Below are positions 1 to 64,000 of a DNA stretch of 64,000 nucleotides, in pieces. Position 1 is the stretch's first letter; every line of letters begins with the position of its first letter. The notes beneath the pieces are model-generated. The model was not told the origin of the DNA. It searched no databases and saw only the letters and a list, made by a program, of their open reading frames with translations. The stretch spans positions 62,001 to 126,000 of the IMG/VR virus record IMGVR_UViG_3300023174_000039; one strand, given 5' to 3'. Source of the DNA: a virus. The translations under genes were made by a program, and so were the position numbers.

Positions 1-1
1 T

Positions 2-268
2 CCTGCCTTGGCACAGCACTGGCAACATCACGGTTATAGACCCTACAGACCTTATGGACCTCCTGTATACAGTGGCGGTGGTTGGGTGGCACCACTCATA
101 ATTGGTGGTGTAGTGGGTGCGGCAATTGCCAATCGTCCTGTGCCGGCAGAAACTGTGATTGTGCAGAGACAACCCGTAATTGTGCAACAGCAAGAATCAT
201 GCACAGCTTGGAAAGAAATACAAACATCGGATGGTAACACCTACCGAGAAAGAACCTGTACACAATAA
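2..268 (+). CDS. 5'-truncated small protein with a hydrophobic glycine segment
   Basis: The frame is already open at the window edge, so the gene probably begins upstream; a TTG at position 8 is the only visible candidate start. The visible part begins His/Tyr/Pro-rich, then has a hydrophobic Gly/Val/Ala stretch (about residues 27-42) that could be a glycine-zipper membrane segment, then a Gln/Val-rich linker and a C-terminal part with two cysteines. It ends one base before the IscU start. I do not recognise the family. It could be a small envelope-associated protein. Confidence 0.5.
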   Translation, partial: PALAQHWQHHGYRPYRPYGPPVYSGGGWVAPLIIGGVVGAAIANRPVPAETVIVQRQPVIVQQQESCTAWKEIQTSDGNTYRERTCTQ

Positions 269-269
269 T

Positions 270-662
270 ATGGCATACTCACAAAAAGTTGTAGACCACT
301 ACGAAAACCCACGCAACGTGGGTTCCTTCTCCAAGGACGACACTGACATTGGCACAGGCATGGTAGGTGCTCCTGCCTGCGGTGATGTAATGAAATTGCA
401 GATCAAAGTTGTAGATGGAATAATTACAGATGCACGATTTAAAACATATGGCTGCGGGTCAGCCATTGCATCAAGTTCATTGATCACTGAAATGGTCAAA
501 GGCATGACACTAGATAATGCTTCACAAATTAAAAACTCAGAAATTGCTGAAGAACTAGCACTACCTCCTGTAAAAATACACTGTAGTATTCTTGCAGAAG
601 ATGCTATCAAAGCCGCAGTTGAAGACTACAGAAAGAAACATGACACAACGCATCTTAATTGA
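270..662 (+). CDS. iscU: IscU-type Fe-S cluster assembly scaffold
   Basis: This 130-residue protein matches the length and near-complete sequence pattern of proteobacterial IscU, the scaffold on which [2Fe-2S] clusters are built before transfer to carriers. The three cluster-ligating cysteines are present in their usual settings (PACGD with the labile-cluster Asp, YGCGSA and HCS). The HscA-recognition motif is conserved as LPPVK. I start it at ATG 270, because the open frame further upstream overlaps the preceding gene. Its end overlaps the radical SAM start by 23 bases. No cysteine desulfurase is visible, so sulfur may come from host IscS or from a gene upstream of the window. Confidence 0.95.
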   Translation: MAYSQKVVDHYENPRNVGSFSKDDTDIGTGMVGAPACGDVMKLQIKVVDGIITDARFKTYGCGSAIASSSLITEMVKGMTLDNASQIKNSEIAEELALPPVKIHCSILAEDAIKAAVEDYRKKHDTTHLN

Positions 663-1539
663 CAAACTGGAATTTTATGTTACAAACGTTTGTAACTTGA
701 CCTGCAACGGGTGTAACCGCTACAATAATTATAAATTTGCCGGATGGCAAAGTTGGGACGAATATGGCCCCATACTAGAACGCTGGGCAGAAAAAATTGA
801 TATCCGCCATCCTGTTATTCTTGGCGGCGAGCCATTGCTCAATCCAGAAATCAACAAGTGGGTGGAAGGACTAAAACGCTTGTGGCCCGACCATTCCGGC
901 GTACAAATTCAGAGCAACGGCACACGAATTGACAAGGTCAAGGGTTTGTATGAAGCTCTGGGCAACGGGCAAGGACACTGGATTGGTATCAGCATACACA
1001 ATCCCGACGACAAAGAAGAAATCTTTTCACGCATTAGAAACTTCTTGACAGCACCCATTACAGAAACCAGTGATCCCAATCATCCCATTGGTTCAGACTT
1101 TCAGTTTACTGACGTAAACAAAAACTATGTGCATGCCTGGATGAGCAACAAGTTTGTACAAAGTAATATTTTAGAATTGCCCAATGGAAGATTTGGACTG
1201 TACAACAGCGATCCTGTCAAGGCACATGACAATTGTGCCTTTGCTAGATTTAAAAACTATCACATGATCCGTGGCAAGATCTACAAGTGCGGCCCTGCTG
1301 CCTTGATGCCAGAATTTGATGAGCAGTATCAATTTGATATCTCGGACGAAGATCGATTGTTGATGAAAGGTTACAAGCCCTTGGCCATTGACGAGTTTGA
1401 CACACGTGGTGCTGAGTTCTTGGGCAATATTGACAATGTGATTGATCAATGCAAATTTTGCCCAGAATCATATGACTACAAACCTATTACTTTCACCAAC
1501 TTGAAAAAGAACTGGAAGAAAGATGATGTTGTAGCATGA
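640..1539 (+). CDS. Radical SAM enzyme in the Fe-S operon
   Basis: About 299 residues. The N-terminal CNLTCNGC segment is the CX3CX2C motif that binds the [4Fe-4S]-SAM cluster, followed by a GGEP motif for SAM binding. Further cysteines sit late in the chain (a CGP motif near residue 210 and CKFC near residue 280), so an auxiliary cluster or SPASM/twitch-like end is possible. The substrate is unknown. It sits between IscU and an A-type carrier with overlapping ends, suggesting that the operon matures this enzyme's clusters. ATG 640 is preferred over an upstream start at 592, which would lie deep within iscU. Confidence 0.85.
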   Translation: MTQRILIDKLEFYVTNVCNLTCNGCNRYNNYKFAGWQSWDEYGPILERWAEKIDIRHPVILGGEPLLNPEINKWVEGLKRLWPDHSGVQIQSNGTRIDKVKGLYEALGNGQGHWIGISIHNPDDKEEIFSRIRNFLTAPITETSDPNHPIGSDFQFTDVNKNYVHAWMSNKFVQSNILELPNGRFGLYNSDPVKAHDNCAFARFKNYHMIRGKIYKCGPAALMPEFDEQYQFDISDEDRLLMKGYKPLAIDEFDTRGAEFLGNIDNVIDQCKFCPESYDYKPITFTNLKKNWKKDDVVA

Positions 1540-1859
1540 TCTCTGTAACAGATATTGCAGCCAATAAAATCTTAAAGAGCATTGCCAAACGCGGCCGAGG
1601 GCAAGGCATTCAAGTAGGTGTTAGAACTACAGGTTGCTCAGGCCTGGCCTACGTGCTAGAATATGTAGACAACCCCAACTTACATTGTGTTAGACACTAC
1701 GATAGCAATGGGGTTAGGATATTTGTAGATCCCAAGAACATACCTTATCTTGACGGCATGATTATCGATTTCAAAAGAAATGGCCTCAATGAAGGCTTTG
1801 AATTTATCAACAAAAATGAACGTGACCGCTGTGGTTGCGGAGAATCTTTTCGAGTGTAA
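1536..1859 (+). CDS. iscA: A-type Fe-S carrier (IscA/ErpA family)
   Basis: A 107-residue protein, the usual IscA length. It has the three conserved cysteines of A-type carriers: one in TTGCSG near residue 34 and two in the C-terminal CGCGESF motif. These proteins accept clusters from IscU and pass them to target enzymes. The start ATG overlaps the stop of the radical SAM gene by four bases, so translation is probably coupled. The spacing between Cys pairs is normal, so the protein should be functional. ErpA or a phage-specific A-type carrier are alternative names. Confidence 0.92.
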   Translation: MISVTDIAANKILKSIAKRGRGQGIQVGVRTTGCSGLAYVLEYVDNPNLHCVRHYDSNGVRIFVDPKNIPYLDGMIIDFKRNGLNEGFEFINKNERDRCGCGESFRV

Positions 1860-2578
1860 CTTTGTACAATCCAAAATTTGACTATAAGCCTATCCCACGA
1901 GTTGTGTTAGAAGGCAAACGTTTCTATGCCACCCCAGATGGACGAAACCTTCCTAGTGTAACTACTATACTTGACAAAACCAAAAGTCCAGACAAAATTG
2001 AAGCTCTTAATCGTTGGCGTCGAAGTGTAGGTGTAGAAAAAGCACAGCAGATTACCACTGAAGCGGCCAATCGTGGCACACGTATGCACACCTATCTTGA
2101 ACAGTATGTGCGTGACGGTGCTATCAAAGAACCAGGATCGAACCCTTATTCATGGCCCAGCCATGCCATGGCTCAGGTTGTTGTGGACAAAGGCCTAAAG
2201 AATGTCAGTGAGTTCTGGGGCATTGAAGTGCCCTTGTACTTTCCCGGCATCTATGCAGGCACAACAGATGGTGCAGGGATACACCTAGATGAACAAGCCA
2301 TTCTGGACTACAAGCAAACCAACAAGCCCAAAAAACGTGAATGGATCGAAGACTACTTTGTGCAGTTGTGTGCCTACGCAGAAGCACATAATGAATTGCA
2401 CGGCACAAACATACGCAAGGGCGTTATTCTCATGTGTGTAAAACCTGATCTTGACGAACAATTCAATATCATTAAACCCCCAGAATATCAGGAGTTTGTG
2501 CTAGAGGGTGCAGAGTTTGACCGATACAGAGATTTATGGTGGCGCAAGGTTGAACAGTATTATCTGCTAAATACGTGA
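1835..2578 (+). CDS. PD-(D/E)XK superfamily exonuclease
   Basis: A 247-residue nuclease-like protein. The middle carries the catalytic signature: GTTDGAG (metal-binding Asp) followed about a dozen residues later by ILDYKQTN (D-x-K), as in RecB-like and MGME1-like phage nucleases. An upstream RGTRMHTYLEQY helix corresponds to the G-x-x-x-H element of this group. There are too few cysteines for a Cas4/AddB-type Fe-S cluster. The start is uncertain: TTG 1835 overlaps iscA by 25 bases and TTG 1862 is an alternative just after the iscA stop. It probably acts in phage recombination or degradation of host DNA. Confidence 0.8.
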   Translation: MRRIFSSVTLYNPKFDYKPIPRVVLEGKRFYATPDGRNLPSVTTILDKTKSPDKIEALNRWRRSVGVEKAQQITTEAANRGTRMHTYLEQYVRDGAIKEPGSNPYSWPSHAMAQVVVDKGLKNVSEFWGIEVPLYFPGIYAGTTDGAGIHLDEQAILDYKQTNKPKKREWIEDYFVQLCAYAEAHNELHGTNIRKGVILMCVKPDLDEQFNIIKPPEYQEFVLEGAEFDRYRDLWWRKVEQYYLLNT

Positions 2579-2595
2579 TCAATTGAGGAATCATC

Positions 2596-4398
2596 GTGGC
2601 CATTTTACAAATATCTAGAATTACACAACGAAAAGGTCTTAAAACAGACTTACCTGAGCCATTGGCCTCAGCAGAACTAGGTTGGGCAGTTGATACCAGA
2701 CAACTTTACATCGGCAATGGAGAACTGGCCGAAGGTGCTCCTGCTGTGGGAAACACTGAGGTTTTAACAGAATTTTCTGATTTATTAAGCTACGTTACAG
2801 CCTATACCTATCAAGGCAATGCAGGTGGGTATACTGTGCAAACAGGTGCCACATCAGGTAGTCCGGTAACACAAAGTATTCAAAGTAGACTGGACAGTTA
2901 TGCTATTGTCACAGACTTTGGGGCCACCGGTGACGGTGTTACTGATGACACAGCGGCCATCAATCGAGCACTTTATCAATTGTACTGCCGACAGTCAAAT
3001 CCACAAGTACGCAGAAGTTTGTTTTTTCCTGCAGGAACTTATTTGGTAACCGACACAATATTGGTGCCGCCTTATGCAAAACTATATGGCGAAGGCGCTG
3101 ATTCCAGTATCATATACTTTGAAGTAAATGACTGGGTACCACTCACTGCGTATGCACAAGGAGTATTGGTTCGTTATAATGTGACCGGTAGTTATTATCG
3201 AGCATTGTCTAATGTGCCAGCAGAAGATCCGGCCAGTGCAGGAAGTTCTATTGCGCCAACCAACACTACATATTGGCAACTGAATCAGAGTTCAGTTATA
3301 CCGGGCAATTTGCCTGAGTATGTGGTTAGAACCGCAGATAGTCTACAACAAACAGGGGTAGACATTGGTACAAATGGTGCCACACCCCCGCAGAACGTTG
3401 AAATATCCAGCATGGGATTTGCCACAGCTAATTCTGCCAACGATAGCAGTAGCAGTCACAATATCTGTCTGATTGAAGATATTGATACCATGGCCATAAC
3501 TGATGTTAACTTTACTGGGCCTTTTACACTGGCAAACTCAAGCACTGCCAGTGATAACTTGTCTTGTGTGACATTTGCCAGTACAGGAAGTTTACCATGT
3601 ACACAAATCAACATGGATAGATGTAAATTTAACGGCGCAACATACGGTATACTTGCTGAGCAGGTCATCAATGGTTGCACAGTTAGTAATGGGTATTTTA
3701 ATGTATTGTATCAGGGAGTGGTACTAGATACCAACCCCACTGGTGTGAGAATTGTTGAAAATATTTTTGATAATATCTATCATGAAGGCATAGTGATCTC
3801 AGGTGCCACATTGAATGCATCTGCTTATAATATTTTCTATGATGTTGGCAACATATTCTTGGGTGTGGTTACTACACCAGTGATTGACATTGACACTGAC
3901 AACAATATCAGTATTGGTGACTTGTTTGAACGTAATACTGTTGAATCAACCAGTCATCCCCGAGTGGCGCTGAACAACACAGGATCTATTGTGTTGGGTA
4001 TGAACATTCGTGGAGTGAGTTATCAGACCAATGGTGTTGCTAATACCACTATTGCCAATCAAATGCAATTGGGTGAGTATACTCGCACCACAGGTGTAGC
4101 AGACGTACTGGCAGACAACTCATCTAAAAATTTGTTTGTGGTCAATACTGGATTGAGTGATCCTATTACTGCATTTAAAGTTGACTATACTATCACAAGG
4201 AATTCCGCATTTAGAAGTGGCACCATGAATATTGTGTCTGGCACTGCGTTTACCTATTCAGATGACTATGCAGAAAATTCATCAACCGGAATCACCATGA
4301 TAGCATCGCAGGCAGGTGGCAACGTGACAGTGTCTTACACTTCGACCAGCACTGGTACCGCCGGCGCAATTAAATATTCAATCACTCACTTATCTTGA
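2596..4398 (+). CDS. Tail spike/fibre with pectate-lyase-type beta-helix
   Basis: A 600-residue protein with GTG start preceded by GAGG. The first ~50 residues (RKGLKTDLPEPLASAELGWA and the following LYIGNG) form the short N-terminal segment found in many phage tail fibres. Around residues 105-125 the sequence DFGATGDGVTDDTAAI is the hallmark of the pectate_lyase_3 beta-helix fold. Long stretches of Asn/Thr/Val-rich repeats follow, consistent with a right-handed beta-helix. It probably binds or cleaves a surface polysaccharide of the host. The downstream gene overlaps its stop codon and may encode a partner. Confidence 0.85.
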   Translation: MAILQISRITQRKGLKTDLPEPLASAELGWAVDTRQLYIGNGELAEGAPAVGNTEVLTEFSDLLSYVTAYTYQGNAGGYTVQTGATSGSPVTQSIQSRLDSYAIVTDFGATGDGVTDDTAAINRALYQLYCRQSNPQVRRSLFFPAGTYLVTDTILVPPYAKLYGEGADSSIIYFEVNDWVPLTAYAQGVLVRYNVTGSYYRALSNVPAEDPASAGSSIAPTNTTYWQLNQSSVIPGNLPEYVVRTADSLQQTGVDIGTNGATPPQNVEISSMGFATANSANDSSSSHNICLIEDIDTMAITDVNFTGPFTLANSSTASDNLSCVTFASTGSLPCTQINMDRCKFNGATYGILAEQVINGCTVSNGYFNVLYQGVVLDTNPTGVRIVENIFDNIYHEGIVISGATLNASAYNIFYDVGNIFLGVVTTPVIDIDTDNNISIGDLFERNTVESTSHPRVALNNTGSIVLGMNIRGVSYQTNGVANTTIANQMQLGEYTRTTGVADVLADNSSKNLFVVNTGLSDPITAFKVDYTITRNSAFRSGTMNIVSGTAFTYSDDYAENSSTGITMIASQAGGNVTVSYTSTSTGTAGAIKYSITHLS

Positions 4399-4823
4399 TG
4401 TGGCCCAAGACTTTTGGCGAGAGACTCGCTGCCTGGACTGAACTTCGTCGCCGCTGTGAAACCGGAGATGTTGAGTCTGTGGTAAAAAACATCAACTTCT
4501 GGTGGTTTAGCACTCCATGGCAACCATATCATTTACATTGGGATGATCGAACAAATTGGCCCGATCCCTGGCAACTACTTGAAGATAACTTGTACTGCGG
4601 CCTTGCTCGCGGACTAGGAATCATGTATACTATAGCTATAGTTGACAGACCAGACCTGCAAGACGCAGTGCTTGTAGAGGTGGATAGCGACAATTTAGTC
4701 CTCGTGAGCCAAGGAAAATATATATTGAATTGGGACCGAGACACTGTCGTAAATATCAACCAGAGTCCCAAAAAGACTAGACATCAGATAACACAAAACC
4801 AAATAAAACTACAGATAAAGTAG
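4398..4823 (+). CDS. Conserved phage protein of unknown function
   Basis: A 141-residue protein starting at ATG 4398, which overlaps the tail spike's TGA; a TTG three bases earlier is less likely. The N-terminal half is Trp-rich (NFWWFSTPW, LHWDD). The C-terminal half has alternating hydrophobic residues suggesting a beta-sheet domain, and ends with a basic, Gln-rich tail. I know of no enzyme motif that it matches. Its coupling to the tail spike suggests a virion or assembly role, but its similarity to small proteins of T4-like phages gives no function. Confidence 0.7.
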   Translation: MWPKTFGERLAAWTELRRRCETGDVESVVKNINFWWFSTPWQPYHLHWDDRTNWPDPWQLLEDNLYCGLARGLGIMYTIAIVDRPDLQDAVLVEVDSDNLVLVSQGKYILNWDRDTVVNINQSPKKTRHQITQNQIKLQIK

Positions 4824-4830
4824 GAGTAGA

Positions 4831-7149
4831 ATGAAAATAATAACAGTTGTAAAACGCTCAGGGCGTAGAGAGCCATTGGCATTGGAAAAATGGCAGACAC
4901 AGATTGCTAAAATTTGTGCAGGCACAGCAGACGTAAGTCAAAGCATGGTAGAGATCAAAGCACAATTGCATTTTTATGATGGAATTACCACCAAAGAGAT
5001 TGATGAAATCACGTTGCGGGCCATAGTTGACCTAATTGACGTGGAGTCAAATCCTGATGTGGGGCATACCAATTATCAGTTTGTTGCGGGCAAGCAACGG
5101 CTCAGCATGTTGCGTAAAGATGTGTACGGAAGCTACACACCACCACACTTGTATGAAATAGTAAAAACCAATGTGGCCACTGGACTATACACTCCTGAGT
5201 TGTTGGAGTGGTATTCAGAGGATGATTGGAACCGCATGAACGATATGCTGGATCACTCCAAGGACGAAACATATTCATATGCGGCAATTGAACAACTAAT
5301 AGAAAAGTACTTGGTTAAGAACCGTAGTACCAAACAAATATATGAAACTCCACAAATTAGATACATGGTCGCGGCCGCCACTGTATTTCACTCAGAAGAA
5401 CCGAATTCAGCGAGAATGCGATACATCAAAGAGTACTACACAGCCGCAAGTGACGGGCTATTTACATTGGCCACACCGGTGTTGGCAGGGCTTGGTACAC
5501 CTACTAAACAGTTTAGTAGTTGCGTTCTTATTCGCTCGGATGATGATTTGGACAGTATTTTCGCGTCCGGGGAAATGATGGCCAAGTATGCCAGCAAACG
5601 TGCTGGCATTGGCTTGGAGATTGGACGACTACGTCCATTAGGCTCGCCCATTCGTGGTGGCGAGATCATGCACACAGGCATGATACCCTTCTTGAAGAAG
5701 TGGTTTGGCGACTTAAGAAGTTGCTCACAAGGAGGCATTCGTAATGCAAGTGCTACTGTATTTTATCCCATTTGGCATCATCAGTTTGATGATCTTATCG
5801 TACTTAAAAACAATCAAGGAACAGACGAAACCCGTGTCAGGTTCATGGACTATGGGGTTGTTCTTAGTGCATTCTTCTGGAGAAGATTCAAAAACAAAGA
5901 AAACATAACATTCTTTGATCCCAACCAAGTACCAGACTTGTATGAAGCATTCTATCAAAATACAGAACTCTTTGAAAAACTCTATTGTGAATACGAAAAG
6001 CGCAAAGACTTGCGCACAAAAACAATGAGCGCCGAAGAAGTATTCAAAGGAGGCATCTTGAAAGAACGCACAGACACAGGCCGTATCTATCTTGTGTTTG
6101 TTGACAACGTGATGAAACAAGGACCATTTGATCCTGAGTATCACCCCATTTACCAGAGTAACCTTTGCTGTGAAATTCTTTTACCTACTAAATCCTTTAA
6201 ACGTTTGGATGACAGCGATGGTCGTATCGCTTTGTGTACCTTGGGCTCAATCAATTGGGGTGCGTTCCGCAATCCAGAAGACATGCGCCGTGCTTGCCGC
6301 ATACTGCATCGTAGCCTCAATAACATTCTTGACTATCAAGACTTCTTGTCAATTCAGTCTAAGTTGTCAAACGACGAAATTCGACCTCTCGGAATCGGAG
6401 TCACCAATCTTGCCTACTGGCACGCCAAGCGAAGCTTCCGCTACGGAGAACGAGATTCCTTGGCTGAAGTCAAGACGTGGATGGAACATCAAGCCTACTA
6501 CCTAACTGAAGCATCAGTTGAACTGGCCAAGGAACGTGGTCGTTGCAAAGACTCGGATAAAACACGCTACGGCAAAGGCATCTTCCCTTGGGAATTGCGA
6601 GCCAAGGGTGTCAACGACTTGACAGACTTCACACCTGAACTGAACTGGGAAGGCCTACGTGCAGAAATGCGCAGTTACGGTGTTCGCAATGCCACACAAA
6701 TGGCCATCGCTCCTGTAGAGTCCAGCTCGGTAGTGATCAACTCAACCAATGGTATTGAAATGCCCATGAGCTTGATCTCTGTAAAAGAATCCAAAGCAGG
6801 AAGCCTAACACAAGTGGTGCCCGAATATCACAAGTTGAAAAACAAATATCAACAGATGTGGGCACAGAAAGACTGTGACGGTTACTTGAAGACCGCGGCT
6901 GTGTTAGCGGCCTATATTGATCAAAGCATTAGTACCAACACATTCTACAATCCCGCACACTTTGCTGACCGTAAGGTGCCCACAACCTTGATTGCCAAGA
7001 ACTTGATGCAGGCACATTACTGGGGATTGAAAACATTCTACTACAGCTTGATCAACAAAGCAGGATCAAAACAAAAGGCCGACGAGGCAGCTCCTTTGGA
7101 GGAAATTGATTTTGATCTTGAAGAAGACTGCGAAGCATGTAAGCTATGA
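4831..7149 (+). CDS. nrdA: Class Ia ribonucleotide reductase, large subunit
   Basis: At 772 residues this is full length for NrdA, which reduces ribonucleoside diphosphates to supply dNTPs. The N-terminus (KRSGRREPL) begins an ATP-cone regulatory domain. The active-site cysteines appear as SSCVLI (first redox Cys) and NLCCEI (thiyl-radical Cys with the Glu two residues on). The C-terminal tail ends CEACKL, the swinging Cys pair re-reduced by glutaredoxin or thioredoxin. A glutaredoxin gene follows nearby and nrdB is one small gene downstream, so the module is complete. An AGGAG-like site precedes the ATG. Confidence 0.97.
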   Translation: MKIITVVKRSGRREPLALEKWQTQIAKICAGTADVSQSMVEIKAQLHFYDGITTKEIDEITLRAIVDLIDVESNPDVGHTNYQFVAGKQRLSMLRKDVYGSYTPPHLYEIVKTNVATGLYTPELLEWYSEDDWNRMNDMLDHSKDETYSYAAIEQLIEKYLVKNRSTKQIYETPQIRYMVAAATVFHSEEPNSARMRYIKEYYTAASDGLFTLATPVLAGLGTPTKQFSSCVLIRSDDDLDSIFASGEMMAKYASKRAGIGLEIGRLRPLGSPIRGGEIMHTGMIPFLKKWFGDLRSCSQGGIRNASATVFYPIWHHQFDDLIVLKNNQGTDETRVRFMDYGVVLSAFFWRRFKNKENITFFDPNQVPDLYEAFYQNTELFEKLYCEYEKRKDLRTKTMSAEEVFKGGILKERTDTGRIYLVFVDNVMKQGPFDPEYHPIYQSNLCCEILLPTKSFKRLDDSDGRIALCTLGSINWGAFRNPEDMRRACRILHRSLNNILDYQDFLSIQSKLSNDEIRPLGIGVTNLAYWHAKRSFRYGERDSLAEVKTWMEHQAYYLTEASVELAKERGRCKDSDKTRYGKGIFPWELRAKGVNDLTDFTPELNWEGLRAEMRSYGVRNATQMAIAPVESSSVVINSTNGIEMPMSLISVKESKAGSLTQVVPEYHKLKNKYQQMWAQKDCDGYLKTAAVLAAYIDQSISTNTFYNPAHFADRKVPTTLIAKNLMQAHYWGLKTFYYSLINKAGSKQKADEAAPLEEIDFDLEEDCEACKL

Positions 7150-7397
7150 AAATGTATTGGAGAGGAATTGTTACTGGCATATTAATATATTACATAGCTG
7201 GTATATTAATGTCATGTGTAACTGACCTTTACTATTACTATTTGCAGTGGGGTGCTAGTACTAAGGATTCAATTGAGGCCGGGCCTATTAAATTAACATT
7301 AAGTAATGCCACAGATTGGATCACAATATTTAAAATGATGTTCACATTGTTAGGAACATACGCAGGTATTAAAATAATTAACAAAGTAATAAAATGA
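7146..7397 (+). CDS. Small two-helix membrane protein between nrdA and nrdB
   Basis: An 83-residue protein whose ATG overlaps the nrdA stop and whose stop overlaps the nrdB start (ATGA junctions at both ends), so it is translated with the reductase subunits. Two hydrophobic segments are visible, roughly residues 8-27 and 60-78, with a Tyr-rich stretch after the first. No known family is recognised. Its position may be incidental, or it may tether nucleotide metabolism to the membrane; nothing in the sequence decides this. Confidence 0.8.
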   Translation: MKMYWRGIVTGILIYYIAGILMSCVTDLYYYYLQWGASTKDSIEAGPIKLTLSNATDWITIFKMMFTLLGTYAGIKIINKVIK

Positions 7398-8503
7398 GTA
7401 AAGCACAATACAATTTAAAAACAAAAACAGATTACTTGAACCGCAAGATGTTTCTGGACCCTGCAGGTCCTGTGACTATTCAACGCTTTGAAGAAGTCAA
7501 ATATCAGAAACTAGCCAAATATGAGCAAGAGGCACGTGGATTCTTTTGGGTACCAGAAGAAATCTCTCTAACCAAAGACTCGCAAGACTTTAAAGATGCA
7601 TCAGATACTGTCAAGCATATCTTTACATCAAATCTGCTTCGACAAACAGCTTTGGACAGTTTGCAAGGACGTGGACCCACCCAGGTGTTCACTCCTGTAT
7701 GCTCAATTCCTGAACTAGAAAGTTTGATGTACAACTGGGGATTCTTTGAAACTAACATTCACAGCCGCAGTTATAGTCACATCATTCGCAATATCTACAA
7801 TGTGCCCAAGGATGTGTTTAACACTATCCATGACACACAAGAAATTGTTAGCATGGCGTCAAGCGTGGGCAAGTACTACGACGACCTACATCAATTTAAT
7901 TGTATCAAAGAAGTCGACAGCGATCCAAATAACAGCCCGGAAGAAGGCCACATCAAAGCAATTTATATGGCACTACATGCCTCCTACGCACTGGAAGCAT
8001 TCCGCTTTATGGTTAGTTTTGCCACTTCATTGGCCATGGTAGAAAACAAGATCTTCATTGGCAACGGCAATATCATTCAACTAATCTTGCAAGACGAACT
8101 GCTACACAAAGAGTGGACTGCATTTTTGATCAATCAAGTTGTGAAAGAAGATCCACGCTTTGCTGCCGCCAAAGCAGAATGCGAAGCAGAAGTATATCAA
8201 CTGTACTTGGATGTGATCCGTGAAGAAAAAGAGTGGGCCGACTACTTGTTTAAACATGGCCCTGTGATTGGACTCAACGCCAACATCTTGAGAGACTTTG
8301 TGGACTACACTGCCAAGAACGCACTCAACGAAATTGGTATCAAGTACCAGGAACCTGCACCCAAGAGCACGCCTATCCCTTGGTTTAACAAACACGTTGA
8401 CACCAGCAAGAAACAAACTGCACTGCAGGAGAACGAATCGACTAATTATGTTATCGGCATAATGAGCGACAGCATTGACTATGAGGAGTTACCAGACCTA
8501 TGA
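7394..8503 (+). CDS. nrdB: Class Ia ribonucleotide reductase, small subunit
   Basis: A 369-residue ferritin-like protein that houses the di-iron centre and tyrosyl radical. The iron ligand Asp lies in DSLQGR. The Glu/His ligands and the radical Tyr lie in FFETNIHSRSYSHIIRNI, and further Glu/His ligands lie in LQDELLHKEW. The presence of the Tyr in SRSY supports class Ia rather than a Tyr-less class Ic enzyme. The C-terminus ends in an acidic tail, as expected for docking into NrdA. It is coupled by overlap to the genes on both sides. Confidence 0.97.
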   Translation: MSKAQYNLKTKTDYLNRKMFLDPAGPVTIQRFEEVKYQKLAKYEQEARGFFWVPEEISLTKDSQDFKDASDTVKHIFTSNLLRQTALDSLQGRGPTQVFTPVCSIPELESLMYNWGFFETNIHSRSYSHIIRNIYNVPKDVFNTIHDTQEIVSMASSVGKYYDDLHQFNCIKEVDSDPNNSPEEGHIKAIYMALHASYALEAFRFMVSFATSLAMVENKIFIGNGNIIQLILQDELLHKEWTAFLINQVVKEDPRFAAAKAECEAEVYQLYLDVIREEKEWADYLFKHGPVIGLNANILRDFVDYTAKNALNEIGIKYQEPAPKSTPIPWFNKHVDTSKKQTALQENESTNYVIGIMSDSIDYEELPDL

Positions 8504-8934
8504 TGCAACAAGATATTAGAAAACATTTAGACAAAATTAACGAGATGATGCAAATCAACGAAGATCCTATCACACAATTTGCCAGTTCAGCACACGAAGA
8601 ATGGCGTCGTAACTTTGATCCTACAGGAACAAAGCCCAGAATCAAAAAGAACAGCGACGGATCTGAAGGCGATATCAATCAGCCATTTGATAAGATTCAC
8701 CCAGACTGGCAAAGAGAAAATCTGGCTGCAGGTAAAGCTGCCGCCGACGCTGTGGCCAAATTCCCTACTGACATGGAAAAAGCCGCAGAGTACATTCACA
8801 TTGAATGGATGAAACGCAATCCCAAGGCTGACTATAATGCGGCACAACATGTGCCATACGATCAACTGCCAGAAGATGAAAAAGAAAAAGATCGTGTGCA
8901 TGTACGCACCATGATGAAACTATTAGGAAAATAA
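8500..8934 (+). CDS. RyR-domain-like protein
   Basis: 144 residues. The C-terminal half (about residues 88-142) fits the ryanodine-receptor (RyR) repeat: a helix with IHIEWMKRN, then VPYDQLPEDEKEKDR. The N-terminal half (residues 25-80) has a similar arrangement (AHEEWRRN, then HPDWQRENL), so it may be a second, diverged copy. RyR-like domains in phages and bacteria are of unknown function, and nucleotide binding has been suggested for some. The start overlaps the nrdB stop, which ties it to nucleotide metabolism. Confidence 0.7.
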   Translation: MMQQDIRKHLDKINEMMQINEDPITQFASSAHEEWRRNFDPTGTKPRIKKNSDGSEGDINQPFDKIHPDWQRENLAAGKAAADAVAKFPTDMEKAAEYIHIEWMKRNPKADYNAAQHVPYDQLPEDEKEKDRVHVRTMMKLLGK

Positions 8935-8935
8935 A

Positions 8936-9166
8936 ATGCAAGCTATTATATGGAGCAAATATCACTGTCCCTATTGCGATCAAGCAAAGGCACTGTTAAA
9001 ACAAAAGGGTATCCCATTTGAAGAGAAGAAAATTGGAGATGGATATACCCGAGAAGAATTGCTAGAAGCAATCCCTTCAGCACGAACGGTACCACAAATT
9101 ATCCTAGACGGAGAATTGATTGGTGGGTTTACAGAACTCAAAGAAAAATTAACAGAAAGCACATGA
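8936..9166 (+). CDS. grx: Glutaredoxin
   Basis: A 76-residue thioredoxin-fold protein with the dithiol active site CPYC near residue 12, the cis-proline motif TVPQI and the glutathione-binding GGFTEL segment. Length and motifs are those of small phage glutaredoxins. The likely job is to re-reduce the C-terminal cysteine pair of the NrdA encoded about 1.8 kb upstream in the same operon. Its stop codon overlaps the next start. Confidence 0.93.
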   Translation: MQAIIWSKYHCPYCDQAKALLKQKGIPFEEKKIGDGYTREELLEAIPSARTVPQIILDGELIGGFTELKEKLTEST

Positions 9167-9477
9167 TGTCATCACAACTAGCACTAGAACCCAACCAGGT
9201 ATACACGTTCAAAATGAACTCGGGCGAAGAAATGGTTGCCAAAGTCAAGCAATCTGGCGGGGACTGGATTGTTTTAGAAGAACCAGTAAGCATTGCCCCT
9301 GGCCCGCAAGGTATGGGTCTAGTGCCTAGCTTGTTTACCGCAGATCCCAAGGAAGAAATTAAGTTAAATAGTAATAGTATTTCATTGGTATCAAAGACTG
9401 ATGATTCGGTTAGAATGAAATATCTAGAAGCAACAACTGGTATTAAGGTACCAGAGAAGAAACTTATACTAGGATAA
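9163..9477 (+). CDS. Small beta-barrel (Sm/SH3-like?) phage protein
   Basis: A 104-residue protein with ATG codons at 9163 and 9166 overlapping the glutaredoxin stop. The opening YTFKMNSGEEMVAKV resembles the first strands of an Sm-like or SH3-like small barrel. A Gly/Pro loop (APGPQGMG) and two further strand-like segments follow. Comparable proteins occur in T4-like marine phages near baseplate genes. RNA binding would be speculative. It is the last gene before the PAAR protein. Confidence 0.65.
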   Translation: MMSSQLALEPNQVYTFKMNSGEEMVAKVKQSGGDWIVLEEPVSIAPGPQGMGLVPSLFTADPKEEIKLNSNSISLVSKTDDSVRMKYLEATTGIKVPEKKLILG

Positions 9478-9478
9478 T

Positions 9479-9745
9479 ATGCCAGCAGTACAGCGACAAG
9501 GTGATTCAGACACAGGCGGCGGGAAAATACTTTCAGGAGTAGGTTCAGTACGAACCAATGGAATCCCTACTGCCACAATCAACTTGGCTGTTAGTTGGCA
9601 TGGTAAACGAGCGCATTCAGCGGCAAAAACCACCACAGGTGTAAGCAGTGTACGAGTTGAAGGACAACCCATCAGTGTTGCCGGTAATCCCGACACCTGC
9701 GGACACTCTCGTACTGGTGGCAGTGGCGATGTGAGGGCAGGATAA
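9479..9745 (+). CDS. PAAR-repeat tail spike tip protein
   Basis: An 88-residue protein with the hallmarks of PAAR proteins: an N-terminal Pro/Ala segment followed by GD, short glycine-rich beta hairpins (VRTNGIP and VRVEGQPI), and conserved His and Cys residues (HGKRAHS and DTCGHS) that can hold the apical metal ion. It corresponds in role to T4 gp5.4, which caps the central spike and sharpens it for outer-membrane puncture. The next gene begins within its stop codon. Confidence 0.88.
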   Translation: MPAVQRQGDSDTGGGKILSGVGSVRTNGIPTATINLAVSWHGKRAHSAAKTTTGVSSVRVEGQPISVAGNPDTCGHSRTGGSGDVRAG

Positions 9746-11049
9746 TGGCAGGCGCAGGGTTTGGACAACCGGGCACATACACGCCATTGCAATTGATTGC
9801 CTGTGCCGGACTACTACAAAATCAAGGTATCAGTGTTCCTACCACATTGACTAATGCAGTGAGTTCTTACAACTCCTTGACCTTTGTTCAAGATCTAATG
9901 AGCACAATTTCTCTTGGACCTGGGTTTGGGTTGAATGCCGGAGTTATTGCAAGTTTAAAAACACTGGGCAATACTGCATGTCCTGCACTTGGTGCCAGTA
10001 TCCCTTCGGCTTATGCCGGAGTCAATCCTTTGATCCCTACAACACAGACTGGTGGGTTTGGTAACCTGGTTGCAGATAATGCCGCACTGTATCTTGGTAA
10101 TGGTGAAGTTGATCGTTTTTGTCAAGCATACCAAATTGTTGCAGGTTACCGTGGCACAGCGAACGAGCTGATACAAAGTGCTGTGAATGCTACCACATAT
10201 CTTGGACCCACATTTACCACAATGAATGATTTGATCACCGGTCAATTTACCAGTGTGAATTTGGCGTTAAAATGTCTAGGCAGGGACCTTGCACAATTAG
10301 GCAATGCAATCAATCTAGCCAGGCTAGATGATTTTGGTACACCAGCCGCTATGTTACAGCAATTGAGTGATGAGGCAAAAATCACAGCAGGTACATTGAG
10401 TTGTGTGGCATTAAAATTAGCAGAGTATGGATTGACTGAAAGCGATATTGTGTTGTTGTGTACACCTGGTGCAAGTACCAGAACCCCTTCAATGAATGAA
10501 TTCAACACTCTCCAGAAGAAAGCATATCAAGCAATGACCGCAATTGACTCGGACTGTTTGAGTTATGTGCTAGATGTTCTAGGGGTAGTAACTCCCAACA
10601 TTGGCACCATGGCTGACCTGTTGGATTTGAAAAAAATCTTGCCTGAAAGTTGGATTTCTCTCACTGTACAGTCAACAGCACCGCCAGCACCGCCTCCTAG
10701 TCCAGGATCACCACCAGCATCGGAGTTGACAACTAATCCATTAGCAAGCTCAATATTGATATTCAACACCGACGGTTCAGTAAACCCAGCTTTACAAACT
10801 TCACTGGAATTGACAGCATCGTCTTCGGCATCGGTATCACCATCGTCGTCAGCATCGTCGTCGGGACAACTCCCCCCAACATTTACCAACAGTCTAGCAA
10901 TTACCTTGCCAGGCGGCTGTGACGAATTGGCCAAAATAATACCTCCAGACCAAGCAATAGCAAACAAGGCATTTCAGGCAGGATTACAAAGTGTGGGCGG
11001 AATTTCCACTACCACTTTGCCTAGAGTGGCAACAGCACTGTTAGGATAA
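9745..11049 (+). CDS. Virion-like structural protein downstream of PAAR
   Basis: A 434-residue protein with no recognised domain. The first ~300 residues are Ala/Gly/Leu/Thr-rich, predicted mostly helical. Residues ~305-385 form a low-complexity linker rich in Pro and then Ser/Ala, with a polyserine run. The C-terminal ~50 residues return to ordered sequence. Position directly after the PAAR tip, with two more large genes in tandem, suggests a baseplate or spike component. There is no signal peptide or enzyme motif. Confidence 0.75.
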   Translation: MAGAGFGQPGTYTPLQLIACAGLLQNQGISVPTTLTNAVSSYNSLTFVQDLMSTISLGPGFGLNAGVIASLKTLGNTACPALGASIPSAYAGVNPLIPTTQTGGFGNLVADNAALYLGNGEVDRFCQAYQIVAGYRGTANELIQSAVNATTYLGPTFTTMNDLITGQFTSVNLALKCLGRDLAQLGNAINLARLDDFGTPAAMLQQLSDEAKITAGTLSCVALKLAEYGLTESDIVLLCTPGASTRTPSMNEFNTLQKKAYQAMTAIDSDCLSYVLDVLGVVTPNIGTMADLLDLKKILPESWISLTVQSTAPPAPPPSPGSPPASELTTNPLASSILIFNTDGSVNPALQTSLELTASSSASVSPSSSASSSGQLPPTFTNSLAITLPGGCDELAKIIPPDQAIANKAFQAGLQSVGGISTTTLPRVATALLG

Positions 11050-11052
11050 CAC

Positions 11053-11742
11053 ATGGAAACACTCAAAGGTCTACCTCTAGTTGAAAATGTTACAAAACCT
11101 GTGCCAGACACAGTGACAACTTATTACAAAGATACATTTGCCAAAGGCACAGGAGAGTTTGGTACATTTACCATGCAAGACTTTTTAGGCTCGGCTATAG
11201 GTACAGTAACAACACCAACAATGCAAAATATAGTGGCCACACTGCGCAACATGAATATCACTGCTTTGACAAGTCTATATCACCAGATGTTGCTGACCGT
11301 GCAAGGTGCGTACAATGATCCGTTGTATCCTCCGCAGATAATTATACCTTCAGGACCAGCAGCAGGAACATATGCCAATGGCAATGCCGCATTTACTTCT
11401 GGACTTATACCAGCGGCAAACACATTGATATCAAGTTTGATCTCTACATATCCTTCTGCTACCAGTTCGTTGAACAATAGCACATCTGCCATTTGTGAAC
11501 AATATGTATATGAATATACCAATCAGACCAAAGCAGGGCTAGCATTTGCTGATCTTGTGTCTGGAAGTCAGCAGGCTACCATCAGTTTTGCAAGCGGACT
11601 AGCATCAGCAGGATTAGACACACAGATTGGCGGACAAAGCAGTTACCTTTCAACTGTGGCAAATACAGCGACTCAGACTGGACAAGCAATTCTTGGAGCA
11701 TTGCGAGAAGGTCGGAACAACACATTAATGGACAAAACATGA
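11053..11742 (+). CDS. Virion-like structural protein
   Basis: A 229-residue protein, Thr/Ser/Ala-rich, with no recognised domain. It starts three bases after its neighbour's stop, and its own stop overlaps the next ATG, so the three genes from 9745 to 12902 form one translational block. Its composition, with few charges and many short hydrophobic helices, resembles that of the preceding protein, so the two may interact in the tail. Confidence 0.72.
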   Translation: METLKGLPLVENVTKPVPDTVTTYYKDTFAKGTGEFGTFTMQDFLGSAIGTVTTPTMQNIVATLRNMNITALTSLYHQMLLTVQGAYNDPLYPPQIIIPSGPAAGTYANGNAAFTSGLIPAANTLISSLISTYPSATSSLNNSTSAICEQYVYEYTNQTKAGLAFADLVSGSQQATISFASGLASAGLDTQIGGQSSYLSTVANTATQTGQAILGALREGRNNTLMDKT

Positions 11743-12902
11743 GCATCAAACATGATAATGTTGTTCCCAGCAATTGGCCCGGAGTACAAGAGTCTACTGG
11801 AATTCCGTCGGCTATTGTATCGTCAGTTGATCCTGCCACACGAGGCACTGTTAGGTATCTTAATTCACGTGGCCAAGGGCAACAAGCACTGCTAGTAAAT
11901 AATACATTGCCACCTCAAGCATTGCCTCCGGTGGCCAAGTATCAAGTGCCTGGTAATGCAAACTCTACAGACTATTCATGTGGCAACGAAGCAAGAGAAA
12001 AAATATTAAATGAACCGATCCCAGCTCCACCAGTTATTGTTGAAGTACTGGGATTTTATGCAAATGACGACTCTATGCCCCTGGGATATGATCCCACACT
12101 ACCAGCAAGTCAGTTGATAGTCAACACTGACTTCTGGGTAAATCTAAGGATACAGCCCAGTGTCGGATTGGATGGATTTGATCCCACTATTATATTCTTA
12201 AACAACAACATTGACGGCACCGCTTATCCTAGCCCCGCTGGGTATCCAGGTACTTTTGCTGGTAATGGCGCATCAGACTTTGGCGGAGCAGTTTATAAAG
12301 TCCCTAGCTTTTATATAGGTCAAGTGGGCCTGGCCACAATGACATTCACTGCCGGACAGCCAACAGTTAATACAACATTTGGTACTGCAACAGGAGCGAT
12401 TCCAATTGTGTCTGTGCCCACAGTGGTAGTAGCCACCGTTGAACAACAAGGATGGTTTCCTGGGATACCGGCACCCTTACCTGAAGATCCTACACCTCCT
12501 GCGGCGACTGTTCCTGAAACAGCCGATGCAAATGTTGATTCGGTGTATGTTGGCCAGGCATTGCAACTGGCAATAGTTGGTCCTCCATCTGCAACATATT
12601 CTTACACTCTGCCCTGGGCATCAGGAACCAGCACTACTGACTCAAATGGTAGAGGCATCATACCTGGCATTGCCATGCAAGCCGGCACCTGGCCGTTTAC
12701 CGTGATATTCTCAGGAATTGCACCTGTGTCCAAAACATTCTTAGTGATGGATAGTTACACTGCACCTGACGGATTCAATGGCAGTGATGCCGACGGCAAT
12801 GCAGCCTCTGCCGATGGTGACGGTGACGGAGGTGATGGGGATGGTGGAGATGGCGGTGGCGGCGACGGTGGTGGTGGTGGCGGGGGCGGGGGCGCCATGT
12901 AA
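11739..12902 (+). CDS. Virion-like protein with a Gly/Asp-rich tail
   Basis: 387 residues. Residues ~15-60 (STGIPSAIVSSVDPATRGTV and on) resemble an OB- or gp5-like entry segment. The middle consists of Pro/Gly-rich beta domains, possibly Ig-like (residues ~250-335). The C-terminus is a repetitive run of Asp and Gly ending in about ten glycines. Acidic Gly/Asp tails can bind calcium, but this is only inference. A strong terminator follows at once, ending the spike gene block that began with PAAR. Confidence 0.74.
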   Translation: MSIKHDNVVPSNWPGVQESTGIPSAIVSSVDPATRGTVRYLNSRGQGQQALLVNNTLPPQALPPVAKYQVPGNANSTDYSCGNEAREKILNEPIPAPPVIVEVLGFYANDDSMPLGYDPTLPASQLIVNTDFWVNLRIQPSVGLDGFDPTIIFLNNNIDGTAYPSPAGYPGTFAGNGASDFGGAVYKVPSFYIGQVGLATMTFTAGQPTVNTTFGTATGAIPIVSVPTVVVATVEQQGWFPGIPAPLPEDPTPPAATVPETADANVDSVYVGQALQLAIVGPPSATYSYTLPWASGTSTTDSNGRGIIPGIAMQAGTWPFTVIFSGIAPVSKTFLVMDSYTAPDGFNGSDADGNAASADGDGDGGDGDGGDGGGGDGGGGGGGGGAM

Positions 12903-12922
12903 AATAGCCCAAAAATTCACTC

Positions 12923-12952
12923 AAAAATGTGGCTTTTTAGCCACATTTTTTT
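12923..12952 (+). terminator. Rho-independent terminator after the virion block
   Basis: A twelve-base-pair stem (AAAAATGTGGCT pairing with its complement) with a four-T loop, running into a T tract. The -35 box of the next promoter begins two bases later, so termination of virion genes and initiation of small genes are directly juxtaposed. Confidence 0.9.
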
Positions 12953-12954
12953 GG

Positions 12955-12983
12955 TTGACCAATAATTCCCCATTTGCTATAAT
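12955..12983 (+). promoter_or_regulatory. Sigma70-type promoter, cassette copy 1
   Basis: TTGACC and TATAAT are separated by 17 bases, followed by ACTTGTATAGTAATT and an AAAAAGGAG ribosome-binding site. The whole segment from -35 to ribosome-binding site recurs almost unchanged at 13286, 54189 and 54679. Confidence 0.9.
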
Positions 12984-13013
12984 ACTTGTATAGTAATTAA
13001 AAAGGAGTTAGCA

Positions 13014-13289
13014 ATGCGAGCACTTTCTACATTTATTGACAACAAAAACCGTTATGCCAGTCTGTTCCGAGGCCAGCGTACAGAACCCTTGTACGAAGTT
13101 CAAACAGTCGCTGGTCGCATGCGTGTGGCCAAAATGATTGATTCAGACCTGAGCCCAGAGAATCTTTCTTGCGATGGTGAATTGCCCAGAGCAGAAGTTA
13201 ACAGACGCTACCGCGAACTCACAGCGGCCGCCCGAGATCTTATTAAATTAGACCCTTCAATGGCTCAACACATGTACGAATTTGGTTGA
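13014..13289 (+). CDS. Small phage protein behind promoter cassette 1
   Basis: 91 residues, basic, with no recognised domain. It begins after AAAAAGGAG at a good distance. An N-terminal RYASLFRGQRTEPLYEVQ segment precedes a helical C-terminus with many Arg, Asp and Glu residues. Its TGA stop lies inside the -35 box of the next promoter (TTGACC at 13286). Its own strong promoter and small size suggest an early host-interaction gene, but this is inference. Confidence 0.75.
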   Translation: MRALSTFIDNKNRYASLFRGQRTEPLYEVQTVAGRMRVAKMIDSDLSPENLSCDGELPRAEVNRRYRELTAAARDLIKLDPSMAQHMYEFG

Positions 13290-13314
13290 CCAATAAATCC
13301 CAATTTGTTATAAT
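13286..13314 (+). promoter_or_regulatory. Sigma70-type promoter, cassette copy 2
   Basis: TTGACC, 17-base spacer, TATAAT, then the same downstream sequence as copy 1 with one base changed (GTAACT for GTAATT). The -35 box contains the stop codon of the preceding gene. Confidence 0.9.
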
Positions 13315-13343
13315 ACTTGTATAGTAACTAAAAGGAGTCCTGA

Positions 13344-13616
13344 ATGAACGTCAAAGAAATTAATTCTGCTATTATGTTTGGTAATCTCACCAATGACGAA
13401 CTGTCTACAGTAATTGATGCTGTGAAGTTTGCTCGTTCTCAACTTACTCAACAAAAGAAACGTATTTTTTCAATTGGTGATTCCGTAAAGTTCACCAGCA
13501 ATCGCAACGGCCTAACCTACGTGGGCACCGTGCGCAAGGTCAAAATCAAATTTGTTCTGGTTAACACACCTGGCGGCCTGTTCAATGTACCGGCCAACAT
13601 GTTGGAGGCAGCATGA
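13344..13616 (+). CDS. Small protein with a KOW/SH3-like C-terminal half
   Basis: 90 residues after an AAAAGGAG site. Residues 1-35 form a helix (LTNDELSTVIDAVKFARSQL). Residues 42-88 (FSIGDSVKF, a turn, then VGTVRKVKIKFVLVN and a final hydrophobic segment) look like a small beta-barrel of the KOW/SH3 type seen in nucleic-acid-binding proteins. The function is unknown. Its stop overlaps the next small gene. Confidence 0.75.
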   Translation: MNVKEINSAIMFGNLTNDELSTVIDAVKFARSQLTQQKKRIFSIGDSVKFTSNRNGLTYVGTVRKVKIKFVLVNTPGGLFNVPANMLEAA

Positions 13617-13783
13617 CCATCAAGCCCTTTCGCATCTGGCTTACCGATGTATGGCGAGACAATTGTGAAGAGAACGATGGCTGGGGTCAGCCTAGAATGA
13701 CCATGCCAGAATATTTTGCAAAATACAAGTGGTGGCTCAAACGTGAGTACCAGTATCAAAAAGGAGTTAGACGTGGGTCTTGA
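13613..13783 (+). CDS. 56-residue basic, Trp-rich protein
   Basis: The ATG at 13613 overlaps the previous gene's stop (ATGA), and the frame runs 56 codons to TGA at 13781. It contains several Trp residues (WLTDVW, KYKWWLK) and ends basic. The frame contains the ribosome-binding site of the next gene near its end. No family is recognised. The overlap at both ends supports real translation. Confidence 0.65.
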   Translation: MTIKPFRIWLTDVWRDNCEENDGWGQPRMTMPEYFAKYKWWLKREYQYQKGVRRGS

Positions 13784-14177
13784 TATGTATGCATATGTGG
13801 CCGCTAGAGCAGACCAGCAACGTGAATTCTACGATGGGTGTGAGCTCAAGGACGGTGAATACACCAATCCCAATGTAACACAACCACGTGAGATCGCTTA
13901 CTGGCGTAAACATCCTAACCTGCATGGCTGGATGCAAAAACTTTGGGAATCACGTGGTAACTCTGGCGACTTTAATGGTGATGAACTTGAGCTAACATAC
14001 GACGATCTTGAAATATTAGAACTTGATGTTATTGCTGGCACACTGCCTGGCACCACAGGATTCTTTTTTGGTAATGACGCCGATGACCACTACAGGGAAC
14101 AGGATCTTGAGTTCATTAAGAATGCTCGAGCAGAGTTGTTTATGGGTTTAAAAGTGTTTTATAATAGTTCCTGGTAA
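13773..14177 (+). CDS. Conserved 'GLDMYAY' phage/plasmid protein
   Basis: I place the start at GTG 13773, seven bases after AAGGAG, giving 134 residues beginning MGLDMYAYVAA. That N-terminus is typical of a widespread family in phages and mobile elements, usually with a following EIAYWRKHPNLHGWM segment, which is also present here. The family is sometimes annotated misleadingly as phosphoglycerate kinase; I know of no demonstrated function. ATG 13785 is an alternative start. Confidence 0.8.
   Translation: MGLDMYAYVAARADQQREFYDGCELKDGEYTNPNVTQPREIAYWRKHPNLHGWMQKLWESRGNSGDFNGDELELTYDDLEILELDVIAGTLPGTTGFFFGNDADDHYREQDLEFIKNARAELFMGLKVFYNSSW
14136..14165 (+). promoter_or_regulatory. Weak candidate promoter for DNA ligase
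   Basis: TTGTTT and a perfect TATAAT are separated by 18 bases, within the last codons of the preceding gene and 24 bases upstream of the ligase ATG. The -10 box is good and the -35 box is poor. Confidence 0.4.
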
Positions 14178-14189
14178 TCAAGTAAATAT

Positions 14190-15563
14190 ATGAATGAAAC
14201 AAACTTCTCAGACCCAAGGTTCAGCGGGATAATGGCGGCAGGTTGGATCCGCGATCTCGAAAGCTCGGACAGCCGTATACACAAAGAAAAAACAATTGAA
14301 AAGGCCTTGATGGCAGCCAAACTAGGCAGTGCCGATGCACAGGCCTTCTTGTTCAACTGTTACCAAGCCTACAATCCTTTCTATGTGTTTGGCGTTCGAC
14401 AAGTGCCAGAAACTCAAGGGTTGACTGGCCAACCAAACCATTGGCCTGGATTTTGGGCCTTGCTAGAAAGTCTGCGTACTCGTAGTATCACTGGCAATCG
14501 CGCAAGAGAAGCAATCGAAACTTGCAGTCAGATGTTTGACTCAGAAGAGTGGAATGGACTGGCTCGACGTGTGTTAATCAAAGACTTGCGATGCGGTATC
14601 ACAGACAAAACGCTCAACAAAGTACTGAGCAAAACAGAATACAAAATTCCCGTGTTCAGTTGCCAACTAGCACAAGACTCTACGGACCATCCCAAAAAGC
14701 TCAAAGGCATCAAGCGCCTTGAGTGCAAGCTAGATGGTGTACGTGTGTTGGCAGTGGTGTCAGGTGATGCGTGTACCTTGTACAGTCGCAATGGCAAAGA
14801 GTTTGAGAACTTCCCACAGATTGCTGACTTCATTGAAGAGCATCGTAAATCTTTTCAACACAGCTCGGGGTTCGGTGGACAGTTTGTGTTAGATGGTGAG
14901 ATTGTGGGCAAGAATTTTCAAGACTTGATGAAACAGGCTCAACGCAAGAGCAATGCCAAAACAACCAACATGGTTTATCATGTGTTTGACATCTTGCCTC
15001 TGACCGAGTTCCGTGAAGGCTTTTGTAATTTGCAACAGCACAAACGTATTGATTTGCTGAAACGTGCTCAAGCAACGTTGCCGGAAAAAGGTTGTGTGCA
15101 GATCATGCCTGGAATGGATGTGGACCTGGACACCGCAGAAGGACATGATGTCATGCGCAGATTTGCCGAAGCTTCAGTAGAAGAAGGTTACGAAGGCATC
15201 ATGATCAAGAGCATGGATGCACCTTATGAATGCAAACGCAGTGACTTTTGGATGAAATGGAAACCCACTATCACAGTTGATCTCGATATTGTGGGTTTTG
15301 AAGAAGGTACTGGTCGCAATGCAGGCCGGTTGGGTGCTATAATATGTGAAGGGGAAGACAGTGGGCGAAAAATTCGTGTTAATGTTGGCAGCGGCTTCAG
15401 CGATAGCGATCGTGATGAGTATTGGCTCAACCGGGATACACTTCTTGGTAACGTGGTTGAAGTCGAAGCTGACGTTGTTACCCAAAATCAAGACGGATCA
15501 TATAGCCTGAGATTCCCTCGCTTTATGAGATTTCGTGGATTTGAACCAGGAGAAAAACTTTGA
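14190..15563 (+). CDS. ATP-dependent DNA ligase
   Basis: 457 residues, close in size to T4 gp30. The adenylation motif is CKLDGVR (Lys near residue 176), followed by the other nucleotidyltransferase motifs: LYSRNGKEF (III), FVLDGEI (IIIa), EGIMIKS (IV) and WMKWKP (V). A C-terminal OB-fold domain follows. An N-terminal ~160-residue helical domain is as in T4-type ligases. It seals nicks in phage replication and repair. The stop overlaps the next TTG start. Confidence 0.95.
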   Translation: MNETNFSDPRFSGIMAAGWIRDLESSDSRIHKEKTIEKALMAAKLGSADAQAFLFNCYQAYNPFYVFGVRQVPETQGLTGQPNHWPGFWALLESLRTRSITGNRAREAIETCSQMFDSEEWNGLARRVLIKDLRCGITDKTLNKVLSKTEYKIPVFSCQLAQDSTDHPKKLKGIKRLECKLDGVRVLAVVSGDACTLYSRNGKEFENFPQIADFIEEHRKSFQHSSGFGGQFVLDGEIVGKNFQDLMKQAQRKSNAKTTNMVYHVFDILPLTEFREGFCNLQQHKRIDLLKRAQATLPEKGCVQIMPGMDVDLDTAEGHDVMRRFAEASVEEGYEGIMIKSMDAPYECKRSDFWMKWKPTITVDLDIVGFEEGTGRNAGRLGAIICEGEDSGRKIRVNVGSGFSDSDRDEYWLNRDTLLGNVVEVEADVVTQNQDGSYSLRFPRFMRFRGFEPGEKL

Positions 15564-15991
15564 AAATTGGACTCAGTTATAGTCGGTGTGTGCGAGACAT
15601 TGTTGATGGTCGAGTAGACATTGATGATGTGCTGGTTATCATTGCTCGCACTGATTTTGATCCCAACAATGACGAGCAATGGCAGGGTATCTGGGAAGGA
15701 TACGGAGGAGGTCAAACCTTTGGCAATCCATTTGGAGGCCACGAGTGGATGGACTACTCAGCTGAACACGAACACAAGTTTCGACAGGTCACAATTGACT
15801 TGTGGAATCAAGGCAAGTTTCACCAGCCACGTAAGTTTGGTGCACAACCTGCTCGCCGACCTGAATTTTGGTTGGAAGCGGTGTTACCCAGCGAAGAGCT
15901 GGAACACAATGCCGCGGCAAAAGATGCATGGAACAAGTTTCAAATGGTGGCCAGCCTAACCAATGTTAAATTAAACAAGGACTATCAATGA
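15560..15991 (+). CDS. Conserved phage protein, unknown
   Basis: 143 residues from a TTG start that overlaps the ligase stop (TTTGA). The first half contains VDIDDVLVIIARTDFDP and a Trp/Gly-rich loop (QWQGIWEGYGGG, GGHEWMDY); the second half is helical. There are no recognised catalytic motifs. Such proteins are common beside ligase genes in T4-like phages, but I know of no function. Confidence 0.72.
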   Translation: MKIGLSYSRCVRDIVDGRVDIDDVLVIIARTDFDPNNDEQWQGIWEGYGGGQTFGNPFGGHEWMDYSAEHEHKFRQVTIDLWNQGKFHQPRKFGAQPARRPEFWLEAVLPSEELEHNAAAKDAWNKFQMVASLTNVKLNKDYQ

Positions 15992-16215
15992 GTAGACGTA
16001 TTGGACCTATCACACTAGACGGCGACACCGCCGATCGTATTACCTTACTTACTTTAAAAGAGTACCGGGCGTATCTCAAGAAAGAACTTACAGAGTGGAA
16101 AAAGAATCCCAAGACTGATACCAACCCAGGAGGTGTTTGGTTGCACTCTGAAGATGTTGTGACCAACACTCAGGTAATTGAAGCACTGACCACAGTTATA
16201 AAGCAATACGAATGA
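15988..16215 (+). CDS. Small phage protein, unknown
   Basis: 75 residues, overlapping its neighbours by ATGA junctions on both sides. A predicted long helix (LLTLKEYRAYLKKELTEWKKN) is followed by a Gly/Trp turn and a second helix. No domain is recognised. Confidence 0.7.
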   Translation: MSRRIGPITLDGDTADRITLLTLKEYRAYLKKELTEWKKNPKTDTNPGGVWLHSEDVVTNTQVIEALTTVIKQYE

Positions 16216-16442
16216 AAGCACAATCAGCAAACGGTGTAACCGGACACCTAATACAGATATTCACAGGACAAACTGTGTTTCGAGTGTACGATGACAATCA
16301 AAACTTTGTTGACTACGACTTGCGACACAGCGATTTAACTGTTACAATTACAGATGAAGATGCATATTTTTATCGTGACGAATACAACGATGTGCTAGAT
16401 CACGCACCAGAAACATTAGGAAAATACGATGGCAAAAACTAA
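16212..16442 (+). CDS. Small acidic phage protein, unknown
   Basis: 76 residues starting within the previous stop codon. Beta-strand-like N-terminal half (VTGHLIQIFTGQTVFRVYD), acidic C-terminal half rich in Asp, Tyr and Glu. The last 14 bases overlap the next gene in another frame. No function can be assigned. Confidence 0.7.
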   Translation: MKAQSANGVTGHLIQIFTGQTVFRVYDDNQNFVDYDLRHSDLTVTITDEDAYFYRDEYNDVLDHAPETLGKYDGKN

Positions 16443-16641
16443 AGCAGTAAATAAAATCAGTGACAAGTTGGCCAAGGTCAACGAGTCATTCACAGTATAC
16501 ATGTATGACAATGCATACATGATTGAAGTATCAGGGCGCGACAGCGAGAATGAATATAAAACGGTCAAGCTCATGGTTCCTACCTTGGACCAGCTACAGG
16601 CCTTGATCAAAGAAACTACAGAAATGGAAAAGGACGATTAA
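16429..16641 (+). CDS. Small phage protein, unknown
   Basis: 70 residues. It is charged, with a Lys-rich start, a central beta segment (FTVYMYDNAYMIEVSGRD) and a C-terminal helix. It overlaps the preceding gene by 14 bases and ends two bases before the peroxiredoxin start. No family is recognised. Confidence 0.65.
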   Translation: MAKTKAVNKISDKLAKVNESFTVYMYDNAYMIEVSGRDSENEYKTVKLMVPTLDQLQALIKETTEMEKDD

Positions 16642-16643
16642 TT

Positions 16644-17168
16644 ATGACACAGAACAAAATACCCAGTGTAACATTTGCGTTTCGTGAGGGCGACGAAGAA
16701 CCCAAAGGCGGTGGCTGCCCAATTGGCGGAGCATTTGTTTTTAAAACAACCGATGAGTTGTTTGCCAAAAAGAAAGTGATACTGTTTAGCTTGCCCGGTG
16801 CATTCACACCCACTTGCTCAACATATCAGTTGCCCGGGTTTGAAAAACAATACAAGAACTTCCAGGCTCGCGGCATTGATGAGATCTACTGCATCAGCGT
16901 CAACGACGGGTTTGTTATGAATGAATGGGCACGTTCGCTAAAAATCAAGAATGTCAAGGTCATTCCTGATGGTGCTGGCTTGTTTACAGACGCCATGGGC
17001 ATGTTGGTTGACATGAGTGCCATTGGATTTGCCTGGCGCAGTCGCCGATATGCAGCCGTGATCAACGACGGTGTAATTGAGCACATGTTTTTAGAACCTG
17101 ATTCAAGCGAAACAGATCCTGATCCATATGGTGTTTCCAGTCCTGAAAATTTGATGAAGCACCTTTAA
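16644..17168 (+). CDS. Peroxiredoxin (Prx5/AhpE-like)
   Basis: 174 residues with the peroxidatic-cysteine motif PGAFTPTCS near residue 54, which is the P-x3-T-x2-C signature of peroxiredoxins; the wording is that of the Prx5 subfamily. An Arg late in the chain (AWRSRRYAAV) fits the active-site arginine. It reduces hydrogen peroxide or organic peroxides using thiol donors such as glutathione/glutaredoxin, and a glutaredoxin is encoded in the window. It may protect infected cells, or the radical and Fe-S enzymes, from oxidation. Confidence 0.93.
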   Translation: MTQNKIPSVTFAFREGDEEPKGGGCPIGGAFVFKTTDELFAKKKVILFSLPGAFTPTCSTYQLPGFEKQYKNFQARGIDEIYCISVNDGFVMNEWARSLKIKNVKVIPDGAGLFTDAMGMLVDMSAIGFAWRSRRYAAVINDGVIEHMFLEPDSSETDPDPYGVSSPENLMKHL

Positions 17169-17177
17169 GGAAACGTC

Positions 17178-17543
17178 ATGTTCAGTGTTTTGAAGTTTAT
17201 TTACATTGTGTTCAAGGCCTTTAGAGACGGATTAAACCCCAATCTTAACAGCCTGCGGTATGCACCAACATATGTAAAATATCTAACCAGCATTTTGCTA
17301 GCCTGTTTTTGGTGTCTAGCATTTGGTATCTATATTGGCGAACTATTGATCATTGGTTATAACATGATTGGACACATTGCTCTCATCAGCATGGCCTTTG
17401 CCACAGGCATTGTCATGCAGGTGTTTAAACGCACATACGGCCCTAGGCTAGGAACTGAAGATTATCTCCGCCAGCCTGACAGAAGCAGTCGGTGTGATGA
17501 ACTCACAGATGAACAACGTAGAGAACTGGCCACACGAATATGA
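17178..17543 (+). CDS. Two-helix membrane protein, unknown
   Basis: 121 residues after an AAGGAAA site. Two adjacent transmembrane segments (about residues 35-58 and 62-82) are flanked by a basic N-terminal region and a charged C-terminal tail of about 35 residues. No family is recognised. The stop overlaps a small Cys-rich gene. Confidence 0.72.
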   Translation: MFSVLKFIYIVFKAFRDGLNPNLNSLRYAPTYVKYLTSILLACFWCLAFGIYIGELLIIGYNMIGHIALISMAFATGIVMQVFKRTYGPRLGTEDYLRQPDRSSRCDELTDEQRRELATRI

Positions 17544-17704
17544 ACGATTTGAAATTTACCACTGCTGGTGAGTACATGAAGGACGACAGGTGCGATGGTA
17601 CCTGTATCATTGACACAGAAGATGAATGTTGGTGCGGACGCAAATGGGATGGACAAAAGATGTGTTTACCAACAGCAAATGACAATGTGTACTATGGAGC
17701 ATAA
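17540..17704 (+). CDS. 54-residue Cys-rich protein
   Basis: The ATG at 17540 overlaps the preceding stop and the frame runs to TAA at 17702. Five cysteines are spaced C-x3-C, then C-x-C, then a final Cys (DRCDGTC, ECWCGR, KMCL), which could hold a zinc ion or disulfides. The rest is acidic. The tight junctions to both neighbours support expression. No family is recognised. Confidence 0.6.
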   Translation: MNDLKFTTAGEYMKDDRCDGTCIIDTEDECWCGRKWDGQKMCLPTANDNVYYGA

Positions 17705-17706
17705 CT

Positions 17707-18327
17707 GTGTTAGAAACCATTTGTGATACTCTAGTCGAAGCATACAAACGCAACTGGATTACCAGTCGTGACGGTAATGTTTCAATTCGTCATCATGACC
17801 GTGACCACTTTTATATCACGCCCAGCGGTGTGCGTAAACAGACCATGCAACCAGATCAATTTAAAAAGATCAGTATTCATGGTCTATTATGGCAAGAAGA
17901 ATTCTACACAGACATCAGTGCCAATCTAAGGCCTAGTGGAGAGATTCCCTTGCACTTTGGTCTACAACGAGCAATGGGCCAGCACAGTGCTGATGTTAGA
18001 GTTGTAGTACATCTACATCCTACATATTGTGTAGCGGCTATGCATCGTGGCATTGAATTAAGCAGTCTTGCCAATGACTTTCCAGAGTTAAGCAGGTACA
18101 CTAAGGTGGCACCAAATGTAGGAGATGTAGCACCAATCAGTCAAGAGCTGGCCGATCATTGCCATGAGAATTTGCAGTTAGATGACTCAGGTAACATTGC
18201 TTACGATATTGTAGGTATTAAAGGTCATGGAGTAGTTGCTATAGATACAAGTCCATGGAGGGCTTTTGAACACATTGAACGATTGGAACATATTTGTCAA
18301 ATTGTATTAGCATCAGGAAAATTTTAA
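17707..18327 (+). CDS. Class II aldolase/adducin-family enzyme
   Basis: 206 residues from a GTG start. The class II aldolase fold is indicated by the N-terminal WITSRDGNVSIR, TPSGV, the substrate-binding and zinc-ligand region (SGEIPLHFGLQRA, then HLHPTYCVA) and a third histidine late in KGHGV. These enzymes cleave sugar phosphates such as fuculose-1-phosphate or ribulose-5-phosphate with bound zinc. The catalytic Glu appears to be present (SGEIPLH). The substrate is not deducible. Its proximity to sugar-handling genes further on is suggestive only. Confidence 0.85.
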   Translation: MLETICDTLVEAYKRNWITSRDGNVSIRHHDRDHFYITPSGVRKQTMQPDQFKKISIHGLLWQEEFYTDISANLRPSGEIPLHFGLQRAMGQHSADVRVVVHLHPTYCVAAMHRGIELSSLANDFPELSRYTKVAPNVGDVAPISQELADHCHENLQLDDSGNIAYDIVGIKGHGVVAIDTSPWRAFEHIERLEHICQIVLASGKF

Positions 18328-18337
18328 GGAGAAAATT

Positions 18338-19027
18338 ATGTTTGAAACAACTTATGAAAATGGAATGTCATATCGTTCCGCAAGTGAGATTAATTCAGCA
18401 ATGGGCCGTGTATATGGACACATGAGCCTTGCTGTCGTTGTATCAATGATTGTCAGTTACTTTGTGGGCACTAGTCCAGAGTTGTTGGCATTCTTTTTTA
18501 CAGGATGGATGAAGTGGATTGTAATTTTTGCACCACTAGTGGCTATTTTTGGTGTTAGCATGGTACTAAGTAATAATCCTAGTAAAGGCGTAGCACAGTT
18601 ATGTTTACACGGCTTTGCGGCTTTGATGGGATTGAGCTTTGCCACAATTTTTGCTGTGTTTAACATGGGCAGTATTGTGTCGGCCTTTATGGGCGCGGCC
18701 ATCTTGTTTGGTGTCATGAGTGGCTATGGCTACTTTACCAAACAGAGTCTAGACAGTATGGGTAAGTTTATGATTGTGGGTTTGATTGCCATCTGCATTG
18801 CCAGTATCGTTAATATCTTTATTGGCAGCACCGTGATGCAGATGGTGATCTCCGCATTGGCCATCATCATCTTCTTAGGCTTAACAGCCTATGACACACA
18901 AAAGATTCGTGAAGAACTTTCGGTAGAGACTGGAGATGCCGTCGAAGTAACTGGGGCATTGACTCTGTACATGGACTTTATCAACTTGTTCCTAAATCTG
19001 TTACAGTTATTTGGTGATAGGAAGTAA
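18338..19027 (+). CDS. BAX-inhibitor-1 / YccA-like membrane protein
   Basis: 229 residues with seven hydrophobic segments and the BI-1 family signature in the last third (FLGLTAYDTQKIRE, then a final YMDFINLFLNLLQLFG). Bacterial homologues include YccA, which binds and inhibits the membrane protease FtsH, and pH-sensitive calcium leak channels. A phage copy could therefore protect phage membrane proteins from FtsH. That link is inferred from YccA. The start is ATG 18338 after AAGGAG. Confidence 0.92.
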   Translation: MFETTYENGMSYRSASEINSAMGRVYGHMSLAVVVSMIVSYFVGTSPELLAFFFTGWMKWIVIFAPLVAIFGVSMVLSNNPSKGVAQLCLHGFAALMGLSFATIFAVFNMGSIVSAFMGAAILFGVMSGYGYFTKQSLDSMGKFMIVGLIAICIASIVNIFIGSTVMQMVISALAIIIFLGLTAYDTQKIREELSVETGDAVEVTGALTLYMDFINLFLNLLQLFGDRK

Positions 19028-19028
19028 C

Positions 19029-19442
19029 ATGGCAAACTGGACACTAAAAACACTGCACAAAAAGTCTGCTATTGAAAAACAGTTCTGGTGCAAAGACGGC
19101 AAAGTCATCATTCGTGAAGAAGGATATCGCTGGGGAGAATTCTATTGCGAAAGCGATGAACAACCTGTTATCGAATCCATTGATGGAGAATACAATCTAA
19201 GCGAAAGCGAATACGATTGGGAACTTTCAAGTCTTGATGACGGGTGTTGGTCTGAATGGATATTTCCTGAAGACATGACGGAAGAAGAGCAATCAGAAAT
19301 TGAAACAGCCTGGGATGAAGATTACTTTGATGGCATGGAAGAATTGGGCTGGACCAATGATGACACAGACTACATCTTGCAAGGTCCGTTGGAATTAACC
19401 GACGAAGAAGGTAATGTAGTATACGAGGGCAAAGATGAGTAA
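19029..19442 (+). CDS. Acidic protein, first of a tandem paralogous pair
   Basis: 137 residues from ATG 19029; an in-frame upstream start would overlap the BI-1 gene. It is strongly acidic in its second half. Shared landmarks with the next gene are GYRWGEFY, a WSEW/DWEF strand followed by an EEEQSEIE-type helix, and a final LQGPLEL strand. The pair probably arose by tandem duplication. There is no recognised domain. Highly acidic phage proteins are often DNA mimics or inhibitors, which is only a possibility here. Confidence 0.75.
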   Translation: MANWTLKTLHKKSAIEKQFWCKDGKVIIREEGYRWGEFYCESDEQPVIESIDGEYNLSESEYDWELSSLDDGCWSEWIFPEDMTEEEQSEIETAWDEDYFDGMEELGWTNDDTDYILQGPLELTDEEGNVVYEGKDE

Positions 19443-19917
19443 AGTATACGTAATCAAACCTCTGGAAAAGAAAAGCATTGTTTATCATGTAGAGATGTTT
19501 CGTGATAATCCGGATGGTAGTACCAGTTGGTTCAACATTGACGAAACCTATCGCTGGGGACAAGGATTTATTGAAGCTGACATGGATGTAAATCTTCCGT
19601 ACAAAGATGACAAGATTGCCTATGCCAAAACTGATGCGGGGTGGGGCTCAGAGTTTGATGACAGCATCAGCATTGATTGGGAATTCAGTGACGATATTAC
19701 AGAACTTGAACAACAAGAACTTAAAGAACTCTACTACGAAGGTGGAGCAGCCTGGCTCTATGACGGAGAGCATGAATGGCAGGAAGAAGACAGTGCTGTG
19801 CATATATACGGACCTTTCCAAGTTAGCCTATGCGAAGATGACGGTACTGTCATTGAAGAAAATGTTAAATTAAAACCTCGACCCGCTGCCAGCAATAACT
19901 GGCCTTTTCCAACGTAA
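19435..19917 (+). CDS. Acidic protein, second of a tandem paralogous pair
   Basis: 160 residues, overlapping the first copy by eight bases. It shows the same order of elements as its neighbour: TYRWGQGF, then SIDWEFSDDITELEQQE, then HIYGPFQVSL, with a short Pro/Asn C-terminal extension. The overall charge is strongly negative. No known family. Divergence between the copies is high, so the duplication is not recent. Confidence 0.75.
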   Translation: MSKVYVIKPLEKKSIVYHVEMFRDNPDGSTSWFNIDETYRWGQGFIEADMDVNLPYKDDKIAYAKTDAGWGSEFDDSISIDWEFSDDITELEQQELKELYYEGGAAWLYDGEHEWQEEDSAVHIYGPFQVSLCEDDGTVIEENVKLKPRPAASNNWPFPT

Positions 19918-19930
19918 TTAGCCAGACTCA

Positions 19931-19959
19931 TTGACAATCCTGGATCATGTTGTTATAAT
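19931..19959 (+). promoter_or_regulatory. Perfect-consensus sigma70 promoter
   Basis: TTGACA and TATAAT are separated by exactly 17 bases, the strongest-looking promoter in the window. The predicted start of transcription falls at about 19966, immediately before ATG 19968. Confidence 0.92.
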
Positions 19960-19967
19960 TGTAGAGC

Positions 19968-20120
19968 ATGATCAGGGAGATGGTGCTGTTCAATGGTATG
20001 GTGGGGTTCCTAGGCCTGCTGTTACCGTGGCATGTGAACGTTAGTCACATAGGTTGCGACACTGTCCCTGGATTCGTCCAAACCCCGGCTGATACCCGGG
20101 AGTATGCTCATAGGGATTAA
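19968..20120 (+). other. Leaderless micro-ORF or structured leader/small RNA
   Basis: Two readings compete. First, ATG 19968 opens a 50-codon frame ending at TAA 20118; its position two bases after the predicted transcription start would make it leaderless. The peptide has a hydrophobic patch (VGFLGLLLPW). Second, the same RNA can fold: GGGGTT with AACCCC, ATGTGA with TCACAT around a seven-base loop, ATCAGGGA with a near-perfect partner, and a GAGTATGCTC hairpin. The folded region ends 21 bases before the next gene, as a leader would. I could not match it to a known riboswitch or ribozyme core. Confidence 0.45.
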
Positions 20121-20141
20121 CACAGTGAAAGGATATTTCTA

Positions 20142-20462
20142 ATGTCTGTTGAAACAGAGACCTCTGCGTCGAGCATGTCTGCGTCACTCAGCTCGCTTGA
20201 ATCAACGCCCTTGGTCATGCACCGTATTTGGTTTGATTTGCGTGATACCCGAACTTGGTACGCAATCATGAAAGAAGCTAATGCACTATATGGTCGGGAC
20301 GGCTGGCGCAGTCAGCCCAGAGTCAAACGTAGACTAGATAAGTTTGTGTGGGAAAGAACTCGGGTGGAAAATCATGTTTGGTTTGAAGTGCCAGATCCGT
20401 CATTTGCAACATGGTGTGCAGTTAAACACGCTGTGATTGTAGTAAAAAATCCCGGTAAATAA
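20142..20462 (+). CDS. Small phage protein, unknown
   Basis: 106 residues after AAAGGA. The N-terminal ~25 residues are Ser/Thr-rich and probably disordered. The rest (IWFDLRDTRTWYAIMKEANALYG, then an Arg-rich segment and a Trp-containing strand) is a compact alpha/beta domain. It is the first clear gene behind the consensus promoter at 19931. No family is recognised. Confidence 0.7.
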   Translation: MSVETETSASSMSASLSSLESTPLVMHRIWFDLRDTRTWYAIMKEANALYGRDGWRSQPRVKRRLDKFVWERTRVENHVWFEVPDPSFATWCAVKHAVIVVKNPGK

Positions 20463-20467
20463 ACACT

Positions 20468-22003
20468 ATGATATTTGGTTTCGGCATATTAGCCACAGCT
20501 CTGCTACTGAGCCTGGTGGCCGCTTATTACTCAGTAGCAGGCCTTACCGCCATATTTTCTGCGGCAGTTGTTCCTGTTGTTATCATGGGTGGCAGCTTGG
20601 AACTTGGCAAGATTGTGGCCACAGTATGGTTGCATAACAATTGGAAACGAGCCGGCTGGGCATTCAAAGCATATTTGATTCCGGCAGTGGCATTCCTTAT
20701 GATATTGACATCAATGGGCATCTTTGGATACTTGTCAAAAGCTCATAGTGATCAAAGTCTAGTGTCCGGTGACTCTATGAGCAAGGTCGCTATCTATGAT
20801 GAAAAAATTAAGATTGCAAAGGAAAATATCGATGCGAACCGTAAGGCGCTTAAACAGATGGATGAAGCTGTTGACCAAGTCATGGGCCGAAGTACATCAG
20901 AAACGGGGGCAGATAAAGCCGTGGCTGTCCGTAGGGCTCAACAAAAGGAACGTGGGCGTCTCATTGCTGAAATCTCGGCCGAACAGAAAACAATTACTAG
21001 CCTTAGTGAAGAAAGAGCGCCGTTGGCGGCAGAATTCCGCAAGGTCGAAGCCGAGGTTGGTCCTATAAAATATATTGCGGCATTGGTATACGGAGATAAT
21101 CCCGATGCCAATGTGTTAGAAAAAGCAGTGCGTCTTGTGATCATCCTGATTGTGCTGGTGTTTGATCCCTTGGCTCTCACACTTATTCTGGCTGCCAACA
21201 AACAGTTTGAATGGGCGCGACAGGGCCGGGGCGGATTTGTGCATGATGAACCGGCATATCCTCCAGATGACGGCCCACTAACTGATGAACAGATTGAACA
21301 GATAAAACAAACAGCAGACAAACCCAGTTGGGCGACACATGCAGATCCGTCACCACCGGGTTGGATGTACAACACTACCACAACAACATACCCTTCTACT
21401 GAACAAGAAGTTGAAGAATTAACGTCCGAGTTTGATCGTAGCCGCCATGCATATCTGGACAAACCATTTGTGCATTTTGAAAATCTCAAACCAATGGTTG
21501 CCAAAACTGAATCAATCTTGTCACCGGTTGCCACAGAACCTATTAACCCAGCACCTGTGCCACAGCAGGTGATTGATTTTGATCCGTTTGATCCCGAAGA
21601 CACTCCAGAAATGAAAGCAGCCAAAGGACAATGGAAAGAATTAAATCCCAACGATACTTTAAAGAATCAACGTATCATGATGGCCAAGGGTATGATTGCT
21701 GAGTTGCCTTGGATAAAGTACTTGAAACCTGTGCCCAACTCCAGCTTTGGTCCTACGTTCCCAGCCACTCCCGAGCGTGGCGATAGCTTTGTCAAAACAG
21801 ATGTCATACCCAATCAACTGTATAAATTCAACGGCAATACCTGGATTTTAGTTGACAAATCCACAATAGATAACTATACTTACGACACAGCATACATTGA
21901 TCATTTGATTGATAAAATTGCCACTGGTGAATATGATCCTGATTTACTAAATCCAGGTGAACAAGAACAAGTAGCACAACGTTTACAAACCAAAACAAAA
22001 TAA
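20468..22003 (+). CDS. Membrane protein with central coiled coil (DUF4407-like layout)
   Basis: 511 residues. Three hydrophobic segments lie in the first 90 residues, then a long charged helix (~105-185) predicted to be a coiled coil, then a fourth membrane segment (~220-242). A ~270-residue cytoplasmic or periplasmic tail follows that is Pro-rich and then contains compact repeats near the end. The arrangement resembles DUF4407 proteins, but I cannot confirm the family. Similar proteins occur in T4-like phages of aquatic bacteria. It is followed four bases later by clpX. Confidence 0.7.
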   Translation: MIFGFGILATALLLSLVAAYYSVAGLTAIFSAAVVPVVIMGGSLELGKIVATVWLHNNWKRAGWAFKAYLIPAVAFLMILTSMGIFGYLSKAHSDQSLVSGDSMSKVAIYDEKIKIAKENIDANRKALKQMDEAVDQVMGRSTSETGADKAVAVRRAQQKERGRLIAEISAEQKTITSLSEERAPLAAEFRKVEAEVGPIKYIAALVYGDNPDANVLEKAVRLVIILIVLVFDPLALTLILAANKQFEWARQGRGGFVHDEPAYPPDDGPLTDEQIEQIKQTADKPSWATHADPSPPGWMYNTTTTTYPSTEQEVEELTSEFDRSRHAYLDKPFVHFENLKPMVAKTESILSPVATEPINPAPVPQQVIDFDPFDPEDTPEMKAAKGQWKELNPNDTLKNQRIMMAKGMIAELPWIKYLKPVPNSSFGPTFPATPERGDSFVKTDVIPNQLYKFNGNTWILVDKSTIDNYTYDTAYIDHLIDKIATGEYDPDLLNPGEQEQVAQRLQTKTK

Positions 22004-22006
22004 CAC

Positions 22007-23197
22007 ATGAAATCAACTGAAAATATCAGCACCTGCAGTTTTTGCAACAAACACAAAGATGCAGTAACCAAACTTATTGTAGGTGAAGAAGTTGCAATTT
22101 GCAACGAATGCGTGGACTTGTGCCAAACATTATTGGTAGATCAACCTGAGGCAAAATCCGAAGAAGCTAGTCTTGACCCTAGAGAGATTAAAAATCATCT
22201 TGACCAATATGTAATTGGGCAGGACAATGCCAAGGTCATGCTGAGTGTGGCCATTGCCAACCACTACAAACGCATTAGAAACAAAGATGTCAACACTGAA
22301 ATTGAAAAAGCCAACATTCTCATGCTTGGCCCCACAGGTTCGGGCAAAACATTGTTGGCTCGCACAGTGGCACGTTACCTAGATGTACCATTTGTGATTG
22401 CCGATGCTACTAGTCTAACCGAAGCAGGTTATGTGGGCGATGATGTGGAAAGTTTGATCAGTCGCTTGTATGCTGCCGCTGGGGGAGATGTTGAAAAAAC
22501 ACAACGCGGTATTGTGTTTGTAGACGAAATTGATAAAATCAGCCGCAAAAGCGAAAGCACCAGTATCACACGAGATGTATCCGGTGAAGGCGTACAGCAA
22601 GCCTTGTTAAAACTAGTAGAAGGCACCAAGTGTCGCATCGTGCCACAAGGTGGCCGCAAACATCCAGGCGGCGACAACATAGAAATTGACACACGCAACA
22701 TTTTGTTCATTGCCGGTGGCGCATTTGTTGGGCTAGACAACATTGTTAAAAGTCGTGTTCAAGGCACAGGCATTGGGTTTGGTGCAGAAGTAAACAGCAA
22801 AACAGCCGGAGATCTACACATTGACAAAACCACTCCTGACGATCTTGTGAGATTTGGACTTATTCCTGAGTTTGTGGGAAGGTTTCCTGCTTGGGTCGCA
22901 CTACGAGAACTAGACAAAAAAGATCTTGTGAGAATCCTTAAAGATGTCAAACATAACTATGTGAGTCAATATCAATGGTTGTTCAAACAGGACAATGTTG
23001 AACTTGAATTTACATCTGACAGCTTGGAGTTGATTGCAGAACGCACACTCAAAAACAAAACAGGCGCACGTGGATTACACAGTGAACTAGAGCGTGTGCT
23101 AATGCCACACATGTACAACCTAACACGCTATCGTACCAGCGGCATTAGCCATGTGGACATTGATCAGAATTTGGTAAATATTCCCAAGGAGCTTTAA
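22007..23197 (+). CDS. clpX: ClpX, ATPase subunit of the Clp protease
   Basis: 396 residues. An N-terminal C4 zinc-binding domain (CSFC ... CNEC) is followed by an AAA+ module with Walker A GPTGSGKT, Walker B IVFVDEID and a C-terminal arginine-containing RGLHSELE helix. The IGF loop that docks into ClpP is present (GTGIGFGAE). ClpX unfolds tagged proteins and feeds them to ClpP. Two ClpP-type genes lie at 48 and 50 kb and ClpS at 24.3 kb, so a complete phage Clp machine is plausible. The gene follows the membrane protein by four bases and is followed by bS21. Confidence 0.97.
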
Positions 23198-23204
23198 TGC
23201 ATTT

Positions 23205-23429
23205 ATGGAAAAATTACACGGCAGATCAGTACTAGTCACGGACGGAAATGTTGATAGGGCATTGCGTAAATTCAAAAAGAAAATACAAGAAACAGGTTTG
23301 TTAAACGAACTTAGAGATCGAGAATTCTACACCAAGCCCACAACTCAACGCAAACTCAACGCCAGTGCTGCCAAAAATCGCTGGAAGAAAAAACTTCGAG
23401 ACCAACAGTTACCTAAAAAACAGTTCTAA
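23205..23429 (+). CDS. rpsU: Ribosomal protein bS21
   Basis: 74 residues with the bS21 pattern: VDRALRKFKKKIQETGLL, then the diagnostic REFYTKPTTQRK, then a strongly basic C-terminal helix. bS21 sits near the 16S 3' end and affects mRNA selection. Phage-encoded bS21 is known from large and aquatic phages and has been proposed to redirect host ribosomes. The preceding AAGGAG lies within the end of clpX. ATG 23205 is the only start in frame. Confidence 0.95.
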   Translation: MEKLHGRSVLVTDGNVDRALRKFKKKIQETGLLNELRDREFYTKPTTQRKLNASAAKNRWKKKLRDQQLPKKQF

Positions 23430-23698
23430 TGTACATAGAGTTTTGTATCCCCAGTGGCGGAGGCGGCATGCCAGCACAATATGTCAACTACTGGTTGAAA
23501 CAAAATTTAGAATCTTGGGCCAAACGCTACAACGTTGAATACCAAACCAAGCATATCAAATACACTGTACGAGTAACGTTTGATGATGACAAATTGTATG
23601 ATTTTTTTGCCATGACCTGGCACCCAAAAAGCCAACACATGCAATCTGCTCTTGAACAATATCGCCTAATTGAACCAATGAAACTTGACAGAAGTTGA
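23429..23698 (+). CDS. Small phage protein, unknown
   Basis: 89 residues, starting within the bS21 stop codon (TAATG), so co-translated with it. It opens with a strand and a glycine loop (EFCIPSGGGGMPAQY) and continues with an alternating helix-strand pattern (NYWLKQNLESWAKRYNV, YTVRVTFDDD). No family is recognised. Translational coupling to bS21 makes a role at the ribosome conceivable. Confidence 0.7.
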   Translation: MYIEFCIPSGGGGMPAQYVNYWLKQNLESWAKRYNVEYQTKHIKYTVRVTFDDDKLYDFFAMTWHPKSQHMQSALEQYRLIEPMKLDRS

Positions 23699-23713
23699 GA
23701 TTTCCTGTATAAA
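23685..23713 (+). promoter_or_regulatory. Sigma70-type promoter for hsp20
   Basis: TTGACA, 17-base spacer, TATAAA. The -35 box lies in the last codons of the preceding gene. No sigma32-like heat-shock promoter was seen, so expression is probably tied to the housekeeping polymerase. Confidence 0.8.
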
Positions 23714-23719
23714 TATGTT

Positions 23720-23745
23720 TGTAGATGCCGATGGTCGGGTCTACA
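23720..23745 (+). promoter_or_regulatory. Hairpin in the hsp20 leader
   Basis: TGTAGA pairs with TCTACA and, inside, CCGA pairs with TCGG around a TGG loop. It lies between the promoter and the AAAGGAG site and does not pair with that site, so a classical RNA thermometer is not supported. It may stabilise the mRNA or bind a regulator. Confidence 0.5.
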
Positions 23746-23782
23746 TTTAACTAGTCATCTTGCTTAATAAAGGAGAAAACAA

Positions 23783-24241
23783 ATGACAAAAACTCTCACC
23801 CTTCGTTCTTTCGATATTCCCGCAATTCACAAATTTGGTATCGGGTTCGATAACATGTTTGATGAACTCATGCGTGTGAGTGCCCAACAAGGCAGCACCA
23901 ACTACCCACCTTATGATATTGTACAAGTCAACGATGACGAATACATGATCAGTGTGGCTGTGGCTGGATTTGGGTACGATGATCTCTCAGTGACCAAGGA
24001 TAAAAAGATTTTAGTTATCGAAGGCACACACAGTCGTGAAACTGTGGAAAATGAAGATTCAACTGCAAAATACCTGCACAAAGGAATCAGTGAGCGTAGT
24101 TTCCGTAGAGAATTTCAATTGGCGGATCATGTGGAAATTACCGGAGCACACCTTGAACTTGGTATCCTAAGTGTTCACTTAAAACGTGAAATACCTGAAG
24201 AAGCCAAGCCAAAGACCATTGCTATCACATACACTTCCTAA
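23783..24241 (+). CDS. Hsp20 / IbpA-type small heat-shock protein
   Basis: 152 residues. The alpha-crystallin domain spans about residues 35-140: YPPYDIVQVNDDEYMISVAVAGF opens it and SERSFRREFQLADHV is the conserved core. The end has the hydrophobic strand LSVHLKREIPEE, and the I-x-I tail appears as TIAI. It holds unfolding proteins for refolding or, with the neighbouring ClpX and ClpS, degradation. Start ATG follows AAAGGAG. Confidence 0.95.
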   Translation: MTKTLTLRSFDIPAIHKFGIGFDNMFDELMRVSAQQGSTNYPPYDIVQVNDDEYMISVAVAGFGYDDLSVTKDKKILVIEGTHSRETVENEDSTAKYLHKGISERSFRREFQLADHVEITGAHLELGILSVHLKREIPEEAKPKTIAITYTS

Positions 24242-24247
24242 TATAAT
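24219..24247 (+). promoter_or_regulatory. Promoter for clpS
   Basis: TTGCTA and TATAAT are separated by 17 bases; the -35 box lies within the end of hsp20. The 5' leader contains an inverted repeat (next entry). Confidence 0.65.
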
Positions 24248-24257
24248 AGTGTAAATA

Positions 24258-24282
24258 CAGTGACGGCACTGTGTCGTCACTG
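24258..24282 (+). promoter_or_regulatory. 8-bp inverted repeat in the clpS leader
   Basis: CAGTGACG and CGTCACTG are separated by nine bases. It lies just downstream of the -10 box and 15 bases upstream of the ATG. It is not followed by a T tract, so it is a candidate operator or mRNA hairpin rather than a terminator. Confidence 0.55.
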
Positions 24283-24296
24283 CAACAGGGAAAATC

Positions 24297-24605
24297 ATGT
24301 CACAATCAGAAACACGTACAAAAATTAAACCAAGTGAACAACTCAAAGAGCCACCAATGTACAAGGTCATCTATCTAAATGATAACCAAACCACAATGGA
24401 ATTTGTGATCGAAACCTTGATTGAATTTTTTAATTACAACACAGACACAGCGTTTACCATCACAGAAGACATTCACAATGCTGGATCAGCATGTGTTGCG
24501 GTGTTGCCATACGAGATTGCCGAACAAAAAGGTATTGAAGTAACCCTGGCAGCCAGAAATAATCAGTATCCTTTGCAGATCAAACTTGAGCCTGATCAGG
24601 CCTAA
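24297..24605 (+). CDS. clpS: ClpS, N-end-rule adaptor
   Basis: 102 residues of the ClpS fold: a disordered N-terminal arm, then MYKVIYLNDNQTTMEFVIETL, which carries the binding-pocket Asn/Asp and hydrophobic residues, and a final EVTLAARNNQYPLQIKLE. ClpS normally delivers N-degron substrates to ClpA. No ClpA was found in the window, so it would need host ClpA or could act differently. The usual HV/DHTT core is altered to NQTT. The stop overlaps, tail to tail, the stop of the minus-strand gene. Confidence 0.9.
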   Translation: MSQSETRTKIKPSEQLKEPPMYKVIYLNDNQTTMEFVIETLIEFFNYNTDTAFTITEDIHNAGSACVAVLPYEIAEQKGIEVTLAARNNQYPLQIKLEPDQA

Positions 24606-25393
24606 AACTCCACAGTGATTCGGCGAGGGTAGTACACATGCTGTCCGTACTCGGTATTGCCGCGGCCACGACAATGATTGAGATATCGGATGTTGTCGCG
24701 AATCTGATCAATAGGACTATGATAGTGCCCAAAACACCAGGTGTGTATTTTTCTTTCGGTATCTACCATGTGCGCCTGGCGCATGAGTTGGTTGCCCATG
24801 GTGTTGCATCTCCAGGTGCCTGCTAGATTGATGTCGTGACTGATCAGCACAGGATCAGGCACAGTGTGTGTTATCATTACAATTTTTTTAACATCCTGGT
24901 GTGTTTGTAATCGTTTCACAGAGTTGATCATGTACATGGCATCAGTTGTGGCCATCCTACCAATGGTTTTTACAGTGTCGCCGGTTAATTTGAATTTGTC
25001 TTGATACCACTGAGCACTTTGTGTGGGATCAATGGTTGGGTCAAAATCAAAACCAAACCAGCCATTGGTTCCCAGTATAGCAACACCGTCAATCACAACC
25101 ACATTGTCCTGTAGGTAAACCAAATTGGGGATCTTTTCAAGTCGTGTTACCAAATCAGCATAACTGTAGGTCAGGTTGTTGAGATAATTGGTATGTTCAT
25201 CATTGCCATCAATGTAGAAAACAGCCTGGTAATTTTTGCCCAGATGTGTAAGAACCTCCACTAGATCATTACGATCCATGGCTATGTCCCCTGCAACCAC
25301 AGCAACAGGGCTAGTGGCAATACCCGTCCAGTCAAATCGTGGCCAGGTATCAACGTGTAAATCAGAAATTAAATCAAAGCTAAATGTCATCAT
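24602..25393 (-). CDS. Calcineurin-like metallophosphoesterase
   Basis: 263 residues with the metallophosphoesterase ligands in order: SDLHVD, VAGDIAMD, IDGNDEH (the usual GNHE variant), ITHTVPD and FGHYHSP. These bind two metal ions and hydrolyse phosphomonoesters or diesters; the substrate is unknown. It is an isolated minus-strand gene, converging on clpS and divergent from the next gene. Two further phosphoesterases of this fold lie at 32.8 and 59.5 kb. Confidence 0.87.
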   Translation of the reverse strand: MMTFSFDLISDLHVDTWPRFDWTGIATSPVAVVAGDIAMDRNDLVEVLTHLGKNYQAVFYIDGNDEHTNYLNNLTYSYADLVTRLEKIPNLVYLQDNVVVIDGVAILGTNGWFGFDFDPTIDPTQSAQWYQDKFKLTGDTVKTIGRMATTDAMYMINSVKRLQTHQDVKKIVMITHTVPDPVLISHDINLAGTWRCNTMGNQLMRQAHMVDTERKIHTWCFGHYHSPIDQIRDNIRYLNHCRGRGNTEYGQHVYYPRRITVEF

Positions 25394-25414
25394 ACATATT
25401 TAAAAGGATTTAAC

Positions 25415-25765
25415 ATGCACATTATTTTTGGAGACGCTGTCAAAGAAATACCTGACAGCTATACTGTGTTAGAGCTCGACACAATAAACACCAACGGAAC
25501 TGTGGTCACAGCCTATTGTGTGGTAGAAAAAATACCATTGCAAGAGTTTCCCTTGATTGATGCTCATATCAAACTACATGAAGATGTGATCAAAAACTAC
25601 CGCCTGCAACACTGGGATTACTGTGAAAAAGCCATTGATGCGCTACAAGGCAAGTGGAACGGAGAAGTTGACAGCTTTTATCAAACGCTACTAGAGCGTA
25701 TAAAAACTCTTAAAGAATCTGTGTTGCCTGATAACTGGGATGGCGTTGTAATCAAAAACACCTAG
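25415..25765 (+). CDS. Conserved phage protein, unknown
   Basis: 116 residues after AAAAGGA. It begins with beta-strand-like sequence (YTVLELDTINTNGTVVTAYCVVEKIP) and continues with two amphipathic helices rich in Glu, Lys and His. No motif is recognised. It is divergent from the phosphoesterase gene, with 21 bases between them. Confidence 0.72.
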   Translation: MHIIFGDAVKEIPDSYTVLELDTINTNGTVVTAYCVVEKIPLQEFPLIDAHIKLHEDVIKNYRLQHWDYCEKAIDALQGKWNGEVDSFYQTLLERIKTLKESVLPDNWDGVVIKNT

Positions 25766-25810
25766 TAAATAAAACTTCCGGGCAAATGTAAATACCCAGG
25801 AGGAAAATAT

Positions 25811-25951
25811 ATGAGTTGGTTCAAAAGAAAACCGCATTTAAAAGCGCCGCCACAACAGCACCCGCATCACATCAGTCCAGCCACTGCAAAAGCACTGGAA
25901 AAAGCCAAAGAATCTGCGCCAAAAAAACAACCCGCCCCACCCGCTAAATAA
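25811..25951 (+). CDS. 46-residue basic, Pro/His-rich protein
   Basis: A short frame with an excellent AGGAGG site seven bases before ATG. It begins MSWFKRKPH and continues Pro/His/Lys-rich with one short helix. Small 'SWFKR' proteins are familiar from T4-like phages. The strong ribosome-binding site is the main evidence that it is real. Confidence 0.65.
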   Translation: MSWFKRKPHLKAPPQQHPHHISPATAKALEKAKESAPKKQPAPPAK

Positions 25952-25971
25952 TTGATTAACAGGGGTCCAGA

Positions 25972-26832
25972 GTGAAAATAGCACGAGTTTTAATGGTCGG
26001 GGCACACCGCATTGGTGCCGCATGTTTGAGTCTGCAGTTTGATCATAATCTTAATAAATTTGACAAGACTTATGTGGTATGTCCACTTCCTGGCGATCGA
26101 CTACAAAAAGTATTTGAAAAATACAACATTGACACCCAAGGATTTGAATATATCAATGACTATGACCTAGTGAAAGAATTTCCTTTGATTTCCAATTGGT
26201 ATCTCACAGGAGAGTATCGTGGCACTTGGTTGATACAGCAGGCCATGAAGTTTTACATGCTTGATAAAATTGATGCAGATGTGGTATTCATCCACGATGC
26301 TGATAGTTTTTGTGTTGAGCCCTATGAGTGCGTGGTAGATGATAAATTAAATTTGTTTTATCTGCCAGAAACCACACATGCCTGGGAATACTACCGAGCA
26401 TTTGAGAATGTAACAGGATTGTCGAGACAGAGTACGGACTGTTATATTACAGAAATGATGCCAGTTTTTAAACATGACTGGAACAATTTAAAAACACTGA
26501 TTGCCAGCAAGTTTGACCAACCTTGGTCCAATGTGTTGATTGAGCAAACCCCTTGGGATCATGTGGGCAACATCAAATGGTTCAGCGAGTATGAATTCTT
26601 GGGCAACTGGACCACTAGTCAACACAGCGATTATATTCGAACTCAACAACACAGATACGATTATAAAAAGCTAGAAGATCTTACCTATCAAGATTTCCCT
26701 ACCGGCATCAACTGTGTGAGTGATAAAAACCCATTTGGTAATATATTACCTTTTGATTATGGCACCGATTCAGTGATGAACTTGGATACCGTGCTGGATC
26801 GTTTACAGCGCCTGGGCATATTACCTGATTAA
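25972..26832 (+). CDS. DUF6492-like glycosyltransferase
   Basis: 286 residues from a GTG start. The features match DUF6492 proteins, a GT-A-like family: GEYRGTWLIQQAMKF, a D-x-D motif in FIHDADSF for metal and sugar-nucleotide binding, then a CYITEMMPVF segment and NVLIEQTPWDH. It opens a cluster of sugar-modifying genes. The acceptor is unknown; surface glycan or phage DNA/virion decoration are possible. The 3' end overlaps the converging minus-strand gene by 12 bases. Confidence 0.78.
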   Translation: MKIARVLMVGAHRIGAACLSLQFDHNLNKFDKTYVVCPLPGDRLQKVFEKYNIDTQGFEYINDYDLVKEFPLISNWYLTGEYRGTWLIQQAMKFYMLDKIDADVVFIHDADSFCVEPYECVVDDKLNLFYLPETTHAWEYYRAFENVTGLSRQSTDCYITEMMPVFKHDWNNLKTLIASKFDQPWSNVLIEQTPWDHVGNIKWFSEYEFLGNWTTSQHSDYIRTQQHRYDYKKLEDLTYQDFPTGINCVSDKNPFGNILPFDYGTDSVMNLDTVLDRLQRLGILPD

Positions 26833-28122
26833 CTGCTCAACCTCGTCCTGGTGTTGCATGCTTTCAAGTAATATTGCATCAGCCAATTTGAATTTTTCTG
26901 GACTATGAGTCCATGCCTGCCGAAACTCCAGCCAGTAACGCCCAGTTTTGTATTGTTCAATGATACTCAGTCCACGATTCAGGTTGTTGATAAATTCATC
27001 AAATATACTCTGTTGCCATCGATCACTGAAAAATAATTTTTTATTGTAATCAGCAATCTCATACAGGCGGTGCCACAGCTGATGTTTTTGCTCTAGCGGC
27101 AACTGACTAATTCTTTTCATTTCGGCACATATGCTGGCTAACCGTTTTGCAGGATCTTGAATGGCATCGTAGCTTTCGTCAATCATGCCAGCAAATGTTT
27201 TAAATCCATAGTTTCTAAGATATTGCAAACTACCTGCTGTGGCAGCCAATATAAATGGTCGTCCACATGCAATTGGCCGCAAGGACTTTTCGGTCAGGTG
27301 CCATCGTGCATCGTCAAACAATGTTTCTAGTACTACTTCTATAGCAGTAGTGCTATAGTCCAGAGTGGTGTAATCTGCGCTGGCAGTGGCGTCAACTTTG
27401 CATGGTTCAAAATAATTTTCCAAGTCTCTAGATTGTACAGTGAAGTCTGAGTTTTTGGGCTGAAAGGTAGTATAGTGCCCACTCTCACAATGTGAATTAA
27501 ATGTCATTTGACATTGATGTTGTAAATTGTGTTCTACCAACAGTTCGGTAAATTTCAGTCTATATTCCCGGGTACCGGACCAGGCACGATTGTACACTAA
27601 AAAATCTTTTTTGATTTGATTAAAGTTTGGCACCAGTCCGTAATCATTGGGTGCGTATCGATACCAGTCTGCGGCAATGGCAGCATGTGCCCACCAATAT
27701 ACTCCGACAAAATCTGCATTTTCGTACTGTGTTAGATTACTACTGTTCTGTTCACTGTGTACCAGCAACGTTTTATCATACACACTGTGTCTGGTGCCAA
27801 TGATTGAACGGAGATTTTGGTCAGTGACTAGTTTTTTTATTCTAGTCATGTTGTCCGGGTTATTGGCTATAGAGGGTGCATGCTTGACAAAATAATCCAT
27901 CATGATGTCATGTGTGTATTGATCAAAAAACAGCGGCTCTTGATCATGACACAATGCACCAGGCTTTTCAATCTGATGCCGCCATCCGTGCTGTTTAAAA
28001 TTGTACAAGGGCAACAGATCTACCAGATTTTTTGAGCCATGGGGATAGAAGCGATAAATTAATATGTCATGGTTGCATAAACCGTCTAAGTGATTGTATA
28101 ATCTATCTAAAGGAACACTCAT
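26821..28122 (-). CDS. Putative glycosyltransferase (fucosyltransferase/exostosin-like C-terminus)
   Basis: 433 residues from ATG 28122; the open frame extends upstream but lies inside the divergent dehydrogenase gene. Residues ~300-375 contain LTEKSLRPIACGRPFI and LRNYGFKTFAGMIDESYD, the pattern of the nucleotide-sugar-binding lobe in alpha-1,3-fucosyltransferase-like and related GT-B enzymes. The N-terminal half is unrecognised, with many Tyr and Trp. Its start codon lies three bases from that of the divergent dehydrogenase. Confidence 0.7.
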   Translation of the reverse strand: MSVPLDRLYNHLDGLCNHDILIYRFYPHGSKNLVDLLPLYNFKQHGWRHQIEKPGALCHDQEPLFFDQYTHDIMMDYFVKHAPSIANNPDNMTRIKKLVTDQNLRSIIGTRHSVYDKTLLVHSEQNSSNLTQYENADFVGVYWWAHAAIAADWYRYAPNDYGLVPNFNQIKKDFLVYNRAWSGTREYRLKFTELLVEHNLQHQCQMTFNSHCESGHYTTFQPKNSDFTVQSRDLENYFEPCKVDATASADYTTLDYSTTAIEVVLETLFDDARWHLTEKSLRPIACGRPFILAATAGSLQYLRNYGFKTFAGMIDESYDAIQDPAKRLASICAEMKRISQLPLEQKHQLWHRLYEIADYNKKLFFSDRWQQSIFDEFINNLNRGLSIIEQYKTGRYWLEFRQAWTHSPEKFKLADAILLESMQHQDEVEQLIR

Positions 28123-28125
28123 AGT

Positions 28126-29364
28126 ATGAAAAAAATTGGATTTATTGGTATTGGTAAACTTGGCCTTGATTGCGCTGAAGTTATGGCAGAGAAGCACATG
28201 GTGCGGGGTTATGATATTTACCCACGTACCAGTGACACTGTAAAAGTTTGTGGCATTGACGAGCTGGTAAAAATGAGCGAATGGATCTTTATTGCTGTGC
28301 CAACCCCGCATGCAGAAGGATACGATGGATCCGTGCCATCAAGCCACATGACTCCCCGAGACTTTGGACATGATGCTGTGATTGATGCCATCAATAAAAT
28401 CAATCAACATGCTCAGACCAGCAAGAAGGTTGTGCTTATCTCTACTGTGCTACCAGGCACCACACGTGCCAAGTTTGTTACATTGCTGGACAAGAAACAT
28501 CAGTTCCTGTATAACCCTTATCTAATTGCCATGGGCAGTGTGAAGTGGGATATGGCCAATCCAGAGATGGTCATCATTGGCACCGAAGATGGTGAACTCA
28601 CAGGCATTGCTGGCGAACTGATTGAATTGTACAAGACCATCATGAACAACGATCCTCGTTATGAGATTGGCACATGGGACGAATGTGAAGCCATCAAGAT
28701 CTTCTATAACACATACATTTCTGCCAAGGTTGGCATTGTGAACATGATCCAGGACTTTGCCATGAAGATTGGCAACATCAATGTTGATGTTGTTACCAAT
28801 GCCCTGGCACGAAGCACCATGCGATTGCAAGGTCCCAAATACATGACAGCAGGCATGGGAGATGCAGGTGCATGCCATCCACGAGATAATATTGCCCTGC
28901 GTTGGTTGGCAGAACACTACGAAGTGGGCTATGACCTGTTTGACACAATCATGCATGCTCGTGAAATACAGGCCAAGAATCTGGGCTTGTTCTTGGTTGA
29001 ACAAGCCCGAGCCACAGGATTACCAATTGTGATTCATGGCAAAGCCTACAAGCCCGACGTTGAATACTGTATTGGTTCATACTCTACCTTGGTTGGACAC
29101 TATGTAAAAGAAGCAGGCATGCCTGTGGTATATGTTGATCCGCTGGCAGACAACCAGGATGAAGTGGTTGCGGAAGTCACAGGACCTGCTGTGTTTTTAT
29201 GGGCACACAACCGCAAGATCACCTACGAGTACACAGGCGAACAACAAGACACACAGGCCTATTGTGATATCAAACCAGGTTCGGTTATTGTTGATCCTTG
29301 GCGTAAACTGGCATCTACCGCAGATTACCGAGTAGTACACTATGGCAACACACGTGGTCAGTAA
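28126..29364 (+). CDS. UDP-glucose/GDP-mannose dehydrogenase family protein
   Basis: 412 residues. The N-terminal Rossmann motif is GFIGIGKLG, followed by the strand IFIAVPTP typical of nucleotide-sugar dehydrogenases, VLISTVLPGTT, and the catalytic cysteine in DAGACHPRDN. A C-terminal nucleotide-sugar-binding domain follows (IHGKAYKPD). These enzymes oxidise UDP- or GDP-sugars to uronic acids using NAD. The active-site context differs from the usual GGSCFPKD, so substrate assignment is open. It is flanked by glycosyltransferases. Confidence 0.88.
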   Translation: MKKIGFIGIGKLGLDCAEVMAEKHMVRGYDIYPRTSDTVKVCGIDELVKMSEWIFIAVPTPHAEGYDGSVPSSHMTPRDFGHDAVIDAINKINQHAQTSKKVVLISTVLPGTTRAKFVTLLDKKHQFLYNPYLIAMGSVKWDMANPEMVIIGTEDGELTGIAGELIELYKTIMNNDPRYEIGTWDECEAIKIFYNTYISAKVGIVNMIQDFAMKIGNINVDVVTNALARSTMRLQGPKYMTAGMGDAGACHPRDNIALRWLAEHYEVGYDLFDTIMHAREIQAKNLGLFLVEQARATGLPIVIHGKAYKPDVEYCIGSYSTLVGHYVKEAGMPVVYVDPLADNQDEVVAEVTGPAVFLWAHNRKITYEYTGEQQDTQAYCDIKPGSVIVDPWRKLASTADYRVVHYGNTRGQ

Positions 29365-29860
29365 ATACAATCTTCCAGTATTCTGGAACGATGAGTACAA
29401 GACTCTTGACTATGTTCAAGAGCCTTTTAATGACCCTGTTAGTGTAGAACGTTGGCTTGAACAGGGCTACACCAACAAAATCACAGGCGATCTGTGCGAC
29501 ATGCGTCACCGTTTGCCCGTATGGACAGAAAGATTTATCAAAATTTATACTGAACTGGGATGGAAGGACATTGGACTTGCATTCTATCGCATGCCCACAG
29601 GAACAGTGATGCCGGTTCACAGTGACTTGTACAAACGCTATGTTGAACTGTTTGACTTGAAAGGCAAGGAACAGTCAATTCGCCGTGCGTTGGTTCTGAT
29701 GGAAGACTGGAAGTCGGGGCACTATCTTGAAGTCAATGGGCATCCTTATGTGAATTGGCAAGCAGGAACCACAGTGGAGTGGCAATATGATACTCCGCAC
29801 TCTGCAGCCAATATTGGTCTAGAAGATCGTTATACATTGCAAATTACTGGACACATATGA
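29342..29860 (+). CDS. 2-oxoglutarate/Fe(II) oxygenase-like protein
   Basis: 172 residues, overlapping the dehydrogenase by 23 bases. A double-stranded beta-helix core is visible with the iron ligands H-x-D in MPVHSDLYKRY and a distal His in DTPHSAANIG, followed by an Arg (DRYTLQITG) suited to bind 2-oxoglutarate. The spacing resembles Asp/Arg beta-hydroxylase-type oxygenases found in marine phages. It may hydroxylate a sugar, amino acid or protein in this cluster. The stop overlaps the next start. Confidence 0.78.
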   Translation: MATHVVSKYNLPVFWNDEYKTLDYVQEPFNDPVSVERWLEQGYTNKITGDLCDMRHRLPVWTERFIKIYTELGWKDIGLAFYRMPTGTVMPVHSDLYKRYVELFDLKGKEQSIRRALVLMEDWKSGHYLEVNGHPYVNWQAGTTVEWQYDTPHSAANIGLEDRYTLQITGHI

Positions 29861-30780
29861 TAAGTTCACACAATGAATGGGACCCATTAAAAAAGATTGT
29901 GGTAGGCACAGCTGATTATGCCAACTGGCCATTACACGATCCTGTTTTTTCAAAGGAAAGTGAAAAGACCAGCTGGAAAGAAACTCCAGTACCCAGTGGC
30001 CCTGTGCCACAATGGATCATTGATGAAGCCAACGAAGACCTTGACGGCCTGGCCAAGATTTTAACAGATCAGGGTGTGGAAGTTGTGCGCCCAGAACCCT
30101 TGAACTTTCAAACACACGATGGCATGTACAATTACTGTCCCAGAGATAGATTGTTGATTGTTGGGGACAAGGTCATTGATACTGCCATGATGTATCCCTG
30201 CAGAGACATGGAACTACAATGCTATCACGAAATACTTGGAGATGCAGAAGTAATCACCATGCCTAGAGATCAAGGTCTTGTGCTAGATGCAGCCAACATA
30301 CTACGTCTTGGACCCAATAAGATGTTGTACTTGGAAAGCGCAAGCGGCAACAAAGCTGCCTACTATTGGTTGTTGGCCAACTTACCTCCCACCACCAGCA
30401 TTGAGCTGTGTAATTTTTACGCTGGAGTACACATTGATTCGACCATTGTGCCCTTGCGTGAAGGTGTTGTCATGTTGAATGCCAGCCGTGTGAGTTTTGA
30501 CAACGTTCCTCGAGCATTTGACGGCTGGCAAAAGATCTGGGTTCGTGACGTGGTAGCACAAGGATTTCATGAATACCCTTATGCATCAAAATGGATTGCA
30601 ATGAACCTGTTGGTAGTGGACCCAGAAACTGTTATAGTGGACCGGCACCAAACCGAATTGATCAAAACCTTGGAAAGTTACCGATTCCGAGTAATTCCGC
30701 ACGAATTACGTCATAGTAGGACCTTGGGCGGTGGATTTCATTGTGTTACATTAGACCTAATTCGGCAAGCAAGAAGTTGA
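29857..30780 (+). CDS. Glycine amidinotransferase-like enzyme
   Basis: 307 residues of the amidinotransferase (pentein) fold: SHNEWDPLKKIVVG at the start, PRDRLLIVGD with catalytic Asp-region residues, GVHIDSTIVPL with the catalytic His, and GGGFHCVTLD with the nucleophilic Cys near the end. Members transfer the amidino group of arginine to an amine acceptor such as glycine. Similar genes occur in marine T4-like phages. The stop codon TGA is part of the -35 box of the uvsE promoter. Confidence 0.88.
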   Translation: MISSHNEWDPLKKIVVGTADYANWPLHDPVFSKESEKTSWKETPVPSGPVPQWIIDEANEDLDGLAKILTDQGVEVVRPEPLNFQTHDGMYNYCPRDRLLIVGDKVIDTAMMYPCRDMELQCYHEILGDAEVITMPRDQGLVLDAANILRLGPNKMLYLESASGNKAAYYWLLANLPPTTSIELCNFYAGVHIDSTIVPLREGVVMLNASRVSFDNVPRAFDGWQKIWVRDVVAQGFHEYPYASKWIAMNLLVVDPETVIVDRHQTELIKTLESYRFRVIPHELRHSRTLGGGFHCVTLDLIRQARS

Positions 30781-30805
30781 CTTTTTGCACAATTGAGTAT
30801 ATAAT
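30777..30805 (+). promoter_or_regulatory. Promoter of uvsE, predicting a leaderless mRNA
   Basis: TTGACT, 17-base spacer, TATAAT. The -10 box ends six bases before the uvsE ATG, so transcription should begin at or next to the start codon. There is no ribosome-binding site in between. Confidence 0.85.
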
Positions 30806-30811
30806 ACTCAT

Positions 30812-31840
30812 ATGAACACACGAATTGGCTTTTGTTGCAAGTGGCTTAATGATCCGTACGAATGTGGCGGCATGAAAGTTAACGCAGTGGACCGTGACCT
30901 AAACGGCAGATCAACTACCATGAGATGGCTTCGCGAACATGCGTCCGAAGCCGACCAGCGTCAATGGGACATCATGAATCACAATGCGTCAGCGGCTGTG
31001 AGAATGATTGAACGTGTGGCCACACTACCGCCTGAACGTAGAATGGTACGACTTGGCTCAGAAATGCTACAAGGCTACACCGAACCCAACTGGATTGCTT
31101 GGTGGCAACGTCAGGAAATACAAGATCACTGTGCAAAGATCTTTGCTCCAATTGGTGAAGCCGCACGTAAATATGGTGTGCGTTTGAGCTTTCATCCTGG
31201 CCAGTTTTGTGTGCTAGCAAGCGAAGCAGATGAAATTGTAGAACGTAGCATACTGGAATTTGAATATCACGTGGATATGGCACGTTGGATGGGTTATGGT
31301 AGCACATGGCATGACAACGGGTTCAAGATCAACGTACACTTGAGCGGTAAAGGTGGACCCGCTAAATTCTTGCGTACCTTGGGTAGACTCAGTCCCGAAG
31401 CAAGAAACTTAATTACCATCGAGAATGATGAGATGACAAATGGACTTGACACTACTTTGGCTGTGGCTCAGCATGTGGCTCTTGTATTGGACCTACACCA
31501 CCACTGGATTAACTCGGGGGAATACATCTCCGCGCAGGACAGTCGTGTCCAGCGGGTTATTGACTCTTGGCGCGGCGCTCGTCCTGCACTTCATTACAGT
31601 GTTAGTCGCGAGGACCTTTTGGTTGACCATGACCGAGGAACTAGACCCGATCTTGCTGAACTTCTTGCTAGAGGTTATAAGAAACAGAAACTTCGAGCAC
31701 ACAGCGACTTCTATTGGAATGACGCTGTGACCGACTGGGCATTGACTTTTGCTGATGCATTTGATATTCAATGCGAAGCCAAAGGCAAAAACCTTGCCAG
31801 TGAACAAGTTTATGAACAATATATTTCTCAGCACTCTTGA
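30812..31840 (+). CDS. uvsE: UV damage endonuclease UvsE/UVDE
   Basis: 342 residues of the TIM-barrel UVDE family, which nicks DNA 5' of cyclobutane dimers and 6-4 photoproducts. Metal-ligand motifs are seen in order: LSFHPGQF, the later FEYHVDMARW, IENDE, DLHHHWIN and LRAHSDFYW. The start MNTRIGFCCKW is characteristic. A consensus promoter directly abuts the ATG. A repair enzyme of this kind suits a phage of sunlit water. The end overlaps a small membrane protein gene. Confidence 0.94.
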   Translation: MNTRIGFCCKWLNDPYECGGMKVNAVDRDLNGRSTTMRWLREHASEADQRQWDIMNHNASAAVRMIERVATLPPERRMVRLGSEMLQGYTEPNWIAWWQRQEIQDHCAKIFAPIGEAARKYGVRLSFHPGQFCVLASEADEIVERSILEFEYHVDMARWMGYGSTWHDNGFKINVHLSGKGGPAKFLRTLGRLSPEARNLITIENDEMTNGLDTTLAVAQHVALVLDLHHHWINSGEYISAQDSRVQRVIDSWRGARPALHYSVSREDLLVDHDRGTRPDLAELLARGYKKQKLRAHSDFYWNDAVTDWALTFADAFDIQCEAKGKNLASEQVYEQYISQHS

Positions 31841-32099
31841 ATGGATACGTGATGATTTTAAGTCTCACCCAGTTCGCTTTGTTGTTGAGCTTGTTGCTTG
31901 GGCTACTAGTGTTGGTTGCAGTATTACTATGGCACTCACAGTCCCCAATCCACCGCTTCTTGCTATGTATCCTGTTTGGATCTCTGGCTGTGCCATGTAT
32001 GCTTGGGCTAGTTGGTCTAGGAAATCTTTTGGCATGCTGGCTAACTATCTACTGTTGACCACCATTGACAGTGTGGGCTTGGCACGAATGTTAACCTAG
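31812..32099 (+). CDS. Conserved phage membrane protein
   Basis: 95 residues from ATG 31812, overlapping uvsE by 29 bases. After a basic amphipathic start (WIRDDFKSHPVRF) there are two or three membrane segments, with PNPPLLAMYPVWISGCAMYAW in the centre and KSFGMLANYLLL near the end. I recall close relatives in T4-like cyanophages, without a known function. Confidence 0.8.
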   Translation: MNNIFLSTLEWIRDDFKSHPVRFVVELVAWATSVGCSITMALTVPNPPLLAMYPVWISGCAMYAWASWSRKSFGMLANYLLLTTIDSVGLARMLT

Positions 32100-32118
32100 C
32101 ATGCAATAAATAGGTGTA

Positions 32119-32760
32119 ATGAAAACCATTGCCCTATTTGTACACCAACCCAAATGCTCTGTACAAAGTGCTAACGGAATTATCGAAGCATTGAGCCCGC
32201 ACTATCGATTCAAAATCTTTACCCGCCACGAAGTTGAGCGGGATTTTTTTGACGATGTGGATGCTGTTTGTTTCCCCGGTGGCATAGGCGATGCCAGCAG
32301 TTTTGATTACTTGACGCGAGAGAATATCACCAAGATTCAAGCCTTTGTGAGCACAGGCGGAGCATATATTGGCATCTGCATGGGTGCGTATTGGGCCAGC
32401 AGCAACTACTTTGACATACTCAAGCATGTTGATGCCAAACAGTACATGCGCAGACCCGGTACAGACACACGCCGACCACATGCTAAAAACATTGACATAA
32501 CCTGGAACAATGATCCAATGAAGATGTTTTGGTATGATGGGTGTGCTCTGGTTGGCGATGAGTCAAAGTTTACAACTGTGGCCCGCTATACAGGAAACAA
32601 CGACCCAATGGCCATCATACAAAACCGCATAGGACTAATAGGGTGTCATCCTGAAAGCACACCGCATTGGTATGAATCTTACAGTTGGATGCGTAGTCGA
32701 TATCATGATGGTTACCATCACGCATTATTATTAAATTTTGTCAACAGTTTATTAGTGTAA
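32119..32760 (+). CDS. Class I glutamine-amidotransferase-like (BPL_N) protein
   Basis: 213 residues. The fold is indicated by CFPGGIGDASSF, the nucleophile elbow GICMGAYWA with its Cys, and a later GCHPEST with the partner His. This matches the biotin-protein-ligase N-terminal (BPL_N) type. No separate synthase domain is attached. The substrate is unknown. The adjacent amidinotransferase and the later asparagine-synthase-like gene also handle nitrogen groups, but no pathway can be drawn. Confidence 0.78.
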   Translation: MKTIALFVHQPKCSVQSANGIIEALSPHYRFKIFTRHEVERDFFDDVDAVCFPGGIGDASSFDYLTRENITKIQAFVSTGGAYIGICMGAYWASSNYFDILKHVDAKQYMRRPGTDTRRPHAKNIDITWNNDPMKMFWYDGCALVGDESKFTTVARYTGNNDPMAIIQNRIGLIGCHPESTPHWYESYSWMRSRYHDGYHHALLLNFVNSLLV

Positions 32761-32793
32761 CAAAATTGTAATAGTCTTCGTCTTAAATACTTG

Positions 32794-33606
32794 ATGAAGA
32801 CATATCGCTCAATCTTTGTTAGTGATGTCCACCTTGGAACCAAAGATTGTCAAGCCGATCGTCTCAACAACTTTCTCAAACACAACTCCTGTGATACCTT
32901 ATACCTAGTAGGTGATATCATTGACGCCTGGCGCATACAACAAAACCGCTGGCGTTGGAAGCAGAGCCACACCAACGTTGTTCGTCGGGTGTTAGGTCAT
33001 GCCAAGCGTGGTACTAGAGTTGTTTATGTAGCAGGCAACCATGACGAGTTCCTGAGACCAATGATACCATATGGTTTCAGTTTTGGACTTGTAGAAATAC
33101 ACAATCAAATTGAACATATAGGTGCCGACGGCAAGCACTATCTAGTCACTCACGGCGACTTGTTTGATGGTATAACAAGACTGGCACCATGGATAGCATT
33201 CTTAGGAGACAAAGCGTATGACATCGTTCTTACTATCAACTCTAAGTACAATTGGTTACGTCATCGCATGGGTTTTGGGTACTTTAGCATTAGCCAGTTT
33301 CTTAAGCACCGAGTTAAAAAAGCTGTAGACTTTATGTTCAAGTTTGAAGAAAATCTAGCAAACTATTGCAAGAAGCGTGGGTACGATGGAGTAATCTGTG
33401 GACACATACATCATGCAGAAATAAAAGAAATCAACGGTGTTATGTATATGAACGACGGAGACTGGGTTGAATCGTGTACTGCCTTAGTAGAACACTGGGA
33501 CGGACATTGGGAAATAATTACCTGGACCAAGGAGACAGACAATGTGGGTATTGATACTACTGGCAGTTCACTTAAACGACTCAAAAGACGTGCCGGGCCG
33601 AATTGA
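32794..33606 (+). CDS. LpxH-like UDP-2,3-diacylglucosamine diphosphatase family protein
   Basis: 270 residues from ATG 32794. Metallophosphoesterase ligands are SDVHLGTKD, LVGDIIDAW, AGNHDEF, THGDLFDG and CGHIHHA, in the wording typical of LpxH-like family proteins. LpxH makes lipid X for lipid A, but this phage relative may act on another pyrophosphate. The C-terminal ~40 residues are Lys/Arg-rich. A small gene begins within its 3' end in another frame. Confidence 0.84.
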   Translation: MKTYRSIFVSDVHLGTKDCQADRLNNFLKHNSCDTLYLVGDIIDAWRIQQNRWRWKQSHTNVVRRVLGHAKRGTRVVYVAGNHDEFLRPMIPYGFSFGLVEIHNQIEHIGADGKHYLVTHGDLFDGITRLAPWIAFLGDKAYDIVLTINSKYNWLRHRMGFGYFSISQFLKHRVKKAVDFMFKFEENLANYCKKRGYDGVICGHIHHAEIKEINGVMYMNDGDWVESCTALVEHWDGHWEIITWTKETDNVGIDTTGSSLKRLKRRAGPN

Positions 33607-33712
33607 ATTGCTATTTCAGGATCGCGCCACATGTGAACAAAGTCTGCAGAGCATGACATATTGGTTGAAGTTTAACCAATTCAAAATTGAAGGAAGGTGT
33701 GTGAAAAAATGA
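33542..33712 (+). CDS. 56-residue conserved phage protein, nested start
   Basis: The ATG at 33542 is preceded by AAGGAG and lies inside the last 65 bases of the LpxH-like gene in another frame. The frame ends with TGA at 33710, overlapping the next ATG (ATGA). The protein has a hydrophobic start (WVLILLAV), then DVPGRIELLF and a conserved MTYWLKFNQFKIEG stretch that I recall from T4-like phages. It explains the otherwise empty gap 33607-33708. Confidence 0.78.
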   Translation: MWVLILLAVHLNDSKDVPGRIELLFQDRATCEQSLQSMTYWLKFNQFKIEGRCVKK

Positions 33713-34419
33713 AACTCAGCGATAAAATTACTATTGTAGTACCTTGCAAGAATGAAGAAAACTATATTCATCATTTGTTGGATGCCTTGCGTGGCCAAGA
33801 CATTGGCAACACCAGAATCATCATAGCTGACTGTTCCACTGACGCAACTAGACAAGTGATACAAGATAATAGTGCAGGACTGAATGTTGAAATCATTGAT
33901 GGTGGTCCCGTGAGTATAGCCAAGAACCGCGGAGCAAGATTAGCAACCACTCCATACATCTTGTTTATTGATGCCGATGTACGCTTCTTTAAACCCACAG
34001 TTATTCAAGATGCTGTCAACGCCATTGAACAAAAGAACTTGGATTTAATAGGATTGAAAATTAAATGTTATGACCAAGATCCAAGAGCAAAGATAGGGTT
34101 TATTATTTTTAATACTATAAATCAAGCATTGAAATATTTCTCACCTTTTGCAGTTGGTGCATTCATGCTCACACGCAAAGATCGGTTTGAAGAATTTGGC
34201 GGTTTCCCTGAACAGCTTAGTACCTCTGAGGACTACTTCCTATCAAAGAAATACAATCCCAGAAAGTTTAAAATCATCCGACACCACCTTGGGCAAGACT
34301 CGCGCAGATTCAAGAAGATGGGATATTTAGGTATGGCCAAGTATTTGGTGAAAAATTTTGTCAATCGTAATAATCAAGCATATTGGCACAAATCAGATCA
34401 TAATCGTTACTGGATGTAA
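33709..34419 (+). CDS. Family 2 glycosyltransferase
   Basis: 236 residues from ATG 33709. The GT-A signature is ITIVVPCKNEENYI at the N-terminus, AKNRGARLATTPYILFIDADV with the D-x-D motif, and FEEFGGFPE before the acceptor region. GT2 enzymes transfer sugars from nucleotide donors onto glycans or lipids. A C-terminal basic, Tyr-rich tail follows. It is translationally coupled to the 56-residue gene, and completes the glycan cluster begun at 25972. Confidence 0.9.
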   Translation: MKLSDKITIVVPCKNEENYIHHLLDALRGQDIGNTRIIIADCSTDATRQVIQDNSAGLNVEIIDGGPVSIAKNRGARLATTPYILFIDADVRFFKPTVIQDAVNAIEQKNLDLIGLKIKCYDQDPRAKIGFIIFNTINQALKYFSPFAVGAFMLTRKDRFEEFGGFPEQLSTSEDYFLSKKYNPRKFKIIRHHLGQDSRRFKKMGYLGMAKYLVKNFVNRNNQAYWHKSDHNRYWM

Positions 34420-34495
34420 CATTACTGTAACTATCAATCACGTAAATAACACTGTACCATGTCGGTACGCACTCATAACACCTTAAGGAGAACCC

Positions 34496-35443
34496 ATGAG
34501 ATTAGAAGACCTAGCCACAAGATTATCGGCTGTTGAAGCCAAGTTAGCTACCCTAACTGGAACCACAGTTAACACAGACAGTGCCACAAGCATTGAAGAA
34601 CTAGACACAAGACTATCCATTGTTGAAATTCAAATTGAGCAGTTAATTGCTGTAAAAACACAACAACACGTTGACGCTATTGTTGCCGCAGCCGCACAAG
34701 CAGTTGAAAGCATCCAGGACGCTGTTGCAGAAGTAGTTGCACTTTCTCCAAGTGCAGAAGTACCAGCAGCCGCTGACATTGTGGCTGACGTTGTTCAAAC
34801 TCAAGCAGAAGCACCGGCTGTAGAGCACTCAGAAGTTGCTGACATTGTTTCAGCCGCTGTTCAAGCAGTTGTTGCTGCCGAGCCAGAAGTTGTCATTGAT
34901 ACAGTGGCAATTACAGAAGCTATTATAGCCGCTGTTGCTGATGCACCTTTGCCAACCAAAGCAGGAAATTCCATAGCAAATCAAAATATCTGCGCACCTG
35001 GCAATGAGCGAGTATGGTTATACCAAGGCAACATGAGCTCTACTCAGTGGGAAGATACACTGTTGATCAAGAGTGGTTACACTTGGTTTGCTCCAGAAGC
35101 AGACGTGACTTCTGGTGTTGTTATTGATGGTGATAGCCATGATGGAATCTATCACATTACTGTGGCCGATGCTGGTGGTAATGTTGTCATTCCAACTTCT
35201 GGCAAAGTATATACTTTTGTTCCACCAGCATCTGCAACAGAACCAGCACCAGAAGTGGTGCAACAGGTTGTTGACGCAGTTGTTGAAATCATTGCTGCCG
35301 CAACAGGTGTTGACACAGTTGCTCCTGAAATTGTACAACAAGTTGCTGATGCAATTGCAACTCCAGCAGATCCAGCACTAGACGCTATTGAAGCACGTTT
35401 AAATGTTGCTGAAGCCAAAGTTGATACCTTATTGGGCAAGTGA
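34496..35443 (+). CDS. Ala/Val-rich coiled-coil protein, probably virion
   Basis: 315 residues after AAGGAG. The N-terminal ~50 residues contain two related coiled-coil segments (LATRLSAVEAKLATL and LDTRLSIVEIQIEQL), and a third copy (IEARLNVAEAKVDTL) ends the protein. Between them are Ala/Val/Glu repeats and a beta domain at ~165-245. Such flanking coiled coils suggest trimerisation, as in head or tail fibres, but no homologue is recognised. A terminator lies 60 bases downstream. Confidence 0.75.
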   Translation: MRLEDLATRLSAVEAKLATLTGTTVNTDSATSIEELDTRLSIVEIQIEQLIAVKTQQHVDAIVAAAAQAVESIQDAVAEVVALSPSAEVPAAADIVADVVQTQAEAPAVEHSEVADIVSAAVQAVVAAEPEVVIDTVAITEAIIAAVADAPLPTKAGNSIANQNICAPGNERVWLYQGNMSSTQWEDTLLIKSGYTWFAPEADVTSGVVIDGDSHDGIYHITVADAGGNVVIPTSGKVYTFVPPASATEPAPEVVQQVVDAVVEIIAAATGVDTVAPEIVQQVADAIATPADPALDAIEARLNVAEAKVDTLLGK

Positions 35444-35504
35444 TCAACAGTATTTTTAAACCGGGCACAAAATAGCGTGCCGCTGGATTTGCGTAACCAG
35501 CACT

Positions 35505-35526
35505 AGCACCTTCGGGTGCTTTTTTA
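35505..35526 (+). terminator. Rho-independent terminator
   Basis: AGCACC, the stable TTCG tetraloop, GGTGCT and a run of T. It ends the coiled-coil protein transcript. Confidence 0.9.
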
Positions 35527-35591
35527 TACTCACTAAATCTTTGTTCTAGTGCAATAAATATTAACATAATAATAACTATAAGGTGAGTAAG

Positions 35592-36890
35592 ATGATAAAA
35601 AGAATTGCCCTAGGTCTGGCCAGCCTTGTGCTGGTAGCAGTTGCCACTGCACAAACTACCACTACGTCGGGTACAACTGGTGGAACAACCACAGGTACTA
35701 GTACGCTGATCAATCAAAATTCATCATTGACCGGCGGATACTCTTCAACCAGTCTAGTAGACACCAACAGCACCAGCAACAGCACCAGCTTGGTTAACTC
35801 AAACAGCAATACCACCAGCAACAGCAACAGTACCAGCAACAGCACAATCAACAGTACCAGCACAAACAACAACAATAACAACAGCACCAGTACCAGTGTA
35901 AACACCAACAACAATATTCAAAGCGGTACGGTGACCAACAACAACAACAATGTCAACAGCGGCACAATGACCTACAACAACAACAATGTGAACTCTGGTA
36001 CAATGACCTACAACAACAACAATGTCAATACTAGCACCAGTGTAAACACCAACAACAACAACAATGTCAACACTGGCACGATGACCTACAACAACAACAA
36101 TGTGAGCACAAGTAACAGCACCAGTGTAAACACCAACAACAATATCAACACTGGTGACATGACCTATAGAAACATCAACACAAGTACCAGCACAAGTACT
36201 GCCACCAACAACAACAACAATGTGAACACAGGCACGATGACCTACAACAACAACAATGTGAGTACCAGTGCTGCCACAGTTAACAATAACAATGTCAGCT
36301 CCAGCACTGCCACCAACAACAATGTCAACACTGGTGACATGACCAATAGAAACATCAGCACTTCATCTAGTACTGCCACAAACACCAATATCAATCAAAA
36401 TGCAAACGTAAACACCAACATTCAAGCAGGTGAGTTGACCAACAAGAACATCAACACCACTGAGATTACACAGCGAGTTATTCAACCACCTCCAACAGCA
36501 GTAGCACCAGCTATGTTGAGTGGCGGCAACGCTGACCTATGCTCAACTGGTAGTAGTGGCAGTATACAAACACAGGTATTTGGCATAAGTTCAGGTGGTA
36601 CCATGCGTGATATGAATTGCGAACGTCTAAAGCTATCCAAGACTCTGTACGACATGGGCATGAAGGTTGCCGCAGTTGCCACAATGTGTCAAGACCGTCG
36701 CGTGTTTGATGCCATGTTGGCTGCTGGAACACCTTGTCCATACGAAGGCAAAATTGGTGAGCAGGCCCGAGCACAATGGGATGCAAATCCAGACAAGATC
36801 CCAAAGATGCCAGAGGAAAAAATAGATGACACTTATAAGAAAATTGGTATTGGCGCTTTGCTTGGCGTTATTGTCAACAAGTTATTCTAA
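35592..36890 (+). CDS. Exported Asn/Thr/Ser repeat protein
   Basis: 432 residues. A clear signal peptide (IKRIALGLASLVLVAVATAQ) precedes about 260 residues of Asn/Ser/Thr repeats, including twelve-residue units of the type NNNNVNSGTMTY. The C-terminal ~120 residues form a folded domain with four or five Cys (ADLCST, MNCERLKL, TMCQDRR, TPCPYEG). Start ATG 35592 is five bases after AAGGTGAG. It may be a surface adhesin or a secreted fibre. Its last 65 bases also encode the next protein's signal peptide. Confidence 0.82.
   Translation: MIKRIALGLASLVLVAVATAQTTTTSGTTGGTTTGTSTLINQNSSLTGGYSSTSLVDTNSTSNSTSLVNSNSNTTSNSNSTSNSTINSTSTNNNNNNSTSTSVNTNNNIQSGTVTNNNNNVNSGTMTYNNNNVNSGTMTYNNNNVNTSTSVNTNNNNNVNTGTMTYNNNNVSTSNSTSVNTNNNINTGDMTYRNINTSTSTSTATNNNNNVNTGTMTYNNNNVSTSAATVNNNNVSSSTATNNNVNTGDMTNRNISTSSSTATNTNINQNANVNTNIQAGELTNKNINTTEITQRVIQPPPTAVAPAMLSGGNADLCSTGSSGSIQTQVFGISSGGTMRDMNCERLKLSKTLYDMGMKVAAVATMCQDRRVFDAMLAAGTPCPYEGKIGEQARAQWDANPDKIPKMPEEKIDDTYKKIGIGALLGVIVNKLF
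35940..36256 (+). repeat. 36-bp tandem repeats in the Asn-rich gene
   Basis: Two adjacent complete units (35940-35975 and 35976-36011) encode NNNNVNSGTMTY, and degenerate copies continue to about 36256 with spacers of Ser/Thr/Asn codons. The AAC-rich units are prone to copy-number change by slippage or recombination. Confidence 0.8.
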
Positions 36891-38694
36891 CAGCCAACAA
36901 GTTGATACAACAGGTAACCTGACTAACTTTACTAATCAGGCCAACAGTACAACCTCTACTTGGCAAAATGCCGGCACAATTGGTCAGCAGTTGACCTGCT
37001 GGGAAGCTGGCGGCCCGGGCTATTGTGGACCATTGCCCAGAGTTGCGGCCTGGGGTGCAGGGTCAAATGTCATCAACTTCTCCTATGGGTTAACTGACTT
37101 GAATCAAGTGGTCAATATTAAAAACGCATTGCCCAATTCAGGCACAGGACTACAAGTAAACGGATTTAATTTTACGTTCCAGGCCAAAAACGGCAACGGC
37201 TGGGACAATGGAATGACCGACACCTTGAGTGCTTATGTAAACATCTACAACAACACAAACTCAAAAGTATTGGAGAACTACAACTGGAATTTATCCTACA
37301 ACACACAGGGGTGGAGAAACTTTGATCTCAGCAAGACTTTCACAAGCCCATATGGTGCTCCTGATTTAGGCAACGCCCAGTATGGATTTGTGGGCAAGGA
37401 CAATAACTTTTGGGTTGGCCCTTATGGCCCTGAAATTATAAATGTTAATTTTGGTTTGAAGTATAGTGTTGATCCATGTGCCACCAATCCCTTGTACTCG
37501 CCTAGCTGTAAAGGATATGCAGACGCTCTTGCTAAATTGGCCCCAACACCGGTGGCTATAGCTACTGATGCACTACCACCCCCGCCCCCAGAATCTGGCC
37601 CACCACCACCAGGATCTCCACCACCTCCTGGCAGTCCTCCACCGTCAGATGCACCCATGGCAGGTCCGCCTCCACCCCCAGGAGCACCTGGCGCAGGCAA
37701 TAATCCCAATGCACCACCTCCAGCAAATCAACCACCACCCGGTGGAGGACAACCGGCTCGTCCTGGTGAAACAAAAACAGCCAATGACAGCAAAGCGGGT
37801 CCCAGTCTTGGCAATGTACTAAGCATGATCAGCAGTAATCAAGCCAGAATTGGCAACGAAACAAAAGCAGTAGTTCAAGCCGCAGAGTCGGCTGCTGCCA
37901 AAGATGCACAACAGGCACAGTCGCAAGCCGAATCTGTGGCTGCCACAGCAGTGATGCAAAGTCAGTCAGATACTGCAACCACTAATAACAATAGCACCAC
38001 AGCTAAATCTACCAGCAGTCAGACTCAGAATTCATCAATTGCATTGGCGTCGGCCACACAAACCACAGTGGGCAAAGTTGAAACATTGAAATCTGGCACC
38101 ACTGCTCAAGAAGCAACCGCTGCATCTCAAGCGCCTGCAGGACAAATTGAAACACTAAAAGGTGCAACTCCTCCGGTGGTCACAACTGATGTGGCCACTG
38201 TGGCTTCTGCGCCAGCAACTAACACAGGCCCTGCACCACAGTCTGCGGTCAACACAGCAACTGTCCAACCCACTACTGGTGCAGTTGAATCTTCACGTTA
38301 TGAGTTGTTTACATTGCGTGGCCCAACCAACACTGTTGAATTTGAAATACCGCAACTGGAAGGCATCAAGATAGGCACACGATCAGCACTGATGGATGCA
38401 ATAGAACAGCAGCCGATGGTTCAACAAACCGCAACACAAACACAGTCAACTTCTGCGGTGAATCGCAATGTGCAGGCCAATGAACTAGCCGGAGGTGTTG
38501 ACATTGCCAACATAGCACGTCAGCCTGCAGGCTATCAAGCATACTCAACTGCCATGCCTGATGTGGCATTTTATGCACCACGTGAAATATATCGTAATCA
38601 AGTCAACGTGGACAACGCAAGATTATTGCGTGGCTTGGGTAGTGATAGACTGCACCAAGAAATGGTTAACCAGCAGTATAAACTGGGAGAATAA
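36826..38694 (+). CDS. Large exported protein with Pro-rich and Ala/Gln/Thr-rich regions
   Basis: 622 residues. The signal peptide (LIRKLVLALCLALLSTSYS) is read from the same bases as the end of the preceding gene in another frame. Residues ~25-220 form a folded Asn/Gly/Trp domain, ~240-310 a polyproline region (PPPPP and PPPPGSPPP units), ~320-510 Ala/Gln/Thr low complexity with coiled-coil potential, and ~520-622 a folded end. It is probably an envelope-spanning or surface protein made together with the repeat protein. No family is recognised. Confidence 0.78.
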   Translation: MTLIRKLVLALCLALLSTSYSNSQQVDTTGNLTNFTNQANSTTSTWQNAGTIGQQLTCWEAGGPGYCGPLPRVAAWGAGSNVINFSYGLTDLNQVVNIKNALPNSGTGLQVNGFNFTFQAKNGNGWDNGMTDTLSAYVNIYNNTNSKVLENYNWNLSYNTQGWRNFDLSKTFTSPYGAPDLGNAQYGFVGKDNNFWVGPYGPEIINVNFGLKYSVDPCATNPLYSPSCKGYADALAKLAPTPVAIATDALPPPPPESGPPPPGSPPPPGSPPPSDAPMAGPPPPPGAPGAGNNPNAPPPANQPPPGGGQPARPGETKTANDSKAGPSLGNVLSMISSNQARIGNETKAVVQAAESAAAKDAQQAQSQAESVAATAVMQSQSDTATTNNNSTTAKSTSSQTQNSSIALASATQTTVGKVETLKSGTTAQEATAASQAPAGQIETLKGATPPVVTTDVATVASAPATNTGPAPQSAVNTATVQPTTGAVESSRYELFTLRGPTNTVEFEIPQLEGIKIGTRSALMDAIEQQPMVQQTATQTQSTSAVNRNVQANELAGGVDIANIARQPAGYQAYSTAMPDVAFYAPREIYRNQVNVDNARLLRGLGSDRLHQEMVNQQYKLGE

Positions 38695-38695
38695 T

Positions 38696-38788
38696 ATGAA
38701 CGGCGAACGCATCTACAATTTAGTGTGTGAAGCGATAATAGTCGTGGGATTTGCTGTAGTAGGGTGGTATCTAATTTTAGGAGAATGA
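38696..38788 (+). CDS. 30-residue single-helix membrane peptide
   Basis: ATG 38696 begins right after the preceding stop and the frame ends one base before the next ATG. The peptide has a short charged start and one hydrophobic helix (AIIVVGFAVVGWYLIL). The fit between two genes and the GGAG preceding it support translation. Confidence 0.6.
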   Translation: MNGERIYNLVCEAIIVVGFAVVGWYLILGE

Positions 38789-38789
38789 A

Positions 38790-39377
38790 ATGACGGAAGA
38801 AATAAAAGACGTAAATGCCAAGGTTGATGAACTAGAAGCAGCCGCAAAGAAGTATGCCAGCAAAGACACAGTGATCTCAATTGGCGGGTACGAGTTTACA
38901 CCAGCCAAGCTGATGGTGGCATTTACCATTGTGAGCTCCACACTGGGCGGGCTGTATGGCACATTTGAAGTGTACAAAGATTACATGGGTATGAAGAAAA
39001 AGATTGCCGAATACACTGCTCCGGACTTGAGTGGTTTTGACAAGCGACTGGCAGTGATTGAAGAAAACAGCCAAAAGACCAGCGACTATACTCGTGACAT
39101 CAAGACGGATTTGAAGAACGATTTGCGTCGTAATGAATCAGTAACTGAGCAAGTAGAACGCAGTGTCAAGACAGCACAACGTGAAACTGAAAGTGAAATG
39201 CGTGACATGCGTCGAGCTGTGCGTGAAGATCTAGAAAAAGCTCGTAACGAAGCCAGTGTTATCCGCAAGGAAATGGCTGATGCTCGCAGAGAAATTGAGC
39301 GTGAAGTTGTTCAGCTAAAGAAAGAAGTTGATGGCAAGATACAACGAGCCATCGATAATCCATTGGCCAACAAGTGA
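38790..39377 (+). CDS. Membrane-anchored coiled-coil protein
   Basis: 195 residues. An N-terminal acidic helix is followed by a membrane segment (~residues 42-62) and then ~110 residues of heptad-rich charged helix, Arg/Glu/Lys-dominated, ending with Asn-Lys. It is likely a dimeric or trimeric coiled coil anchored in the inner membrane. Spanin- or fibre-like roles are conceivable but unsupported. Its stop abuts the stop of the converging minus-strand adhesin gene. Confidence 0.76.
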   Translation: MTEEIKDVNAKVDELEAAAKKYASKDTVISIGGYEFTPAKLMVAFTIVSSTLGGLYGTFEVYKDYMGMKKKIAEYTAPDLSGFDKRLAVIEENSQKTSDYTRDIKTDLKNDLRRNESVTEQVERSVKTAQRETESEMRDMRRAVREDLEKARNEASVIRKEMADARREIEREVVQLKKEVDGKIQRAIDNPLANK

Positions 39378-39686
39378 TCACACGCCTGTAAATGAATACG
39401 CAGAGCCACTGACAAACACGCCGCCTGTGATAGTGACTGTTTGACTTGGTGCATTTGTGCTGACCACTGTGGCACCTGGCAACCCAACCACAGTCCACCC
39501 GGCCTGGATATCATAATAACTTGGTGATGGAGTAGTTGCCCAACTGCCACCTTGAAAGAAGAATCCAACAGTGCCGTTGCTGCCTGCCACGTTCTGAAAA
39601 CTTTGTGTTGTTTGTCCGGCATAGTTGCCTGGACCGATAGTCCATCCGCCTTGAATTGACCATCCGGGTCCAATTGATACTGGCAT
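39378..39686 (-). CDS. Small glycine-rich tail adhesin
   Basis: 102 residues beginning MPVSIGPGWSIQGGWTIGPG, an N-terminus shared with the larger protein at 41225-42133 (IGPGW...GAWAIGD). The rest is Gly/Ser/Thr-rich beta sequence. Matching N-termini suggest both attach to the same virion site. An AAAGGAAA site precedes the ATG on the minus strand. It is the last gene of the long minus-strand operon. Confidence 0.75.
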   Translation of the reverse strand: MPVSIGPGWSIQGGWTIGPGNYAGQTTQSFQNVAGSNGTVGFFFQGGSWATTPSPSYYDIQAGWTVVGLPGATVVSTNAPSQTVTITGGVFVSGSAYSFTGV

Positions 39687-39756
39687 AATTTTTCCTTTGT
39701 GTAAAAGACTTACAGGGGAAAAATGCTACCACTTCCAGTGTTAATGTTTGTTTTAT

Positions 39757-40443
39757 TTATGCTGATTTTTTAATTACCGCTTGAACAAGGCTGTCTATGC
39801 TGTTCACAATGGGCACACCTTGTTCACTAGCAATACCGATGCTTAGGGGCAATTCAGTACAGCCCAGCACAATAGCTTGAGCTCCATGTGTGATCAGGCT
39901 GTGAATCACCTGCATCAGCAATACCTGAGATTCCCCAATCTTGCCAGCCTTGATAAAGTCAATTGCAGGTTGTACAAAAAAGTCCATTTCAGCACGGTCA
40001 GGAACAATACATTTCCATCCCTGTTGCTCTAGTTTGTGTTGATAGATACCGTTGTCTATTGTGCCTTGTGTGCCCATGATGCCAATGGTGGTGTTGGCAA
40101 GTCCTAGTTCACGCAGTTGATCTGCTATGCTGTCCACTATGTGAGTGATGGGCACACCCATTTTTGCCATGTCATCATACCAATAGTGTGCAGAGTTGCA
40201 AGGGATCACAACATGATCACAGCCCACAGTTTTCAGTGCCTGTATGCCCTGCAACAACCACAGCATGGGTTGATTGTCACCGGCTTGCATGGCTCGGCTA
40301 CGGTCAGGTATTCTTGGCTCGTTCCACAACACAAAAGGTATGTGTTCTTGATCGGTTGTGGCAGGCGTTTGTTTTATGAGTCTAGTCACAAACTCTGCTG
40401 ATGCCGCAGGACCCATGCCACCTAGTATGCCCAATCGTTTCAT
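39757..40443 (-). CDS. Aspartate/glutamate racemase family protein
   Basis: 228 residues from ATG 40443. The family's two catalytic cysteines are present: VIPCNSAHYW and VLGCTELPLS. The N-terminal LGILGGMGPAAS and NEPRIPDRSRA are typical of the YgeA/aspartate-racemase group, which interconverts L- and D-amino acids without a cofactor. It is translationally coupled to the metal-dependent hydrolase gene and shares an operon with an amino-acid-binding protein and an acidic amino acid-type symporter. Confidence 0.92.
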   Translation of the reverse strand: MKRLGILGGMGPAASAEFVTRLIKQTPATTDQEHIPFVLWNEPRIPDRSRAMQAGDNQPMLWLLQGIQALKTVGCDHVVIPCNSAHYWYDDMAKMGVPITHIVDSIADQLRELGLANTTIGIMGTQGTIDNGIYQHKLEQQGWKCIVPDRAEMDFFVQPAIDFIKAGKIGESQVLLMQVIHSLITHGAQAIVLGCTELPLSIGIASEQGVPIVNSIDSLVQAVIKKSA

Positions 40444-41219
40444 ACTTTGCTGTGTTGCAACAACAACACAGTGTTGTTGTGTTGATTGGGATGAAAATCT
40501 CTGCGCATGAAGCTCAACCAAGGTCCGACCAACCCAGTCACAAATCCATTTTTCCAGTTGAACAACACAATCACAGCATCTTTTGCTGTGCGCCATTTCC
40601 ACAGTTGACGATCTGCACGTAGCAACACCAGGGTATTTCTGGCAATATCCCACACAAAGTTTGCAGTGGTCAACAGCATGCTGAGTCGCAGTTTACCGCC
40701 GCCAATGGCGTTGATAGTGTCCATGGCAACTGCTTTGTGTTCTATTTCTTCCACAGCATGCCAAGTCCACAACTGACGAAAGTGAGGATGCATGCTGTCC
40801 AACAGTTCAGGATGTGTCAACAAGTGTTCGGCAAAGATGGCAGTGATGTGCTCTAGACTCACTGTGCTGGCCAGTTGACCTTTTTTGCTGATTTTGGTTT
40901 TGATGTATTCTAGTTTGGCCAGTGCCAGTGCTTCCAAACGTTCAGCAGGCAAGCCTTGCTTGGTCAGCCAAAGATTGTATTGTTGGTGAGCATAACGATG
41001 CCAGTTTTCTTGTTTGACAAATGTGGCAATTGCTTGTTGTTGGTCAGCATCGGTGATTCTGTGTTGATAGTTTTTCACGCTGTCAATAAAGAAACGTTCA
41101 CCATGTGGGAATGTGATGCTCAAGGCATTTAAAAAATGTGTTTTGAACGCACTGTTATCAAAATAGTATTTTGGTAATTCCTGTGTCCAGTCTTGCTTTA
41201 GTGGTTGTTCTTTGAACAT
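40440..41219 (-). CDS. Predicted metal-dependent hydrolase (PF10118-like)
   Basis: 259 residues from ATG 41219. It contains the His/Glu pattern of PF10118: FVKQENWHRYAHQQYN, IFAEHLLT and WHAVEEIEHKAVAMD, consistent with a di-iron ferritin-like site. The family is of unknown activity. A hydrophobic helix follows near residues 175-200. The start lies five bases after the adhesin stop, and its end overlaps the racemase start. Confidence 0.82.
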   Translation of the reverse strand: MFKEQPLKQDWTQELPKYYFDNSAFKTHFLNALSITFPHGERFFIDSVKNYQHRITDADQQQAIATFVKQENWHRYAHQQYNLWLTKQGLPAERLEALALAKLEYIKTKISKKGQLASTVSLEHITAIFAEHLLTHPELLDSMHPHFRQLWTWHAVEEIEHKAVAMDTINAIGGGKLRLSMLLTTANFVWDIARNTLVLLRADRQLWKWRTAKDAVIVLFNWKNGFVTGLVGPWLSFMRRDFHPNQHNNTVLLLQHSKV

Positions 41220-41224
41220 ATTAG

Positions 41225-42133
41225 TTAGAAGGTAATTGATCCTGACCCCACAGTGGTCCACTTGTACACTCTATAGCCACCGGCAACTGTGACAGTTGGG
41301 CTACCAGTAGTGGCAGTTGCGGCTGCATATGAGTCTGGGTAACGAATGATCACGATACCTGATCCGCCACCTGCGCCAGACCCGTCGTTTCCCGGAGTCC
41401 CGCCGCCTGAGCCACCGCCGCCTCCACCAGTGTTTGGAGTTCCGGCAGTTGCAGTGGTTGCTCCTGTTGCTCCTGCACCACCGCCACCTGCACCACCAGA
41501 TCCAGCTGTACCACTGCCACCGCCACCAGCGTATCCACCGCCACCACCGCCACCTGCATAGGTTACAGATGTTCCAGATATTGAACTTGCTGTGCCTCCT
41601 CCACCATTTCCACCATTAGCTCCAGCATTGCCACCAACCGCACTGGCGCCGCCACCGCCACCAGCATGATAAGGAGGAGAAGTTGAACCTGATCCCCCGG
41701 AATTTCCTTGGCTTCCTGTCCCAGAACCACCCGATCCCGGCGCCGACACGCCGTACCCACCACCGCCACCAGATCCACCTGTTCCGCCGCCACTGGTACT
41801 ACTGGTATATGAATACGCACCGGCGCCACCACCAATAGATGTTATAGTGCTAAAAATAGAATCACCACCAGATGCACCTGCTTGTGTGCTTGAGTTTGGT
41901 GCGCCACCTGCGCCAACAGTGACCGTGATGGGTGTACCACTGGCTACTGCAAATCCTGTTGCGGTTCTAAATCCACCTGCACCCCCGCCCCCGCCATGTC
42001 GTGTACCACCTGCCCCGCCACCGCCAACCACAAGATATTCAACTGTGGGCGTAACTGACGGGCCACCACCTGTGGTATCGCCAATGGCCCATGCACCTGT
42101 AATTGCCCATCCGGGCCCGATTGTGAATCCCAT
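41225..42133 (-). CDS. Glycine-rich tail fibre adhesin
   Basis: 302 residues. After the shared IGPGW N-terminus (residues 1-25) comes a beta segment (VEYLVVGGGGAGG), then ~170 residues dominated by Gly, Ser, Ala and Thr, probably a polyglycine-II sandwich as in T4-like gp38-type adhesins. The C-terminus is SGIVIIRYP plus a final beta domain. It should set host receptor specificity. AAGGACA precedes the start. It sits, unusually, within an operon of metabolic genes. Confidence 0.86.
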   Translation of the reverse strand: MGFTIGPGWAITGAWAIGDTTGGGPSVTPTVEYLVVGGGGAGGTRHGGGGGAGGFRTATGFAVASGTPITVTVGAGGAPNSSTQAGASGGDSIFSTITSIGGGAGAYSYTSSTSGGGTGGSGGGGGYGVSAPGSGGSGTGSQGNSGGSGSTSPPYHAGGGGGASAVGGNAGANGGNGGGGTASSISGTSVTYAGGGGGGGYAGGGGSGTAGSGGAGGGGAGATGATTATAGTPNTGGGGGGSGGGTPGNDGSGAGGGSGIVIIRYPDSYAAATATTGSPTVTVAGGYRVYKWTTVGSGSITF

Positions 42134-42158
42134 GCTTGTGTCCTTATTAGACTCTTAT

Positions 42159-42761
42159 TTATTTTTTAAACAACAATGATGAAGCGATGACCAAGGCAGT
42201 CTGTGCAGCCTCTACGTCATCAGGCTGTTGTTTCCAACCCACGCTGATTTGTCCTATAAACACCCCGGGCTCGGCAGGCACACTGATACGGCACATGTAA
42301 TTCACACCGTTTTCTCTGTAGGCAAATCCAATTAGACTTTGTGGTTTGAGATAGGGACTGCACGGTATTTTACCAGACATGAGTCCAATCACATCATTGT
42401 TGTTGTCGTAGTTTTTGCTGAACAAGCCCACATCCAGGCCGTCGTACTGCTTGATTCTGCCACCATTGCGTGTGGACACAAACACAATTTTTCTTGTGTT
42501 TACCAGGGTATTGACCTCCATGATAGACACCAGTTCTACATCGGTGTTTTTCAACAAGAAATTGTAGGCTTCTTCATATCGGCCATTCATCTTGGGCAGG
42601 GCCTGTTGGGCACGATATGTGGCCATCATGGCATCTTTTTCGCTGTAAACAAACCAGCCCACAAAGCCCAGCACACACAGTAATATTACTGTGAATAATC
42701 TAAAAGGACTTTGCCCGATCCAGTTTAGTATTTCAAGCAGGGCTTCTTTGATCTTGTCCAT
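42159..42761 (-). CDS. Single-pass membrane protein with extracytoplasmic domain
   Basis: 200 residues from ATG 42761. One membrane helix (~residues 20-40, LFTVILLCVLGFVGWFVYS) is followed by a ~155-residue extracytoplasmic domain with two cysteines (IPCSPY, YMCRIS), which might form a disulfide. The start lies inside the end of the symporter gene, so translation is coupled. A sensor or transporter partner role is possible; no family is recognised. Confidence 0.75.
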   Translation of the reverse strand: MDKIKEALLEILNWIGQSPFRLFTVILLCVLGFVGWFVYSEKDAMMATYRAQQALPKMNGRYEEAYNFLLKNTDVELVSIMEVNTLVNTRKIVFVSTRNGGRIKQYDGLDVGLFSKNYDNNNDVIGLMSGKIPCSPYLKPQSLIGFAYRENGVNYMCRISVPAEPGVFIGQISVGWKQQPDDVEAAQTALVIASSLLFKK

Positions 42762-44022
42762 GTGCCTGTTCTTTGTCACAAACAAATGCTGTCACTGCTA
42801 CGTTACCATGCACATGACTTGCTGTGCGAATCATGTCCATCAGAGGATCAACTGCAATCAACAGTACCAACACAGCTTCGCTGGGCAGTTTCAACAAGTC
42901 ACAAACAACTGCTACAGTGGCCACTGTGAGAATACCTGTTGTACCTGCTGATGCAAGCCCTGCCAAGATACTACCAAATAGCACAACTAGTAATCCTGTT
43001 AAGCCTAGTGGTGCATCATAAATGTTGGCAATGAATACTGTGGCAATGGCATAGTAAACGATACTACCAATGCGATTAACAGTGAAGCTGAGTGGCACAG
43101 TTAGTTCAACGCCGCCCTTGTCAAAGTGTAGTTTGTGCAGGGCTTCTTGTGCGTATGGGATACAGGCCAAACTTGAGCGTGAACTCACAGCAACAATCAG
43201 TGTTTCTTTGGTTTCTCGGATCACGGTAGCAAGGCTTAGACCTGAACGTGCCCAGATCACAGCAGTACCTGCCGCAACAACCAACACCCCCCCAACAAAC
43301 TGCTGGAACACAAAGTCAAACATGGTCATGAAGATGCCCACACCAACCTTGCCAACCTGCGATGAAATCATGGCCAACAGCGCAATTGGCAAGAAATAGT
43401 TTAGGAACTTGAAGATGCTGATACTGGCCTGTTGAATACTCTTTAGCACTTCCACCAACATCTTTTGACCTTCTGTTTTCAGGTGCCCCAGTGCCACACC
43501 AAAGATCAAACAAAAGATCACAATCTTTAAGCTCTCACCATTGTTTAGTGTGTTGAAGATGTTTTCAGGAATGAACTTTTCTGCCATCTTGCCTGCATTG
43601 ACAGGTGGTGCAACAGGCATGGGCTCGTGTAAAGTGATATTCAAATCAGTACCACTGTCTTTGTTGTTGACCAGCACACCCAGTTGTGTTTTCTTCTCTG
43701 GTGTCATTTCTGTACCTGTGACCAGCACAGTGCCCACACCAATCACAGCGGCCAGGAACATACTGCCCACAAAGCCAATGATGATTTTGCGTATCAATTC
43801 TTGACTGCCTTCTTTCTGCAGTAGGCCAATGATACCCACCAGGATAGTGGCCAACAAGAATGGTAACACAACAACTTTGAGCAGGCTGATGTAGATGCTG
43901 CCAATGCTGTCAAGACCTGTGCTGAACTCTGGAGCATACACACCAGCTAGAATGCCCACAATGATTGAACCAAGTATGGTCCAGGGGCTGATCAAAAATG
44001 TTTTTAAATGTGCAGTTGTCAT
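42733..44022 (-). CDS. Dicarboxylate/amino acid:cation symporter (DAACS/SDF family)
   Basis: 429 residues, full length for GltP/DctA-type carriers, with eight membrane segments and two re-entrant loops. The serine-rich hairpin is VSSRSSLACIP. The last segment has D-x3-D-x2-RT (DPLMDMIRT), keeping the Arg that binds the substrate carboxylate in GltPh. The usual NMDGT is NRIGS and the later Asn of N-V-x-G-D is His, so cation sites look altered. It follows the amino-acid-binding protein gene by nine bases. Confidence 0.9.
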   Translation of the reverse strand: MTTAHLKTFLISPWTILGSIIVGILAGVYAPEFSTGLDSIGSIYISLLKVVVLPFLLATILVGIIGLLQKEGSQELIRKIIIGFVGSMFLAAVIGVGTVLVTGTEMTPEKKTQLGVLVNNKDSGTDLNITLHEPMPVAPPVNAGKMAEKFIPENIFNTLNNGESLKIVIFCLIFGVALGHLKTEGQKMLVEVLKSIQQASISIFKFLNYFLPIALLAMISSQVGKVGVGIFMTMFDFVFQQFVGGVLVVAAGTAVIWARSGLSLATVIRETKETLIVAVSSRSSLACIPYAQEALHKLHFDKGGVELTVPLSFTVNRIGSIVYYAIATVFIANIYDAPLGLTGLLVVLFGSILAGLASAGTTGILTVATVAVVCDLLKLPSEAVLVLLIAVDPLMDMIRTASHVHGNVAVTAFVCDKEQAHGQDQRSPA

Positions 44023-44031
44023 GGGGTGTCC

Positions 44032-44850
44032 TTATTTCTTTTCAGCTTTGTAGCGATCCATCAACTTCTTGGTGTCGATGTTGTTGTATTCATTTTTAAT
44101 CACGTAGTTGACCACGCTCAACAGTTGAATAGCCCGGGGATTCACTGCCACAGCAATGTTGTCTACACTGTCAGAGATGGTGATTGACTTGGTAGTAATT
44201 GCCGCATCTGGCTTTTCAAATGCAATTTTCTTGATTTCAAATTCATCACGGTAAGCGGCAGCGATGTCGCCACGTGTGACTTTGTCAATGATCACATCCC
44301 ACTTGTCTTCAGGCAGGAATTGTGCATTGGGAAAGTTAATTCTAGCAAATGTGTCATAACTGGAGTTGCGGATAAAACTTATCTTGCCGTTGAATTCTCT
44401 AATCACTTGATACACTTCTCTGCCCTGAGTATTCTGGCTCAACCATAGTCGATTCACAACTAAACTTTGGCGCAGTTTGATATAGGGATCACTGAATCTA
44501 ACTACTTGTAACCGTGGACCAGTTACGGATAGTTTACTAACAGCAATATCTGCTCTGCCATCTCTGACCTGTTCTACAACTTCTGCGAAGCTTTCTGCGT
44601 CTCGTCTAAACTGTACAGGAACTCCAAGTAACACCCCAATGCGTCGAGCGATCTCAACGTCAAGGCCGTGTATGGTATCCTCGTCTCCGGAAAAGAATGG
44701 AGGATTGTCTTTTTTGGTCATTGCCACCACAAGCACATTGGCTTTTTTGATTGCGGCAATATCTGCGGGTAGTGGTACAGTTGATGTTGGTAACTGTGCA
44801 GAAGCAACAGTGGCCAACACAAGTAATACGGTGGCGAATAGTTTTTTCAT
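44032..44850 (-). CDS. Periplasmic amino-acid-binding protein (SBP_bac_3)
   Basis: 272 residues from ATG 44850. Signal peptide KKLFATVLLVLATVASA, then the family-3 solute-binding fold: PPFFSGDEDTIHGLDVEIARRIG, the carboxylate-binding RRDAESFAEVVEQVRDGRADIAVSKLSVT, and FSDPYIKL. Such proteins normally serve ABC importers for polar amino acids. No ABC subunits follow, only the symporter. It is the first gene of the minus-strand operon. Confidence 0.9.
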   Translation of the reverse strand: MKKLFATVLLVLATVASAQLPTSTVPLPADIAAIKKANVLVVAMTKKDNPPFFSGDEDTIHGLDVEIARRIGVLLGVPVQFRRDAESFAEVVEQVRDGRADIAVSKLSVTGPRLQVVRFSDPYIKLRQSLVVNRLWLSQNTQGREVYQVIREFNGKISFIRNSSYDTFARINFPNAQFLPEDKWDVIIDKVTRGDIAAAYRDEFEIKKIAFEKPDAAITTKSITISDSVDNIAVAVNPRAIQLLSVVNYVIKNEYNNIDTKKLMDRYKAEKK

Positions 44851-44870
44851 TTGTATGTGTCCATAATGTA

Positions 44871-44883
44871 GGTATTTAATACC
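44871..44883 (-). promoter_or_regulatory. 13-bp palindrome upstream of the transporter operon
   Basis: GGTATT-T-AATACC lies 20 bases upstream of the binding-protein ATG, in the only intergenic space available for the operon's promoter. It is a candidate operator; no clear -10/-35 pair could be fixed around it. Confidence 0.4.
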
Positions 44884-44911
44884 CAACGTTATTTATGTTT
44901 TTAGATGTTAC

Positions 44912-44944
44912 AAAAAAAAGTCCCTTGCGGGACTCTTTTTATTT
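44912..44944 (-). terminator. Bidirectional terminator between minus-strand genes
   Basis: AGTCCC-TTGC-GGGACT flanked by A and T runs on both sides. On the minus strand it follows the Pro/Ala/Lys-rich gene and precedes the transporter operon, separating the two transcripts. Confidence 0.88.
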
Positions 44945-45208
44945 TGCCGCTGGCTTGGGTGCTTTTGGCTTGGGTTCTGCTTTGGGTTTTGCAGGTGCCC
45001 GGGGTTTTGGTGTTGCCTTGGGTTTTGCAGGTGCTTTGGGGACAGGAGCGGCAATTGTTGCCTCAGTCCCTGCTGGCACAACTTCAACCTTGGTTTCAAC
45101 CACGGGTGCTGATTCAACCTTGGTTTCAGGTGCTGGTGCTTCGACTTTGTATGGTGCTTCGGGAATTGAAGGCTTGCCAAACAAGAATTCTTTGATTTTT
45201 GCTAACAT
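44939..45208 (-). CDS. Pro/Ala/Lys-rich small protein
   Basis: 89 residues after TAGGAGA. The first 15 residues (LAKIKEFLFGK) form an amphipathic helix. The remainder is low-complexity Pro, Ala, Lys, Val and Glu, ending in KPKAPKP-type repeats as in TonB-like or histone-like tails. It might bind nucleic acid or bridge the envelope. It is compositionally similar to the exported protein at 57561-57779 but lacks a signal peptide. Confidence 0.7.
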   Translation of the reverse strand: MLAKIKEFLFGKPSIPEAPYKVEAPAPETKVESAPVVETKVEVVPAGTEATIAAPVPKAPAKPKATPKPRAPAKPKAEPKPKAPKPAAK

Positions 45209-45268
45209 AATGTTCTCCTATACAATTATTTATTAGTGATTGTTCACTAGAAAAAATTAAGATAATTG

Positions 45269-45297
45269 TTGCAGTGCAAGGTAAATAATGTTACAAT
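45269..45297 (+). promoter_or_regulatory. Promoter of the phasin-like gene
   Basis: TTGCAG, 17-base spacer, TACAAT. A leader of about 55 bases follows, then TTAGGAG and ATG 45360. Confidence 0.65.
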
Positions 45298-45359
45298 AGA
45301 ACATAGGGTGCTGAATAGGTCGGGCCTTATAGTAAACTCGCTTAAATTAGGAGAAAATT

Positions 45360-45635
45360 ATGTTTACATTAGACGCAACAATCGACGCCGTTCAAACCGG
45401 TAAAAAACAATTTGTCAAGACATTTGTGCAAAACGAAAAAATTGCCGACGCAATGAACACTTTCATTGATGAGCAAGCCGCTTACACAAAGAAAGCTGCC
45501 AAAGTTGGCACAGACACATTTGCCACTTTGACCAGCGAAATGGTCAAAGCTTCACAAGAAGCCATGAAGTTTGACTACACCAAGTTTGGTGAAGGTATCA
45601 TGAAGGCCTACTCTGCTACTACTTCTAAAAAGTAA
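45360..45635 (+). CDS. Phasin-like small helical protein
   Basis: 91 residues, predicted fully helical and amphipathic, with Lys/Ala/Phe/Thr patterns (YTKKAAKVGTDTFATLTSEMV, then KFDYTKFGEGIMKAY) like those of phasins, which coat polyhydroxyalkanoate granules and can act as chaperones. It is shorter than typical phasins, so the link is tentative. It stands alone between a promoter at 45269 and a terminator hairpin at 45669. Confidence 0.7.
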   Translation: MFTLDATIDAVQTGKKQFVKTFVQNEKIADAMNTFIDEQAAYTKKAAKVGTDTFATLTSEMVKASQEAMKFDYTKFGEGIMKAYSATTSKK

Positions 45636-45659
45636 TTGCCCTGTACTTTTAACAAGTAC

Positions 45660-45688
45660 TTGACATCTAATCCGGTTCGTGCTATAAT
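45660..45688 (+). promoter_or_regulatory. Perfect-consensus promoter inside a terminator loop
   Basis: TTGACA, 17-base spacer, TATAAT. The -10 box lies in the loop of the hairpin at 45669-45710. It drives the small-gene operon beginning at 45722. Confidence 0.88.
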
Positions 45689-45710
45689 AACGCATGTACC
45701 GGATTTTTTT
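45669..45710 (+). terminator. Terminator hairpin with embedded promoter
   Basis: AATCCGGT pairs with ACCGGATT across a 21-base loop, followed by a T run (seven T in total from 45704). It would end the phasin-like transcript. RNA started at the embedded promoter carries only the 3' half of the stem and so would escape termination. Confidence 0.7.
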
Positions 45711-45721
45711 ATGGAGCAATT

Positions 45722-45874
45722 GTGAAACCTATAACTTTTGTATTACAAATACCCAGACTGCGTAGACGTGCTGTGGAGTTGTATAGCCGCGACACCCCGT
45801 TCAAATCACGTGCAGAAAAATCTAAAATAGTGTACAATCGCAAGATCAAACATCGCAACAAGGACAAAACATAA
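45722..45874 (+). CDS. 50-residue strongly basic protein
   Basis: GTG start six bases after GGAG. The peptide is rich in Arg and Lys (PRLRRRAVELYSRD, then KSRAEKSKIVYNRKIKHRNK) and likely binds RNA or DNA. The TAATG junction with the next gene supports translation. I recall similar small basic proteins in T4-like phages, but no function. Confidence 0.7.
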   Translation: MKPITFVLQIPRLRRRAVELYSRDTPFKSRAEKSKIVYNRKIKHRNKDKT

Positions 45875-46047
45875 TGGGCGGTAAAGCAAAATCAATCTAT
45901 CTCACTGTACTCCCGAAAGGATCACACATGAGCGTGTTTAAAAAAATGTTCTTTGAGGCCAAGAGCTACAACGAATATGTCAAGTCGGAAGAGTTCAAGA
46001 CCAAATATCCCCGAGAACAGTTTGATATTGTAAAAGAAACCTACTGA
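45874..46047 (+). CDS. 57-residue phage protein, unknown
   Basis: ATG 45874 overlaps the previous stop. The peptide has a short basic N-terminus, a strand (SIYLTVLPKG) and a charged helix with several aromatic residues. An internal ATG 45928 could be an alternative start. The next gene begins two bases after its stop. No family is recognised. Confidence 0.65.
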   Translation: MGGKAKSIYLTVLPKGSHMSVFKKMFFEAKSYNEYVKSEEFKTKYPREQFDIVKETY

Positions 46048-46048
46048 C

Positions 46049-46285
46049 ATGCACAAACGAATTCAAGAGCTTGCTCAAGAGGCAGGCATGTATGTTGACC
46101 TTGATGGCAAGCCTTGGCCCAAATGGATGGGTGCCGAAGAATGTGAACTAGCATACCAAAAGTTTGCCGAGTTGATTGTGGAAGAATGCACCACAGTGAT
46201 TGACCGAAACCTGTTCCAAAACATTGGATGGAACACCAGCCGGGCTGTTAGACGTCATTTTGGTATTGATCAAGTTGACGAATAA
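46049..46285 (+). CDS. Conserved small phage protein
   Basis: 78 residues. Conserved elements I recall from many phages are an initial helix with ELAQEAG, a central FAELIVEECTTVI helix and a C-terminal RRHFGID. The function is unknown. The family is very widespread in phages of proteobacteria. The end of the gene contains the -35 box of the next promoter. Confidence 0.78.
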   Translation: MHKRIQELAQEAGMYVDLDGKPWPKWMGAEECELAYQKFAELIVEECTTVIDRNLFQNIGWNTSRAVRRHFGIDQVDE

Positions 46286-46303
46286 ATCGTTTTGCGTTAC
46301 AAT
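46275..46303 (+). promoter_or_regulatory. Promoter of the lipoprotein operon
   Basis: TTGACG, 17-base spacer, TACAAT. The -35 box overlaps the last codons of the preceding gene. The lipoprotein ATG lies 30 bases downstream. Confidence 0.7.
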
Positions 46304-46332
46304 ACACTATCTTAACCTTTTTGGAGATTGAA

Positions 46333-46968
46333 ATGAAGTTCACAGCACTAGCCCTGGTATCCGCATTGACCATTGCAGGATGTTCTACCACAGCAGTTAC
46401 CAACAGTAACGAGCAGATTCGAAATCAGAAGTTGTCCACAAGTTTTGTTGGTGAAGGTATCCGAATTGAAACTGACTGCAAGTGGTACAAGCCCTGGAAA
46501 GAAGACTGCGAGATTGTGAGCATTGAAGCAGTGGCAACTGCACCCACTTTTGGTAATACAGTGCCCAATCGTAAAAATGCACTCACAGTGGCCGAGATGA
46601 ACGCCGGTGCCAATGTGTCGCACTTTATCAAACAAAACATCACCAGTTCAAGAGTCACATCTACCATTGCCAAAAACGTAGAGAAAGCCCGAGACAAGCT
46701 GAACACCAATCATGGCGACCATGATGTGGTTGAAATGTCAGACAAAGAAGCCCGGGCCACCAATGTGAGTGTGCGTGAAAACAGCAACGACACAGCCGTG
46801 CAATTGACTACTACTGTGCAGGCCAACAGTGCCGCAATCCTGCGTGGCTTCAAAGTGATCAAACAAGAAGTCATTGGCGCTCAAGAAGTGGCAGTGACTA
46901 TTCGTTGGGACAAGAACAGCGAACGCACCGCCAAGCTGTTAGAAAGCAAATTTGGTGCTGGTCGTTGA
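46333..46968 (+). CDS. Lipoprotein with lipobox
   Basis: 211 residues from ATG 46333, seven bases after GGAG. The signal peptide KFTALALVSALTIAGC ends in the lipobox I-A-G-C, so Cys 17 should be lipid-anchored. The mature part is Asn/Thr/Val-rich and charged, with a Cys-x-x-x-x-x-x-x-x-Cys pair (ETDCKWYKPWKEDCEI). It is paired with the exported protein next door, six bases downstream. No family is recognised; the style is that of bacterial outer-membrane lipoproteins. Confidence 0.82.
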   Translation: MKFTALALVSALTIAGCSTTAVTNSNEQIRNQKLSTSFVGEGIRIETDCKWYKPWKEDCEIVSIEAVATAPTFGNTVPNRKNALTVAEMNAGANVSHFIKQNITSSRVTSTIAKNVEKARDKLNTNHGDHDVVEMSDKEARATNVSVRENSNDTAVQLTTTVQANSAAILRGFKVIKQEVIGAQEVAVTIRWDKNSERTAKLLESKFGAGR

Positions 46969-46974
46969 TTGGCC

Positions 46975-48036
46975 ATGAAAAAGTTAATTATGGCAGCCGC
47001 CATGTTGTTGTCAACTGCGGCACAGGCACTGAATCCCAGCATTGTGCTCACAGTAGGCCAATGGGTACTCAAGAATTCAGATCGTGTGTACTACGTGCAA
47101 GTGGAAGGCCGCGGCTACACTGAAGCTGAAGCCAGACGCAATGGATTTGCACTGGCAGTGGAGCAGGCCGTGGGTACTCTGGTGCTAAGTGAACGAGAAG
47201 CGGTACAACAACGGCTGGCCAGAAATGAAATCACCAACTATAGCAGTGGCTACGTTGATAACTTTCAAATTCTAGACAAAACCATGCGTCACAACGAAGT
47301 CACAGTGACCATGGATGTGTGGGTGGCTCACAGTGCTATTGCTAACAGACTGTTTGGTCGATCAGAAGTAGCAGGCCAAGTTGATGGCGCAAGAATCGGG
47401 GCACAGGTGCAAACCATGCAACAGAGCTTGTCAGATGGTGATCAAATTGTGTCCCGGGTGTTGAAAGACTTTCCTCGACGTGCATTTGACATCTCCCTGA
47501 GCAATGCTCGGTTTAGAATGGATGCGGACCGGCGCACCCTACTTGAAATACCATTCGTGCTGAAATGGAACTACAACTACATTGTGAGCCTGCACGAAGC
47601 ACTACAAGCTACATCGCAAAATCCGCGAGCAAAAAACTGTTGGAACTACAATCAGGACTGCGCCAATCAGACCTACATTAGAGTAGTGGCCAAAGACCCT
47701 GCAAGATTTGCCAAATGGGACAATACTCTGGGATTCAATGACTACCAAAAACACCACTTGGTTAATGACGCATTCATTAACTCAGTGCCAGTTATGCACT
47801 TGGTGATCCGGGATCCGCACAATCGCATTGTATTTCGGGACTGTTACAGATGGTCAAACATGACTTGGTCCAGCACCGAATCCTTTGTGGAAACACGCAA
47901 CAACCAAATTGGGGTGTACGGCGATCTGGTGCGTAGCAGTAGAATTGTGGTGGATTTAGGGTGGGATTCCCGTGGAATAGACGCATTAAGCAACATTGAA
48001 TTGTCAGTTGTCAAAGCTGACTCGTGCAAGGCATAA
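46975..48036 (+). CDS. Exported protein with FlgT/LPP20-like N-terminal domain
   Basis: 353 residues from ATG 46975, just after the lipoprotein. A signal peptide (KKLIMAAAMLLSTAAQA) precedes ~100 residues (VEGRGYTEAEARRNGFALAVEQAVGTLV ... SGYVDNFQIL ... VTVTMDVWV) that resemble the N-terminal domain of FlgT and LPP20-type proteins, which act at the outer membrane or flagellar basal body. The remainder is unrecognised, with three or four Cys. The resemblance was judged by pattern only. A phage copy might modify the envelope during infection. Confidence 0.7.
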   Translation: MKKLIMAAAMLLSTAAQALNPSIVLTVGQWVLKNSDRVYYVQVEGRGYTEAEARRNGFALAVEQAVGTLVLSEREAVQQRLARNEITNYSSGYVDNFQILDKTMRHNEVTVTMDVWVAHSAIANRLFGRSEVAGQVDGARIGAQVQTMQQSLSDGDQIVSRVLKDFPRRAFDISLSNARFRMDADRRTLLEIPFVLKWNYNYIVSLHEALQATSQNPRAKNCWNYNQDCANQTYIRVVAKDPARFAKWDNTLGFNDYQKHHLVNDAFINSVPVMHLVIRDPHNRIVFRDCYRWSNMTWSSTESFVETRNNQIGVYGDLVRSSRIVVDLGWDSRGIDALSNIELSVVKADSCKA

Positions 48037-48039
48037 GTA

Positions 48040-48069
48040 ATTATCTAAGCAGTTTATTGTTTAGATAAT
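48040..48069 (+). promoter_or_regulatory. 9-bp perfect inverted repeat before the ClpP-like gene
   Basis: ATTATCTAA and TTAGATAAT are separated by twelve bases, between the preceding stop and ATG 48082. No T tract follows, so it looks like an operator or leader hairpin rather than a terminator. Confidence 0.55.
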
Positions 48070-48081
48070 CATTTGTACATT

Positions 48082-48654
48082 ATGGCACTAGATACTACCA
48101 CAACCGAAAACTCTCACAGTCAAGACCTAGCCGATAACGGCATGTATGTTTTCATGGGCGAAGTAGACAATGAAAGCATCCGACCCATTATTGAATGGAT
48201 CTTGCACGAAAACTTTGTTGTAAAGAAAAAGCGCAAAGAACTCCTGCTGATGATCTGTAGTGAGGGTGGCGATATGAGTGCCGCCTTTGCCTTAATAGAT
48301 GTGATGAAGAGTTCCAACATCTTTATTAAAACCGTGGGCCTGGGGCAAATTGCATCAGCAGGCCTGTTGATCTTTCTAGCAGGATCACCGGGACGCAGAA
48401 CACTCACACCTAATACTTCAATCATGAGTCATCAATATGCCTGGGGCAGTGACGGAAAACATCATGAGTTGTTGGCTACCATTAGAGAATTTGAACTCAC
48501 GCAACGTCGCATGGTTCAGCATTACATAACCTGTACAGGATTGAGTGAAGAAGATATCAAGCAACACCTGTTGCCACCACATGATGTTTACTTGAGTGCC
48601 GAAGATGCCCTGAGACTAGGCATCTGTGATCATATCAGCCAGCTGGCTCGTTAA
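48082..48654 (+). CDS. ClpP-like serine protease, divergent paralogue
   Basis: 190 residues from ATG 48082. The catalytic triad of the ClpP family is present: Ser in GQIASAG, His in MSHQYAWG and Asp in PHDVYLSAEDA. The N-terminal region that contacts ClpX and the GGDMSAAFALID oligomerisation region differ from canonical ClpP. It may form mixed rings with the ClpP encoded at 50320 or work alone. It ends in a shared TTAA with the converging gene. Confidence 0.9.
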   Translation: MALDTTTTENSHSQDLADNGMYVFMGEVDNESIRPIIEWILHENFVVKKKRKELLLMICSEGGDMSAAFALIDVMKSSNIFIKTVGLGQIASAGLLIFLAGSPGRRTLTPNTSIMSHQYAWGSDGKHHELLATIREFELTQRRMVQHYITCTGLSEEDIKQHLLPPHDVYLSAEDALRLGICDHISQLAR

Positions 48655-50258
48655 CGTTTTCTACGCCCTGTAGTTTTTTCGTCAAAGTCAGGTTCTTTAC
48701 CACGTGCGGCTCGGGCACCAGGGCCGCTGAGTCTAGGTGCTCGGCCAACCTGATCCAGTTGCTCAGTATCATCACCTGGGCCCATAAAATCACCCAGTTC
48801 GCCGGCCTCGCTGTCACCGGGTGCATCAGTAGTGGAACTGTTTTCTACGTTGGGAATGGCTCGGGGTTCTTTGTTGATGTTGAACACCAACTTGCCGCCT
48901 GAACTAGCAGTTGAGCTATAACTCTTTTGTGCTTCAAGTGTTACTTGAGTAAACAACTTACTGGGCCAAACTGTGTTGAATTCTAATACAAATTCGCCAT
49001 CTTTGGTCTTGGTAGCATTGGTATACATTTGCACAAATGCCGAGTTGTTGAGAATGTCTGCTGCCGCTTCTGAGAAGTTGGTTTTTAAATTGATCTCGTT
49101 ACACACCTTGTAGGCAATTGAACTAACCAGGTGGTTTAGTGGCACCACTTTGCTGGGGTCGTCTGCTGTGCGATCTTTGTAGAGTTTTTTGAGGTTGGGC
49201 GATATTTTGGTTTTGTCAATGTCAAAATTCTTGTCTCCGGCATACTGTTTAAGACTCATCACCTGTGGAATTTCGTCAGGGGTGATGATGCCAAATTGCA
49301 CGCCAAGATCCAGCGGGCCAGAGTCGTGATTGCCTTTGTCAATGGTTTTGAGAATGTCAATAACATCACTATAGTTGGCAGCAAACTCCGTCATACCGGC
49401 TGCTTCTAGTTCACGTACTGCCACCAACAAATTGATCGAGCTGGCCATGGCGCCCTTGGCGCCCTTGCTTGACAACTTGATTTGTTTGCCTTCAGGACTG
49501 ACCAACAACGAGTCATACAGTCCACCGGACACGTTTTGATTAAAACTTACAACACAATCAGAGAATCCATTTCTACCCATGAACAACTCAGCTGCCTTGG
49601 CAGCATTGCCCTTGACCTGACCACCGTTGATCAACACACATGGTTGTAGCATTTCACAGAAGTAATCTCGAAATCCTTTGAAGTCCATGTTGCCACCATC
49701 TACTGCGGTAGGGAAACGAGCAGAATTCATCACAGTGGCAGCCGCTTGATATTCAGTGCTTTGGTTGCCAAATTTAGCACCAATCTGTGCCAGGATGCTT
49801 TCGGGCGTTTGACTTTTGAAATTGGTCAATACATCACTGGGTTTGTACCCTGCCTTCTCTTTTGATCCACGAGCATCAGTCTGGCTGAAGTTGCCGGGAA
49901 TGTCCTTGGTCTGGAAAAAGGTATTTTGTGTTTTTACTGGCTTGATCTCTTTGGTAAATTTTGCTAGATATCTAGTGCCCACAGCAGTATCAAATGCCGC
50001 AATACCAAATGCTCGCATGCCAGCATTGGGTTGATTGACCTTTTCAATTGGGTGTCCGGCAGCTTGCTCCACTTCAGACCAGGCTGCCATAAATTCATCG
50101 GGTGTGGCATAACTGCCAACTTCCGGGTAGAATGTTAAAGATTTAAACACAATCTTGTCGTCGGCAGTGTCACCTCTGGAATAGGTCTCGCCAGGTGCTC
50201 GGCCACTAAGCCCACGGGCTTCGGTTAATGAATCGAGTAAATCAAGTAGGTCTCTCAT
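48651..50258 (-). CDS. Large phage protein, possibly internal virion protein
   Basis: 535 residues. The N-terminus LLDLLDSLTEARGLSG is similar to short leader segments of phage proteins cleaved during head maturation. A central stretch (YDSLLVSPEGKQIKLSSKG, residues ~265-290) has the D-x-K spacing of a restriction-like nuclease fold, but this is weak. The C-terminal ~70 residues are low-complexity, acidic and then basic. It is the only large minus-strand gene between the two ClpP genes and ends tail to tail with the first of them. Confidence 0.7.
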   Translation of the reverse strand: MRDLLDLLDSLTEARGLSGRAPGETYSRGDTADDKIVFKSLTFYPEVGSYATPDEFMAAWSEVEQAAGHPIEKVNQPNAGMRAFGIAAFDTAVGTRYLAKFTKEIKPVKTQNTFFQTKDIPGNFSQTDARGSKEKAGYKPSDVLTNFKSQTPESILAQIGAKFGNQSTEYQAAATVMNSARFPTAVDGGNMDFKGFRDYFCEMLQPCVLINGGQVKGNAAKAAELFMGRNGFSDCVVSFNQNVSGGLYDSLLVSPEGKQIKLSSKGAKGAMASSINLLVAVRELEAAGMTEFAANYSDVIDILKTIDKGNHDSGPLDLGVQFGIITPDEIPQVMSLKQYAGDKNFDIDKTKISPNLKKLYKDRTADDPSKVVPLNHLVSSIAYKVCNEINLKTNFSEAAADILNNSAFVQMYTNATKTKDGEFVLEFNTVWPSKLFTQVTLEAQKSYSSTASSGGKLVFNINKEPRAIPNVENSSTTDAPGDSEAGELGDFMGPGDDTEQLDQVGRAPRLSGPGARAARGKEPDFDEKTTGRRKR

Positions 50259-50286
50259 TGTATTTCCGTAAGAATTATGTTATACT
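50258..50286 (+). promoter_or_regulatory. Promoter of clpP
   Basis: TTGTAT, 17-base spacer, TATACT, between the divergent large gene and clpP. ATG 50320 follows a CAGGAG site. Confidence 0.55.
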
Positions 50287-50319
50287 TATGCAAGAGCATT
50301 ACATAACACAGGAGAATTT

Positions 50320-50943
50320 ATGCCCAGTTTGATCCCAATGGTTGTAGAACAAACCTCAAAAGGCGAGCGCAGTTACGACATTTACAGTCGGCTGCTTCGA
50401 GACCGTGTCATCATGTTGGACACCGAAGTAAGCGAACACATAGCCAGTTTGATTGTGAGTCAATTGTTGTACCTTGAAAGTGAAGACCCTGACAAGGATA
50501 TTTCGCTATATATAAACAGTCCCGGCGGTAGTGTCACTGCTGGACTTGCAATCTACGATACCATGCAGTTTATCAAACCAGACGTTCATACCATTGTTAT
50601 AGGACAAGCTGCCAGCATGGGCAGTTTCTTGGCACAAGCAGGTGCACCGGGCAAGCGTTTTGTGCTGCCTGAAAGTCGCACCATGATTCACCGTGTGAGT
50701 TCAGGTACTCCCAGCACACGTGGCTCAATCCATGTGCAGGAACTGGAGTTTGAAGATGCTCGCAGAATGTTTGAAGAATCAAAACGCATCAACCAACGTC
50801 TTACTGAATTGTATGTCAAACACAACACAGCAGGCAAAACCTATGAAGAACTGTACGAGGCCATGAAGTTTGACACCTTCTTGAGCGCCGAGCAAGCAGT
50901 GGCATATGGACTTGCTGACAAAATTGTAACCAAACGAGTCTAA
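50320..50943 (+). CDS. clpP: ClpP, canonical proteolytic subunit
   Basis: 207 residues, exactly the common length. It has the ClpP N-terminal loop sequence ([23 protein letters not shown]), [19 protein letters not shown], the catalytic Ser in GQAASMG, His in MIHRVSS and Asp in [10 protein letters not shown]. It should assemble into a tetradecamer and degrade proteins fed by ClpX. The last codon overlaps the next gene's ATG. The second ClpP-like gene lies 1.7 kb upstream. Confidence 0.96.
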
Positions 50944-52106
50944 TGTTTTTTTCAATCACACACCACCCTGACACAAATTTTTCACATCAATGGCACAGCC
51001 CATCTCTAGTTGTCAACACTGACGCAGGATGGAATCATGTTGTGATTGATGATCAAATGGTGGTGTACAAAGGTTATGCTGAATCGGGTGTGTTGATTGA
51101 TCTGTTGCCACAAATACTGCAACAGTCTGAGCCAATGATGTTGGGCAATTTTTGTGCAATTGTGATTGGTAAAGATACATTAAAAATCAAAACAGACAGG
51201 TATCGTAGTTTTCCAATCTGGGTCAATGCCGGCAAAGAAATTACCAATTTGCAGGCATTGTCTCACACTGTGTGGACTGACATATACATTGAGTCAGATT
51301 TGGATCTAAACATTGTTCAGCACAAGTTCAATGTGATTGGCAAAATTGACACCACCCCAATTTCTGAATCAGATGCCTTGGAGCAGATAGATCAAATATT
51401 GCTGACTCGCACTGCTGACTTTGTCAAGTACAACACTCTGCCCATACGTTCTTTTCTAACAGGCGGGGTTGATTCGTTGCTGGTGTACAGTTATCTTGTG
51501 AGAGTCGGTGCACCAGTTGAAGTAATAGATTACTTGCATATTGACTATGATCACTTTTGGAAATCAAACTCTCATTATCTAAAAAAGTTCTGGGGGTACA
51601 GTCAGATACATCACTGGAACGACCCCACAGTTCTTGCCAGCGGCGCACCTGGTGATGAGTTTATGTTGCGCAGTCCCACAACTGCGTCAATGTATTTGCA
51701 GTTTCACCAATTGAACATGACGGATCTGTTGGAGGCCAATCCCACCTGTTTGCATTACTCGTATTTTAATCAAGCCAAAAATCTTGATGCCATACGACGA
51801 CCTTATGCTGTGACACGTCCGCAACAAATGGCCTGGGATATATGCAACATCCTGGTGAATGATTGGCAGCACTGGCACATTGGCAATACTTTGACCTGGA
51901 CCTTGTTGCGTGACATTGAAGTACTAAAACTATTGCTTAGAGTACCGGTAGAATCTGCTGTTGGTCAGATTCTCAACAGTGATCTTTCAAACCAGCTGAC
52001 TGAACGTAATCTTCCAGGGTCAACTGTTTGGATCAGTGACCAAAAGAACACAGGTGCTATGCGGAAAAATCTAACACGCCCGCTAAAAATTCGCAATGAT
52101 CTTTGA
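50943..52106 (+). CDS. Asparagine-synthase-like protein
   Basis: 387 residues. The C-terminal half has the PP-loop ATPase motif SFLTGGVDSLL, which activates a carboxylate by adenylation, followed by GAPGDEFMLR. The N-terminal ~150 residues keep the fold of a glutaminase domain, but the chain begins MFFS rather than with Cys at position 2, so glutamine hydrolysis is probably lost and ammonia or another amine may be used. Phage asparagine-synthase homologues occur in aquatic T4-like phages. It overlaps the converging radical SAM gene by 50 bases. Confidence 0.85.
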   Translation: MFFSITHHPDTNFSHQWHSPSLVVNTDAGWNHVVIDDQMVVYKGYAESGVLIDLLPQILQQSEPMMLGNFCAIVIGKDTLKIKTDRYRSFPIWVNAGKEITNLQALSHTVWTDIYIESDLDLNIVQHKFNVIGKIDTTPISESDALEQIDQILLTRTADFVKYNTLPIRSFLTGGVDSLLVYSYLVRVGAPVEVIDYLHIDYDHFWKSNSHYLKKFWGYSQIHHWNDPTVLASGAPGDEFMLRSPTTASMYLQFHQLNMTDLLEANPTCLHYSYFNQAKNLDAIRRPYAVTRPQQMAWDICNILVNDWQHWHIGNTLTWTLLRDIEVLKLLLRVPVESAVGQILNSDLSNQLTERNLPGSTVWISDQKNTGAMRKNLTRPLKIRNDL

Positions 52107-53184
52107 CAGACACATGTTTTACTTGATCCATCCGGCTCACAAATTCCGTTAGCGTCTGATGACTTGGCTGGTCCCACGGGTATGTTTTTAAATTTGCAAT
52201 GATGGACCGTAATGCATTGATAGCATTGCTTTTTTGATCTGGCAGTATATCAGCCTTTAAAAGTTGTACACATGCTTGATACAGTTTTTGAATCACTACA
52301 TCTCTTTGAGCAACAGGCACAACACCTTCCAACAGGTGCGGCGCCCCTGGACTGCCAAACGTTACCACACTGGGCCAATTCTGCGCCAACAGCTCTATCA
52401 CTTGATCCAGATGATAATAGTTGTAGATTGAAGTTGTGATGTTTACCCGCAAACTTATCTTGGGATTGGCTCTTGCTTGTTCAAAGTTTTTCAACACCAC
52501 AGGCCAGTTGGTGCCAAATCTCACATACTCTGCTGCCTTGCCCACAGCGTCAATGCTGAACACCATGGTGATCTTGCCGGCATAACTTTCTACCCATGCC
52601 CAATCCACTGTGCTGCCATTGGTAAACATTGTGATATTGCTGTGTAGGTTTGCATGTGCCCAGGCCAGAAACTGTTTGCAATTGGGATCATAAAACGGTT
52701 CTCCACCCAACAACACCACGTCCCGTATGCGGTCAGCAATGGGCAACAAAAAATCAAAGTTGTCTATTCGAGTGCTGTTGATAGATTTTATATCGATCAA
52801 TCCGGCCTGTGCATGATGCTGGCTCACACGGCTACTGGCTTCGGGCCAACAAGTTTGACAGCTGAAGTTGCACACATTGCCTGGGCGTATCTCCAGGGTA
52901 ATATCGTCATTGGCATAGTGAGCATAGGCATGTTCGCCACCCAGCCGAGTGCTGTCGTTGCGTTGCTGAAGTTCTCTACGCTCACAACGAGTGCAGGCCG
53001 CGGGCCACACACCATTGGCCAACTGCTGTTCAAATGGGATATTTTGTTGATGCCAAGTTGTCAGATTTACTTGACTGATGTGATTTTGGGTTGAGTAATT
53101 GGAATCCTGCTGCCATTCGCAACAGGGTTTGACCACATGGTCATAACTGATAGCCAGGCCATGCTTTAGAAATTTACATTGCAT
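52057..53184 (-). CDS. Twitch-domain radical SAM protein
   Basis: 375 residues. The radical SAM motif CNFSCQTC (CX3CX2C) is near residue 106, with a GGEPFYDP motif. An N-terminal ~90 residues with Cys residues (MQCKFL, KPCCEW, ACTRCERR) precede the barrel, as in twitch-type proteins that are common in aquatic phages. The substrate is unknown. Its 3' end overlaps the asparagine-synthase-like gene by 50 bases, so both may belong to one mobile pair. Confidence 0.85.
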   Translation of the reverse strand: MQCKFLKHGLAISYDHVVKPCCEWQQDSNYSTQNHISQVNLTTWHQQNIPFEQQLANGVWPAACTRCERRELQQRNDSTRLGGEHAYAHYANDDITLEIRPGNVCNFSCQTCWPEASSRVSQHHAQAGLIDIKSINSTRIDNFDFLLPIADRIRDVVLLGGEPFYDPNCKQFLAWAHANLHSNITMFTNGSTVDWAWVESYAGKITMVFSIDAVGKAAEYVRFGTNWPVVLKNFEQARANPKISLRVNITTSIYNYYHLDQVIELLAQNWPSVVTFGSPGAPHLLEGVVPVAQRDVVIQKLYQACVQLLKADILPDQKSNAINALRSIIANLKTYPWDQPSHQTLTEFVSRMDQVKHVSVKDHCEFLAGVLDFSA

Positions 53185-53216
53185 GGTCTATTTAATGTGT
53201 AGACCTAGAACAAAAT

Positions 53217-53315
53217 TTAAAACCAGCCGTCAAAGTCGCTGTCAATTATGGGATGCACTTCCCATCCTTGTTGTTTCCATCGCAACAACATCACAAGAGT
53301 TTCTATAAATGTCAT
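53217..53315 (-). CDS. 32-residue micro-ORF, last of four
   Basis: ATG 53315 overlaps the stop of the preceding micro-ORF (ATGA). The peptide is MTFIETLVMLLRW plus a charged tail ending DGWF. It is mainly supported by its place in a chain of four coupled small genes. Confidence 0.45.
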   Translation of the reverse strand: MTFIETLVMLLRWKQQGWEVHPIIDSDFDGWF

Positions 53316-53395
53316 TCGTTAAACTCCTCAGCCATATACACTAGAATTATTATTCCAAATATTATAATCTGAATTGCCGCTAGTTCTATGGGCAT
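53312..53395 (-). CDS. 27-residue single-helix membrane peptide
   Basis: A hydrophobic peptide (PIELAAIQIIIFGIIILVY) with a short acidic end. Its stop overlaps the next start. The ribosome-binding site is weak (GGAAAT), so it depends on coupling to upstream translation. Confidence 0.5.
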   Translation of the reverse strand: MPIELAAIQIIIFGIIILVYMAEEFNE

Positions 53396-53397
53396 GA

Positions 53398-53502
53398 TTA
53401 TTTCCAATAATTGTACTTGCTGGCAGGGCTCTGACGATACTGGTGAATCATTTCGGCCCAGTTGATTAGACCTTGGTAAATTGTGTTGATGATGTTTTTC
53501 AT
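53398..53502 (-). CDS. 34-residue micro-ORF
   Basis: ATG 53502 overlaps the preceding stop and follows AAAGGAAAG. The peptide is amphipathic and Tyr/Gln-rich (NTIYQGLINWAEMIHQY). A good ribosome-binding site and coupling make translation likely. Confidence 0.55.
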   Translation of the reverse strand: MKNIINTIYQGLINWAEMIHQYRQSPASKYNYWK

Positions 53503-53666
53503 AGATAGCTTTCCTTTTGAGAGTTAAATTGCTTAATGTAGTTTTCAAGCTGGGCGGCATCGGTAATGCCTTTAGTGCTTAGATATGCATCCAAGCGGCT
53601 TTGGTAATCAGATCCCGGAAACATTTCACCTAAACGTTCCAGTAATCGTGCTATGGTTTGTGTCAT
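53499..53666 (-). CDS. 55-residue helical protein, first of four micro-genes
   Basis: ATG 53666 follows AAGGAAA. The protein has two helices (IARLLERLGEMF and LDAYLSTKGITDAAQLENYIKQF). The second resembles the SLDAYLA-type helix of DUF3563-like small proteins of betaproteobacteria, but the match is weak. It is translated first and coupled to three smaller ORFs. Confidence 0.6.
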   Translation of the reverse strand: MTQTIARLLERLGEMFPGSDYQSRLDAYLSTKGITDAAQLENYIKQFNSQKESYL

Positions 53667-53746
53667 GATTTTATTTCCTTCTCAGTATTTACCATTAGAG
53701 TCTGTTGCACTGCAAAAAACTAGTGGTTTTCACTGATTTTTATCAG

Positions 53747-53775
53747 TTGACCATTAAATCACAATTTGCTATAAT
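53747..53775 (+). promoter_or_regulatory. Promoter predicting a leaderless mRNA
   Basis: TTGACC, 17-base spacer, TATAAT, then ACTTGT and ATG 53782. It shares the -35 to -10 sequence style of the repeated cassette but lacks the downstream leader and ribosome-binding site. Confidence 0.88.
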
Positions 53776-53781
53776 ACTTGT

Positions 53782-54192
53782 ATGCTATATTTTTCTTATG
53801 GAATGAACACAAATCAGGCCGAAATGGCCGCACGGTGCCCAGGCGCTCAGGCGCTAGGACATGCCCGTTTGATTGATCATGTGTTTCGGTTTGCTACTCA
53901 TGCTGATGTTGTAAAATGTCGCGGGTCTTTTGTGGACGGAGTACTGTGGGAAATCAACAACAGTGATTTGCGAGCTCTTGACAGCCTTGAAGGCTTCCCT
54001 TACTATTACAATCGTCGTGCTCTAAGAGTGGCGTTTGAGGGCAGGACTGTGTTGGCCGAAACTTACTACATGCAACCGGGGCACTTGGACTCAGAACCCA
54101 GCCGTGGTTATTTTGCAACAGTTTTAGAGGGCTATCGTCAGCACAATATACCCCTGGATCAGCTGTACAACAGCATGGAAATCTTTGGTTGA
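53782..54192 (+). CDS. Gamma-glutamylcyclotransferase-like (GGCT/AIG2) protein
   Basis: 136 residues. The fold's substrate-binding motif is LYFSYGMN at the N-terminus and the catalytic Glu lies in LDSLEGFPYYY. GGCT-like enzymes release pyroglutamate from gamma-glutamyl amines or peptides such as glutathione derivatives. The consensus promoter abuts the ATG, so the mRNA should be leaderless. Its TGA stop lies within the -35 box of the next promoter. Confidence 0.88.
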   Translation: MLYFSYGMNTNQAEMAARCPGAQALGHARLIDHVFRFATHADVVKCRGSFVDGVLWEINNSDLRALDSLEGFPYYYNRRALRVAFEGRTVLAETYYMQPGHLDSEPSRGYFATVLEGYRQHNIPLDQLYNSMEIFG

Positions 54193-54217
54193 CCAATAAT
54201 TCTCCTTTTGCTATAAT
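54189..54217 (+). promoter_or_regulatory. Sigma70-type promoter, cassette copy 3
   Basis: TTGACC, 17-base spacer, TATAAT, then the same ACTTGTATAGTAATTAAAAAGGAG leader as copy 1. It overlaps the stop of the GGCT-like gene. Confidence 0.9.
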
Positions 54218-54247
54218 ACTTGTATAGTAATTAAAAAGGAGTGACAC

Positions 54248-54649
54248 ATGGAATTTCATGTTGACGGCCGAGGCCAACCCAAACGGTTTGTTGAGAGCTT
54301 GCTTCCATCCATGCTAGAGCAGTTGAAACTGACTACCAGCAAAAAGTTCCTGCATATTATACTAGACCGAGACCTTGAGGAACTGGGCACCACCATGCCA
54401 CTCAACGGCCTTGACACTTACCTGGTTGTGATCAAACCTGTAAAAGACCGTGCCGCCTTGGGCGCCACCCTGGCACACGAGCTCACCCATGTGGCACAGT
54501 TTGCCAAAGGTACCCTGCAGTTGACACCACGTGGCAAGCTGTGGAAAGGCAAGTACTACGGCCGCCGAGTGCCGTACCTGGACCAACCCTGGGAGATCCA
54601 GGCTTTTGCCAAGCAAGAAATCATCATGCGCAGGGCCATTGAGCTATAA
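54248..54649 (+). CDS. Small zincin-like metallopeptidase
   Basis: 133 residues with an H-E-x-x-H motif (AHELTHVAQ) around residue 80, the zinc-binding helix of metallopeptidases. A preceding segment of alternating strands and a C-terminal helix (EIQAFAKQEI, which could give the third ligand Glu) complete a minimal zincin. It is small for an active protease. Anti-host or DNA-protein crosslink (SprT-like) roles are possible. It is expressed from cassette copy 3. Confidence 0.75.
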   Translation: MEFHVDGRGQPKRFVESLLPSMLEQLKLTTSKKFLHIILDRDLEELGTTMPLNGLDTYLVVIKPVKDRAALGATLAHELTHVAQFAKGTLQLTPRGKLWKGKYYGRRVPYLDQPWEIQAFAKQEIIMRRAIEL

Positions 54650-54678
54650 GTGTTGTTTTTTTGCAACACACAAAAAGG

Positions 54679-54707
54679 TTGACCAAAATATCCCAATTTG
54701 CTATAAT
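54679..54707 (+). promoter_or_regulatory. Sigma70-type promoter, cassette copy 4
   Basis: TTGACC, 17-base spacer, TATAAT, then the same leader and AAAAAGGAG site as copies 1 and 3. Confidence 0.9.
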
Positions 54708-54737
54708 ACTTGTATAGTAATTAAAAAGGAGTTCGAA

Positions 54738-55016
54738 ATGTCTTATGTAATCGTAGCTAAAGGTACCGGTCTTATCGTTACAGACGGTCCCAACAAAACC
54801 CGTGCATACAAAACTTTTGGTGCCGCCAAAGCAACCCGCACACGTCTTTGTACAAAAGCAGGGTGGAACGAAAGCCAATTGAACATTGTGGCCCGTGACA
54901 CATACACCGCACCCCGGATCACTGTTCGTAATTTGATGACAGGCAAGCCTGTGGAAATTGACGCAGACACACCTTGGGCTTGCCGAGTTGACAGCGAAGC
55001 ATACTGGAGCAACTAA
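54738..55016 (+). CDS. Small phage protein behind promoter cassette 4
   Basis: 92 residues from ATG 54738, placed correctly after AAAAAGGAG. Basic N-terminal half (VTDGPNKTRAYKTFGAAKATRTRL) with a short helix, then beta sequence ending with DSEAYWSN. The frame upstream is open but overlaps the metallopeptidase gene. No family is recognised. Probably early expressed. Confidence 0.75.
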   Translation: MSYVIVAKGTGLIVTDGPNKTRAYKTFGAAKATRTRLCTKAGWNESQLNIVARDTYTAPRITVRNLMTGKPVEIDADTPWACRVDSEAYWSN

Positions 55017-55099
55017 TGACAGACTTACAAATTCTTGTAACAACAGCAGTGGTCATTGTGATCTTTGCTGTGAAGGTTTGGATTCTTACAAAGATTTAA
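55016..55099 (+). CDS. 27-residue single-helix membrane peptide
   Basis: ATG 55016 overlaps the previous stop (TAATG). The sequence is a single hydrophobic helix (LVTTAVVIVIFAVKVWIL) followed by a basic end, suitable for a membrane-inserted micro-protein. Its coupling to the preceding gene is the main evidence. Confidence 0.55.
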   Translation: MTDLQILVTTAVVIVIFAVKVWILTKI

Positions 55100-55111
55100 G
55101 GAGCATCTGAT

Positions 55112-55345
55112 ATGAGAAATGCTACACCACGTACATTTACATTTAACGTCATGGTCAGAGAAACTGCCGACGGTCGTGTCACTAGATCCTCCACAGGCGG
55201 ACCGTGGTTACGATTGGCTAGAAAAATGGCCAAGAATGGCCATGCCACGTTGACCTGTAACGGAAGCCAGTTTGCCGGATATGGTGGATCTTATGATGTT
55301 GGTTATTACAGTTTGAACTATACAGTAACGGAGATTGTAAAATGA
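55112..55345 (+). CDS. Small phage protein, unknown
   Basis: 77 residues after AAGGAG. It is rich in Thr, Arg, Gly and Tyr, with beta strands (RTFTFNVMVRET, then YSLNYTVTEIV). No family is recognised. It overlaps the next gene by four bases. Confidence 0.68.
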   Translation: MRNATPRTFTFNVMVRETADGRVTRSSTGGPWLRLARKMAKNGHATLTCNGSQFAGYGGSYDVGYYSLNYTVTEIVK

Positions 55346-55575
55346 TGCATCAAAACGTACAAAAACTCATCAACGATTATCAGGCAATTCTAGACCGAGA
55401 TCCCATGGATCAGATGGAAGACACTCAAAGCATTCTCACTCGCTTTGCGCAGTTGGTGGCCGCAGAGATAGGCGAGATTGTGGTAGCAAGCCCTTACATG
55501 GAAGGTACTCGCATGTACTTTGACGAGAAGATTGCTCGCTATGAGATCAAGAAAAGCGTGGGCCTAGCAGAATGA
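55342..55575 (+). CDS. Small helical phage protein, unknown
   Basis: 77 residues, overlapping both neighbours by four bases. Two acidic helices (VQKLINDYQAILDRDPM, FAQLVAAEIGEIVV) and a basic C-terminal segment. No family is recognised. Confidence 0.68.
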   Translation: MMHQNVQKLINDYQAILDRDPMDQMEDTQSILTRFAQLVAAEIGEIVVASPYMEGTRMYFDEKIARYEIKKSVGLAE

Positions 55576-55916
55576 AGTGGTACTCGGAAACAACCGCATA
55601 CACAGACAGCATGCCCAACGGCACCTATCTCTTGAACGACTCCAAGACCAAACTGTATGCCTACGTAAGACCCGGAAGCGGCACTCCCAAACAGTTTAAG
55701 AACCCAATCAAAATTGACACCCGCGGCCGCAAGTTTGTGGAGAGCTCTACTCAGTACAAGATTCTTACTAAAGAGGAGCCCGAAGGTCGTGTATGGGAAG
55801 TGGCTGGTTCAAAAGGCGACGTGTACCGAGTAACTGAGGCCAATGGCTATCTCTCTTGCACCTGTTCAGGATTTCGGTTCCGAGGTGATTGTAAACACGT
55901 CAAAAGCATAGTATGA
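55572..55916 (+). CDS. SWIM-type zinc finger protein
   Basis: 114 residues. The C-terminus has a SWIM motif, C-x-C...C-x-H (SCTCSGFRFRGDCKHVK), which binds zinc and often nucleic acid or partner proteins. The N-terminal ~80 residues are a Tyr/Lys-rich beta domain. SWIM proteins occur in recombination and ubiquitin-like systems; the phage role is unknown. It is coupled by overlap to both neighbours. Confidence 0.8.
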   Translation: MKWYSETTAYTDSMPNGTYLLNDSKTKLYAYVRPGSGTPKQFKNPIKIDTRGRKFVESSTQYKILTKEEPEGRVWEVAGSKGDVYRVTEANGYLSCTCSGFRFRGDCKHVKSIV

Positions 55917-56146
55917 CCAAAAGAATTAAATTCTTTCACCTCAATGAGTTTCATAGACTTAGTGACACAATTCACCGTCGGTTTGGCCAAAGACTATGTA
56001 CTTTTGATCAAGATGTAATGCTTCAAGCTCGCAGTGAAGCCATTGAGTTTTTACGATCCAACGGATTTGATGTTGATGATGAATTGAATTGGGTCACTTG
56101 GGAAGACCCGAAAGACTACACCCTGGCTTTGTTAAAGTGGACATGA
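55913..56146 (+). CDS. Small phage protein, unknown
   Basis: 77 residues from an ATG overlapping the SWIM gene stop. Basic N-terminal region (KRIKFFHLNEFHRLSDTIHRRFG), then a helix and an acidic Trp-containing end. No family is recognised. A terminator follows about 40 bases later. Confidence 0.68.
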   Translation: MTKRIKFFHLNEFHRLSDTIHRRFGQRLCTFDQDVMLQARSEAIEFLRSNGFDVDDELNWVTWEDPKDYTLALLKWT

Positions 56147-56188
56147 TATTTTAGACCAATAAGTACTTACTTAACAACCAAAACACAC

Positions 56189-56219
56189 AAGAATCAGGCC
56201 TAACCAGCCTGATTCTTTT
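56189..56219 (+). terminator. Rho-independent terminator
   Basis: GAATCAGGC pairs with GCCTGATTC across a seven-base loop, followed by TTTT. It ends the small-gene run from 54738 to 56146. Confidence 0.85.
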
Positions 56220-56279
56220 GGAGACCCTTAAATAATTGTTGCAGATCATTGAGTCTGCTTTTTTAAGGAGTCTATTATT

Positions 56280-56510
56280 ATGGACAAAGCGTTTGAAATG
56301 GCCACAGGCCTTCTAAGTCATGTCATTGACCTAGGTATTAAGTTGATTGCTGCCGGAGTAGTATTGCAAATCCTATTTGGATCTGCTGTGCCATTCTTGT
56401 CAATTGATGTTGTTGCAAGTATTACCAAGTTGGTTGCCGCATTGGGCAGTCAAGGATTGGTTGGCTTGGTAGCAATTGCAGTGATATATTGGACTTTTAA
56501 CAAGAAGTAA
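56280..56510 (+). CDS. Small membrane protein, unknown
   Basis: 76 residues after AAGGAG. Two hydrophobic segments (~residues 15-36 and 52-72) joined by a short polar stretch give a helical hairpin. It could be holin-like in size and layout, but charge distribution and context do not settle this. It stands alone between two terminators. Confidence 0.72.
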   Translation: MDKAFEMATGLLSHVIDLGIKLIAAGVVLQILFGSAVPFLSIDVVASITKLVAALGSQGLVGLVAIAVIYWTFNKK

Positions 56511-56528
56511 AATAGACTTTGATATCAC

Positions 56529-56560
56529 AAAAAAGCCACCCTAGGGTGGCTTTTGTTTTT
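56529..56560 (+). terminator. Bidirectional terminator
   Basis: AAGCCACC pairs with GGTGGCTT across a CTAG loop, with A and T runs on either side. It separates the converging genes ending at 56510 and 56560. Confidence 0.9.
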
Positions 56561-56787
56561 TACGCTTGGTCTACAAACTTCTTGAGTGCTTCCGCCTCAC
56601 TCACAATAGCCGTTGTTGACGGAAAGTCAGGCATGGTTGGAAACGGTAAACTGTCACGATTGGCATCAGTTAGTTTAGAGTGATACTCGTCTAAAAGCTG
56701 ACTGCGTTTTTCGTAAATTGGCGCCTGGAGGATTTCCTTGGCCAGGGTGAGAAGTTCGAGACGGATCTCGTAAGGTGTTTTGCTCAT
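56560..56787 (-). CDS. Conserved small phage protein
   Basis: 75 residues preceded by GGAGAAA. The opening SKTPYEIRLELLTLAKEIL is a pattern I recall from many T4-like cyanophages; the remainder is helical with a Pro-rich turn. The function is unknown. Confidence 0.78.
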   Translation of the reverse strand: MSKTPYEIRLELLTLAKEILQAPIYEKRSQLLDEYHSKLTDANRDSLPFPTMPDFPSTTAIVSEAEALKKFVDQA

Positions 56788-56859
56788 GTTTTTCTCCTGT
56801 GTATGTGTGTGTCGTTCAAGTCCCGCCCTATGCAGGACAAGATTGCTACACGAGCATGT

Positions 56860-57291
56860 TTACTTATAGATGTAGTTGATGGTGGTAGAATTTTCGCGGT
56901 AGATACCAGCACCATTCTTCAAATGGAAACGTCGAGCCATTTCGGTCTTGGGACTCAAGGTCACATAGGTATCAATGCCGGGAAATTCGGCTTCGATTGA
57001 CTTCTGGGCTTCTTGGATTAGGATACGACCTGCACCACTGGCGTAACTCCAAATTGTGTAAAATACCGCAGTTGTGGCACTCTCCACAATACCAGCCATG
57101 TCCTCCACAGCTTCAGGAATTGAGTTTAGGAATTTTACACAGGTTACAGCTTCGGTCTTGTCACCGTCCTTGAGCACATACATTCGACTGTTGATATTGA
57201 CGCGGTCGGTCAATGGAATCTCAGGACGAACAGGGTCGTCTTTGATCAGAGTTTCTAGGTCTTCTGTGATGCTTGTGATTGTGTATAACAT
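56860..57291 (-). CDS. GNAT-like acetyltransferase family protein
   Basis: 143 residues. The C-terminal half (ASGAGRILIQEAQKSIEAEFP and TYVTLSPKTEMARRFHLKNGA) has the shape of the GNAT acetyl-CoA-binding loop and following strand, although the canonical Q/R-x-x-G-x-G/A is degenerate. Similar proteins occur in T4-like phages. The acceptor is unknown. Confidence 0.65.
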   Translation of the reverse strand: MLYTITSITEDLETLIKDDPVRPEIPLTDRVNINSRMYVLKDGDKTEAVTCVKFLNSIPEAVEDMAGIVESATTAVFYTIWSYASGAGRILIQEAQKSIEAEFPGIDTYVTLSPKTEMARRFHLKNGAGIYRENSTTINYIYK

Positions 57292-57348
57292 AATGTACGC
57301 CGTTTCTTTATGTATAGTTATTTATCATCGTAATATTACAAAACCATT

Positions 57349-57377
57349 AAAAAACCTGCCTTACGACAGGTTTTTTT
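57349..57377 (-). terminator. Bidirectional terminator
   Basis: AAAAAACCTG pairs with CAGGTTTTTT across an eight-base loop. On the minus strand it lies after the small acidic gene and before the GNAT-like gene. Confidence 0.88.
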
Positions 57378-57382
57378 GCCTT

Positions 57383-57496
57383 TTAGGTCCATGCCTCTTG
57401 ATGTTTTTTCAAGGCCAACATCCTGGCCAAGAACAATCTATCTAGCACATAATCGGAAAGGTCTTCATCTTCGTGTATGACTTTTCCAAACTCCAA
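57383..57496 (-). CDS. Small conserved phage protein with uncertain start
   Basis: The C-terminal part (FGKVIHEDEDLSDYVLDRLFLARMLAL and so on) is typical of a conserved small protein in T4-like phages. TTG 57496 gives only 37 residues, but coding-like acidic sequence in the same frame (DNDDIVIDDEVTFGRNRRS) continues upstream to about 57567. No ATG, GTG or TTG precedes it in the right place; an ATT codon in that stretch may be the real start. The frame then runs into the preceding exported-protein gene. Confidence 0.6.
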   Translation of the reverse strand: MEFGKVIHEDEDLSDYVLDRLFLARMLALKKHQEAWT

Positions 57497-57560
57497 ACTT
57501 CTCCGATTACGTCCAAACGTGACTTCGTCATCTATGACAATGTCATCGTTGTCTTCAAGA

Positions 57561-57779
57561 TTATTTGGCGGCTGGTGCGGCTGCTTTGGCGTCTGCTTTA
57601 GCTGCGTCTTTCTTGGCAGGCTCACTTTTGGCAGGCGTTGCTGGCGCAGGTGCGGCAGGGGCTGGTGCTGTGACAGCAGGTTTGGCTTCCACTTTCTTTT
57701 CTTCTTTCTTGGCAGGTTCTGCGGCAAAAGCGGAAACTGCAAATGCAGTGGTAGCAATAAGAGCGATAAGTTGTTTCAT
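57561..57779 (-). CDS. Exported Ala/Pro/Lys-rich protein
   Basis: 72 residues from ATG 57779 after AAGGAG. A clear signal peptide (KQLIALIATTAFAVSAFA) is followed by ~50 residues of Ala, Pro, Lys and Glu low complexity. It should be exported to the periplasm; the linker-like composition suggests a spacer or a charged coat. It resembles the non-exported protein at 44939-45208 in composition. Confidence 0.75.
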   Translation of the reverse strand: MKQLIALIATTAFAVSAFAAEPAKKEEKKVEAKPAVTAPAPAAPAPATPAKSEPAKKDAAKADAKAAAPAAK

Positions 57780-57919
57780 GGTAATCTCCTTGATTAGAAA
57801 CTGGTAGACCAAGACCTTCCTGGCTACACATATACAACGCCATAGCCCTAGAAAACGTTTACGTGTTTTGGTTATATTGCCAAACTATTTTGTTTTGGCA
57901 AATGCTGTGCCAAATATCA

Positions 57920-57948
57920 TTGCGTTTGTGTTACAATACCCGTATAAT
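57920..57948 (+). promoter_or_regulatory. Promoter of the HTH gene
   Basis: TTGCGT, 17-base spacer, TATAAT. A six-base-pair inverted repeat (ATACTG/CAGTAT, 57955-57974) lies immediately downstream, where an autoregulating DNA-binding protein could act. Confidence 0.72.
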
Positions 57949-57998
57949 AGTGACATACTGTACGCAAACAGTATTTTTACATGAAAGGTAAATTTAAC

Positions 57999-58265
57999 AT
58001 GCGATTCAATCCTGAAACAAAAACTTACAAACTGTTCTCTGCTTTGCACAAAGGCGAGACAGTTACCGCTAGCCAAGCTGAAAAACGTTTTGGTGTCAAA
58101 AACATCAGCGCCGAAGTCAGCCGCATCCGCCAAGCTGGCTTTGCAGTATATGCCAATCAGCGTGTGGCTGGTAATGGTGTAAAAGTTACTGAGTACCAAA
58201 TTGGCAAGCCAAGCCGCAAGTTGATTGCCGCTGGTTACAAAGCCATGGCACTTGGTTTGGTCTAA
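57999..58265 (+). CDS. Helix-turn-helix DNA-binding protein (HTH_39-like)
   Basis: 88 residues from ATG 57999, after AAAGGT; an in-frame ATG 57981 is less well placed. The sequence KLFSALHKGETVTASQAEKRFGVKNISAEVSRIRQAGF is a winged helix-turn-helix of the type seen in small phage regulators, followed by a basic tail. It likely regulates phage or host promoters. The inverted repeat beside its own promoter may be its operator, a proposal only. Confidence 0.82.
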   Translation: MRFNPETKTYKLFSALHKGETVTASQAEKRFGVKNISAEVSRIRQAGFAVYANQRVAGNGVKVTEYQIGKPSRKLIAAGYKAMALGLV

Positions 58266-58298
58266 ATTAGACTCGCTGGCTCCCCAAAAGAGCCACAC

Positions 58299-58328
58299 CA
58301 AAAAACCCACCGCCCTGGTGGGTTTTTA
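58299..58328 (+). terminator. Rho-independent terminator after the HTH gene
   Basis: An eleven-base-pair stem, AAAAACCCACC with GGTGGGTTTTT, and a five-base loop. The -35 box of the next promoter begins at 58329, directly after it. Confidence 0.9.
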
Positions 58329-58357
58329 TTGACTTTTTATTCTGTCTGTTGTATAAT
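58329..58357 (+). promoter_or_regulatory. Promoter abutting a terminator
   Basis: TTGACT, 17-base spacer, TATAAT. A short leader with AAAGGAG leads to ATG 58379. Confidence 0.88.
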
Positions 58358-58378
58358 TGTGTTGTAAAGGAGTAGCCA

Positions 58379-58831
58379 ATGCTATTAAAACTTTTAGACC
58401 GTTTGGGACGCAAACGTATTGTAATGGATCGAGTAGAAAATGAACCATATCTTGAACGCTATTATCTGTTTCTCCGGGATCGTGAACGATTTCCGTTTAA
58501 TATATTTTTGCACAAGTTTCTCAAATCTGATCCCGATGATGTGCATGACCATCCTTGGCCTTATGCCACTGTTATACTAAAAGGTGGGTACTGGGAATGG
58601 ATACCTGTGTTTGATACTATAGGGAGAAAAATTGGTGAAGTCCAACATTGGCGCAAGCCTGGCCATTTTCGCACTTGTAGTGCTAGTAGTTTTCATCGCA
58701 TTGAGCTAGACCCCAACGTTACTTGTTGGACCTTGTTCATGCCTGGACCCAAGCAACGTGATTGGGGATTCATGGTCAAGAACAAGTGGGTACAATGGGA
58801 ACAATATTTAAAACAAAGGAAGTCAGTATGA
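58379..58831 (+). CDS. Cupin-like conserved phage protein
   Basis: 150 residues. The conserved DVHDHPWPYATVILKGGYWEW segment has the His pair and Gly turn of a cupin-type metal site, with a further His in FHRIEL. Similar proteins occur in cyanophages. It could bind a metal and a small acid, but the activity is unknown. It overlaps the next gene start. Confidence 0.78.
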   Translation: MLLKLLDRLGRKRIVMDRVENEPYLERYYLFLRDRERFPFNIFLHKFLKSDPDDVHDHPWPYATVILKGGYWEWIPVFDTIGRKIGEVQHWRKPGHFRTCSASSFHRIELDPNVTCWTLFMPGPKQRDWGFMVKNKWVQWEQYLKQRKSV

Positions 58832-59133
58832 AGTGGTTGAAACGCATGATCTATCGATGGTATCAAGATGGTCGAGACATGTATGACGAAGAACCAGCTA
58901 CTCTTAGTAGCAAACCGTTTCGAAACAGAGTTGCCATACGAGGCAATGACATTGACTCAGATGAAGGCCTCAACATCACAGTTCGCAAAGCTGTGGGCGG
59001 TAAGATTGTGTCATTCCGTTACTATGACAACAAACAAGATCGCACCAACTACAAACTGTATGTGATTCCAGATGACCTGGACTTTGACAAGGAACTGGGC
59101 AAGATGATCACTTTAGAATCAATGCGGATGTAA
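58828..59133 (+). CDS. Conserved phage protein, unknown
   Basis: 101 residues from ATG 58828, which overlaps the previous stop and follows AAAGGAAG. Basic start (WLKRMIYRWYQDGRDMYD), then acidic and beta-rich (IRGNDIDSDEGLNITVRK, YKLYVIPDDLDFDKE). I recall relatives in T4-like phages. The function is unknown. Confidence 0.76.
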   Translation: MKWLKRMIYRWYQDGRDMYDEEPATLSSKPFRNRVAIRGNDIDSDEGLNITVRKAVGGKIVSFRYYDNKQDRTNYKLYVIPDDLDFDKELGKMITLESMRM

Positions 59134-59141
59134 ATACAATC

Positions 59142-59516
59142 ATGGACTTTGTAGAATTTTTAGTAGACAGTTTGTTGATTTTTGTAACCATCCAGGTTGG
59201 ATTGAATTTAGTGGCCTGGGTGCTCAAACGACGTGTAGAGTCAAACTTGAATACAGTATCTGCTGATATTGAACTCGAACGTCTGATTCCGCTCACCATT
59301 GAGGTTGTAGACAATCAGTATTTCTGCTACAATAGCATAACACAAGATTTTGTGTGTCAAGGGGTTAACTTGGTTGAAATAGTAAAAAGATTCAAACAAC
59401 GCTATCCTGACAAGTCAGCTGCCATCTTCAATGGCGATGAAACAGCAGTGCGTACACTTAAATCACAATTGAAAGAACTTGATGAAAATAGCAGTAGCGT
59501 CAGATATACATCTTGA
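59142..59516 (+). CDS. Membrane-anchored small phage protein
   Basis: 124 residues. One hydrophobic segment (~residues 5-28) is followed by a basic patch and a cytoplasmic domain with two strand-helix elements (IEVVDNQYFCYNS, VEIVKRFKQRYPDKS). The stop lies beyond the start of the overlapping phosphoesterase gene. No family is recognised. Confidence 0.72.
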   Translation: MDFVEFLVDSLLIFVTIQVGLNLVAWVLKRRVESNLNTVSADIELERLIPLTIEVVDNQYFCYNSITQDFVCQGVNLVEIVKRFKQRYPDKSAAIFNGDETAVRTLKSQLKELDENSSSVRYTS

Positions 59517-60330
59517 ATTTGGAGACTTGGACTTTGAAAACACTGACGGTGCTGAAGTCCTAATCCTGTCGGGTGATATCTGCGTGGCCAATGATCTTGG
59601 CCACAACACCATTGAAAGCACAGTGATGTATCGTAGCACTCGGTATCATGGCTTCTTTAAAAGATGTTGTGAGAGATTCCCGCATGTGATCTATGTGCTG
59701 GGCAATCATGAACACTATCATGGTGATGTGGCCACCACACTAGATCAAATGCGATCGGTGTTGGCGTATTTGCCCAATCTCTATATCATGGAAAAAGAGA
59801 GTCGGGTTATTGGTGATACCACATTTGTGGCAGGTACCTTGTGGACTGATATGAATCAAGAAGATCTGCATACCTTGGCTCACATGCGTGGTTACATGAA
59901 TGACTTCCGTATTATCAGCGACAGCCGTGCTCTAGTGCATTTTAAAGATCGGGATGGTAAGTTCCAGACACGAGTCGGTAAATGGACTCCAGAGGCATCA
60001 GTCACTGATCACAAGGCCATGAAGGGCATGATCCGGGAAACTGTGGAAGCCGATCCCACTGCTCGCTATGTGGTAGTGGGACATCATGCACCCAGTAGAT
60101 TAAGCACCAAACCGCGATATCAGAAGGATGTAGTGGTAAATGGTGGATACAGTTCCAGCCTGGATGATTTTATCTTGGATCATCCACAGATTCGGCTGTG
60201 GACACACGGGCACACACATGATACATTTGACTACCAGATTGGGTCAACCCGCATTGTGTGTAATCCACGTGGGTATGCAGGACATGAAGAGCAAGCAAAC
60301 TTATGGCAATTGATTACCGTGGATGTATGA
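59482..60330 (+). CDS. Calcineurin-like metallophosphoesterase
   Basis: 282 residues from ATG 59482. Ligand motifs: VASDIHLEF, LSGDICV, LGNHEHYH, VVGHHAPS and TWHGH-type THGHTH (LWTHGHTHD). Similar in layout to the phosphoesterase at 24602-25393, so the window holds two of this subtype plus an LpxH-like one. The substrate is unknown. It overlaps the preceding gene by 35 bases and the next by four. Confidence 0.9.
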   Translation: MKIAVASDIHLEFGDLDFENTDGAEVLILSGDICVANDLGHNTIESTVMYRSTRYHGFFKRCCERFPHVIYVLGNHEHYHGDVATTLDQMRSVLAYLPNLYIMEKESRVIGDTTFVAGTLWTDMNQEDLHTLAHMRGYMNDFRIISDSRALVHFKDRDGKFQTRVGKWTPEASVTDHKAMKGMIRETVEADPTARYVVVGHHAPSRLSTKPRYQKDVVVNGGYSSSLDDFILDHPQIRLWTHGHTHDTFDYQIGSTRIVCNPRGYAGHEEQANLWQLITVDV

Positions 60331-60509
60331 AATGGATTCGCTATAGCGGTGCCAGTGTTATTGTCACACTGAATCCGCTACACTGGAGTTGGATACCTAG
60401 GGCTCGGCATGAAAAAACTGTGGAGTGGCCTAGTCCCAACGAAAACACCTACATGGTGTCGTGGTTATTTTTAACTGTTCGAGCGTGGACAGACAACGGA
60501 GATTGGTAA
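60327..60509 (+). CDS. Small Trp-rich phage protein
   Basis: 60 residues from ATG 60327 overlapping the phosphoesterase stop. It is rich in Trp (KWIRYSG, HWSWIPRARH, VSWLFLTVRAW). The end abuts the next ATG (TAATG). No family is recognised. Confidence 0.66.
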   Translation: MKWIRYSGASVIVTLNPLHWSWIPRARHEKTVEWPSPNENTYMVSWLFLTVRAWTDNGDW

Positions 60510-61234
60510 TGAAAGTTTATATCAGCGGATATCGAGATCACTGGATCTCCCCTTACACCATGTTGGACTATGCATTCTTTTGGACTGACTGGTCAAAGTG
60601 TGCTCGATGGAAACTTCTACAAACCCTGGAAGATGAAAGTCGAGAAAAGTCCACATACGTGGAACGCCCTGAATGGTGTGAAAAGTGGAGTGATCGCCTG
60701 GAACCCATTAGTAAAGCCATCCAGTGGGTATGGGATCGAGTGCATCCACCCATCAACTATGTGAAAATTGATCACTACGATACCTGGAGCATGGATCATA
60801 CCTTGGCTCACATTGTGTTGCCCATGCTGAAACAACTACAGGAAAAAAAGCACGGCTCGGCTCTGGTGGCAGATGAGGATGTGCCCGAACATCTCAGAAG
60901 CACCGCCGCACCGCCCAAAAAAAATGAGTGGGACACTGATGACAACCTGCACCTTCGTTGGGAGTGGGTCATGAACGAAATGATCTTTGCGTTTGAGTGC
61001 AAGATGGACGACTCCTGGGAAGATGCTTATCGCTCAGGAGAACATGATCTACTATGGATTCCTGTGGACAAGGATGGCAACGAAGTGCCTAAAGGTGAGC
61101 ACAAGCATTACCAAATGACGCACGGTCCCAAAGACACATACAAGTGTGATTATGAAGGCATGAAGAAGGTAGAAGACCGTATTCAAAACGGCTTCCGCTT
61201 GTTTGGCAAGTACTATCAAGGCCTGTGGGATTGA
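60509..61234 (+). CDS. Conserved T4-like phage protein
   Basis: 241 residues from ATG 60509. The start KVYISGYRDHWISPYTMLDY and the IDHYDTWSMDHTLAHIVLPML segment are familiar from many T4-like cyanophages. The second half contains a variable charged loop and YRSGEHDLLWIP. The function is unknown, although the wide distribution suggests a core early role. Confidence 0.82.
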   Translation: MKVYISGYRDHWISPYTMLDYAFFWTDWSKCARWKLLQTLEDESREKSTYVERPEWCEKWSDRLEPISKAIQWVWDRVHPPINYVKIDHYDTWSMDHTLAHIVLPMLKQLQEKKHGSALVADEDVPEHLRSTAAPPKKNEWDTDDNLHLRWEWVMNEMIFAFECKMDDSWEDAYRSGEHDLLWIPVDKDGNEVPKGEHKHYQMTHGPKDTYKCDYEGMKKVEDRIQNGFRLFGKYYQGLWD

Positions 61235-61704
61235 TGGCAGACGACGCCAACTCTGCCAAAGGACGAACCAGTTTTGATGTTGCCACAGGCAACACCTTGG
61301 TTCAATTCTTCAATCGAAACGTAACACCCTACGCTACCGAATCCAGCGGACCCAAGTTTGACCTAATCCCTGTTGAAAAACAAAAAGACATCATGGTCAA
61401 TGTTGCCCGTTTGCATGCCCAACAAGAGTATGACCGAATCATGGACTTGGTTGCGGTACTAAGCAAACAGGCCGAACAGATCAAGCATAGATTGGACATC
61501 ACAGACATGGTGCATGCGGCCAAATATGATTTCCAAACCTATCACGGCAACACCTATTGGTTGCTGTATGATCGCAGGAAGGACTGTACTAGGTTAAGTA
61601 TCAATGGCCCCGACGACTGGAATACCGGTATCCCTGACGGCTACGAGTACATTACTCGGATCAAATGGTTGGGAGATTACACCTGGATTGAAGTTGACGA
61701 ATAA
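61234..61704 (+). CDS. DUF2452-like protein
   Basis: 156 residues from ATG 61234, overlapping the previous stop. The whole chain fits DUF2452: FNRNVTPYATESSGPKFDLIPVEKQKDIM, a helix, then KYDFQTYHGNTYWLLYD and IKWLGDYTWIEV. The family is found in phages, bacteria and eukaryotes and has no known activity. Its last codons contain the -35 box of the next promoter. Confidence 0.82.
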   Translation: MADDANSAKGRTSFDVATGNTLVQFFNRNVTPYATESSGPKFDLIPVEKQKDIMVNVARLHAQQEYDRIMDLVAVLSKQAEQIKHRLDITDMVHAAKYDFQTYHGNTYWLLYDRRKDCTRLSINGPDDWNTGIPDGYEYITRIKWLGDYTWIEVDE

Positions 61705-61723
61705 TACAACTCTGTGCTATAAT
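61694..61723 (+). promoter_or_regulatory. Promoter with very short leader
   Basis: TTGACG, 18-base spacer, TATAAT. ATG 61739 lies 15 bases beyond the -10 box, with no ribosome-binding site, so the leader is only about nine bases. Confidence 0.7.
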
Positions 61724-61738
61724 CAATGACCAATAACT

Positions 61739-61993
61739 ATGACTGATTCAATGTTTGACTCAATGATCCACGACCTATTATCTCGACATGATCCACGCCA
61801 AACTAATCTACCAATTAAACTAGCAGACTATGAATCTTGGCAGAAGTTATATACATTTGACGCCCTGCAAGACATGAGATATGGGCAGAGTTTTTGCAAT
61901 CACTTTGACATTCAAGATCATAGAATTTACTATGAGCGAGATTGGGTGCGATGTGATACACTCATAAGGAGAGAATGGATTGAAAGACCTTGA
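61739..61993 (+). CDS. Conserved small phage protein
   Basis: 84 residues. The second half (FDALQDMRYGQSFCNHFDIQDHRIYYERDW) is recognisable from T4-like phages. No catalytic motif. It overlaps the next gene by 14 bases and follows a promoter without a ribosome-binding site. Confidence 0.75.
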   Translation: MTDSMFDSMIHDLLSRHDPRQTNLPIKLADYESWQKLYTFDALQDMRYGQSFCNHFDIQDHRIYYERDWVRCDTLIRREWIERP

Positions 61994-62222
61994 TTTTCCG
62001 CACGGTGCTAGAATCAAATGGGGCAGACCGTTTGATTCAATTACACAATGGGACGAAGTGGCCACCTGGGGCATAGAGTTCTTTGGCCTGCCTGGTGATC
62101 GCTATGTCACCGACATCAACATCAACGAAATGGTTTGGTGGTTCCGAGACCCACGTGATCAAACCCTGTTTACCTTGCGCAATGGATCAGCACAATGCAT
62201 CCAATTACAATTCGAGACGTGA
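61980..62222 (+). CDS. Small protein, member of a local paralogous family
   Basis: 80 residues from a TTG start. It ends with VWWFRDPRDQTLFTLRNG, the same layout of aromatic strand, acidic turn and F-x-L strand as the proteins at 62195 and 63227. The pattern is common in small phage proteins. The function is unknown. Confidence 0.7.
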   Translation: MKDLDFPHGARIKWGRPFDSITQWDEVATWGIEFFGLPGDRYVTDININEMVWWFRDPRDQTLFTLRNGSAQCIQLQFET

Positions 62223-62410
62223 GTCCGTTTGACGCAATTGGATACAAGTTTCAATTGATACAGGCAGGCTTGGTCATGGATGATGATTTTTCTTGGTCGT
62301 ATGTTCCATCCACCTGGGACAACTTCACCGGCGAAACACACGGCAAATATGTGGTGTTTCAATTTCGTGAAGCTAATCTAGCAACTTTTTATCAATTAAA
62401 ATGGACATGA
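62195..62410 (+). CDS. Small protein, member of a local paralogous family
   Basis: 71 residues, overlapping both neighbours. It ends YVVFQFREANLATFYQLKWT, matching the end of the neighbouring 61980 and 63227 proteins. Earlier it has MHPITIRDVSPFDAIGY. The function is unknown. Confidence 0.7.
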   Translation: MHPITIRDVSPFDAIGYKFQLIQAGLVMDDDFSWSYVPSTWDNFTGETHGKYVVFQFREANLATFYQLKWT

Positions 62411-63219
62411 AATACTTTTTACTTGCACTTGCTCTTGTGGTGTCTCCAGCCTGGAGCAAGACCAAAACAGCTAACTTGCCCACAGAGTCCGTGTTGATAT
62501 TCAATGTGTCAACCAATAAATCTGAATATGAACGCAACGCCACAGAGCAACGTGCCATTGCGTCGATCACCAAGATCATGACTGCCATGGTTACCCTGGA
62601 TTATGATCGTGACCTGGGCAAACAACTCATGCACCGGCCAAGTGTGAGCACAAGTTTGCCCCGGCAACTGTACACACGACAAGACTTGCTCACTGCCATG
62701 TTGGTCAAAAGTGACAATGGGGCCGCAGAGACCCTGGCCCAAGACTATCCCGGGGGTGTGTCTGCTTTTGTGCAACGCATGAATCTACAGGCACGCGAAT
62801 GGGGCATGAGCCGAACTGAATTTGTAGATCCACATGGCCTTAGTTCTGGCAACATCAGCACAGCACATGATGTAGCTGACATGATTACTACCTCCACCGG
62901 CTACTGGTTCATTCGAGAAACCTCAATCAAGAAACAAGTGGCCATTGAAACTCAACAAAAGAAACGAGTGCGTACCATCAGTCTTGCCCATACCAGCGCA
63001 CCCATGTTGTTTGAGTTTGACAACATCATTGTGAGCAAAACTGGACTGACATCGGCAGCAGGTTGGTGCGTGGGCATGGCAGTGAATCAGCGCCAGCAAC
63101 AGTATGTTATTGTGGTGTTGGGCGCACCCAACAAGGCACATCGTTTTGAAGTGGTCAAAGACATGATGTACAACCATGTGCTGGATCAGAATATTCCCTA
63201 CTCCTTGGATTTGCAATAA
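62401..63219 (+). CDS. D-alanyl-D-alanine carboxypeptidase (peptidase S11)
   Basis: 272 residues with a signal peptide (KYFLLALALVVSPAWS). All three penicillin-binding motifs are present: S-x-x-K in ASITKIM, S-x-N in KSDNGA, and K-T-G in VSKTGLTSAAGW. It corresponds to the DacA/PBP5 family, which trims the terminal D-Ala of peptidoglycan stem peptides, here without the extra C-terminal domain and membrane anchor. It may act in lysis, cell-wall remodelling or superinfection exclusion. Confidence 0.93.
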   Translation: MDMKYFLLALALVVSPAWSKTKTANLPTESVLIFNVSTNKSEYERNATEQRAIASITKIMTAMVTLDYDRDLGKQLMHRPSVSTSLPRQLYTRQDLLTAMLVKSDNGAAETLAQDYPGGVSAFVQRMNLQAREWGMSRTEFVDPHGLSSGNISTAHDVADMITTSTGYWFIRETSIKKQVAIETQQKKRVRTISLAHTSAPMLFEFDNIIVSKTGLTSAAGWCVGMAVNQRQQQYVIVVLGAPNKAHRFEVVKDMMYNHVLDQNIPYSLDLQ

Positions 63220-63226
63220 TTACAAC

Positions 63227-63460
63227 ATGCTAGAAGAAAGAGTTATAGACTCTAGAAAACGAGAAAGTTTCCAGTACTCCCGGGAAATTTCCAAACCTTT
63301 TGGCAAATTAGATCATGTGCTGGATTGGTGCAAAACCGAACTTGTAGGCGACTGGCGTTGGCAATTGGTAGATGTGAGTTCGGATAGTCGTCCGGGACGC
63401 TACATTTTCTACTTTGATTTGGAACGAGACTTTTTTGCCTTTACTCTACAATGGTCCTAG
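63227..63460 (+). CDS. Small protein, member of a local paralogous family
   Basis: 77 residues from ATG 63227. It ends YIFYFDLERDFFAFTLQWS, like the two proteins upstream of the carboxypeptidase. Its N-terminal half is basic (RVIDSRKRESFQYSREI), then LDWCKTELVGDWRWQLVD. The function is unknown. Confidence 0.72.
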   Translation: MLEERVIDSRKRESFQYSREISKPFGKLDHVLDWCKTELVGDWRWQLVDVSSDSRPGRYIFYFDLERDFFAFTLQWS

Positions 63461-63465
63461 CCTGG

Positions 63466-63494
63466 TTGACCAATAAATCCCCTTATGCTATACT
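63466..63494 (+). promoter_or_regulatory. Promoter related to the repeated cassette
   Basis: TTGACC, 17-base spacer starting AATAAATCCCC, then TATACT. It keeps the -35 half of the cassette, but the leader after the -10 box differs. ATG 63521 follows GGGAG. Confidence 0.75.
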
Positions 63495-63520
63495 GTTCAT
63501 AACACCTTGGGAGAAACTTT

Positions 63521-63754
63521 ATGATTCAAATTGAAAACCTTACACCCTACCAGTGCGAGATGCTGGACATAATGTGGGAACTAGAAAGCCAAGAACAATA
63601 TGTTGAATGGTATGAACTGTTGGATCCAGAAGATCAACTGTTGGCCGAATCCCTGCAATGCTTGATCATCATGGAAAGTCTTGAGCCCACAATTGCAGGC
63701 ATGGACAATTACTGGTTGGCCACTAACTACCTTAAGAAATTTCAACTGCAATGA
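63521..63754 (+). CDS. Conserved small acidic phage protein
   Basis: 77 residues. The sequence LTPYQCEMLDIMWELESQEQYVEW and LLAESLQCLIIMESLE is familiar from T4-like phages. It is helical, strongly acidic, and coupled by overlap (ATGA) to the next gene. The function is unknown. Confidence 0.8.
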   Translation: MIQIENLTPYQCEMLDIMWELESQEQYVEWYELLDPEDQLLAESLQCLIIMESLEPTIAGMDNYWLATNYLKKFQLQ

Positions 63755-64000
63755 ATCACAAATTTTTGGTCATGTGGTGCAACGAAGGTCTTGAGTGTGT
63801 GGTTGACCTAACCGAGGATGAAAAAAATCGTACTTGGTCTGTACTCGCGGGAAAACCTCCGGTGAGTCAATTGCCCAGCCTACACCACTTGATTCTACGT
63901 GCTAGATACAACCAACAACGCCATTATGAAATTTACACCGTGGAAGCCACAGAAGGCATCTCAGCAGATGACATCCGCGATATGTTTGAAGGTTCTCCAC
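63751..64000 (+). CDS. Conserved small phage protein, 3'-truncated
   Basis: ATG 63751 overlaps the previous stop and the frame is open to the window end. The visible 83 residues (KFLVMWCNEGLECVVDL at the start, LHHLILRARYNQQRHYEIY in the middle) match a small protein often found after the previous family in T4-like phages. The function is unknown. Confidence 0.72.
   Translation, partial: MNHKFLVMWCNEGLECVVDLTEDEKNRTWSVLAGKPPVSQLPSLHHLILRARYNQQRHYEIYTVEATEGISADDIRDMFEGSP

Follow-up and report, generated by a model that had tools for sequence, protein, structure and literature searches.

Results

Organization of the locus

The window, i.e. the whole stretch of 64,000 nucleotides analysed here, comprises positions 62001–126000 of a viral IMG/VR record of 331,654 bp and carries gene families typical of a large phage, among them those of tail fibres, the head maturation protease, ribonucleotide reductase and DNA ligase. 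Its minus strand encodes, from upstream to downstream, a family-3 solute-binding protein (SBP; SBP_bac_3, PF00497, E 1.6e-17) of 272 amino acids at 44032..44850, an SDF/DAACS carrier (PF00375, E 2e-65) of 429 amino acids with replaced sodium-site residues at 42733..44022, and a T4-holin-T-like membrane protein (MP) of 200 amino acids with one TM helix at 42159..42761, which has no Pfam family and belongs to phrog_31287. These are followed by a Gly-rich protein with an IGPGW N-terminus (PF21722) at 41225..42133, a predicted metal-dependent hydrolase (Metal_hydrol, PF10118, E 6e-74) at 40440..41219 and an Asp/Glu racemase (Asp_Glu_race, PF01177, E 2e-40; TIGR00035) of 228 amino acids at 39757..40443. 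The SBP gene is the first and the racemase gene the last of the conserved module, to which the Gly-rich protein and the hydrolase do not belong.

Gene starts were set by homologues (44850, 44022, 42761, 42133, 41219 and 40443, in the order above); for example, the racemase reading frame opens at 40653, and the homologues start with MKRLGILGGMGP, corresponding to position 40443. The SBP and carrier genes are separated by 9 bp, the carrier and MP genes overlap by 29 bp and the hydrolase and racemase genes by 4 bp, a spacing as expected of one operon from SBP to racemase. Matches to Pfam, NCBIfam and PHROG bore out the binding protein, symporter, membrane protein, hydrolase and racemase named here in a preliminary description of this DNA; the protein called an adhesin there has nothing to support that identity beyond its Gly-rich domain (PF21722).

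A four-gene unit is conserved in related phages

Phage genomes were searched for co-occurrence of the families, a check that the preliminary description had proposed. IMG/VR relatives share the order SBP, carrier, MP, racemase, and the grouping far exceeds chance. Distinct MP sequences flanked by 2.6 kb or more upstream and 3 kb or more downstream defined 36 loci. All four genes were found in this order at 29, SBP, carrier and MP at 33 (four of them lacking the racemase), and MP without the other three at the remaining three; because the phages are mutually related, the 36 loci do not represent 36 independent events. The claim that SBP, carrier and racemase belong together is thus borne out at almost every related phage locus and, apart from phages, by bacterial operons (see below). 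The median distances are 14 bp between SBP and carrier and 58 bp between MP and racemase, with a median overlap of 17 bp between carrier and MP, and the block stays intact while its neighbours vary in identity and orientation. Scans with SBP, carrier, MP and racemase as single sequences retrieved 63, 37, 43 and five loci, respectively, but tblastn on the fetched loci placed the racemase beside the other three nearly everywhere; the single-sequence scan missed it because it is more divergent, and an alignment-based scan recovered it.

Comparison with one relative (L002) gave dN/dS values of about 0.06 for SBP, 0.04 for the carrier and 0.08 for the racemase, and MP evolves faster (about 0.13 against L015), indicating strong purifying selection on the conserved genes where dS is measurable. 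The hydrolase had no match at any other locus compared, and the Gly-rich protein occurs in relatives only at a different place, not between MP and racemase. We therefore rejected both as members of a pathway, as their position is not conserved; the comparison indicates that they are local insertions between MP and racemase.

Solute-binding protein, carrier and racemase

The SBP has a signal peptide, appears soluble in lacking a lipobox Cys, and scores 64 bits against PF00497 (cut-off 26.4). Its AF2 model (pLDDT 88) resembles amino-acid SBPs, and Arg113 and Asp202, the Arg/Asp pair for an alpha-amino acid, are invariant among the phage SBPs; we take their roles to be those of the corresponding residues in GlnH. 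By sequence and modelled fold, the protein is a standard amino-acid SBP. The structure prediction confirmed the expected fold but not a specificity for Glu or Asp, since the ligands of its closest solved relatives include Arg, Cys, Trp and Gln besides Glu.

The SDF domain of the carrier scores 221.6 bits (cut-off 27.9) and covers 384 of 387 positions. Asp394, Arg397 and Thr398 (GltPh numbering, by alignment), with which DAACS proteins bind acidic amino acids, are invariant in 19 phage carriers, which also keep Asp390 and the RSS motif of HP1. At the same time, NMDGT is changed to NRIGS (once NRLGS), Asn401 to His and Asp405 to Asn, so that the sodium ligands Asp312 and Asp405 are absent and an Arg occupies the site of GltPh Met311. 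In GltPh, the positions altered here bind sodium. Outgroup SDF proteins have NMDGT (one NQNGT) together with Asp405; the Arg for Met311 recurs in the first carriers of bacterial T6SS-linked sets and in stand-alone bacterial carriers, and some bacterial SBP-linked carriers have lost Asp394 or Arg397. The G657 row of the carrier tree derives from a wrong reading frame and is disregarded. An Arg takes the place of sodium in CaiT, an exchanger from a different family that works independently of Na+, and from the residues at these sites we infer Na+-independent transport or exchange by the phage carriers.

In the racemase, the catalytic residues Cys82 and Cys195 are invariant across 34 alignment rows, as are Arg48 and Lys165, and the closest solved structures are the aspartate racemases 3s7z (Salmonella) and 1jfl (Pyrococcus horikoshii). 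The phage protein also fits the cysteate racemase CuyB model NF052483 (221.5 bits vs 190), but as a pointer to a cysteate substrate the NCBIfam name is unspecific: an annotated aspartate racemase of Salmonella fits the model too (228 bits). Racemases of phages and of the bacterial modules form a cluster (99/99, but with warnings of long branches) that excludes the small sample of other racemases in a tree that leaves out one Salmonella racemase scoring as close, and they form two separate sets within this group. A clade of phage and T6SS racemases excluding the stand-alone ones was rejected (p 4e-5), and transfer of the module as a single unit from T6SS bacteria is unsupported for the racemase. 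Taken together, the acidic amino-acid theme of the preliminary description stands in part: the carrier keeps Asp394, Arg397 and Thr398 and the racemase its cysteines, but the solved proteins nearest to the SBP bind varied amino acids. Judging from these residues, the substrate is probably an acidic amino acid.

The membrane protein resembles T4 holin T

In the AF2 model of MP (pLDDT 85.5), a short helix at the N-terminus precedes a TM helix and a GAF-like domain in the periplasm. Cys134 and Cys157 are invariant in the MP alignment. Besides GAF domains, Foldseek retrieved T4 holin T as solved in the T/RI complex; T has the top target-normalised TM-score among the matches listed (0.68), with generic GAF domains scoring about equally. 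Among viral models, the matches are annotated as class III holin, holin or T holin. Profile comparison with seven T-type holins gave a probability of 90% (pairwise E 1.7e-6, 162 columns); the relation is visible only with the T-holin profile, as single sequences of MP and T4 T align with a probability of 1.6%, and a PDB sequence search with the MP profile returned no match. MP has the class III holin architecture of one TM followed by a T-like periplasmic domain. Profile and predicted fold thus make it a remote relative of T4 holin T and a putative T-like lysis protein; the preliminary description was right that this is a membrane protein, and missed its holin-like nature.

Genomic context is consistent with such a role. 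At one locus without SBP and carrier (L294), the MP gene ends 14 bp 5' of an endolysin gene (phrog_181, 9e-77), with a spanin-like gene upstream, and in 16 of 41 entries, the majority of them duplicate listings, a relative of this endolysin is found at a distance of 2.3 to 7.4 kb from the module. The genome of the window has one copy of an MP of this kind; its endolysin, which shares 85% identity with the L294 enzyme, is about 65 kb away, and the protein adjoining that endolysin closely resembles an L294 protein matching phrog_3427, another holin family. MP may therefore not be the sole holin but an additional one, or a regulator. Its likeness to the T4 holin would tie the module to lysis.

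Bacterial counterparts

In a MAG from an uncultured member of Burkholderiales, a genome scan identified an SBP–carrier pair 66% identical to the phage pair, and searches of this order and of the phylum yielded further sets. Each of the five Burkholderiales genomes retrieved (G001, G057, G059, G316 and G339) has an SBP–carrier set inside a T6SS cluster, comprising VgrG and a DUF4280 PAAR-like protein plus ClpV, TssK, DotU, TssM or TssG, and all five have a second carrier gene. The racemase gene lies directly 3' of the carrier in three of them (G059, G316, G339), and G057 and G001 have none next to the carrier. Such sets are rare: at E 1e-60, only 4 of the 399 genomes of Burkholderiales have one. 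Four further genomes of Pseudomonadota (G454, G657, G887 and G1008) have stand-alone SBP–carrier–racemase operons, and the fetched DNA around these contained no T6SS. In G454, an AnmK gene is located two genes upstream, and the G657 operon is preceded by MurQ-like, GlcNAc-kinase-like, MurA-like and RpiR genes, with a glutamine-synthetase-family gene after it; the other two operons have no wall-recycling neighbours, and peptidoglycan recycling was rejected as a universal context, being present in only two of four.

These operons show that the combination is not special to phages. None of the bacterial SBP–carrier–racemase operons contains a holin-like gene, so SBP, carrier and racemase constitute a set of their own, within which the phages have a lysis gene.

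Discussion

Proposed function and alternative explanations

We give about an even chance to the module being an SBP-fed system of amino-acid transport and racemisation that phages co-express with a T4-T-like lysis protein. The SBP would capture a periplasmic alpha-amino acid, probably Glu, Asp or a close analogue, dock on the DAACS carrier and pass the amino acid over. As the carrier is without sodium ligands, we propose that it works independently of sodium, as a uniporter or an exchanger. In the cytoplasm, the racemase would interconvert D and L forms, feeding the pools of L-Glu or L-Asp. Expressed late, in the lysis phase of infection, the system may salvage amino acids from broken cells or walls, D-Glu from peptidoglycan being the best single candidate. 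We hypothesize that this breakdown of cells and walls is what connects lysis by phages with type VI killing and wall recycling. Counting against this reading are the varied ligands of the nearest SBPs, the two stand-alone operons away from wall-recycling genes, the phage loci and T6SS sets missing the racemase, and the loss of Asp394 or Arg397 in some bacterial carriers. A role in transport also does not explain why the lysis gene is placed inside the cassette.

That placement also bears on the explanation that uptake genes acquired from bacteria merely feed virion production and that the lysis gene is a chance neighbour. The 66% identity of the SBP–carrier pair in the Burkholderiales MAG and the separability of the holin-like gene from the other module genes are in line with it, but this gene is found inside the cassette, overlapping the carrier, at 33 of 36 loci even though the flanks differ; a plain nutrient cassette is unlikely, if the best placed of the alternatives. 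The SBP, with or without the carrier, could instead sense lysis timing, signalling an extracellular amino acid released by lysing neighbours to the T-like periplasmic domain and thus acting as a ligand-dependent antiholin. The periplasmic domain of T4 T is the target of the antiholin RI, and the resemblance of MP to T makes RI acting on T an apt analogy (PMC11413866); moreover, the holin-like gene is co-translated with the carrier, and both the SBP and the holin-like domain would be periplasmic. Against this, the gene is absent from the bacterial SBP–carrier–racemase operons, which argues that the first partner of the SBP is the carrier, and it is also found alone, and we rank such a sensor next, as an improbable function. 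A broader form, in which an amino-acid signal sets lysis timing, would have an SBP-fed, sodium-independent carrier and the racemase sense or alter the D and L acidic amino acids that lysing cells release to the outside. The T-like holin, co-translated with them, would be restrained or set off in response, and the sensing half would stem from a bacterial system that also operates beside T6SS; taken as a whole, this is more doubtful still.

The least probable reading assigns the racemase to wall editing, such that D-amino acids made by it and exported by the carrier enter peptidoglycan and shield its owner, be it the infected cell or the bacterium with the T6SS, from wall hydrolases. SBP–carrier sets do occur in T6SS clusters, three with a racemase, and the sodium-free motifs of the carrier would suit an exchanger. 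A precedent is peptidoglycan editing as immunity in bacterial warfare (Le et al. 2020, Sci Adv eabb5614). In A. baumannii, a racemase, RacK, is reportedly linked to the T6SS. An SBP, however, is normally a component of import, and no T6SS surrounds the stand-alone operons in the fetched DNA.

Novelty and implications

A tblastn search of INPHARED with SBP, carrier and racemase revealed no phage with the module, the matches being unannotated fragments and bacterial contigs filed as phage (Salmonella and Acinetobacter MD-2021a), so that co-occurrence was judged from IMG/VR instead, and we found no description of the SBP–carrier–racemase combination in the open-access full-text literature. Within these searches, what appears to be new is not any single family but their combination, the bacterial form of it linked to T6SS, and a DAACS branch that goes with an SBP and is devoid of sodium ligands. 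As three of the four genes travel together in bacteria too, the module appears to be a genuine amino-acid system, so far undescribed, to which phages have coupled a gene for host lysis. One operon, widespread in environmental phages, joins nutrient capture, the chemistry of D- and L-amino acids and a predicted lysis protein. The branch of SBP-linked DAACS/glutamate transporters without canonical sodium ligands can be compared with the well-understood mechanism of GltPh, and the SBP–carrier pair in T6SS clusters, often accompanied by the racemase, suggests a need common to lytic phages and bacteria that kill their neighbours, namely to deal with amino acids from broken cells or walls.

Comparison with known systems

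The phage carriers share with GltPh, GltTk, GltP and DctA the full-length SDF fold and Asp390, Asp394, Arg397 and Thr398 of TM8, but are only about 25% identical to them and have an SBP gene directly upstream; from the sodium-coupled GltPh type they further differ at NMDGT, Asp312 and Asp405. Soluble SBPs paired with secondary carriers are otherwise represented by the TRAP family of SBP-dependent secondary transporters, whereas here a family-3 SBP and an SDF carrier take the place of the TRAP proteins, in a pairing known from the genes. The racemase resembles the aspartate racemases (PF01177; 1jfl, 3s7z) at both catalytic Cys positions, Arg48 and Lys165, but is encoded in a transport and lysis operon. 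Like T4 holin T (class III), MP has one TM and a periplasmic GAF-like domain at similar length, with similarity in profile and fold; unlike T, this predicted lysis protein is mostly encoded within a transport operon, and the phage studied here has a second holin candidate at its endolysin locus. The editing immunity of A. baumannii likewise reportedly links a racemase to T6SS, through an enzyme that we take to belong to a different family from the PF01177 racemase; the set described here adds an SBP and a carrier and occurs in phages as well.

Composition of the module and its surroundings

Two proteins of the window, encoded at positions 39378-39686 and 41225-42133, have a common IGPGW N-terminus. 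The gene at 41225-42133 lies between those of the T4-holin-T-like membrane protein and the racemase, and because an IGPGW gene is found between the same two genes in another locus (L020), the junction between them appears to be a site of insertion. The small protein encoded at 45360-45635, which is kept near the module in some relatives, has a sub-threshold match to phasin (PF09361, E 0.014), a sequence similarity that may possibly hint at a PHA-storing host. The window also carries two head-maturation-protease/ClpP-like genes near each other (48073-48654 and 50320-50943) and a radical SAM gene (52057-53184).

In some phages, the racemase is followed by a second copy of the T-like membrane protein, 29-30% identical (L072, 11051-11608; L073, 4280-4837). 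On the viral contig IMGVR_UViG_3300027749_002876 (524,565 bp), the whole module is present twice, about 200 kb apart (L051 and L054), which points either to a genuine duplication or to sequences joined during assembly.

Families of the module outside the module phages

In Salmonella (L327, 2238-3741), a racemase annotated as aspartate racemase adjoins a gene that carries the annotation T6SS Hcp1-family effector, with an isoaspartyl dipeptidase nearby. MT837652.1 (L328), a 6.5-kb contig from human faeces that is catalogued as phage, has an SDF carrier immediately after a racemase (2372-4533). INPHARED includes several records that are bacterial contigs, and such filing is a trap for co-occurrence searches.

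The solute-binding protein and one or more SDF carriers, often together with a racemase, are also built into one type of Burkholderiales T6SS cluster (L147, L148, L149, L158 and L159), of which we found no description in the open-access literature. In one such cluster, the carriers are followed by a mechanosensitive-channel protein that contains a cyclic-nucleotide-binding domain (L149, 9546-11015). Within these T6SS clusters, the set is located between VgrG/DUF4280 and TssK/DotU.
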